This document shows, piece by piece, positions 1 through 34,153 of a stretch of 34,153 nt of DNA. Below the pieces are notes generated by a model. The model was not told the DNA's origin, searched no databases, and saw only the letters and a program-made list of their open reading frames with translations. Source of the DNA: a virus; IMG/VR virus record IMGVR_UViG_3300017719_000070, positions 1 to 34,153 of that record. One strand, written 5' to 3'. A program made the position numbers and the translations under genes. The first letter of the stretch is position 1, and each line of letters opens with the position of its first letter.

Positions 1-2873
1 AACTCAATTTTAAGCATCGTTACTTTAGTAAAGTCAAAGTCGTATAGACTAGATTGATACTCTGGAGTACCTACAACTTCGACAAAGTTTTCGCCAGGTC
101 TAACAGTGCCAGTTACGCCAGTTGCTAAGTCACTATAAACTCTGTTTCTATATCCTTTACCTGAAGAAGTTTTTGGCTGAGCACCTTCAACTTGTTGTTG
201 TATTCCATCAAGAGAATCATGAGAGAATCTAGAACGAGGAACACGATACTCATAAACTCCGTAGTATTCAGGTTTAACATTATTCTTAATCCAGTTGATA
301 TACTCAGGAAAGAAGTTCACATTATCAATTTGTGATCTGATAATATCAACATTTGTGTTACCTGCAACACCCTGAGGATTAATAGCGGTGTTAACGAAAC
401 CTACATATTTGTTGTCTCCATAGAATGTGCCTGTCAAGTTATCGTCTGTAGCGTACATATATGGGAACACAGCACCTCTAGGAACACTACCGGTATCGAA
501 ATCGTTTGCTTTTACGTTAAACACTCTATGAGTAGATAGGTCTGAAGGATCACTAGCATCGTTAGATATAGATCCTGGAGTAGTATCAATCTTAGATGTG
601 AATGATACCATATCTTCAACATCATAGTCCTTAGGGAATGCAAAAGGAACTACCGTTTCAATGAAGACTGTTCCTGCGGCAGTTATGTCTGCCGAACTGA
701 AACTAATAACCTTCTCTGGCGTTTCGTTAGGAACAACAAGAGTGAACTCGTTGCCTTTAGGACCATAAACAGTCTTAACTAATAGAACTTGTCCTTTATA
801 TACAGTAACACTACTATTAAGGGCAATCTCTTCTACAGCATCTGACCAAGATATTCTAACGTGCTGACCAAAAGTAACTAGACCTTCAGTTAATGTGAAG
901 TGCGATGCATCAGATGTCTCTGCGACCACTTCTGCTTTTATCTTTTTAGGGTCTTTAAGCAATGATGGATCATAAACAGCGGCATGAACGTGCAGTAGAC
1001 CATCTCGCATTACACAGATATTACCAGCGAATCCTCTATTTCCTGTCTCCATAGATTGAACATTTTCTTGGTTAAAGTTATCTTCAATCTTGCTAGACAG
1101 TGTAGTAAGTTTTATATATTCATCAGTGCTGTCAGCATATCCAAATGTCTTTAAATCATTTTGCATTCTAAGACGAAGATGTTCGTGTCTGAAAGGTTCA
1201 CTCAAACCTGATCCTTCTTGCTGAGAATATACAGATAAACCAGTACCTCTGACAAACATGGAAGCATTGTATGTGGTTTCTGCATTACCTCCGCCTATGA
1301 TATCATTCTTAAATCCATCAATCACATAACCAATGTCTCTTTGACATTTGTATTTGATATTTTCTTTTCTTTCAGTCGCAGTAGAGCCTAATGCAGAACT
1401 AGGTCCTTGACCAGGATCAGTGTATTGAATAACCGCATTAGATTGACTGGGACCTTTCTTAGTCGTGACATAGTAAGCCCAGAAGTTTTTCTTAACATCA
1501 AAGAAAGTCTCTAAGACATTTTTACTACCCGAGTTAATATTAGATGATGTTGGATTACCCGCATCGAATGCTCCTCCAGCATCATTGAAAGCATCATATA
1601 CGATTGCAGATAGTGTAGTCAATACTGTTTTAGCGGCCGAACTAAGTAACAAGCTGGTGCCAGCTGGGTTACTTACAGTGCCTGCCCAGTTTGTATTCTG
1701 TAGTTCACCTTGAGACAATATATATTTTAATGCTTCGTGAACAGGCTCTTCAAAGAATTGAATCTTAGGGAATACGCCAACTTTTGTTGCATCCCAATCG
1801 GATGTATTAGGATCAGATAGTGCAAAGTTCGTTCTGTTGAGTGTAGTATGTGCAGTTCCGCCATGCTTCATATCTAATAAAATAAAGTCTAACCAATAAT
1901 CTAAATCTCGTTTACACTTAGACTCTACTGTTTCCGGTGATAAAGTACCACCACCATCTGCGGCAATCGCATTTGCCAAATCTTGATAGTATGTAGACGG
2001 AGTACCGCCAACAGTAAAGTTGTTTCCTGCAGTAGTTTGTTTTGTTCCAGCAGTTTGAGTATAGTTATTTCTAGCATACTCCATAGCATTTTCGATAATG
2101 TCAAATCTGTTTTCAGTTATAATCTTTCTGTCTGAAACAAATAGCCCTTCTGCTACTTCGGTTTCACTTGCTCCATAACCAACGATTCTATAATCGTCTA
2201 ACTGTGTCGTAGGCACTTTTTGAGGAGTTGCCGCTTCTCCTCTAAGTGGAGTACCGCCCACATCTCCCGTACTAGCAATGCCATAAGGACTAACTGGCGC
2301 ATTAGCAACCGATTGAGTTCTGCGAACACATGAGAAGTTATCCTCTAGTCCGCTATTTCGAGTTTCCCAATAGTAACCATCGTACTTGTCATAGATGCCG
2401 TACTTACGAATAACTGGATTTTGAGCAAAGTGTGCAATACTTCTGGTAGACTTAATACCAAATGTAGCCGCAGATACACGACCTGGTTGATATCTAAAGA
2501 AACGCTTAGATGTCAATACAGAAACTTTATTACGAGATGCTTCTACAAGCGCACCCGCTTCAGTAGGAAGGTGCTTAACTCCATCTCCATTGATATGAAA
2601 CTCTGGCTTCATCGACCACTCAGATGGGTTAACATCATATGTATTAACATCAGCGAATATACCAAGGGCAACTTCTGCTCTAGGTATACCTAGAAGCGAT
2701 AGCGCAACCTCAGACTGTACTTTATTCTGCTCTTCTACTGGAATAGCGGTCTGATCAGAAGCCATTACAACTGGTATGGATCGATCTGCCGTCTGAGGAC
2801 CAGGCTGAACAGGAGTCGTTCTACCTACGTTAACTACTCTTGCATTGTTATTTACATTTGTTATACTTGACAT
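1..2873 (-). CDS. Large virion structural protein, C-terminus beyond the window
   Basis: This reading frame is open from ATG at 2873 to the left edge of the window (about 957 codons without a stop), so the C-terminus is missing. I read it as a large tail or baseplate-associated structural protein of marine T4-like phages. The N-terminus begins MSSITNVNNNARVVNVGRTT, and a conserved-looking stretch near residue 125 reads RFFRYQPGRVSAATFGI. Two copies of a motif of the form CxRD(L/I)xYx(L/I)D...GG occur near residues 318 and 508 (CKRDLDYWLDF and CQRDIGYVIDG). No signal peptide, membrane segment or enzyme motif is visible. The start is 9 bases after the stop of the upstream fibre gene, whose TAG is part of the TAGGA ribosome binding site, so the two are probably translationally coupled. 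Position at the distal end of the baseplate and fibre operon fits a peripheral baseplate or fibre role; that role is inference. Confidence 0.7.
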   Translation of the reverse strand, partial: MSSITNVNNNARVVNVGRTTPVQPGPQTADRSIPVVMASDQTAIPVEEQNKVQSEVALSLLGIPRAEVALGIFADVNTYDVNPSEWSMKPEFHINGDGVKHLPTEAGALVEASRNKVSVLTSKRFFRYQPGRVSAATFGIKSTRSIAHFAQNPVIRKYGIYDKYDGYYWETRNSGLEDNFSCVRRTQSVANAPVSPYGIASTGDVGGTPLRGEAATPQKVPTTQLDDYRIVGYGASETEVAEGLFVSDRKIITENRFDIIENAMEYARNNYTQTAGTKQTTAGNNFTVGGTPSTYYQDLANAIAADGGGTLSPETVESKCKRDLDYWLDFILLDMKHGGTAHTTLNRTNFALSDPNTSDWDATKVGVFPKIQFFEEPVHEALKYILSQGELQNTNWAGTVSNPAGTSLLLSSAAKTVLTTLSAIVYDAFNDAGGAFDAGNPTSSNINSGSKNVLETFFDVKKNFWAYYVTTKKGPSQSNAVIQYTDPGQGPSSALGSTATERKENIKYKCQRDIGYVIDGFKNDIIGGGNAETTYNASMFVRGTGLSVYSQQEGSGLSEPFRHEHLRLRMQNDLKTFGYADSTDEYIKLTTLSSKIEDNFNQENVQSMETGNRGFAGNICVMRDGLLHVHAAVYDPSLLKDPKKIKAEVVAETSDASHFTLTEGLVTFGQHVRISWSDAVEEIALNSSVTVYKGQVLLVKTVYGPKGNEFTLVVPNETPEKVISFSSADITAAGTVFIETVVPFAFPKDYDVEDMVSFTSKIDTTPGSISNDASDPSDLSTHRVFNVKANDFDTGSVPRGAVFPYMYATDDNLTGTFYGDNKYVGFVNTAINPQGVAGNTNVDIIRSQIDNVNFFPEYINWIKNNVKPEYYGVYEYRVPRSRFSHDSLDGIQQQVEGAQPKTSSGKGYRNRVYSDLATGVTGTVRPGENFVEVVGTPEYQSSLYDFDFTKVTMLKIE

Positions 2874-2882
2874 TTATTTTTC

Positions 2883-5800
2883 CTATTTAATAAGCCCTTG
2901 TGCCATCACAAAGTCGTCTATTATATTTATTGTTCCGTCAGCATCGCCATTGGCAAGCCCATAGTCATCGATGTTAACTCCACTACCATTAGGATCTCCA
3001 CCAGCCCAGAACTTAATGTATAGTATCTTTTGATTTGGTCCAGATCCGTCAATGATGTTTACAACCTCGCCATAATTATGTGACACTCCTACTTGACTAT
3101 ACATGGCAAAGTTAGTATGATCATGTATTCTAACTATAGTGCCTTGAGCATCTCCCTCTCGTTTAACTATAGGCAATCTATCTGAGCCCATAGTGACCGT
3201 TACGATATATGTAGGATTTGTCGTATCGCTACTAATGTCCCAGCTACCAATTTGAGATATTGTAGCGGCTCTAGTGTAGTACCTGATACTAGCTGACCAT
3301 GCTATACCAACGTGCGTTGATCCTGCAGGCTGATTACCAGCTACAATATCAGCATCATACAGTGTCTGTAAGTTACTAGGAGCATATATACCATCTTTAA
3401 TTCTAGCAATCGTATTTTCTGATAGCTGAAACTTAAACTCTCCTGAAGAGGGATCAACACCAGTTCCCACATTTTGAATAGATATTGGACCTGTTACGCT
3501 AACATTACCATATCCAGCAAACTCTGAAGACCTAGCGAGTCCAGATGTTGCTACACTAGAATTGGCTTGACTTGGCGCAACCCCATTGTAGGTGAAGTAT
3601 GTGCCCGGGTTATTGTTAGGTGCACCTATACCTATCCAGTTAGTGTTACCTGCTTCTAAAATCGTATATCTATTTCCGCTTATCATACCAAAAGTATTAG
3701 TTGGGAATGTGGTACCATTGATGTCCTTGGCAGAAGGTCCAACTCTATTGCCGTATATCTCGTCTGAACCATTCGAAAGTTTCTTAACTAAGTTCGCTCT
3801 GTATTTTATGACAGCAGGAATGTTTATGGGATTTTGCGTTAAGTCAAACGCTTGTCCATTTTCTTGATATGTGTGTGCCTGTGACGTAAACGGACCAGAT
3901 ATAGGTAAAGTCTCTCGGTAAATATTAATCAAGTCATATTCTGTGTTTAGAATATCAGGACTCGCTAAAAATTCATTAGCTGGACCAATTAGAACATTCG
4001 GAGAAGATAGTGTAAATCTAGAACCATATATGAATAGACCAGAGCCACAGGCTTTGATGATATTGTTAGTTAAGACTGCTTCGCTACTTATTGAAGCATT
4101 GACAGCATCAGAGAAATTTTCAAGTCTGTTTCCAGTGACCATAGTGGTTGTACCACCATCTACAATCAGAGGAGAGAACTGAAATCTATCAGTCACGCCA
4201 CTATTTGTTATCTCTGAAGTTGAAATTTTAAACTCATTAGGAGAAGTAGCATATATGCCTCCACCTATCATATTTCTAAATCTGCAAGTCTCGATTAGAA
4301 TAGAATCGGAGCCAGTCTTGAAGTCTATTAGATAATTCAGTGCTTGATCTGCATCGTCAATGAGAAGATATTGCGATTTTACGTTACCGTCAAAATCTAT
4401 GCCGACTAGAGATATTGATTCAGAGCCAGAAGAAGTAATTGCTGTTATAAGGTTATTATTAGGAACAGATGCTTTATATCCAGACCAAGGAAGTTTCTTA
4501 ACCTTTGTGATGTTTGCTGTTCCCAGTATACCAAAGTCATCAGGTATACCAATGTGTGTAGCATTATAAGTCTTAGCATTTAGTGTGATGCTTTTTCTGC
4601 CTTGAGATGACTTAGTTAGAATCGCTTCATTAATTTTCGCTGTGTCGTTATGTGCAAGTTGAACTGCTCCGTCAGGGTTAACGTAGACATATGTGTCGCC
4701 AAAAGATATATCGAAGAACGAAGTTTGCTTATTGATAGACTGTATCGTTACATCTCTCCAACCTCTGCGAGAAGAAGTATGTGCAGTTAAGGGAAAGTGT
4801 GTAATACTTGAGTATGTGTTATCTGAAGAGTTTTTTCCAGACCAACTAGTATAGTCAAATGTGTGATAGTCTTTCCAAGGTGTAACTTGTAAGTCTTTAG
4901 GTCCTAGAACTGCTAGAAGTTTATATTGATTTGGAGCTCCGCCAATTCTTCTATAAACCGCTACCCCTTCAGTATTAGAGACACCTGTTATGTCTAGCTT
5001 AACAAAGTTAGTGGTATTGAATGCAGATAGTACATCATTTCCGGCATTATAAACATTTATGCTTCTTTCTGTGCCTATAGGTCCTATTTCTCCACTTATC
5101 AAGCTATATTTTGCTAACTTATATGAGAACTCAATTCCAGAAACATTTTCTGAAAAGCCTGCGCTGACATTTAAGTCATTAAGTCCGAATGTGGGAGTTG
5201 TTGTCACCTCTTCACTTAGGGATCCTGCACCATATACTCTTAGTGTTTGGCCCACTACAAAGTTGTCAGCGACAGAAGGGTCTGTTACACGAACAATGTT
5301 AGATTGGCCTTCATCTATATTTCTAAATGTGCCTGGAACATCCTGTAGACTCTCGGTCACTGTTCCGCCATCGAAAGCACTACTGTATGTGTTGTACAGT
5401 CTACCGAAGTTTATTTCTAATCTATCATCGACTCTATCAGATGTGTGGAATAAATTATCAGTTCCTTCTGTAATATTATCTGAACTTATTCCTCTGGCCG
5501 TAGAGCCAGATCCTGAAACTCTAATTGTACCGGTGTCAGAGTCGTATGATACAAAGTCTGTGCTATTCTGCAAGTCCGTGAGATCGGTGGGAATATTAGG
5601 TTTGCCCGTTACGTTATCCCAAGCAAGAAAGTATGATGCTGGCTTATAGCCTAAGGCACTACTGACATATAAGTTTGTCGCCTTAAGATTGTTACCAACA
5701 GTAGGATTAAGTTCATTAATCTTGGTAACTATAGTACCAGTCTTAGCTTCTATGTTGTCACTAGACAGAACATAGCTTGTTAATATCGTACCTGTTACCT

Positions 5801-5897
5801 TTTTGGACTGAGTAGAATCAGTATCTGTTACAGCAAACAGATCGTTATCCGCTAATGCGTCCAGTGCCGGTAATTGACTAAATTTCTTTGTTGACAT
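2883..5897 (-). CDS. Tail fibre / receptor-binding protein with beta-helix and dockerin-like C-terminus
   Basis: A 1004-residue probable tail fibre or spike. The N-terminus (KFSQLPALDALADNDLFAVT, then KKVTG) resembles a short domain common at the start of phage fibres and likely anchors it to the baseplate. Residues of about 250-350 look like a beta-sandwich (fibronectin-III-like) domain. Residues of about 430-650 have the repetitive short-strand pattern of a right-handed parallel beta-helix, as in pectate-lyase-fold spikes that bind or cut polysaccharide; no catalytic residues can be assigned. The last 45 residues carry an EF-hand-like loop, NGDADGTINIID, preceded by a degenerate copy (GDPNGSGVNIDD), which resembles a type I dockerin repeat. 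The ribosome binding site AAGGAAAATAGG precedes the ATG, and a late promoter lies just upstream (5925-5932). The fibre role is inferred from domains and position; the receptor is unknown. Confidence 0.7.
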   Translation of the reverse strand: MSTKKFSQLPALDALADNDLFAVTDTDSTQSKKVTGTILTSYVLSSDNIEAKTGTIVTKINELNPTVGNNLKATNLYVSSALGYKPASYFLAWDNVTGKPNIPTDLTDLQNSTDFVSYDSDTGTIRVSGSGSTARGISSDNITEGTDNLFHTSDRVDDRLEINFGRLYNTYSSAFDGGTVTESLQDVPGTFRNIDEGQSNIVRVTDPSVADNFVVGQTLRVYGAGSLSEEVTTTPTFGLNDLNVSAGFSENVSGIEFSYKLAKYSLISGEIGPIGTERSINVYNAGNDVLSAFNTTNFVKLDITGVSNTEGVAVYRRIGGAPNQYKLLAVLGPKDLQVTPWKDYHTFDYTSWSGKNSSDNTYSSITHFPLTAHTSSRRGWRDVTIQSINKQTSFFDISFGDTYVYVNPDGAVQLAHNDTAKINEAILTKSSQGRKSITLNAKTYNATHIGIPDDFGILGTANITKVKKLPWSGYKASVPNNNLITAITSSGSESISLVGIDFDGNVKSQYLLIDDADQALNYLIDFKTGSDSILIETCRFRNMIGGGIYATSPNEFKISTSEITNSGVTDRFQFSPLIVDGGTTTMVTGNRLENFSDAVNASISSEAVLTNNIIKACGSGLFIYGSRFTLSSPNVLIGPANEFLASPDILNTEYDLINIYRETLPISGPFTSQAHTYQENGQAFDLTQNPINIPAVIKYRANLVKKLSNGSDEIYGNRVGPSAKDINGTTFPTNTFGMISGNRYTILEAGNTNWIGIGAPNNNPGTYFTYNGVAPSQANSSVATSGLARSSEFAGYGNVSVTGPISIQNVGTGVDPSSGEFKFQLSENTIARIKDGIYAPSNLQTLYDADIVAGNQPAGSTHVGIAWSASIRYYTRAATISQIGSWDISSDTTNPTYIVTVTMGSDRLPIVKREGDAQGTIVRIHDHTNFAMYSQVGVSHNYGEVVNIIDGSGPNQKILYIKFWAGGDPNGSGVNIDDYGLANGDADGTINIIDDFVMAQGLIK

Positions 5898-5924
5898 CCT
5901 ATTTTCCTTAGGTGTTGATTGAAT

Positions 5925-5932
5925 TATTTATA
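5925..5932 (-). promoter_or_regulatory. T4-type late promoter TATAAATA upstream of the tail fibre gene
   Basis: A perfect match to the T4 late promoter -10 sequence TATAAATA on the minus strand. It directly follows the TAG stop of the collar-domain fibre gene (TAG then TATAAATA) and lies 28 bases before the ATG of the 1004-residue fibre. In T4 such sites are read by host RNA polymerase with gp55 and gp33; that machinery is not in this window. Confidence 0.8.
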
Positions 5933-7384
5933 CTAACTTATTCTTTTCCAAATATATATTGTCTGCACTTTACCTACGATATTAATTCTCTCGTTATCAC
6001 CTTGGTAATCACTATAATGCTCAAACTTAACGGTCTCATCATAGTTCTTACTAAACACCAGGGCGGCGGCATCACCATAGCCGTGAACGTCCCTAGGTAT
6101 ACCAAGTTGATGTCTATGCTTAGGCATTTGACCTGTTGATAATGTGATTCCCTGCTGACCTTGATATTCGCCGAGAGTTCTCGCATACTCATTTTTTATC
6201 TTGCGGTTAGATCCGCCTGCGTGCCCGAGAGACTGATTTCGATTTATTCTTATCCAGTCTCCAGATTTACTCAATACTGTATATGTTCCATTACCCATTG
6301 AGAAGCCAGTGACAACAACAATATCATGTTGTGCAATTTTAGAACTATCCTTTACTCCCTCTCCATCAGAACCTCCAACATAGACTTCAGTGTAATAATC
6401 ACCATAGTCTCTTGAGTTGGTGATATTGTTCCAATGCTGATATCCAATTGGACTAGCGCCTTCACAGTAAGGAATCCAAGAGTCGGCACTAGATCCTACT
6501 CCGAAAATTTCAAATGGAGTTACGTTAGCCTGTGTTGTTAGATATAGAGATCCAACAGGATATATCTTTTCCAATACAGCAGTTACCCCTCCGTCACTAA
6601 GACTGGCTGCGGTACCATAAAAATATGGAGCGGCTAAGGCATCTACATCAATAACAGTCGCACCTGCTTGTGTTTTTAGATCACCTTTAAATCCGCCGGT
6701 GCCACCAGCCGTAAAGTCGCCGTCACCAGTAGTCGATACGCTTGTGAAAGAGCCAGAAGATGGCGTGTTTGCACCGATTGTAGTACTGTCGATAGCACCA
6801 CCATTAATGTCAACCGATGTAAGAGTCGCAGTGTCTGCTGAGAATGTGCTGGCTGATATTACACCATCAGAAATATCAACTTCAGAAAAGCTAGACCTAT
6901 CGCCTCCAGTGCCTGTATGGGAGATTCTTCTGGTAAGTACCGTAGGAAGAGCGTCTTCAGCTAGTCTTAAACCACTAGTAGTAATCAAATCATCTTGAAT
7001 CTGAATATAGTTACCAGTACTAGTTTGCTGAATCCTTAGCCAATTGTGACTAATGTCTGTAAATATTTTAAACTTCTCGGTACCGTCTCTACCTATTATA
7101 AGATTTGCGGCACTAGTGCCCGGATCTATTGTTAGGGAGCCTGTCACTTTAGTATCACTCTCTAGACTTAGATATGTGCCCAGTGAAGTTTTTTCGATCT
7201 TCGTAACGGTTATTTTATTAAGTGCATTCTGAAATGTAAGATTGCCTGTAAGAAGTATATCTCCTACGTTAGCATCTCCAGACATGGTGACACTTTTATC
7301 TGCCACAGTCATCAGATCGTTCGTTCTTTCTCTCCAGGTATCAAAAGTATCCGAACCAGTTATATTATTTAAAGTAACGGTCAT
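5933..7384 (-). CDS. Tail fibre / collar-domain protein (T4 gp10/gp12-like C-terminus)
   Basis: A 483-residue fibre protein. Residues of about 190-215 contain VDINGGAIDSTTIGANTPSS, a repeat-like element seen in many phage tail fibres. From about residue 268 a tail-collar type domain begins with EKIYPVGSLYLTTQ. It contains the usual LSTGQMPKHRHQ segment and ends in QTIYIWKRIS, close to the typical C-terminal end of the gp10/gp12 collar family. Such domains trimerise and contact cell-surface sugars or join fibre parts. The ATG at 7384 overlaps the TGA of the 63-residue coiled-coil gene (ATGA), so translation is coupled. The fibre assignment is strong from the C-terminal domain; whether this is a short fibre (gp12-like) or a baseplate pin (gp10-like) cannot be decided. 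Confidence 0.85.
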   Translation of the reverse strand: MTVTLNNITGSDTFDTWRERTNDLMTVADKSVTMSGDANVGDILLTGNLTFQNALNKITVTKIEKTSLGTYLSLESDTKVTGSLTIDPGTSAANLIIGRDGTEKFKIFTDISHNWLRIQQTSTGNYIQIQDDLITTSGLRLAEDALPTVLTRRISHTGTGGDRSSFSEVDISDGVISASTFSADTATLTSVDINGGAIDSTTIGANTPSSGSFTSVSTTGDGDFTAGGTGGFKGDLKTQAGATVIDVDALAAPYFYGTAASLSDGGVTAVLEKIYPVGSLYLTTQANVTPFEIFGVGSSADSWIPYCEGASPIGYQHWNNITNSRDYGDYYTEVYVGGSDGEGVKDSSKIAQHDIVVVTGFSMGNGTYTVLSKSGDWIRINRNQSLGHAGGSNRKIKNEYARTLGEYQGQQGITLSTGQMPKHRHQLGIPRDVHGYGDAAALVFSKNYDETVKFEHYSDYQGDNERINIVGKVQTIYIWKRIS

Positions 7385-7572
7385 TTTTTCATCTCTTCAA
7401 CAGTTTTGTGTAATAGATTCATAGCAGATTCTAATTTCGTTATCCTCTGCTCTAATCCTTTTATATATTTATCTTGCTTTCTTCTTGCTATAGCACTTTG
7501 ATACGCCTTAGCATCAGTATTGACTATACCAACTCCTGCGTTAGATTGTGTATAGGTAGTTGGATCTATCAT
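7381..7572 (-). CDS. Small coiled-coil protein between DUF4815-type and fibre genes
   Basis: A 63-residue protein of unknown function. Its C-terminal half (residues 37-61) is an unbroken coiled coil: I37, L40, I44, L47, M51, L54, V58 and M61 follow a perfect 3-4 heptad spacing. The first 30 residues are polar with no predicted helix core. It is joined by ATGA overlaps to the genes on both sides (start within the stop of the 1845-residue gene, stop over the start of the collar fibre gene), so all three are likely made in linked amounts. A structural connector or fibre-assembly factor is plausible but unproven. Confidence 0.7.
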   Translation of the reverse strand: MIDPTTYTQSNAGVGIVNTDAKAYQSAIARRKQDKYIKGLEQRITKLESAMNLLHKTVEEMKK

Positions 7573-10500
7573 GTCAGTGCTATGGCCCTATAATCAAATA
7601 CATGAGGGAACAAGTTAATATCAGGAATAATAGAGTTCAACTCGGGAGTATCTAATTCCATACCATCGCCAGAAGTTGCATGGCGTAAAACAAACTTCAG
7701 CTGGAAGGATGTATATTCACCGTGTAATGTATATGGCGCAGTAGGATTACCTGCTCCTGTCATCTTGTCTTCAGGAAAGTTATATTCGAAATCTCTGTAA
7801 TCTCTAGTATTACTTACATTAGAATATAGCTGTGGATTCTCATTCTCTAAGAGATACCACTGACTCTTTTCTTCAACATTTTCTGGATAAACAAATCTAG
7901 CATACACATCGACAAATGTTCCTGGTGGTCTATAAGCACTTAATAGCACTCTCATTCCATCACTATATAATCCGTCAGTTAAACTAATTTCTTTAGTTAC
8001 CCATTGTGAAGTAGTATTAACTTCATCTCCAATATAGTATTGGTAAGCATTGATTTCTGAAAGAGTAGCATCAATAACAGGTGAGGTTGCTGTGAATCCA
8101 TTATTAGACATATTCACTCTAATGTTAAACTCTTCTGTTGTGGTATCAGAAGGATTAACAATCTTACTCTTACTGGTAATTATTCTTAGATTATTCTGCG
8201 TGTAGATGTTAGAGTTCAAAGAGATGTCTTTATCTTTAGTTCCTGGACCATCAAATAATTCTGCATAATATGTAGTGTTAGGTGAATCGTCAGCATATAT
8301 TTGAGGCTGGAAGTAACTGATCTTCTCGTTAGTAACTCCGGAAATCTTCGCAGAAGCTCCGCTGTCTATGCCTACAATAACTTGGTTATTCAGTCTAGCA
8401 GTTCCGTCTCCGTCAGCATTTTGTGCAGTAGCTTTGAATGTCTGTCCAACGAAAGGACTAGTTCCTGCTCCCACTGAGTTCCAATAAGTACTGGTAGTGG
8501 ACTCATCTGCTGATCCCAGATCGGTTATTGTGTAGAACTCGTTGACAATAAAGTCCGCAATTCCTGTATTTCCATTATCATCTATAAAGTTAGACGAGTT
8601 TGCAGAACTGCCCTTTAAGTGCAGACTGTCAAGTTTAGATGGATTGAAATAAGACACATTGCCAGCGACACACATATGCGCCTGAGCGTTAGTTGTAGAT
8701 TCGAAGAATGGTGTATCTATTGTAATAACACTTTGATCTGCTTGTGCATCTACATTCAATATCTTAGCAACAATAGAATTTGCACCAGTAGAGTCCTCTA
8801 AGAACACATACTCATCCACCAAGAACGCAGATGAGCCCGATATAGTCATTATGTTTAAATCGTCTCCTGAAATACCAGCAGTATAAGAAGTGTTTTTCTT
8901 GACATATGCTAGTTCGTCATCTAAGAAGTTGCCATTAACTTCTCTTATATTCAAGAACTCGATATCATTAGGCACCAATCTGACATAAGACTGATTATCA
9001 GAAATACTTGTATCTAAGAACTCATATCTCTTCAGGGCAAACTTAATATCCTCATCTTGATAAGACTTCCAGGCACTATCATTGGTTGAAGTGAACAGTA
9101 CTCCGTCACCCCAATCGTTTGTCACAGGAGCATTTGATGGGCTACTTCCTTTTGATAGTGATGTTGCTCCTACTTTAGAAGTGTATATTAAATAGTCTGG
9201 AGAGTTCGCATCAGGCATAACAACAAACGCATACTCTTTGTTTGCATTTAGTTTTATAGGATTATCAAATTGGAATGAAGTAGTAACTGTGCCATTATCA
9301 GACACATTAACTTGATCTTCATCAAGATGCTTAGAGGCAAAAGGTAAAACACTCTTTGATGGATATCCATTAACGACTTCTCTAACTTGTAGCGTTACAC
9401 CAACAGTCGAACTTTTAGTCTTGAAGTATACATCAACTCCGCTCAAGAATATACTGTTTGCTCCCTTTGTGCTGGAACTTTTTACCTTAAACGTCTGAGC
9501 AATAGGATCTCCTACTTGTCGCTCAACTTCTCTATTGATGATATTAATAGCGGTGTCGAAATTAGGCGTTCTAGTAGTTACACTTAGATCACTCTTATTT
9601 ACTGCGAAGTTATATCCTCTATACGTTACTCTAGTGTATGATGTAGATGCTGAGTCAATTGAAGTGTACTGGTCGACATCAACTATTTCTAGTACGTTTT
9701 CTCCTACAAAGAAAGTATTAGCAGGAATAGTGAAAGTGGCAACTAATACACCTCTACTATCAGTTCTAACTGCTGTGCCTTTTCTTTTGTGCCATGCGCT
9801 TCTAACTCTTCTAACATCTAGCGTAGAACTACCTCTTCTTCCGCTTCTAACTAGACCGCCAGGCGCAACATGAGAATCAACAGGCTTCTCGTCAAAGAAG
9901 AAGTAGTGCCTAGTATTAGGTCTAAGACCTGTAGCCAAAATCTTAACATTTTGTCTTCTTAGATATGGCTTCATGTTGATGTCTGTAACGAAGTTACCTA
10001 CAGTCTGATTTAAAGTACTAGTCGAAGTAGATAGACTACGTTGCTCAATCGTTTGATTGAATTGGCCCATAACAACTCTTCGTCTAGGTCTAGTAGTTCC
10101 TATTCGTTCTTCTTCTAGCATTGTTTCGCTAGTCAAAGGCATAATCTGCTGAATATTATCTACTAAATCTAACATAGGACCCGCAATATCAATTTCAATA
10201 TTAACTTCTGGATTTTTGATAACATCATAGCCAGAGTTAAAAGGAGGATCTATGACTGCCTTTCCTTCGTAGCTATAGAAGTTAGACACACAGTTTCTGA
10301 ATGTTGTTGCATAAGGCTGTTCGATAACAGTCTCTTTCACCCCAGTTTCAGCGATAGTGACCAGATCAGGATATCCTTGAGCGACAGACTGATTCAAAGA
10401 GTCAGCCACTTTTAAATCGATAGGAAACTGTTTTACTAAAGGAGTAGCAACAGTTCTACCTTTATCAATTGCTGAAATGAATTCCGGATCTCTTACATCT

Positions 10501-13106
10501 GCGATGTTTAAGTCCTTAATAGAATCAGCTAGAATACCATTCTTAAATCTATTGTTTCCGTTTTCGTCAGTTATCAACAGATTACTAGTCTGTTGTTCTA
10601 AGAGACTTAACGAGACTATGTCCACTAGACCATCTACTTTATTCTGAATTTCGCCAATATCTTTCATGGTGTAGTTTCTAGTTGATATATTGGCTATAGT
10701 TATTCTATCCTCACCGGTGATATTGGATTGATTACCAGGTATAGTCACAGTACCTATAGCATACAATCCGCTAGCTTTAGGTCTGCTAGGATTCTCATCT
10801 TCTCCTCCTTGCAGAAGAGTGATGTTCGAGTAGTCGTCTAGTACAACACTATCTATTCTAGACATATAATAAACTTGATCGCCTATGACAGTTGTGTTAA
10901 CTGCAGGAGTAAGTTCTCTATTAATATTGATTGCCGCAGGTGTAGAAGAGTTAACTGTGGGCGCACCATCTTTACCTAAACTAGGAACAACAACTCTAGT
11001 TGAGTATGGTCTGAAGTCATACGAATTTAGAAGATTATAGTCCTGTAAGTTTCTAGCTGTATAGTTGTGTATTAATTGTTTACTAGTAACTCCAGAATAA
11101 CTATCAGGAATCAAAAATCCAGAACCTACAGTAGAAGTTCTTTTTAGATATCTGAACTTAATCAATATGTTATTATTATCTAATGATTCGCCTGCATATA
11201 ATCTAATATATGATCTTGCGTAGTAGCCATCTTTCTGATTCCTAACAAGTCTAAACTTCTTCGTCACATCTTTAGAGTCTAGAGATGCATCTCCAAAATT
11301 ATCTACGACACTAATTAATTCTACGCAGTTGGGCACACCTAATTGGCCGTAGCCTTGGTCGTCATAAATCGTTTTCACATATCCTTCATTTTCGTCTAAA
11401 GAATCGTGAGGAATATTTGAGACAACTGCATTATAGTACAAGATAGAGCCAGAAGGAGGAGCTGTGTCAAATTCAACAGTAACATTGCCAGCTGACGCAT
11501 AAGTTCCTAATGAAGCCGTATAAAGTATATTGTTAGTAGTAATCGCAAAGATGTCTTCAACTAGCGGTGTTTTAGTCGCATCAGCCGCAATCGTAAATGT
11601 TGTTGTTGAACCGTCACCAAAACCTGTCTCTCGAACACGCTTAACTACGTTTACATTACTAACCGAACTTAGACTCGCCTTACCGCTGTCAAAAATCATA
11701 CAAGACTTTGAGGGTTCATATAGTTTACCACTATTCGTTAGCGTGGTATTTTCTATGTGCGTTACAGGAGTGCTAGTATAGTCATTAGAAACAGTCTTTA
11801 TCTTTTCTACAGCATAGACATATATTTTGCCTGGAGTGATGTTTGCGATAGAGCAGTGTCCTATCGTAGTCGATGCATTTTTTAGTTCATATCTAGATCC
11901 GTCTAATAAAAAGTCGTCAACGGTTCCAGCATCAGCGTGATTGTATGTATAATACTGTCCGTAAGATATTCCTGTTCTTTGTCCAGTCTTTGATTGTGTT
12001 GCACTAACTGGAGTAATTGGAAGTTTAGTTGGCGATACGTTAATTACTTCTTTACCGTAGACATATGCTTTACCAGGAGAAACTACAGCGAATGCTTGAT
12101 TGCCTTCTCTCTCTAACGATAAGTTTAAGCCATTAACTACATAGTTACCGCTCTCCTCATATGTTCTTCTAGCTAACTCGTTTCCTAATACGTTAAACTC
12201 AGTCTTATCACGAATACGAACTGGATTACCGTTAACATATCTGATCAGAGCAAAAAATTCTGTAGGCTCTAATGAACTCTTATACGATACTAATGTAGGC
12301 ACTAATTGAAGTCTATCAGCACCAGGAGCATTCTCATTATTAAAACCACTAGCATTGTCAAGTAATGTTGTGTCTTGATCAGAGTCGATAATATTTTCTT
12401 TAACTGTGAATCCAACAGAAACTGGATCGATTACACCGGATTCAGTCATGTCTTGTCCAGGTACATTCTTGTACTTGGTTACAATAATAAATTGATTGTC
12501 AACAAAGATGAAGTGTCCTTTCTGATAGATGACACCTTCTTCACAAGATACTCCGAAAGATGATCCTGCATGATTAACAACAGTAGCAACAGTAACGTCT
12601 TGAACTAGATCGTTATCTTTATTACGAATCTCTAGTGTTTCTCCTTGAAGAAACTCTTTAACATCACTCTGATTATCTTGAGAGGTGTTTAAATATTTAA
12701 CAAAGAACGTCTTCAAGTCTGGATCTTGGGTTTGGAATCCATTCTCACCCTTAATGATCTCTGCTGTTAGTTGAGACTGTTGACCAGTTACTGTAAATGT
12801 CGTGGTAGTTCCATCATCATTCTTGATCTGGTCATATACTGATGGATCAGAAAATCCAGCCTTGTCGTTTAACTTTACATAAGAGAGATCGTCACGAGCA
12901 GTTAAGTTAATACCGCTAATGATAGTGCCTTCTTTATATACGTTTGATCCAAATCTTTCTACCTGCTTCTGTAGAATAGTTTGAAGCTGAGTTAGTTCTC
13001 GTGCTTGTACGGCCTTTGCTGGCTTGAACAGAACCTTATTAAACTGTTTCGCTTCATCGAAATCATCGTAATACGGATCTACATTTAAGTCTGTGTTAAT
13101 GCCCAT
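7569..13106 (-). CDS. Giant virion structural protein, DUF4815 type
   Basis: At 1845 residues this is the largest protein in the window. The N-terminus, with PYYDDFDEAKQFNKVLFKP followed by VQARELTQLQTILQKQ, matches what I know of DUF4815 phage tail/baseplate proteins of marine T4-like phages. A middle region (about residues 1000-1100) has GLRPNTRHYFFFDEKPVDSH, and residues of about 1185-1300 contain DPIAQTFKV...VREVVNGYPS...NKEYAFVVMPD, a beta-sandwich-like pattern common in such structural proteins. No enzyme motif or membrane segment is seen. It lies immediately after gp8, where T4 carries genes 9, 10 and 11, and so probably supplies the outer baseplate and fibre attachment; this is inference from gene order. 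The ATG at 13106 has a good binding site (AAGGAAAGAG) just after the gp8 stop. Confidence 0.8.
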   Translation of the reverse strand: MGINTDLNVDPYYDDFDEAKQFNKVLFKPAKAVQARELTQLQTILQKQVERFGSNVYKEGTIISGINLTARDDLSYVKLNDKAGFSDPSVYDQIKNDDGTTTTFTVTGQQSQLTAEIIKGENGFQTQDPDLKTFFVKYLNTSQDNQSDVKEFLQGETLEIRNKDNDLVQDVTVATVVNHAGSSFGVSCEEGVIYQKGHFIFVDNQFIIVTKYKNVPGQDMTESGVIDPVSVGFTVKENIIDSDQDTTLLDNASGFNNENAPGADRLQLVPTLVSYKSSLEPTEFFALIRYVNGNPVRIRDKTEFNVLGNELARRTYEESGNYVVNGLNLSLEREGNQAFAVVSPGKAYVYGKEVINVSPTKLPITPVSATQSKTGQRTGISYGQYYTYNHADAGTVDDFLLDGSRYELKNASTTIGHCSIANITPGKIYVYAVEKIKTVSNDYTSTPVTHIENTTLTNSGKLYEPSKSCMIFDSGKASLSSVSNVNVVKRVRETGFGDGSTTTFTIAADATKTPLVEDIFAITTNNILYTASLGTYASAGNVTVEFDTAPPSGSILYYNAVVSNIPHDSLDENEGYVKTIYDDQGYGQLGVPNCVELISVVDNFGDASLDSKDVTKKFRLVRNQKDGYYARSYIRLYAGESLDNNNILIKFRYLKRTSTVGSGFLIPDSYSGVTSKQLIHNYTARNLQDYNLLNSYDFRPYSTRVVVPSLGKDGAPTVNSSTPAAININRELTPAVNTTVIGDQVYYMSRIDSVVLDDYSNITLLQGGEDENPSRPKASGLYAIGTVTIPGNQSNITGEDRITIANISTRNYTMKDIGEIQNKVDGLVDIVSLSLLEQQTSNLLITDENGNNRFKNGILADSIKDLNIADVRDPEFISAIDKGRTVATPLVKQFPIDLKVADSLNQSVAQGYPDLVTIAETGVKETVIEQPYATTFRNCVSNFYSYEGKAVIDPPFNSGYDVIKNPEVNIEIDIAGPMLDLVDNIQQIMPLTSETMLEEERIGTTRPRRRVVMGQFNQTIEQRSLSTSTSTLNQTVGNFVTDINMKPYLRRQNVKILATGLRPNTRHYFFFDEKPVDSHVAPGGLVRSGRRGSSTLDVRRVRSAWHKRKGTAVRTDSRGVLVATFTIPANTFFVGENVLEIVDVDQYTSIDSASTSYTRVTYRGYNFAVNKSDLSVTTRTPNFDTAINIINREVERQVGDPIAQTFKVKSSSTKGANSIFLSGVDVYFKTKSSTVGVTLQVREVVNGYPSKSVLPFASKHLDEDQVNVSDNGTVTTSFQFDNPIKLNANKEYAFVVMPDANSPDYLIYTSKVGATSLSKGSSPSNAPVTNDWGDGVLFTSTNDSAWKSYQDEDIKFALKRYEFLDTSISDNQSYVRLVPNDIEFLNIREVNGNFLDDELAYVKKNTSYTAGISGDDLNIMTISGSSAFLVDEYVFLEDSTGANSIVAKILNVDAQADQSVITIDTPFFESTTNAQAHMCVAGNVSYFNPSKLDSLHLKGSSANSSNFIDDNGNTGIADFIVNEFYTITDLGSADESTTSTYWNSVGAGTSPFVGQTFKATAQNADGDGTARLNNQVIVGIDSGASAKISGVTNEKISYFQPQIYADDSPNTTYYAELFDGPGTKDKDISLNSNIYTQNNLRIITSKSKIVNPSDTTTEEFNIRVNMSNNGFTATSPVIDATLSEINAYQYYIGDEVNTTSQWVTKEISLTDGLYSDGMRVLLSAYRPPGTFVDVYARFVYPENVEEKSQWYLLENENPQLYSNVSNTRDYRDFEYNFPEDKMTGAGNPTAPYTLHGEYTSFQLKFVLRHATSGDGMELDTPELNSIIPDINLFPHVFDYRAIALT

Positions 13107-13128
13107 TTGTTATATACTCTTTCCTTAA

Positions 13129-15192
13129 TTAGAAGTCAAACGTAAATTTTACTTTTTCTCTTGCGGTCGCTCGTCTAGTGACAGGCGAAAAATTAATAAA
13201 GTGAAGTAGTTCTCCACTATACGGCACATATTCTCCGTATGCTATATCACTAAAGTTATTTATACTAAATGCCATACCATTAGGCTGTGTTGATGAGCCT
13301 TCTATATATTGATCTGAACGTATCAGCATAATAGGACCTGAATGTAGCTTACTCTCAAAAGCGCCATATTGGTCCACCAGGTATAATTCTCCAGTGTTTG
13401 GAGTGCCTGTTGTATCTCCAGTATTTACCAAGGCATGAAGTTTAGCAGTTATTATCTCTTCATCTGGTGAGCCTGTAGAAGTACCTACTGCAAAAGATAT
13501 TGTTGCTCTTTTAGTTAGACTGGGAGATGGATTAGCAACAGATGTGAACGAAGCTCCTAAGGCTACAGTAGTTGCACCAAGAGCCTGCCAATCTGAAGTG
13601 CTGAGTTCTCCTAGATCATTAATAACATAATCATTATTTCCTTGAATACCCCTCACATCAATTCTCTGTATTATCTGTCTAATAATTGATCCTGTGGTTG
13701 AAGTCCAAGAGGTAATACTCTCGTCTTCAAATAGTGCTGGCTGTGCAGTACTGTATGTTACCTTAACCCTGTTATCAAACCCCTCTGGCTCAACATCATT
13801 ACCCGAAGAGTCCTTAAATAGAGGATTTTTAATTAATCCTACTTGGCTGTATAGGTTACTTTTAGGCACATGAGAATCATCTCCTGAGAAGTTGGTGACG
13901 ATTGAAAGTCTACTCATAGACATCTCATCGATAGGATTTGATCCATGTCCACCTTTAGGCGAAACTACTGCTCTCAATTCAGTTACTCCTGGACCAGTAA
14001 GACTCTTAGGATAAGATACTTCCGCTTCGGCAAATTTATAATGGCTTCCCTTATTTTCAAAAGCAATTCTTCTTAATGTTCCGAACTGATCAAGTACTCC
14101 GTAAGCCTTACATTGTTCTCCTCCTAAGGTAGAAGAAGAAACTAATATTTTAGGAACAAGTTGCGCTACTCCACTTATCGCATCAGTCGTATCTAAGGTA
14201 ACTGTGATTTCTTTCGTGCTGTTATTTGATAGAGAAGCCACTACGTCATATAGTTTTCCTTGTGTACTACCTTCTGCTGATCTTAGGTACATATTTTTAT
14301 ATGAATCTGGATCATTATATAAGGTTCTACCTATCTTGTTTGTAATCTTCAGACTCACATCTAATAACTCTCCATTTTGAACAGTAGATGTAATCAAAAC
14401 ATCAGAAGAGTTAGACGTACTAGTGGCTTCACCAAAAAGATACTGATTAAACTGCGCTGAAGGAGTACTCTCTATAATAATTTGAGAAATATTCTCCTTG
14501 GCATTTAAAATTACATTAGCATCTCCATAAGATATAGGAAGAGGTAGACTATCAGAGGTCTTATACTTTTCAGCCTCATCTGATGTAACAGTGAACATAT
14601 AGTGCCATATGTATTTGTCTTCGGTCTCTAAAGCCTGATAGTTCGAAGCAGTGAACTGGCTAGCAATAGTTTGTGGACTAACGAGCGAAGGGGCGCCGCC
14701 ATTGTTCTCTATACACTTAAATACTAGGTACTCATTCTGAGCATTTCTTACAGTTACGACAGTATTAGATTCTTCAATATCTACCATATCGTCATAGGCA
14801 TCATAAATTGTACCAGATACCCAGGCGTTCTCATAAAACATATATCTAGCAGAATCGTCACTGACTTTATTTCCAAATACCATTCTTCTCTGAAACTCTC
14901 GCTTAGACTTCTGAGTGTTGGTTATTGGATCTTCACTCGTAGAGGAAGTCGCAGAAGCAACAATATAATAGTTAGATTCTGGCCTCAATATGTTCAACTG
15001 ATCTTTAACTAATTGCTGGATTGCAATTTCTTCTTGTATACCTAAATTGAATCCTGTACCCTGTTCTCCGTCATCATATGCCTGTAGCTGAGATAAAAAA
15101 TTATCACTCAGCGTTTGGTTTTGATTCTTAAAAGAACTGAATAACTCATTAGTCGTTTCAATTCTAAAATTTTCTGTAATTATCTTTGCCAT
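13129..15192 (-). CDS. gp8: Baseplate wedge subunit gp8
   Basis: A 687-residue homologue of the T4 baseplate wedge protein gp8, about twice the T4 length (334), as I recall for marine relatives. Telling segments near the N-terminus are ARYMFYENAWVSGTIYDAYDD and, further on, EDKYIWHYMFTVTSDEAEKY, which match the gp8 pattern. gp8 joins gp6, gp7, gp10, gp25 and gp53 in the wedge, which forms before six wedges meet around the hub. The middle and C-terminal part is beta-rich and has no recognised domain. The start at 15192 follows GGATAAG. The gene carries a possible internal late promoter near its 3' end (13257-13264). Confidence 0.85.
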   Translation of the reverse strand: MAKIITENFRIETTNELFSSFKNQNQTLSDNFLSQLQAYDDGEQGTGFNLGIQEEIAIQQLVKDQLNILRPESNYYIVASATSSTSEDPITNTQKSKREFQRRMVFGNKVSDDSARYMFYENAWVSGTIYDAYDDMVDIEESNTVVTVRNAQNEYLVFKCIENNGGAPSLVSPQTIASQFTASNYQALETEDKYIWHYMFTVTSDEAEKYKTSDSLPLPISYGDANVILNAKENISQIIIESTPSAQFNQYLFGEATSTSNSSDVLITSTVQNGELLDVSLKITNKIGRTLYNDPDSYKNMYLRSAEGSTQGKLYDVVASLSNNSTKEITVTLDTTDAISGVAQLVPKILVSSSTLGGEQCKAYGVLDQFGTLRRIAFENKGSHYKFAEAEVSYPKSLTGPGVTELRAVVSPKGGHGSNPIDEMSMSRLSIVTNFSGDDSHVPKSNLYSQVGLIKNPLFKDSSGNDVEPEGFDNRVKVTYSTAQPALFEDESITSWTSTTGSIIRQIIQRIDVRGIQGNNDYVINDLGELSTSDWQALGATTVALGASFTSVANPSPSLTKRATISFAVGTSTGSPDEEIITAKLHALVNTGDTTGTPNTGELYLVDQYGAFESKLHSGPIMLIRSDQYIEGSSTQPNGMAFSINNFSDIAYGEYVPYSGELLHFINFSPVTRRATAREKVKFTFDF
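13257..13264 (-). promoter_or_regulatory. Possible intragenic late promoter TATAAATA within the gp8 gene
   Basis: A perfect TATAAATA on the minus strand, inside the last 45 codons of gp8 and about 150 bases before the start of the giant DUF4815-type gene. The preceding bases (TTTAG) resemble those in front of the two best intergenic sites (GTTAG). Because the octamer is A+T-rich and encodes part of gp8 (S-I-N), chance is a real alternative. Confidence 0.4.
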
Positions 15193-15210
15193 TAATTCTT
15201 ATCCGTTTCG

Positions 15211-16053
15211 TTAAGCTGTTCGTTGCTCTCTAGTAGATGGTCCTATTATATACGGGAAAGCTGGATTATTAAAATTGCTATCCGTAAATGTTAAGAAGTA
15301 TGCATATGTGCCAGTAGTGTAGTCTGGAGTAACACAGTACCTTCCATTATGCTGATCTAACGTACCTAAACTTTCTACATATTCATGATCTTGCACAAAG
15401 GATCCTCTTGGTACTTGTGCATAAGTGTATACTCTTCCTGTGCTTTCTACATCTTTTTGTCTATATGAACTAGACATTTGAGTAATGCCCGATGTCTCGT
15501 CTGTAGCATCAGTGTATCCGTAAGGACCATAAATGGGATATCCGTCAAATGCGTATCCTATAATTTTAGAGTGTCCGTCATTATGACGAGTAAAATCTCC
15601 ACCAAAAGTTTGTTGTGAACTATATGTAGAAGAGTTACCAAAGGTAGAGTTTGTCATCATGTCTTTAATGAATAATCCGCTTCTATACCTATATGATCCT
15701 CCATTTTCTGGTCTACCGCCAGCTGGATCTACTTGAAACTCAGTTGGATTCCCTACTGTATTCCATTGAAAACCTGAAGGAGCAGAATTTAGAGATACAG
15801 GCAGAACAGACAGTTCTGAAGTAGAAGAAAATATAGGCACACCATTAACGGTTACTCCAATAGCTTCTCCTGCTACTATATCTTCTGGATCACTAGTATT
15901 GCTTCCTGCTCTATACTTAAACGTGAAGTCAACGACCTGATCAGTTATAGATAGTCCGTCTGAGAATAATCTATTCGTGCCGTCATTTACCAGAGGGTCT
16001 CCAGCCTTTACTGGATAAGGATCACCATCTGATGTTATGCGTAAAGTTGCCAT
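15211..16053 (-). CDS. YHYH-domain-like baseplate-associated protein
   Basis: A 280-residue protein. Its second half resembles the YHYH domain family: KIIGYAFDGYPIYGPYGY at about residues 158-176, then QHNGRYCVTPDYTTGTYAYF near 233-253 and FPYIIG near the end. The tetrapeptide that names the family is changed here to YAYF, so the two histidines are absent. The first half is beta-rich and has no recognised motif. It lies between the gp7-like and gp8 genes, 3 bases after the former, so it is almost certainly a virion baseplate component. Its exact place in the wedge is not known to me. The start at 16053 is the first ATG after the upstream stop. Confidence 0.75.
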   Translation of the reverse strand: MATLRITSDGDPYPVKAGDPLVNDGTNRLFSDGLSITDQVVDFTFKYRAGSNTSDPEDIVAGEAIGVTVNGVPIFSSTSELSVLPVSLNSAPSGFQWNTVGNPTEFQVDPAGGRPENGGSYRYRSGLFIKDMMTNSTFGNSSTYSSQQTFGGDFTRHNDGHSKIIGYAFDGYPIYGPYGYTDATDETSGITQMSSSYRQKDVESTGRVYTYAQVPRGSFVQDHEYVESLGTLDQHNGRYCVTPDYTTGTYAYFLTFTDSNFNNPAFPYIIGPSTREQRTA

Positions 16054-16056
16054 TAG

Positions 16057-19000
16057 CTAGTCAATGCCTCCAGTTTCTGTAACAATATCTGCATGAAGAT
16101 CAATTGAGGCGTGTTCTTCTGCCACATATTGGTCTCCATCGTATGTAAGCAACTGCTCTGATGTAATATCGTAATATGTCAACGATACGTTAGATTCACT
16201 ACTTACAGTATTAATACTATTTATCAGAGGCGTACTGAACAGTTTAGTTCCTGCTACACCCACAGTGTCATCAATCAAAGGCTTATATATGTCAGGATCT
16301 ACTATCGATGAAATATCATATGAGTATTCTTGATAATAATTGTTATCATGTAATCTCTTAGTTGAATCACTCAAGAAAGATGTGCTTGACTGCCATCTGC
16401 CATCAGTCTTACCTTGTCCTAAAGTTCTGATGCTTGCCTTAGCAATGACTGTATTATAGTCTGGACTACTAGGCTCTAGAGATACAATGTCGACCTGCTC
16501 GTTGTCTGTATATTTGTATCCAGTTTTAGTGACTGCTACAGATTCTATTTGACCACTCTCATAAGATGCTCTACCTCTAATGTCCGCATTAGCTCCCATA
16601 GGTAAAGAATCAGGATCTTCAACTATAGTACTAGGAACTCTAAGAGCACCCGAAATAAGTATTCCTAACTCTATGTCGAATCCGTAAAAACTTAAAAGTC
16701 TAAAGTAGAAAGAGTTACCAACTCTTTTCAGAAATCTTGCTTTCGTAGTATACTCGATTGTGTTTCCTGAAGTATACTCGAACGTAGTAGTACTGTCTCG
16801 ATATCCACCGCCACCAGTAGTAGATGTGCCCAATGATTCAACTTCGCTTTCAGTGATGTTACCTGCCTGGTTAATCTCGATATCAGGTATAGTTCTCGCT
16901 TGAGTTACTATGTCGCCAGACTCTAGCGAAAAGTTAGCGTTCTCGAATGTGACTATAACATCCTTTTTATTAAACTTAGTTATATTATCGTGTACTATTG
17001 ACACAGCAACATCGTTCTGATAATCCTGTCCAGCAGAAAGTTGTTTTAGGGACGCTATTGATCCTATCTTTACAGTAACTGATGAGAACGCATCTTGTAA
17101 AGGCGTTGAAATATTTTCTGCGCCAGGTCCACTCATACCATAGTCATCGTTGCCAGGTATACCGTCAGCATCTAGCTGTACTACAGAAAAGTCTCCAATC
17201 TGATCTGTAATCAGACTAACAGTTTCTACATTAGTCAGTGTAGAGACTTCAAAATCTGCACCAGAGTTAAGATTACCTATACCAGATATCTGAATTACAG
17301 GTGCAGTTGAGATTTTTCTTCCTTGTCGGTAAACTCTTAAAGGTATAGAGAGATTTCGTAAGTCCCTATTGAGAAGATTTGGATCTGCCCACTCTGCTGA
17401 ATTATCAGTGTAAACGAAATCTGGATTTGAAACAACCGCATTATCAAAACTTGGACTATTCCAGTCACCTACAAGCTGGTACTCGGTCTGATCGATAAAA
17501 TCACTGTCTGCTACACCATTAATATAAGAATACTGTCCGCTATAATTATAATACCCGGCCTCATATTGAGCGCCAATAGTAAGTTTAGGATATATATCGA
17601 ACTCTGACATTAAGCCTAGCATTCTTCCATATCTATCTTCTAATAGGAAATCATTTCCAGTTGGACCACCAGACAATCTAAACTCAGGTCTAAGTGTTGG
17701 CAACCACTCTGTTTGCGTAAACGGTGGGGTTACAAAAGTTCCAGAGACATCTTGACCCAACTGCATATTGTTTAAAGCCCAATCTGCTTTGTTTGCTATT
17801 GAAGTAGTATAGAAAGAATAAATCGATGCATTGCGAGAAGCCGCATAAACCGAAGAAGAGGTGTAAAAACTATCATCAATAAGTTTCCATGCCAGTTGGC
17901 TGTCGTACTTACCTTCTACTGTGATTTTATTCCAAACATTGTAACTTGAGTCATTTTCAGTTTCAGCATCAAAGGTTGGTGCTTCAAGGAGATAGTAGCG
18001 TAACAGGTCCAAATTATAACCAGAAACATCAACCTGTCTACTAGCGAAAGCAAGAACTTCTTCAGCCGAAGATGTCTTAACAAAGATGAGGGGGTGACGA
18101 TATTCAATTACCTTAGCACTACCTGATACTGCATAGTCGTATGTGCCTGGATCAGTATCTGGATTAGTGTATGAGATAAGATCGCCAATAGCATATAACT
18201 CATCGCCAGCTTTAACGTCAACTTCATTCATTCCATTTACAAGTAGAACTTGATTACTAATTCCTAGAGTGTTGCTTGCTGTGATTGATGTGGGATCAAC
18301 ATATCCAAATCCACCATCTACAAGGTCGAAGTCAATAGATCCAGTTGTTGTCGTAGACGTAGCAGTTACTCTTCCTTCTCCGTCAACTCCAGTAAGACTA
18401 GACACGATTTTAACTTTAGTGCCTACTTCTTGATTTGCTTTTCTATCATTAGCATCTACCGTCACATGACTCGTTGATCCTTGAATCAATTTACCAACAT
18501 TCAGTGTAGTTTCTTTACCTTCAGAGTCTAATGATACGATTACAATAGAGTCATCACTCGTGAATGAACCCGCTACATTAGAGACATATATGATAGGTGA
18601 AAGGGCACCGCCAAAGTTAACAAAGATTACTTCATCAACAAATGCAGTAGATAGAGAAATGTCACCTCGTATTCTCATACCCTTTTGTATAGGATAGTCA
18701 TCTACTGTATAGACAGACAACATCTCAAGATAAGTATCGCCACCCCAGATAGAGTCAGACGGTCTTAATATGTAGTTACTAGGATATGATATTTCTATCT
18801 CTTCATCAAAGAACAGTCGGAATAGTAATTGAAGACTTTCTTCAGTACCCTTACGGTTATACATATCACGAATATGTTTGATGATAAAGCGAACATCAAT
18901 TTCTGTATTCAGAGGTAAGTCAGCAAGGTACTTCTTCTTATAATAAACGAGAAACTTAGTTAAGGTTGTATCGATATCACGAAGTCTAGGAACGTCACGA

Positions 19001-19128
19001 TCCATCTCAGCATCATTGTGCTTATAGTAAGCCTCAATGAATGAGATTAGAAAGTCTCCCTCTGTTCTATAGAACTCAGGAAACTGATCTGCAATCGCTG
19101 AATAAATTTCGTTCCTTATGTTTTCCAT
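16057..19128 (-). CDS. gp7: Baseplate wedge protein, gp7-like
   Basis: A 1023-residue protein, close to T4 gp7 (1032 residues) and in the gp6-gp7-gp8 order of T4. The N-terminal 120 residues are helical and well conserved in style (DQFPEFYRTEGDFLISFIEA, then RGTEESLQLLFRLFF-type segments: actual NRKGTEESLQLLFRLFFDEE). The remainder is a long beta-rich chain of the kind seen in marine T4-like baseplate proteins. gp7 is the backbone of the wedge and links gp8, gp10 and gp6. The call as gp7 rests on length and position as well as N-terminal pattern; direct sequence similarity to T4 gp7 may be weak. The ATG at 19128 is 3 bases from the gp6 stop. Confidence 0.75.
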   Translation of the reverse strand: MENIRNEIYSAIADQFPEFYRTEGDFLISFIEAYYKHNDAEMDRDVPRLRDIDTTLTKFLVYYKKKYLADLPLNTEIDVRFIIKHIRDMYNRKGTEESLQLLFRLFFDEEIEISYPSNYILRPSDSIWGGDTYLEMLSVYTVDDYPIQKGMRIRGDISLSTAFVDEVIFVNFGGALSPIIYVSNVAGSFTSDDSIVIVSLDSEGKETTLNVGKLIQGSTSHVTVDANDRKANQEVGTKVKIVSSLTGVDGEGRVTATSTTTTGSIDFDLVDGGFGYVDPTSITASNTLGISNQVLLVNGMNEVDVKAGDELYAIGDLISYTNPDTDPGTYDYAVSGSAKVIEYRHPLIFVKTSSAEEVLAFASRQVDVSGYNLDLLRYYLLEAPTFDAETENDSSYNVWNKITVEGKYDSQLAWKLIDDSFYTSSSVYAASRNASIYSFYTTSIANKADWALNNMQLGQDVSGTFVTPPFTQTEWLPTLRPEFRLSGGPTGNDFLLEDRYGRMLGLMSEFDIYPKLTIGAQYEAGYYNYSGQYSYINGVADSDFIDQTEYQLVGDWNSPSFDNAVVSNPDFVYTDNSAEWADPNLLNRDLRNLSIPLRVYRQGRKISTAPVIQISGIGNLNSGADFEVSTLTNVETVSLITDQIGDFSVVQLDADGIPGNDDYGMSGPGAENISTPLQDAFSSVTVKIGSIASLKQLSAGQDYQNDVAVSIVHDNITKFNKKDVIVTFENANFSLESGDIVTQARTIPDIEINQAGNITESEVESLGTSTTGGGGYRDSTTTFEYTSGNTIEYTTKARFLKRVGNSFYFRLLSFYGFDIELGILISGALRVPSTIVEDPDSLPMGANADIRGRASYESGQIESVAVTKTGYKYTDNEQVDIVSLEPSSPDYNTVIAKASIRTLGQGKTDGRWQSSTSFLSDSTKRLHDNNYYQEYSYDISSIVDPDIYKPLIDDTVGVAGTKLFSTPLINSINTVSSESNVSLTYYDITSEQLLTYDGDQYVAEEHASIDLHADIVTETGGID

Positions 19129-19131
19129 TTA

Positions 19132-20892
19132 TTATGACTCCACCGGCATAACATTTACAGTCACATCTTCACCACGAATTACAATGATACGATCTTTTGG
19201 TGGCTTAATATCTTTACTCACTGTGTTAGCAGTAAACTTAATTGCATTGTTCTCAAACGACTCAACACTCAAGTTAGATAGCTTGACTGCACCTGTCTTA
19301 TAATCGATTGTACCAATAGATGACTTGAACACGCTCTCAACATCTGTGTCAGCAGTCACAAGCATGATATTACCTAGACCATCATCTTTTGCAGTTACAC
19401 TAGAACCTTCGACTGTGAATCTCGATGTAGACACTGCGGGCTTATACGTCTCAAAGCCCTTAGCAACATCAAATGGATATGGCTGTACTAACTGAGACTC
19501 AAACGAGAACGATGGACTAGTCGCAAAGTTCAATGTAGGAATATACTGAATGATAGGTTTTGCCACAATGTCAGTAGATACAATTGATACATCAAGACTA
19601 TCAATATGTGCAGAAAGTCTTGACTGTCGGAATGTCTTATTAAAGTCATTAAGATTTGTGTTCTGGTATTCAGCGATAGCCGTACCCACCTCGCTCTGAA
19701 TCTGACCAGAACTCTTGCTTGTAAGGTTTAAGTCATATACAACATTCACATCAAGATCGACATACAAGAACTTCGCTACAACAAACACAGGCTCAATTGT
19801 TAATGGAGTCTTATCTCGTAGATATGCTCGAAAGTTAGCAATCTCGTAGTCAGCCGCACCTTCACCACCAACAACATCAACAGAGATAATCACCTTACCA
19901 AACTGAGGTGGAATGACTTCATCACCACCATATACACTAATCGCTTGTATATTAGGAAAGCGAGAACGCAAGAGAGTCTCGTAGTCTCGTTTCGTGACTG
20001 CTCTTTCTTGGACCTGCAATGCTTTCGGAGCGAAGGTTCTAATCGACTCAATGTCTTCCGCCTGAGAGCCGCCACTTGACAAATGTTCTAGCGATATTAC
20101 AACAGAAGAAGAGCCGCCAAAGTTACCGCTTGTAATCGACCCAACACCATTTGCGGAACTTCCAGATGTTACTCTGTATGTCGCTTCAATCAAATCAGTG
20201 ATTGTTGGCTGTACACCAAACTTATCTCTACCAAATTGTATAGAGTATCTACCATCATTCTCAGCTTGGAGATAGAACACTCTATCAGTTGCTGATACCC
20301 CAAAGATATCACTTCTATATGTGTACTCTCTACCATTAACTGATACTTCAAGACTTCGTGTGTCTATATCTGGATTTGATATAAGGGTATTACCTATATT
20401 ATAAGTCTCTCGTATAATACGACCTTCATAGATATCAACATCAGATACTGTATAGAGTGAATCGTCAGTAACGCTTCGTACTGCTGTGTGTGCTTTGTCT
20501 GTAAGGAAGTTATATGTCTTATTACCACAGCGACCAATAAAGGCTGTATGCTTAGGTATATTGAAGTAGTTACTATCTAGATTAGATGCTACAACACTAA
20601 TATTGGCCTTGATTGCTGAACTTCTCTTACTTGTAGGTAAATAGTTAAGTTCCTTAGCATGACTTAATACGCTGTTTCTCTGAGTAGCACTATCAAGAAA
20701 CATCTCGGATAGCATCATATTATAGTAGTAGCTATTATAGTATGTGTTATATGATAGCACATCTAATAGTACGCTCAAGTTAGATCCTTCGTAGTCAAAG
20801 TCTTTGAACTGGTCTTGGCTCTTGAGGAAAGTCTTGAGTGCTTCCTTAGTTTCGTTAAAGTCTAATTGTTTGATTGGTGACAAGTCTGTCAT
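19132..20892 (-). CDS. gp6: Baseplate wedge subunit gp6
   Basis: A 586-residue homologue of T4 gp6 (660), the wedge protein that forms the inner ring of the baseplate with gp25 and gp53 and is related to the baseplate J family of P2 and to TssF of type VI secretion. The N-terminus reads FDYEGSNLSVLLDVLSYNTY followed by MMLSEMFLDSA, typical of the family. A central block RDYETLLRSRFPNIQAISVY, then GGDEVIPPQFGKVIISV, is the conserved baseplate J-like region. It starts 2 bases after the gp25 gene. High confidence. Confidence 0.95.
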   Translation of the reverse strand: MTDLSPIKQLDFNETKEALKTFLKSQDQFKDFDYEGSNLSVLLDVLSYNTYYNSYYYNMMLSEMFLDSATQRNSVLSHAKELNYLPTSKRSSAIKANISVVASNLDSNYFNIPKHTAFIGRCGNKTYNFLTDKAHTAVRSVTDDSLYTVSDVDIYEGRIIRETYNIGNTLISNPDIDTRSLEVSVNGREYTYRSDIFGVSATDRVFYLQAENDGRYSIQFGRDKFGVQPTITDLIEATYRVTSGSSANGVGSITSGNFGGSSSVVISLEHLSSGGSQAEDIESIRTFAPKALQVQERAVTKRDYETLLRSRFPNIQAISVYGGDEVIPPQFGKVIISVDVVGGEGAADYEIANFRAYLRDKTPLTIEPVFVVAKFLYVDLDVNVVYDLNLTSKSSGQIQSEVGTAIAEYQNTNLNDFNKTFRQSRLSAHIDSLDVSIVSTDIVAKPIIQYIPTLNFATSPSFSFESQLVQPYPFDVAKGFETYKPAVSTSRFTVEGSSVTAKDDGLGNIMLVTADTDVESVFKSSIGTIDYKTGAVKLSNLSVESFENNAIKFTANTVSKDIKPPKDRIIVIRGEDVTVNVMPVES

Positions 20893-20894
20893 GT

Positions 20895-21302
20895 CTATCT
20901 TACCCTATTCAGTTCAATGTCTAGAGTTGATGTAGTGGTCGTGTTAACTACACTAAACACTATCTTAACTCTTAATTCGTTGTTGTCTATATTACCGCTT
21001 ACTTCTACACCCCGAAGATTACATCGTGGCTCATATGTCTTAATGGTATTCTCGATGTTCTTCTCTAGTATGAGCATTACGTTAGGGTCTACGTTCTCGA
21101 ATAGAGACCCTCTTATATCACACCCTATGTTAGGCTGAAACAATCTCTCGCCACGATCAGTCATCACGAGATTATAGATGCTCTCTTTCACAGAATTCTC
21201 GTTGATGTGTCGAGCAACATCTTTTCGACCAGGCACCATCTCTAGATTCTTTGTGAAATCTGTAAAGAAGATACTTGCTCTTGTTCTAGGTGTTAATGCC
21301 AT
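20895..21302 (-). CDS. gp25: Baseplate wedge subunit gp25
   Basis: A 135-residue homologue of T4 gp25 (132 residues), a lysozyme-fold-related wedge protein also found as TssE in type VI secretion. The family's EPR motif is present in TIKTYEPRCNLRGVEV near residue 90, and the N-terminal half has NLVMTDRGERLFQPNIGCDI, another hallmark. gp25 binds the gp6 core and helps trigger sheath assembly. A perfect late promoter sits 21 bases upstream, and the ribosome binding site AAGG lies 8 bases before ATG, so this gene leads a transcription unit 25-6-7-YHYH-8 and beyond. Confidence 0.95.
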   Translation of the reverse strand: MALTPRTRASIFFTDFTKNLEMVPGRKDVARHINENSVKESIYNLVMTDRGERLFQPNIGCDIRGSLFENVDPNVMLILEKNIENTIKTYEPRCNLRGVEVSGNIDNNELRVKIVFSVVNTTTTSTLDIELNRVR

Positions 21303-21322
21303 TTCTTTTACCTTTTATAGTG

Positions 21323-21330
21323 TATTTATA
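21323..21330 (-). promoter_or_regulatory. T4-type late promoter TATAAATA upstream of gp25
   Basis: A perfect TATAAATA on the minus strand, directly abutting the TAG stop of the 636-residue gene (GTTAG then TATAAATA), the same arrangement as at 5925-5932. It ends 21 bases before the gp25 ATG, leaving room for a short leader with AAGG. Confidence 0.8.
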
Positions 21331-23241
21331 CTAACTGTCTGGCCTTAACAGACTAAATGCTTCAGGTTCTTGTGTTTCTATGCCTAATATGCTATTATTA
21401 TCTACGAAGCTAAATGTACCATCATTGTTCTCTTCTTTCTTATGTGTAGACTTATCAAAGAATCTAAAGTCTTCATCTTGCTCTCGCTTATTTCTATAGC
21501 CATCTATACGATGCTTCTTCATCATAGAGGTATATACAATAGTCTCAGCATCACCAAATCTATCAGTACCAAGCCATCTAGGATCGTCTTTACTCGCTAC
21601 ATCACCAGCTCTAGCACCTAGGTTAAGTCTTAGGAAAGTCTTCCCTACACCTATACCAGTAAAGCCCGCTCTCGAAGCCGCTATAATCGTCTTATCTCTA
21701 TTTGCATCATTCACATATAACTCTACAGCCATGCCAGAGTACTTATGGTGATACATAGCACTACCTTGCTTTCGTATCTTACCATACTCTCTAGATGCTT
21801 TTCTTCCAAGACTTGGAGCAATACCCTGCTTGAGTACATACTTCTCACCAGTAAGCACACTAATACGCAATAGCTTGGCAAGCACAGCATTGTCTAGTTT
21901 CTGCCAACCCTTATCTTTAACGACTTTTGCATCCCATCGTATGAGTCTATTAGGTCCTAAGCCAGTATCATCCATCTTATTGATTGCTTCAATCTCGTCA
22001 CTTGTGATCTTATCAGATGTCACATAGTCTACATTTGTAGGTAATGCAAGTGTACCAGTAGCAGGATCTACATACCCTATATCACCTGGCTGTCTGTACT
22101 TCACTACGTCTCTATGCCTAGTGCCTCGTCTTGTCTCATATGCTTCACTCACAACATAGCGATTTGGATCATTATCTGATGCGGCATCATTAATCTTCTT
22201 CGCAGATTCTTCTTTAACCTCTTCTGCTACAGTCTTATCTACTCGTACGCCACCTGCTTCTTCTGCACTCTTCTTCTCCATTTTCTCGTGAGTATCGATA
22301 ATCTTCTGCTCTTCTTTTGCTACCTTAGCTACTTCAGCAATCTCATCAGCAGGTCCAAAGAGTATGGCCATGATGGTCTCTGTGAAGTTACATAGCTTCT
22401 GCATCATTAACTGAACATTTGCTATAGTAGGTGTTTCAAACATGGCAACCATCTCAGCAATGAATGCTTCTACATTGTCTTTAATACGCTGTACTGTATC
22501 ACTATTGAAGAACTCATCAATCTCTTCACCTAGCTTAGTCACATGGCGTAGTAGTACTCCCTTGGGATCACCTACAAACTCTCTTATATCATCTATAGCA
22601 CCCTCAATAGAGTCTCGTACTTTCTTCTCTATCTTATCAATCAACTTATCTATCGTCTCAAGCAACTTGTCTTTAATGGCCTCTAGCTTCAACTTCTCGG
22701 CAAGTGCAGTTGCAAGTTTCATTGGATCAAGATTCTTGATATCAAGACTAGCAAGTTTTGCTTGGGCTGAATCAATCAAAGAGAATAGAGCAAGAAGCTC
22801 CATAAGTGTGTTACCAAATGATCCACATAGCCCTTCACTAATAGACTTACCATAGTTAGTGGCATAGTATATGTCTAAGCCATCTAAAGCATCAGTAAGT
22901 GCAACCTCAGGTCCTAGTTTAGCATCGTATCGATTAATCGAGTTTAATATACTAAAGCCATTTGCATTATTGTCTATCATATAGCCCGCTACTTCAGTAG
23001 ACGTAAGCGGAAACTGGCCAAACCTCTCTTTCAGTGTGGGAAATTTAGATAAGTCAGTAGACTGTAGCACGAAATTGTTCAGTCCATCTGTGATACCAAC
23101 TACTGTACTACGATCAATAGCTGGACTATCTAATGGATCTGGCTGTGCAAGAAGAGCAGATAAGTCAATAGCGCCAGTGGGCAGCGTAAGATCAGATAGC
23201 TTACTAATGATTGGTGTAGTATTATCACATTGTATTGACAT
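21331..23241 (-). CDS. Virion protein with degenerate M15/YcbK peptidase-like domain
   Basis: A 636-residue protein between gp5 and gp25. Residues of about 140-320 are helical and charged, with a long stretch around KLKLEAIKDKLLETIDKLID that suggests coiled coil. Residues of about 455-555 resemble peptidase M15 (YcbK/M15_3) murein hydrolases: GSAMYHHKYSGMAVEL stands where active enzymes have SxHxxGxAxD, and TGIGVGKTFLRLNLGAR where they have GGVGxY...FVHxDxGR. The last zinc histidine and catalytic aspartate are therefore R and N, and the middle Asp is Glu, so activity is doubtful. T4 carries its cell-wall lysozyme inside gp5, whereas the gp5 here has none, so this gene may descend from a trans-acting replacement. 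The family match is by pattern only. Confidence 0.6.
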   Translation of the reverse strand: MSIQCDNTTPIISKLSDLTLPTGAIDLSALLAQPDPLDSPAIDRSTVVGITDGLNNFVLQSTDLSKFPTLKERFGQFPLTSTEVAGYMIDNNANGFSILNSINRYDAKLGPEVALTDALDGLDIYYATNYGKSISEGLCGSFGNTLMELLALFSLIDSAQAKLASLDIKNLDPMKLATALAEKLKLEAIKDKLLETIDKLIDKIEKKVRDSIEGAIDDIREFVGDPKGVLLRHVTKLGEEIDEFFNSDTVQRIKDNVEAFIAEMVAMFETPTIANVQLMMQKLCNFTETIMAILFGPADEIAEVAKVAKEEQKIIDTHEKMEKKSAEEAGGVRVDKTVAEEVKEESAKKINDAASDNDPNRYVVSEAYETRRGTRHRDVVKYRQPGDIGYVDPATGTLALPTNVDYVTSDKITSDEIEAINKMDDTGLGPNRLIRWDAKVVKDKGWQKLDNAVLAKLLRISVLTGEKYVLKQGIAPSLGRKASREYGKIRKQGSAMYHHKYSGMAVELYVNDANRDKTIIAASRAGFTGIGVGKTFLRLNLGARAGDVASKDDPRWLGTDRFGDAETIVYTSMMKKHRIDGYRNKREQDEDFRFFDKSTHKKEENNDGTFSFVDNNSILGIETQEPEAFSLLRPDS

Positions 23242-23258
23242 TTATTTTACTCTTTTTG

Positions 23259-23286
23259 TTGACAAAGTGGCCATTTGTGTTATAAT
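23259..23286 (+). promoter_or_regulatory. Consensus sigma-70 promoter on the plus strand, antisense to gene 5
   Basis: TTGACA at 23259-23264 and TATAAT at 23281-23286 are both exact consensus with a 16-base spacer. The site lies in the 85-base gap between the 636-residue gene and gene 5 but points rightward, against both genes. A transcript would start near 23293 and run antisense through the gene 5 message. No plus-strand gene of its own is evident. Function is unproven. Confidence 0.5.
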
Positions 23287-23322
23287 GATAGTGGCAGGTA
23301 GAAGATTATCTCCTTCCAAACT

Positions 23323-23330
23323 GTATTTAT
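23323..23330 (-). promoter_or_regulatory. Variant late promoter AATAAATA upstream of the M15-like gene
   Basis: AATAAATA on the minus strand matches the T4 late consensus at 7 of 8 positions and overlaps the last codon and TAA stop of gene 5. It resembles the stop-codon-adjacent placing of the sites before gp25 and the tail fibre. It would give a leader of about 75 bases for the 636-residue gene. Moderate to low confidence. Confidence 0.4.
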
Positions 23331-24895
23331 TCATCACTATCGGATCGCATAAAGCTAGTCAATGGATGCCACCATCTCTTCGTAACAGCAGGCAATTCGG
23401 GGGTGACTACGTTCTTGATCTCTTGTGGCTTCACTGTTTTTGCTATCTCAATCGAAACATTAGGCACTACAGAGAATACTGTGCTTTGTAGTAACTGTGG
23501 TGCTTTAGATGTAGTAACAGTCGCTGTCGCAACACCCCCAGTGACACCAGCTGTTCCATTACCAATGTTCACTAGACTACCATCTAGATTCACTAGTCCA
23601 CTTGCTCCCAATCCTAGTTGTCCTCCGGCATGAAGATCCATAGTACCTACAGCTTTCAGTCCAAGTGCGCCTAATGCACTAATACCCATAGCACCAGCTG
23701 ATTCAATATTAACTGTTCCAAGTCCTTCAATACGAGTTGATGTAAGACTCTGTATATCAATACCCATATGGCCAGCATCTGGTGCAGGAAGAAGTTGTGG
23801 TGATATAGCAGGAGTACCCATACTATGTATTCTTGAATATGCAATACTGTTTAGATTCGTCTTATATGAGTCTACATGGAAGTCACCACCACCACTAATG
23901 CCTGGTATACCTGGTGATAAGCACTTGAAGTACATACCACCTAGTGTTGTTAATGCTTTTAGATTAGTATGAGCAATCATATTGATATCATCTGCTGTAG
24001 CAAGTAATCCAATACCCGCACCAGATACATTCACTTTAACACCAGCATCTAGATTAATGTTTCTTGCGGCACGAACATTAAAGTCAGTACACTCTATATC
24101 TAATCGGCCATTCACACTGATCTTACCAGACTTACCTACTTTTACTGTATAGTCTTCATCTATCGTACTATGAGAAGAGCCTCTTACATAGGTTGACTCG
24201 ATACCCTGAGTTGTGTTATACTTGTCAGCAAATGCTTTAACAAAGATAGTACCATTCGCATCTATCTGGAATACAGAGCCAGAGGAGTGGGAGATAAGAA
24301 AGTAATCACCTGATTCGCCATCATCACCAGAGCCTAGTACAATAAAGTTATCTCCATCTCTTGACTTAATGACTCGATTAGCATAGTTGTTCTCAGGCAT
24401 CATGATTGGTGGCTCATCAAACGTCTCACCATTCGCTTGTGGTATTGCTGTATTCGCTAGTACTCGTTGAGCAAGAGTCTGTCCTTGGCCAGCTCCTTCA
24501 CCCCCTTGATATCGATGTAGATCAGGCTTACCAAACTGATGTACTGCACCAGGAGGTAGATAACCATCTTCACCAGGCTCACCAGAACCTGCAGGCATTT
24601 GTAGATGCATACCAGGAAGTCTTCCCATCACCATAGGCTGTTGCGCTTCTCTTCCATCTATAAAGAAGCCAAATACCCAATCACCTACAGTAGGTATGAC
24701 TGGTGATGCTCCATATGAACCATCTAGTACAGTAGCCCATGGTAGATCAGCAGTAGGCACACTATCTTCCTTACCTTCAGAAGCACGAGGCGGGTGTATA
24801 CCAAACGCTCTTACACGAACACGGCCAGCATTCGTCTTATCATGATTATCTTCGACAACTCCCACAAAGTGAAGCATATTATTAAAGCCGCTCAT
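23327..24895 (-). CDS. gp5: Baseplate central spike / hub protein gp5-like, without lysozyme domain
   Basis: A 522-residue hub-spike protein. The N-terminal 100 residues form the gp5/VgrG-type OB-fold: LHFVGVVEDNHDKTNAGRVR, then LPWATVLDGSYGASPVIPTV and GDWVFGFFIDG. From about residue 170 to 450 the chain has short repeated strands (GRLDIECTDFNVRAARNINL and later SAGAMGISALGALGLKA) that fit a triple-stranded beta-helix needle. T4 gp5 (575 residues) carries a lysozyme between these parts; here only a proline- and glycine-rich linker of about 70 residues is present. The ATG at 24895 overlaps the stop of a 28-residue membrane micro-ORF (ATGA). The spike punctures the outer membrane and binds the gp27-like hub encoded just upstream. 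Confidence 0.9.
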   Translation of the reverse strand: MSGFNNMLHFVGVVEDNHDKTNAGRVRVRAFGIHPPRASEGKEDSVPTADLPWATVLDGSYGASPVIPTVGDWVFGFFIDGREAQQPMVMGRLPGMHLQMPAGSGEPGEDGYLPPGAVHQFGKPDLHRYQGGEGAGQGQTLAQRVLANTAIPQANGETFDEPPIMMPENNYANRVIKSRDGDNFIVLGSGDDGESGDYFLISHSSGSVFQIDANGTIFVKAFADKYNTTQGIESTYVRGSSHSTIDEDYTVKVGKSGKISVNGRLDIECTDFNVRAARNINLDAGVKVNVSGAGIGLLATADDINMIAHTNLKALTTLGGMYFKCLSPGIPGISGGGDFHVDSYKTNLNSIAYSRIHSMGTPAISPQLLPAPDAGHMGIDIQSLTSTRIEGLGTVNIESAGAMGISALGALGLKAVGTMDLHAGGQLGLGASGLVNLDGSLVNIGNGTAGVTGGVATATVTTSKAPQLLQSTVFSVVPNVSIEIAKTVKPQEIKNVVTPELPAVTKRWWHPLTSFMRSDSDE

Positions 24896-24978
24896 TCTTT
24901 ATCCTCTAATTTCAAATAGATCGTGTAACTTATTGATAGTAGTAACAAAATCCCAATCAGGTCATTCCACTCTGTCAT
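24892..24978 (-). CDS. 28-residue single-membrane-span micro-protein between hub genes
   Basis: ATG at 24978 overlaps the TGA of the gp27-like gene and its own TGA overlaps the ATG of gene 5, both as ATGA, so it exactly fills the gap. The product is MTEWNDLIGI followed by LLLLSISYTIYLKLEDKE: a short acidic N-terminus, one hydrophobic helix (about residues 7-22) and a charged C-terminus. No family is recognised. The tight double overlap argues for real, coupled translation rather than spacer sequence. It might be a tail-associated membrane peptide or a hub-assembly factor; neither is shown. Confidence 0.6.
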   Translation of the reverse strand: MTEWNDLIGILLLLSISYTIYLKLEDKE

Positions 24979-26327
24979 GATAATCCACCCTTTGTTATCA
25001 CAAGCGTTTGCTTAAACTCATCGCCACTAAAGGTAGCGTTAATACTTAACACAATATACTTACCACTTCTCTGTGCATCATTCTCTTTAGTTCCCGCTAG
25101 TGTATTAGCAAACTTATATAGATTCAAGTCAATAATCTGGCCAGCATAGAGTTCATGTCTACCATTGATTGTGATTTGAAACGCATTTCTCTTCATATGA
25201 TAGTCTACCACAGGCTTCGTTGTATAGTTCTCGTAGTAGTGAGCATAAGGCTTCAGCATATTCTGCTCGCCTTTGTTCTGGCCTATCTGCGGGAAGTCAG
25301 TAATCAATACAGTATCAGGTGCCAATGCAGAAGGCATATAAGTGTTGACAAAGTCCTCAGAATGTGTTAGCTTTAAGTCCTTAGGCGCCTTGTACTCCTT
25401 GTATTCATCAGAGTAATCATACTGGCGTGCTATTCTGGTCCTGTAATTGATGTCGAGTTCGGTCACGTTTCTCCTATAGGTACCATCTTTCATATCAGCG
25501 AAAGAGTCCACCTTGGTACCATAGGCCACATCGTTTATAGCTTGCTGAGCCTTTCTCTGGCCATCTCCTGTGTTATCATTTAACGTGCTGTAATTAAAAA
25601 TAAAGCGATTCCTTTCCTCTTCGGATATCCCCTCAAAACCACTGTATTTATTGGTCAGATACTCATGCGTACAAAAGAAATACTTCTCTCCTGTCTCAAA
25701 GAATCTATATAAGGAAGTTTTATTCTCACTGCTATACGCTCTTCTAGATAAAAACTGCATTGCGGCATCAGGTCTAAGGGATGGGATGACAATCGTTTGC
25801 TCTCCATCTGTAGGTTCTATCTCTATCTCTTTATCTAAGTCTTTATTACCTGTTTTGAAGTATTCATCGTAGATTATTTGTGCTACATCACTAATCTTTT
25901 GCTTATTAAAGGATCTTCTTATCTCTTTGACATCAGATAATAGCTTTTGAACTGATGTAAATTTTAATGTATACTGAACCATTCTATCATTAATTGAACT
26001 TGCGGGCTTGATATCTTCTACGGCATAGACAAAGAAGGTTTGTGTCTTTGTAACTCCATAGAAATCTGTCCAAGATATGTCGATATATTCTTCTCCGCGG
26101 AGCGGAACGTCTTCAAGGAGATTGTCAGACTCAGAAATGACTACGAAGCCCGAGATAAAAGGACTGTCGATACTCTCCGATACCATCCAATTAACAACTG
26201 TTCTTGTGACATCTATATAATCAGGTAGAGAAGAACTGCGGCCTCTTCTGTTTGAATCAGAATAAAGAGGTTTGATTCTCATATAATTGAGTTTATGATA
26301 ACCTGCTTGGGCGGCTTCACTTGTCAT
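24975..26327 (-). CDS. gp27: Baseplate hub protein, gp27-like
   Basis: A 450-residue protein directly upstream of the gp5-like spike gene, the position and size expected for the hub protein gp27 (391 in T4), which forms the trimeric ring joining the spike to the tail tube. The sequence is rich in beta-strands and charged turns; useful landmarks are SWTDFYGVTKTQTFFVYAVE near residue 90, IVIPSLRPDAAMQFLSRRAY near 190 and KRNAFQITINGRHELYAGQI near 385. The last of these resembles the closing tube-like domain of hub proteins, where a beta-barrel ends the chain. The start at 26327 lies inside the gp53 gene (11-base overlap). The gp27 call rests on context and general pattern; confidence in the CDS itself is high. 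Confidence 0.75.
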   Translation of the reverse strand: MTSEAAQAGYHKLNYMRIKPLYSDSNRRGRSSSLPDYIDVTRTVVNWMVSESIDSPFISGFVVISESDNLLEDVPLRGEEYIDISWTDFYGVTKTQTFFVYAVEDIKPASSINDRMVQYTLKFTSVQKLLSDVKEIRRSFNKQKISDVAQIIYDEYFKTGNKDLDKEIEIEPTDGEQTIVIPSLRPDAAMQFLSRRAYSSENKTSLYRFFETGEKYFFCTHEYLTNKYSGFEGISEEERNRFIFNYSTLNDNTGDGQRKAQQAINDVAYGTKVDSFADMKDGTYRRNVTELDINYRTRIARQYDYSDEYKEYKAPKDLKLTHSEDFVNTYMPSALAPDTVLITDFPQIGQNKGEQNMLKPYAHYYENYTTKPVVDYHMKRNAFQITINGRHELYAGQIIDLNLYKFANTLAGTKENDAQRSGKYIVLSINATFSGDEFKQTLVITKGGLS

Positions 26328-26961
26328 TCAGTATAGTCTCGATCTGTTCTTTGATTTGAGGTAGTAAAGATTTGTTTACTAACTGTATTTCTTTTCGGGA
26401 ATCGTTTAATTCGAGTTCATAATCGTATATACGAACAGGATAATATGCTTCTTTAAGCGCCATTCGTATTACATCTGTATCGCCTGCAAAGTTATCATAT
26501 ACAGAGGCAAGTTGGTTGGAAGCAGAATTTACTCCAATACCAGTACTAGTCAGATTATTCCATGATGAGCGATTAATTTGTACATTATTGAAATATATAT
26601 TCTGATAATGCATAATATTTTGCGAAATGTTTTCATTTTTTGTCCACTCAATAACAGCCTGGCCTGTTGTGCCTGATTGAGTTGCATACTCACTCTTAAT
26701 ATACTCATCAAATTGACGTTGTGGCTTAGGCCAATGTGTGTAGGGATCAAGAATATTGTTTGATAATAATACTAGCCATGCATACGAAGGATCATCATAA
26801 TAATAAAATGCGATGTCTTCAGGAGTTTCTCCGTCTTGGATTGTATAATTCATATACGTCAGGGGAGTTGTGTCAGCAATTCTTCCTAAATCGAATCTTC
26901 GAGTTATGTCAAGAAGCTCCGTTCCATTAAAATTTGCTGTGGGAAATGATGAAAAGTACAT
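26317..26961 (-). CDS. gp53: Baseplate wedge subunit gp53
   Basis: A 214-residue homologue of T4 gp53 (196 residues), which clamps gp6 and gp7 and caps the wedge so that wedges can join the hub. Family hallmarks are in the first 80 residues: YTIQDGETPEDIAFYYYDDP followed by SYAWLVLLSNNILDPYTHWP, a LysM-like opening segment typical of gp53. The C-terminal half is less conserved. It starts 1 base after the gp48 stop, and its last 11 bases overlap the gp27-like gene. High confidence. Confidence 0.95.
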   Translation of the reverse strand: MYFSSFPTANFNGTELLDITRRFDLGRIADTTPLTYMNYTIQDGETPEDIAFYYYDDPSYAWLVLLSNNILDPYTHWPKPQRQFDEYIKSEYATQSGTTGQAVIEWTKNENISQNIMHYQNIYFNNVQINRSSWNNLTSTGIGVNSASNQLASVYDNFAGDTDVIRMALKEAYYPVRIYDYELELNDSRKEIQLVNKSLLPQIKEQIETILNDK

Positions 26962-26962
26962 A

Positions 26963-28204
26963 CTACACGTCTCCTGGAATGAAAGTTACACCGTTAATGC
27001 CCGAAGGAGCTGTGCCATTTATTTGAGCCTCAGTAAATCCTTGTGCAAGAAGTTTTGCCCTTGTTGTCATCGTGGTGTAGGCGATACCAGGGGTATTTCG
27101 ATTCAAAATCTCTATCTCGTCTGATTGAGGACCATCGCCACTACCAACGTGTCCTAGGTTTACTAGTGATTCACCTGTGGGGCCTGTTGCTTGACTTCCA
27201 TCAATTTGAGCAAATTCTCCATCTTCAACTAGATTATCTGTGACACTTTCGTCAAGTTTTTCTTGTATGGCTTCTTCTAATAAATCAGCGGCAGAATTAT
27301 CACCTGCGGTATGAATATATGCTTCATTCAATGTCATTGTGATACGAATTGCAGAGGGTTTACCACCTTTATTGACTGCTATGCCATTAGGAGTATAGTC
27401 GATTGCTAAGTTTGATATCATACTTGTTTTAAATCTGAAGTAGTATGACTGATCAATACCTTGAAAATATGTATCAACCATTGCGGGATATCTTAAAAGA
27501 CCACGATCAAGCACATTAGCGCCCGTATCTTCACCCAAAACACTCTCGGCTTTTGGCAGTACCATGCGTTGCAGAGTACGAATAATCTTCTTTAATTGCT
27601 TTGATTCGGCTTCAGATTCTGGTGATAATAACCACTCTAGTGAGTGTACTTTTAGATCAACACCATTAAATACTAATGTTGCGAATGGATTTACTGCTGT
27701 ACCACGACCAACTCCGATACCATTTGATATATCTGGGCTTACTGTACCCATACCAGCTCTGACTAAGAACTGAGCAGTATCAGTAGCACCGGCAAGGGCT
27801 TGTTGCACTCCCGTAAAGTCACCCGATACTGCATCAGCTAATCCCTCACCTAATTTAGATATTCCTTTTACTGCTGTAGAACCTAAATTCTTTGCGACTG
27901 ATTCAGCAGAATTTGGATCACCTGCTAATTGAGATGCGGCTGTACCTAGAATACCTAACTCATTACCACCAACATTAATCTTATAATTATCTTGAATCTG
28001 TTTAGGTAGAGGTAATAGTATTTCAGCAAGAGGTCTCATTTCAGATCCTCTTTTGCCTCCATACTTATATTCAAAGAAACGCATCAGTGTTCCGTGTGCG
28101 CCTAGATTTCTAGGAAACTTCATGATACTCGTAGGACCTTTTTGCTCAACCTTTCGTGCGGTGATAGTCTCTAACGGGTTTGTTTTTAGTAATCCTTCTG
28201 ACAT
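26963..28204 (-). CDS. gp48: Baseplate tail-tube cap protein gp48-like
   Basis: A 413-residue homologue of the T4 tail-tube cap family (gp48, 364 residues; gp54 is a paralogue). The conserved tube-fold portion is FNGVDLKVHSLEWLLSPESE, then the helix KQLKKIIRTLQRMVLPK (about residues 180-220), followed by TYFQGIDQSYYFRFKTSMIS and RITMTLNEAYIHT. gp48 sits on the hub and starts tube growth. It is the first gene of the long minus-strand block, 45 bases after a perfect late promoter. The ribosome binding site is a weak AAAGG. The C-terminal 90 residues are polar and not recognised. Confidence 0.85.
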   Translation of the reverse strand: MSEGLLKTNPLETITARKVEQKGPTSIMKFPRNLGAHGTLMRFFEYKYGGKRGSEMRPLAEILLPLPKQIQDNYKINVGGNELGILGTAASQLAGDPNSAESVAKNLGSTAVKGISKLGEGLADAVSGDFTGVQQALAGATDTAQFLVRAGMGTVSPDISNGIGVGRGTAVNPFATLVFNGVDLKVHSLEWLLSPESEAESKQLKKIIRTLQRMVLPKAESVLGEDTGANVLDRGLLRYPAMVDTYFQGIDQSYYFRFKTSMISNLAIDYTPNGIAVNKGGKPSAIRITMTLNEAYIHTAGDNSAADLLEEAIQEKLDESVTDNLVEDGEFAQIDGSQATGPTGESLVNLGHVGSGDGPQSDEIEILNRNTPGIAYTTMTTRAKLLAQGFTEAQINGTAPSGINGVTFIPGDV

Positions 28205-28220
28205 TTTATCTGAGCCTTTA

Positions 28221-28228
28221 TATAAATA
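28221..28228 (+). promoter_or_regulatory. T4-type late promoter TATAAATA for the plus-strand block
   Basis: A perfect TATAAATA on the plus strand, 43 bases before the GTG start of the gp4-like gene. It is 20 bases left of an equally perfect minus-strand copy, so the two promoters face and read through each other. Confidence 0.85.
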
Positions 28229-28248
28229 ATAAGTTAGTCTATGGTAAT

Positions 28249-28256
28249 TATTTATA
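28249..28256 (-). promoter_or_regulatory. T4-type late promoter TATAAATA for the minus-strand baseplate block
   Basis: A perfect TATAAATA on the minus strand, 45 bases before the ATG of gp48. Expected transcripts from this and the opposing plus-strand site would overlap by roughly 10 bases at their 5' ends. Confidence 0.85.
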
Positions 28257-28271
28257 TGTATTGGAGAGAAT

Positions 28272-28727
28272 GTGCCAAATTATTATCAGGGTAAATTTAA
28301 GCCCCGTAATCCACAAAAATATAAAGGCGACCCATCGAATATAATTTATAGGAGCGGATGGGAACTCAAGTTGATGTCTTATTTAGATAAGCATCCTCAT
28401 GTGATTAAATGGAATAGCGAAGAAATTGTTATACCATATCGCTCGCCAATCGATGGGAGAATGCATAGATATTTTCCAGACTTTTATGTGGAACAGATAA
28501 ATAAACAAAAGCGTAAAGAAAAAGTGCTTATAGAGGTGAAGCCTTATGCTCAAACAAAACCTCCAAAGGTACAGAACACAAAAAGAAATAAGCCTACCAA
28601 GCGATATATAAATGAAGTAAAGACTTGGGGAGTTAATTCAGCTAAATGGAATGCGGCTGAAGAGTTCTGTAAAGATAGAGGTTATATCTTTCGAATCATA
28701 ACAGAAAATGAATTAGGAATAAAATAA
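28272..28727 (+). CDS. gp4: Head completion protein gp4/gp50, PD-(D/E)XK nuclease fold
   Basis: A 151-residue homologue of the T4 head-completion protein gp4 (gp50), almost identical in length (150). Landmarks are KYKGDPSNIIYRSGWELKLM, SEEIVIPYRSPIDGRMHRYF, PDFYVE near residue 70 and LIEVKPYAQTKPP near 87-100. The PD...EVK pair matches a PD-(D/E)XK nuclease core, as in TnsA-like enzymes. gp4 is needed to finish filled heads before tail joining, perhaps by trimming DNA. The start is GTG at 28272 with GGAGAG upstream; an ATG at 28270 is in another frame and stops after about 24 codons. The next gene begins in its stop codon (TAATG). Confidence 0.9.
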   Translation: MPNYYQGKFKPRNPQKYKGDPSNIIYRSGWELKLMSYLDKHPHVIKWNSEEIVIPYRSPIDGRMHRYFPDFYVEQINKQKRKEKVLIEVKPYAQTKPPKVQNTKRNKPTKRYINEVKTWGVNSAKWNAAEEFCKDRGYIFRIITENELGIK

Positions 28728-29170
28728 TGTACGAATATAAATGTAAAGTGGTAAAGATTGTTGACGGTGATACTGTAGACGTAGATATTGATCTAGGCTT
28801 TGGTATCTGGATGAAGAATGAAAGAGTTCGCATCATGGGTATTGATACACCAGAATCAAGAACAAGAGACTTAGTTGAGAAGAAGTTTGGCTTAGCGGCT
28901 AAAGAAAGACTCAAGCAATTACTAGGCGATAAGCCAGTATTAAAGACTCAGATTGCTAAAAATGGCGAAGATATGAAGGGTAAGTTTGGTCGTATTCTTG
29001 GCGATTTTGATGTATATGATACTAAGACTGACTCATGGAGACCAGTCACAAAAGTATTGATGGATGAAGGCCATGCTGTTGACTACTACGGTGGTTCAAA
29101 AGAAGAGATTCAAGAGCAACATATGATCAATAGACAAAGATTGATCGAAGAGGGTGTAGTAATACTATAA
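28727..29170 (+). CDS. Staphylococcal-nuclease-like (thermonuclease) protein
   Basis: A 147-residue protein that matches the SNase/TNase fold over its whole length. The first strands contain VVKIVDGDTVDVDIDLGFG, with the Asp cluster typical of the calcium site. The catalytic block RVRIMGIDTPESRTRD carries the Arg and Glu expected at the active site, and GKFGRILGDF near residue 87 supplies the second Arg. The end (VTKVLMDEGHAVDYYGG) is also typical. It should therefore cut DNA or RNA using calcium. No signal peptide is present, so it acts in the cell or in the virion. It lies between head completion and tail genes, joined to both neighbours by TAATG overlaps. Similar genes sit at this place in marine T4-like phages; a role in DNA degradation or packaging is inference. 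Confidence 0.92.
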   Translation: MYEYKCKVVKIVDGDTVDVDIDLGFGIWMKNERVRIMGIDTPESRTRDLVEKKFGLAAKERLKQLLGDKPVLKTQIAKNGEDMKGKFGRILGDFDVYDTKTDSWRPVTKVLMDEGHAVDYYGGSKEEIQEQHMINRQRLIEEGVVIL

Positions 29171-29766
29171 TGGCCGTACTATTTGACGAAATTCTAAACA
29201 AGGGCGTTAGACAGGGCAAGATACCTGCTCAGACTGCTAAGGCTCGTGATTGGTATCGTAATACTGCCAAGAATTATGGGAACGTCAAAGAGAACGACTT
29301 CTTCGGCAAGAAGGGAGACAGAGATAGAATGACTACTATGCCTCTTGTCGGATCAATGTATATGTACGAATACTCAGCAAAGTATAAAGACACTCTTCCA
29401 TACTATGATAGATTACCCCTAATCTTTCCATACAGAAAAGTAAAGGGTGGGTTTTACGGGCTGAATATGCATTATTTACCTTTACCTCTTCGTGCTAAGT
29501 TGATGGATGCTTTATATGAGACAGCAAATAATACATCATATGATGAGACTACTAGATTAAAACTTAGCTATAAAATACTAGAGGGTGCGGCTAAGTATAA
29601 AGAATTTAAACCCTGTATCAAGAGATATTTAACAAAACAAGTGCAAAGTAAATTTATGTATGTATATCCTTCAGAGTGGGATATCGCATTATTCTTGCCA
29701 ACAGAACGATTTGTTGGCGCATCAAAAGCGACAGTCTTTGCTGATTCAAGAAGAAAAATTAAATAG
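29170..29766 (+). CDS. Conserved T4-like phage protein; possible DNA-end protector gp2 analogue
   Basis: A 198-residue protein of a type I recognise from marine T4-like phages but cannot name with certainty. Features are KARDWYRNTAKNYG near the start, PLVGSMYMYEYSAKYKDTLP, YYDRLPLIFPYRK, GGFYGLNMHYLPLPLRAKLM in the middle, and FKPCIKRYLTKQVQSKF with LPTERFVGASK near the end. No enzyme motif, membrane span or signal is visible. It is translationally coupled (TAATG) to the nuclease gene and follows the head-completion gene. In T4, gene 2 (DNA-end protector) is close to gene 4, so a gp2-like role in protecting packaged ends is one possibility; a tail-tube or neck role is another. Confidence 0.5.
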   Translation: MAVLFDEILNKGVRQGKIPAQTAKARDWYRNTAKNYGNVKENDFFGKKGDRDRMTTMPLVGSMYMYEYSAKYKDTLPYYDRLPLIFPYRKVKGGFYGLNMHYLPLPLRAKLMDALYETANNTSYDETTRLKLSYKILEGAAKYKEFKPCIKRYLTKQVQSKFMYVYPSEWDIALFLPTERFVGASKATVFADSRRKIK

Positions 29767-29774
29767 GAAAAGAG

Positions 29775-30536
29775 ATGGCTTTCAATATAAGTGACTTTAA
29801 TTCAAAGGTAAACAAACATGGGCTTGCCAAGAACAATTTGTTTTTTGCTAGAATTACTTTGCCAAAATCAATCACAAACGAACTAACTGCTACATCACCA
29901 ATTGTCAGAGATATTGAATTTTTCTGTAGAGGTGTGACGTTACCAGAACTAGATATTACTACAGGAGATGTTCAGCCTCAGGGATTTGGACCAGTTGTTC
30001 GTAGACCACAAGGAATAAATTTTCCGGTGTTGCCTGCTACGTTTATGGTTGACTCGGAGTTCGGTGTATTGAAGCTATTTCATAGATGGTCACAGGCCAT
30101 AGTGAACTATGACACTAGTGGCGGTAGGTTTGCAGGAGTGAATAATCAGTTGCCTTTCGAGTTAGGATATAAAGAAGACTATCAAGCAACAATGCAAGTC
30201 GCAGTATATTCTCACGGCTCAAGATCAGTAGAGTATCTATATGAGTTTAGTGGATTATATCCTGTGAATGTTGGTAGTATGGAAGCATCTTGGATGAACG
30301 ATGCTGAAGTAATGACTCTTCCAGTAGGATTCTCATACGATGAACTCAAAGTAACAGGTGCCAGAACAGGTAAAGTTCTTTCTGACAGACCAGGCTCAAC
30401 TACAGGAAAGTTATTGAAGTGGTTCTCGTCAATTAACAGTGCAGTAAACACAATAGAAAGTATTACGAAACCTGCTGGTGTACAGGATGCAATCAATCAA
30501 ATTAATAACATAAACAATATAGTTGAATCATTTTAA
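29775..30536 (+). CDS. Tail-tube-fold protein (gp54/gp19-like)
   Basis: A 253-residue protein with the pattern of the tail tube fold shared by gp19, gp48 and gp54. Landmarks are KNNLFFARITLP near residue 20, EFFCRGVTLPELDITTGDVQ, VLPATFMVDSEFGVLKLFHRW and EFSGLYPVNVGSMEASWMND. In T4 the main tube gene 19 follows the sheath gene 18. This copy instead sits next to gp26 and the probable tape measure, so a baseplate-proximal tube-initiator role (gp54-like, 320 residues in T4) is more likely. The C-terminal 45 residues form a helix-rich Asn/Ile tail. The binding site AGGAAAAGAG is directly before the ATG. Confidence 0.7.
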   Translation: MAFNISDFNSKVNKHGLAKNNLFFARITLPKSITNELTATSPIVRDIEFFCRGVTLPELDITTGDVQPQGFGPVVRRPQGINFPVLPATFMVDSEFGVLKLFHRWSQAIVNYDTSGGRFAGVNNQLPFELGYKEDYQATMQVAVYSHGSRSVEYLYEFSGLYPVNVGSMEASWMNDAEVMTLPVGFSYDELKVTGARTGKVLSDRPGSTTGKLLKWFSSINSAVNTIESITKPAGVQDAINQINNINNIVESF

Positions 30537-30564
30537 ATAATTATTATATTATAGGAGTAGTGCA

Positions 30565-31266
30565 ATGGCTTTACCAAAGATCGATTTACCTCTTTTTGAG
30601 TTGAATTTACCATCAGACGACAGTGTTGTCAAATATAGACCCTTTACAGTAAAGGAAGAAAAGATTCTTCTAGTTGCTCAAGAGTCAAAAGATCCCAATC
30701 AAATGGTATTGGCGATGAGACAGATAGCAACAAATTGCTGTCCAGACATAAGCATAGACGAACTGGCTATGTTTGATTTAGAGTATATCATGCTACAGAT
30801 CAGATCGAAGTCTATAGATAATAAGATTAATTTTACTATCAATGATCCAGATACGAACAATCCAGTGAACTTAGAACTGGATATAGATGAAATTGATTTG
30901 ACGACAGATGAGAGCCACACTAAAGAAATAACTATATCGGACGAGATGTATTTAATGATGCGCTATCCTAGACTTAATGAAGTCAGTGTTTTTCTTAATG
31001 TCGTAGAAAATCCAACTGAGTCGTTATTCGATGTGATGATTGCGTGTATTGACTGTGTAGTTGCTGGAGATGAAGTACAGAAACTAGAAGACTTTACCAA
31101 AGAGGAAGTAATTCAGTTTGTCGAAACATTCCCTGGAGGCACTATTGATGCCATACAAAAGTTTTTTGAAACTATGCCTAAACTTAGATTCAAGTCAACT
31201 TATATGAATAGTGAGGGAGAAGAGAAAGAAGTCTTACTAGAGGGTACAGAAACTTTTTTTCTCTAA
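30565..31266 (+). CDS. gp26: Baseplate hub / tail assembly protein gp26 (T4_baseplate family)
   Basis: A 233-residue member of the family I know as the T4 baseplate gp26 group (T4 gp26 is 208 residues). The N-terminus is typical: LPLFELNLPSDDSVVKYRPF, then TVKEEKILLVAQESKD, IATNCCPDISIDELAMFDLE and YIMLQIRSKS. gp26 is needed for hub assembly. The ribosome binding site TAGGAG lies 8 bases before ATG. The gene ends in GAA ACT TTT TTT CTC TAA: an in-frame T_TTT_TTT slippery run at codons 230-232, followed by the stop. A -1 slip would yield a 289-residue fusion with the next ORF. The stop also overlaps that ORF's ATG (TAATG), so re-initiation is an alternative. Such pairs upstream of a tape measure recall lambda gpG/gpGT. 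Confidence 0.9.
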   Translation: MALPKIDLPLFELNLPSDDSVVKYRPFTVKEEKILLVAQESKDPNQMVLAMRQIATNCCPDISIDELAMFDLEYIMLQIRSKSIDNKINFTINDPDTNNPVNLELDIDEIDLTTDESHTKEITISDEMYLMMRYPRLNEVSVFLNVVENPTESLFDVMIACIDCVVAGDEVQKLEDFTKEEVIQFVETFPGGTIDAIQKFFETMPKLRFKSTYMNSEGEEKEVLLEGTETFFL

Positions 31267-31325
31267 TGTTGTGTCATACTAGCTTAGGGAATTATTATAA
31301 AACTATATTCTCATTGGCGCAACAT
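31254..31325 (+). other. Putative -1 programmed frameshift site: T_TTT_TTT plus downstream stem
   Basis: Seven T residues (31254-31260) fall in frame as T_TTT_TTT at the end of gene 26. Five bases later, 31266-31273 (ATGTTGTG) can pair with 31318-31325 (CGCAACAT) for 8 bp including one G-U. Inside the 44-base loop, 31287-31292 (GGGAAT) can pair with 31307-31312 (ATTCTC). A -1 slip enters the frame of the following 55-codon ORF and yields a fusion of about 289 residues spanning 30565-31433. The heptamer, spacing, stem and frame all agree; actual frameshifting is untested. Confidence 0.6.
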
Positions 31326-31433
31326 CATAAATACACTATAGGCGATATAGAAGCATTACTACCATACGAGCGTGATTTGTATGTAGATATGCTAATAGAC
31401 TTCGTAGAAGAGCAGAAGAATCAACAACAATAA
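31266..31433 (+). CDS. Small ORF after gp26; probable frameshift extension (gpT-like part)
   Basis: A 55-codon ORF beginning with ATG inside the gp26 stop (TAATG) and lying in the -1 frame of gene 26. If reached by frameshift the joined part begins SLMLCHTSLGNYYKTIFSLA and ends DFVEEQKNQQQ. The middle, HHKYTIGDIEALLPYERDLY, has the look of small proteins that follow gp26 in T4-like phages and of the C-terminal part of tail assembly chaperones; that likeness is from memory and not searched. No membrane span. It might be made alone by re-initiation, as a gp26 fusion, or both. A fusion that binds the tape measure while gp26 alone binds tube subunits would be the lambda-style model. Confidence 0.65.
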   Translation: MLCHTSLGNYYKTIFSLAQHHKYTIGDIEALLPYERDLYVDMLIDFVEEQKNQQQ

Positions 31434-31444
31434 TGGAGTAAATG

Positions 31445-31771
31445 ATGAGTGAAGAAACAAAAGCAGAAGTGTTTCACCCTGCTGACACAAACGGTGATGG
31501 ACAAGTATCTAAACAAGAAGAGCAGTTATACCTCGAGTTTAGACGAAAAGAATTAGAAGATGCAGATGCTATGCGTGATGCACAGCGTAACATGACATGG
31601 TTTGCTCTTGGTGGTTTGTTGTTGTACCCATTCGCTGTTGTTCTAGCATCTCTTGTAGGTCTAGATCAAGCACAGAAAACACTAGGCGATATGGCACCGA
31701 CATACTTTGTCGCTGTTGCCGGTATCGTAGCCGCATTCTTTGGCACACAGAACTTCGGCAAGAAGAAATAG
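31445..31771 (+). CDS. EF-hand protein with two membrane spans
   Basis: A 108-residue protein (109 if the ATG at 31442 is used). I prefer 31445 because GGAG at 31435-31438 is then 6 bases away rather than 3. Residues 14-25 are a canonical EF-hand loop, DTNGDGQVSKQE, with all calcium-ligand positions filled. A charged helix follows (about 26-50). Two hydrophobic helices come next: about 51-73 (WFALGGLLLYPFAVVLASLV) and 85-101 (TYFVAVAGIVAAFF). The C-terminus is basic (KKK). The design, a soluble calcium-binding head on a helical hairpin in the inner membrane, could suit a holin, a calcium-sensing membrane factor or a tail-associated membrane protein. No family function is known to me. It lies between gp26 and the tape measure with a short TM protein following. 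Confidence 0.8.
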   Translation: MSEETKAEVFHPADTNGDGQVSKQEEQLYLEFRRKELEDADAMRDAQRNMTWFALGGLLLYPFAVVLASLVGLDQAQKTLGDMAPTYFVAVAGIVAAFFGTQNFGKKK

Positions 31772-31780
31772 GAGTAGATT

Positions 31781-31897
31781 ATGGACCCAGTAGAGGCGTG
31801 GAACTCGTTATCATATTTTGACGGTGTACTATTCACTGTCTGGTTAGGTATTATGTATTACGGAAAAAATTTAATCGATCAATGGTTCGGAAAATAA
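31781..31897 (+). CDS. 38-residue single-span membrane protein
   Basis: A small ORF with a good ribosome binding site: GGAG at 31771-31774, 6 bases before ATG, overlapping the stop of the EF-hand gene. The protein reads MDPVEAWNSLSYFDGVLFTV, then WLGIMYYGKNLIDQWFGK: one hydrophobic aromatic-rich helix (about residues 12-27) with a basic/amphipathic tail. The stop is 6 bases before the tape measure start, so spacing is operon-like. It may work with the EF-hand membrane protein. Function unknown. Confidence 0.65.
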   Translation: MDPVEAWNSLSYFDGVLFTVWLGIMYYGKNLIDQWFGK

Positions 31898-31903
31898 AGA
31901 CAA

Positions 31904-33568
31904 ATGGCTGACGAAAACGCATCACAGAACGAAACGAATCAACTGCTAAAGCAGTTGCTTGAGGAGCAAAAGAAGGCAAATAAACCAGAGCCACCGCCTG
32001 CACCGCCACCTGAGCCACCAGAGGATCCTAAGTTCAGTGGAGTTTTTGACAAGATTCTTAATGTTATGTCAGACAATTTAGACTTCGTTATGGCATCAGA
32101 TGCCGCTGAATTGGCAGAAAGACGAGCCGATAGAGCAGAAAGAAGGCGTCAAAGGGTATCAGAAGGTGATGGTGGTGATAAGAAAGGGCTTCGTGAGAGA
32201 ATGTCAGATGCGGTTAAAGGTGCAAAAGAGACTAATAAAGATGCTATGAGTGGTCTAAAAAGCATAGGCAAGTTCATTACCAAGGGTCTAGGTCTTACGT
32301 TGATTGCTCCAATAATCGTAAAGTTTATAAGTGGTCTTGTTGATGGAGTAATCGAAGAAGCATTTGGTGAAGAAGCCGCAAAGAAATATGGTGGAATGAT
32401 TAAAGTCGGTGGAATATTAGCTGTTCTAGGTGGATTATTATTTGGTCCAATGGCTATTCTTCCATTATTCTTTGCAGGAATTATGGGAGCTTTGGGTAAG
32501 AAGCTAGTCGATGGAATATCACCGGAAACTCTGAATAAATTTGGTATTGATAAGAAAAGTCTTGGTGGTGTAGTGGCCGCTGTTGGGGCAGCCTTGGGAC
32601 TCTTTGTGCCAATGCTACTCAAGAAAGCAATCACTGGAACAGCTAAACTCGCACTCAAGATGGTAACCGGTGGTGCGGCATTAGCGGGAAATCTCGTTAA
32701 AAGCGTAGTAAGCGGACCAACACCAGCACCAGGTGGAGCTCCTGGTGGCGGGGCAGGCGGTAGACCACCACCAGTCAGACCAGGCGGTGTTCCAAGCGGT
32801 ATGCGACTCAATAGTGCAGGAAGAATGATTCATAACTCTACTGGTAGATTTGCTAGTGCTGATGATATAGCAAAAGCAATGGCGGCAGAAGGTAGATTGG
32901 CTAAAGTTGCGAAGTATATGAAGTTCTTTAAATTTGCAGGACCTGCATTGGCTGTTGTACCCGCACTTATCGATCCTCTAATGGCTATCTACAATGAAAA
33001 GCCCTTTAATGAAGTCATGAAGCAAACTGTAGGAGCATTAGGAACTGTTGGTGGGGTAGCACTCGGTGGACTAGCTGGTTCGGCACTTGGAACTGGAATA
33101 TTCCCTGGAGTAGGTACTGTTCTTGGTGGTCTAGTCGGTATGACGGGCGGAGCATTCTTAGGGGAAGAATTAGCAGAGACAATCGCTGAAGCAGTTCTTA
33201 CTGGCAAAGATGTAGATCCTAGTGCGCTAAAAGGTGGTGCGGCTAGAAGAGCCAGACGAGGCGGTAGGCCTACTAGTGTGACGCCTTCATCTGCTACTGT
33301 TTCTGGAACTGACTCAGCTATTTCGCCTTCAGACGTTAGTGTAGCACCTCCATCAGGAAGTGCAACTGAATCAAAACTTGGCGTTATGGCATCTGGAACA
33401 CAAGCAGTTATAGCAAAAGGCGGCACACAAAATTTCAATGTCGCTAAGGGCGGTGATACTAGTAATCAAACTAATGTTGGTGGATCATCTACTACATTTA
33501 ATATCATCAATAATGGTTCTAACTCGCTTCAGAACTCGCCACATTTGCCTGTACCACAAGGCGTCTAG
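31904..33568 (+). CDS. Probable tape measure protein (gp29-like)
   Basis: A 554-residue protein, close to T4 gp29 (590) in length. The N-terminus is charged (NQLLKQLLEEQKKANK) followed by a proline-rich stretch (PPPAPPPEPPEDP). Residues of about 60-115 are strongly charged helix. Hydrophobic glycine/alanine-rich segments lie near residues 128-150, 167-202, 220-240, 344-363 and 376-422 (for example GGLAGSALGTGIFPGVGTVL), as is common in tape measures that contact or enter membranes. A Gly/Pro-rich hinge is near 270-300 and the end is Ser/Thr/Gly/Asn-rich. It follows gp26 with its frameshift partner, the usual place for a tape measure. There is no direct sequence proof of the role; a structural virion membrane-interacting protein is the alternative. 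It is the last gene of the plus block and shares a CTAG at its stop with the opposing gene. Confidence 0.6.
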   Translation: MADENASQNETNQLLKQLLEEQKKANKPEPPPAPPPEPPEDPKFSGVFDKILNVMSDNLDFVMASDAAELAERRADRAERRRQRVSEGDGGDKKGLRERMSDAVKGAKETNKDAMSGLKSIGKFITKGLGLTLIAPIIVKFISGLVDGVIEEAFGEEAAKKYGGMIKVGGILAVLGGLLFGPMAILPLFFAGIMGALGKKLVDGISPETLNKFGIDKKSLGGVVAAVGAALGLFVPMLLKKAITGTAKLALKMVTGGAALAGNLVKSVVSGPTPAPGGAPGGGAGGRPPPVRPGGVPSGMRLNSAGRMIHNSTGRFASADDIAKAMAAEGRLAKVAKYMKFFKFAGPALAVVPALIDPLMAIYNEKPFNEVMKQTVGALGTVGGVALGGLAGSALGTGIFPGVGTVLGGLVGMTGGAFLGEELAETIAEAVLTGKDVDPSALKGGAARRARRGGRPTSVTPSSATVSGTDSAISPSDVSVAPPSGSATESKLGVMASGTQAVIAKGGTQNFNVAKGGDTSNQTNVGGSSTTFNIINNGSNSLQNSPHLPVPQGV

Positions 33569-33762
33569 TCAATATCTTTCTTCTTGCGAGGCAATGTAGT
33601 TTCTATGTTGTCTTGCTTGAGAAGTTCTTCAAGTTCCTCTACCGAAACATAATCTAAGTCCCAGTGATTACAAATATCGTTGCGATATCTTGTATGGTTC
33701 TTGTCAGAACTTTTTGATTTCTTTCTGTTGAAATAGTTTTTTAATCGATCGGATATGATCAT
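33565..33762 (-). CDS. Hypothetical 65-residue protein, convergent with the tape measure
   Basis: A small basic-then-acidic protein: N-terminal RLKNYFNRKKSKSSDKNHTR, a middle WDLDYVSVEELEELLKQDNI and a C-terminal PRKKKDID. No family recognised. The ribosome binding site AGGAG lies 7 bases before ATG, which supports expression. Its TAG and the tape measure's TAG share the palindrome CTAG at 33565-33568, so the genes meet tail to tail. Upstream on the same strand lie the gp32 gene and its terminator, so this gene needs read-through or its own promoter. None was clearly seen; the A+T-rich stretch at about 33763-33800 is the only room for one. It could be a small regulatory protein. Confidence 0.65.
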   Translation of the reverse strand: MIISDRLKNYFNRKKSKSSDKNHTRYRNDICNHWDLDYVSVEELEELLKQDNIETTLPRKKKDID

Positions 33763-33803
33763 ATATCACTCCTAATAGCTATAAAACAATCACAAATGAT
33801 AAC

Positions 33804-33843
33804 AAAAAAGGGGAGACTTTCTGCTTGTGGCTTCGGTCTCCCC
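33804..33843 (-). terminator. Rho-independent terminator downstream of gp32
   Basis: On the minus strand a perfect 8-bp stem, GGGGAGAC/GTCTCCCC (33836-33843 with 33810-33817), with an 18-base loop is followed directly by six T residues. It lies 34 bases after the gp32 stop and should separate gp32 transcripts from the 65-residue gene. Confidence 0.85.
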
Positions 33844-33845
33844 AT

Positions 33846-33867
33846 AAACTCGCTATATTGAGTTTTT
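33846..33867 (+). terminator. Possible weak plus-strand terminator opposing the gp32 terminator
   Basis: AAACTC (33846-33851) can pair with GAGTTT (33860-33865) around an 8-base loop, followed by two more T residues. It could stop rightward transcription from the tape measure block before it enters the gp32 gene. The stem is short and A+T-rich, so confidence is low. Confidence 0.25.
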
Positions 33868-33877
33868 ACTAGTCAAT

Positions 33878-34153
33878 TTAGTCTTCCGCTAAACTCTTGA
33901 AGAAATCAAGAGAGTCATCCGTTGACTCTGACGTAGTTGGAGATGGGGCTTCAGCCTGAGCGACAGCAGGTGCTGATCTCTCTTTAAAGTTTGGCTGAAA
34001 CTCCATCCCCGCATTGCTGTCCTCAGCGGTCGGGCTGGGTGCGTGTGAACCGCCATCAAGTTGAAGAACTTTGTGCAGTTTCGCTTTAAGTTCAGCATAA
34101 GACTTGAAGTTTTTAGGATCAACAATTTCGGCTAGGGAGTGCTGTTTGTTCCA
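33878..34153 (-). CDS. gp32: Single-stranded DNA-binding protein gp32, C-terminal part
   Basis: Only the last 91 codons lie in the window; the gene is open at the right edge. The sequence contains HSLAEIVDPKNFKSYAELKA followed by KLHKVLQLDGG, the end of the ssDNA-binding core as I know it in T4-like phages. A Pro/Ala/Ser-rich linker follows, then an acidic tail ending DDSLDFFKSLAED. In gp32 the acidic tail recruits replication and repair partners (helicase loader, polymerase, UvsY-type factors) and moderates cooperative binding. Stop TAA is at 33878-33880. A strong terminator follows, so the gene is probably transcribed as its own unit or the end of one. High confidence from the tail and the preceding motif. 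Confidence 0.92.
   Translation of the reverse strand, partial: WNKQHSLAEIVDPKNFKSYAELKAKLHKVLQLDGGSHAPSPTAEDSNAGMEFQPNFKERSAPAVAQAEAPSPTTSESTDDSLDFFKSLAED

Follow-up and report, generated by a model that had tools for sequence, protein, structure and literature searches.

A conserved slippery heptamer very probably joins gp26 and gp51 into short and long tail assembly chaperones in an uncultured marine T4-like phage

A frameshift in tail assembly chaperone genes is a device well known among phages, and in a 2016 review T4 was still listed as the exception (PMC5009743). T4-like tail assembly chaperones were then reported by Vladimirov, Gautam and Davidson (Virology 2022, 566:9-15). As cited in later papers, that study found that T4-like TAC-N genes carry poly-T shift signals (PMC12846349) and, in some T4-like phages, separate short and fused long genes (PMC10885494). 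As far as these accounts describe it, the gp26 and gp51 families and the short and long chaperone forms are the same as those found here. The hint in the original prediction that no such arrangement had been described in T4-like phages was thus incorrect, and, since both the chaperones and the poly-T signals had already been reported, the present finding is a rediscovery in a new, uncultured member of the group, together with an RNA element for which no description was found. Both T4 proteins, gp26 and gp51, have been counted among the hub assembly chaperones, the latter being needed for assembly yet absent from the particle (PMC3004832), which is consistent with the chaperone reading. A -1 poly-T shift at the end of TAC-N is also known from the TAC locus of Pseudomonas phage Adele and the Vandenendeviridae, where the downstream ORF again has a gene annotation of its own and all genomes keep the frame open; unlike the locus studied here, it has a GTTTTT motif and belongs to a different family (PMC12846349).

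The DNA analyzed here (hereafter the window; 34,153 nt) is an IMG/VR viral fragment from an uncultured marine T4-like phage. Its gene 26 ends in GAG GGT ACA GAA ACT TTT TTT CTC TAA, followed by TG (Table 1). Relative to the gene 26 start, the heptamer has the phase X_XXY_YYZ that is needed for a tandem -1 slip, and TTTTTTT occurs only once in the window when both strands are scanned. The downstream ORF (31266-31433, 55 codons) lies in the -1 frame relative to gene 26. Re-reading from T31260 gives TCT CTA ATG, so that the junction reads FF-SL, and the fusion of both ORFs, open to 31433, is exactly 289 aa long. An in-frame T_TTT_TTT before the gene 26 stop codon and a fusion of about 289 residues through a -1 shift into a 55-codon ORF had both been predicted from the window, and both were confirmed at the sequence level. 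Compared with lambda gpG/gpGT, the locus differs in its T_TTT_TTT site and in the two small genes that precede the probable tape measure gene; no sequence relation to the lambda pair was shown.

Table 1. Features at and around the junction of gene 26 and the gp51 ORF in the window, and gene 26 ends of Ackermannviridae-type relatives.
Feature	Position	Strand	Evidence
Tail tube gene, directly upstream of gene 26	29775..30536	+	phrog_45 E 1.2e-36; PF23849 E 1.6e-07
Gene 26 / TAC-N, zero-frame product of 233 aa	30565..31266	+	PF12322 E 2.6e-53; phrog_150 E 2.3e-58
Shine-Dalgarno-like GAGGG, possible stimulator, 9 nt 5' of heptamer	31240..31244	+	GAG codon bias
Slippery heptamer T_TTT_TTT	31254..31260	+	Same in 49/51 relatives, T_TTT_TTC in 2; lowest third-base entropies in gene
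-1 frame extension, SL + 55 codons, gp51 / TAC-C domain, which would complete the 289-aa TAC-NC	31260..31433	+	phrog_634; fusion sequence; frame open in all relatives
Zero-frame stop TAA, overlapped by gp51-frame ATG (TAATG)	31264..31266	+	Sequence
11-bp putative stimulatory stem, 5' arm	31266..31276	+	Folding, covariation, synonymous-recoding test
11-bp putative stimulatory stem, 3' arm	31315..31325	+	Folding, covariation, synonymous-recoding test
Probable tape measure gene, 554 aa	31904..33568	+	Weak profile matches, best phrog_794 E 7.4e-07, plus position
Ackermannviridae-type gp26 ends (L092, L093, L094, L096, L206, L210)			e.g. G_ATT_TTC, A_CTT_TTC, G_GCT_TTC

Both proteins could be assigned to families. 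The gene 26 product scored 181.4 bits against T4_baseplate (PF12322; curated cut-off 24.5) and also matched phrog_150, while hhalign aligned the window gp26 family with T4 gp26 at E 4.2e-8. The small ORF (31266-31430) matched phrog_634 ('baseplate hub assembly catalyst', gp51) at E 8.3e-22, as did the gp51 ORF in 24 of 24 relatives tested and T4 gp51 itself (E 1.2e-23); direct hhalign alignment of the window gp51 ORF with T4 gp51 222-242 was weak (E 0.0016, probability 16%). The predicted structure of gp26 (pLDDT 84) matched gp26-family models in a viral structure library and, in addition, W5ZRX8, an entry named for the function of gp51. A Foldseek search of the gp26 model against the PDB yielded no significant solved tail assembly chaperone (HK97 2OB9, E 2.3), and in a Pfam search the family Phage_TAC_4 fell below cut-off (E 0.15). 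Family knowledge and gene order suggested a chaperone function for gp26 and gp51.

Conservation of the junction was analyzed in 80 IMG/VR relatives, reduced to 51 non-redundant sequences at <90% identity, whose gp26 shared 47-84% amino-acid identity with that of the window. All 51 carried a heptamer close to the gp26 stop codon, and the -1 frame was open in each, in L070 as far as its sequence extends. With Met and Trp columns set aside, the third bases of the three slip-site codons showed the three lowest entropies among 225 gp26 columns. These values were also below those of invariant-residue codons elsewhere in gp26, a comparison within one gene that controls in part for shared ancestry. 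Given amino acids and codon usage, the probability of a chance heptamer was about 0.28 for a single gene; multiplied naively across all 51, this gives about 1e-30, a value that overstates the significance because the genes are related. No second in-frame T_TTT_TTY was found in the 11,323 codon positions of the 51 gp26 genes, which, with the low third-base entropies, ruled out a chance heptamer. Retention of the heptamer, the -1 phase, the open frame and a downstream stem had been proposed as the check on relatives, and this was the pattern observed; a missing heptamer, a random frame relation or an intervening stop, named beforehand as outcomes that would count against the proposal, was seen in none of the 51.

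Downstream of the heptamer, the window contains a stem of 11 pairs with a 38-nt loop and two G-U pairs (minimum free energy -14.8 kcal/mol; z -2.7, single sequence). The predicted start, 5 nt 3' of the heptamer, was correct, but the predicted length of 8 bp was too short. Among the 51 relatives, the 60 nt from 5 nt past the heptamer had a mean z of -3.8 against dinucleotide shuffles, with all values below -1, whereas four control stretches gave z between -0.2 and 0.1. Since the stem region also encodes the gp51 domain, its fold was re-tested against random synonymous recodings. The observed -18.1 kcal/mol compared with -6.6 kcal/mol for the recodings (mean z -4.4; control stretch, 0.13), and a stem arising as a by-product of coding was thereby rejected.

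The 11 pairs could form in 90.7% of cells across the relatives, as against 26-46% for slid controls. Both sides of a pair had changed in 39 cells, compared with 16.8 expected by shuffling, a count reached in 0 of 500 shuffles; covariation was clearest at columns 16/69, where C-G replaced U-A in 20 sequences, and at columns 19/66, where A-U became U-A or U-G. Run on the full alignment, RNAalifold recovered five pairs only, corresponding to the top of the stem, and two outer pairs (columns 13 and 14) were broken in 7 and 18 sequences, respectively. Direct pair counting supports the 11-pair stem overall. Three relatives (L020, L021 and L077) lacked a stem of the window type and showed different local hairpin folds.

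Upstream of the heptamer, the Glu codon in the GAGGG column was GAG in 31 of 45 cases, compared with 31% elsewhere in the same genes. This sequence may help the slip by pairing with 16S rRNA, and it recalls Shine-Dalgarno-stimulated frameshifts such as that of dnaX. The Escherichia coli dnaX element likewise consists of an upstream Shine-Dalgarno-like sequence, a slippery heptamer and a downstream stem. The window element differs from it in its T-rich heptamer, its large loop and the unrelated gene in which it lies. No Rfam family matched the stem element, and no description of a clade-specific stimulatory stem was found in the literature compared, which covered Vladimirov et al. (2022) as summarized in later papers.

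Cyanophages, pelagiphages, and Vibrio and Rhizobium phages shared this layout, with different heptamers and hairpins. Among named T4-like phages, T_TTT_TTC was found in S-PM2, P-SSM7, syn9, Vibrio nt-1, Moby, Aeromonas P19, ACP17 and ORM_20, T_TTT_TTT in HTVC008M and phiN3, and T_TTT_TTG in P10VF, always in phase and with an open -1 frame. At the cyanophage and pelagiphage loci, the 40 nt just 3' gave a mean z of -2.8 (-2.6 against synonymous recoding), and the hairpins there represented several unrelated sequences. The occurrence of unrelated hairpins at near-equal distance in other marine T4-like lineages suggests that the stimulator turns over while the heptamer stays fixed. On balance, and with some reserve, the shift site of the window's clade is taken to carry an undescribed stimulator conserved at the RNA level (the 11-bp large-loop stem plus the Shine-Dalgarno-like GAGGG), replaced in the course of evolution around a fixed heptamer. 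Ackermannviridae-type relatives had a shorter T run and an open -1 frame, with no downstream hairpin at their gp26 ends; in these phages the shift may come about in another way that involves a single tRNA.

In T4 and in a Campylobacter phage, the long form is encoded by one uninterrupted gene. T4 gp51 consists of a PF12322 domain (E 3.9e-52) and a phrog_634 region fused in frame, and T4 gp26 and gp51 are detectably similar to each other (E 2e-6). An hhalign comparison of the window gp26 alignment with T4 gp51 gave no domain-wide match, although PF12322 matches gp51 strongly. Genes 26 and 51 of T4 are adjacent and divergent, and gene 26, which is followed by gene 25, keeps the FF residues near its end as TTC TTT, without a heptamer, which excluded protein-level conservation of FF as sole cause of the heptamer. 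Because the T4 long form has its own gene and gene 26 lacks the heptamer, the shift site is absent where the long form is separate: T4 has two genes, the window phage one shift site. The abstract of Vladimirov et al. reportedly describes frameshifting as a conserved feature of several T4-like groups, with genes 26 and 51 taking its place in T4.

Alternatively, gp51 could be a separate small protein made by termination-reinitiation at TAATG, the T run being incidental. An ATG or GTG overlaps the gene 26 stop codon in many relatives as it does in the window, where the gp51 ORF has its own ATG, and gp51 is entered in GenBank as a gene of its own. Within the first 14 codons past the shift site, however, whose encoded residues are conserved, ATG was absent in 24 of 51 relatives and ATG, GTG and TTG were all absent in 8. 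All three were likewise absent near the junction in 15 of 54 relatives in a second set, which comprised cyanophage, pelagiphage, Vibrio, Rhizobium and other relatives and may overlap with the first. In the window, moreover, the first stem pairs involve the ATG, which is preceded by TTTTCTCTAATG (also given as TTTTCTCT), in which no Shine-Dalgarno sequence was found, and neither the conservation of the heptamer nor the stem would be accounted for. Separate initiation as the main mechanism was rejected in view of the relatives that lack start codons, and translational coupling in place of a shift is considered very unlikely; as an addition to frameshifting in the window, termination-reinitiation is possible. 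GenBank gp51 starts lie well within the domain in P-SSM7 (L083 2591-2686), syn9 (L084 2546-2689) and HTVC008M (L086 2546-2683), a pattern that a search for start codons during annotation would produce, and these annotations are probably truncated calls of a frameshift extension.

A fusion could also arise from a mixed mRNA pool through transcriptional slippage, with no slip of the ribosome, since homopolymer runs can make the polymerase slip and the window has seven consecutive T. Many relatives, however, have at most six (T_TTT_TTC, T_TTT_TTG) and keep the exact codon phase, and the conserved downstream RNA stem, 5 nt from the heptamer, is in keeping with ribosomal frameshifting. With six-T variants in existence, transcriptional slippage appears extremely improbable, even less credible than coupling. 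It counts against ribosomal slippage at the window site that constructs in E. coli shifted less at U_UUU_UUU than at A_AAA_AAG (PMC5009743).

Ribosomal frameshifting is thus the preferred reading: judged from sequence, it is highly likely that gp26 and gp51 form one unit from which a -1 slip yields a short and a long tail assembly chaperone. Where gene 26 ends, a one-base backward slip of the ribosome very probably gives some copies the gp51 domain as a C-terminal extension. Most ribosomes would end at the gene 26 stop codon and release TAC-N, and a minority would pause at T_TTT_TTT before the stem, slip by -1 and produce TAC-NC. If the pair works as gpG/gpGT does in lambda (reviewed in PMC5009743), TAC-N in large numbers and a few copies of TAC-NC would bind the tape measure, recruit tail tube subunits and then leave the particle. 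The heptamer, its phase, the open frame, the stem and their conservation were observed directly in the DNA, and from them we infer the slip and its modest rate. Together with the protein families, these features support well the proposed recasting of gp26 and the following ORF as a G/GT-type chaperone pair.

In databases, gp51 from marine T4-like phages stands as a gene of its own, named 'baseplate hub assembly catalyst' and in many cases truncated, while the present evidence points to a frameshifted tail of gp26. As the long chaperone form, gp51 would join these phages to lambda-type tail assembly, with the two separate genes of T4 as an alternative solution. The shift element is ready for use in reporters of short-to-long chaperone ratios.

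The gene order of tail tube, chaperone pair (30565-31433), two small genes and probable tape measure, the last a weak assignment, fits the predicted position of a tape measure gene after two small genes. BLASTP of the tape measure candidate against the HTVC008M tape measure gave no alignment (E 0.18). The first of the small genes (31442-31771, + strand) encodes a protein of 109 aa in which an EF-hand-like loop (HPADTNGDGQVSKQEE) precedes hydrophobic stretches; pelagiphage HTVC008M has a close homologue in the same position, and in other relatives a variant is present or the protein is missing. The second (31781-31897, + strand), just before the probable tape measure gene, is a 38-aa ORF with a hydrophobic stretch that matched phrog_9048 (unknown function; E 2.3e-10). 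Farther upstream, a Staphylococcal-nuclease-like protein (28727-29170, + strand; PF00565, E 2.5e-09) is encoded between gp4 (head closure) and gp2 (DNA end protector).
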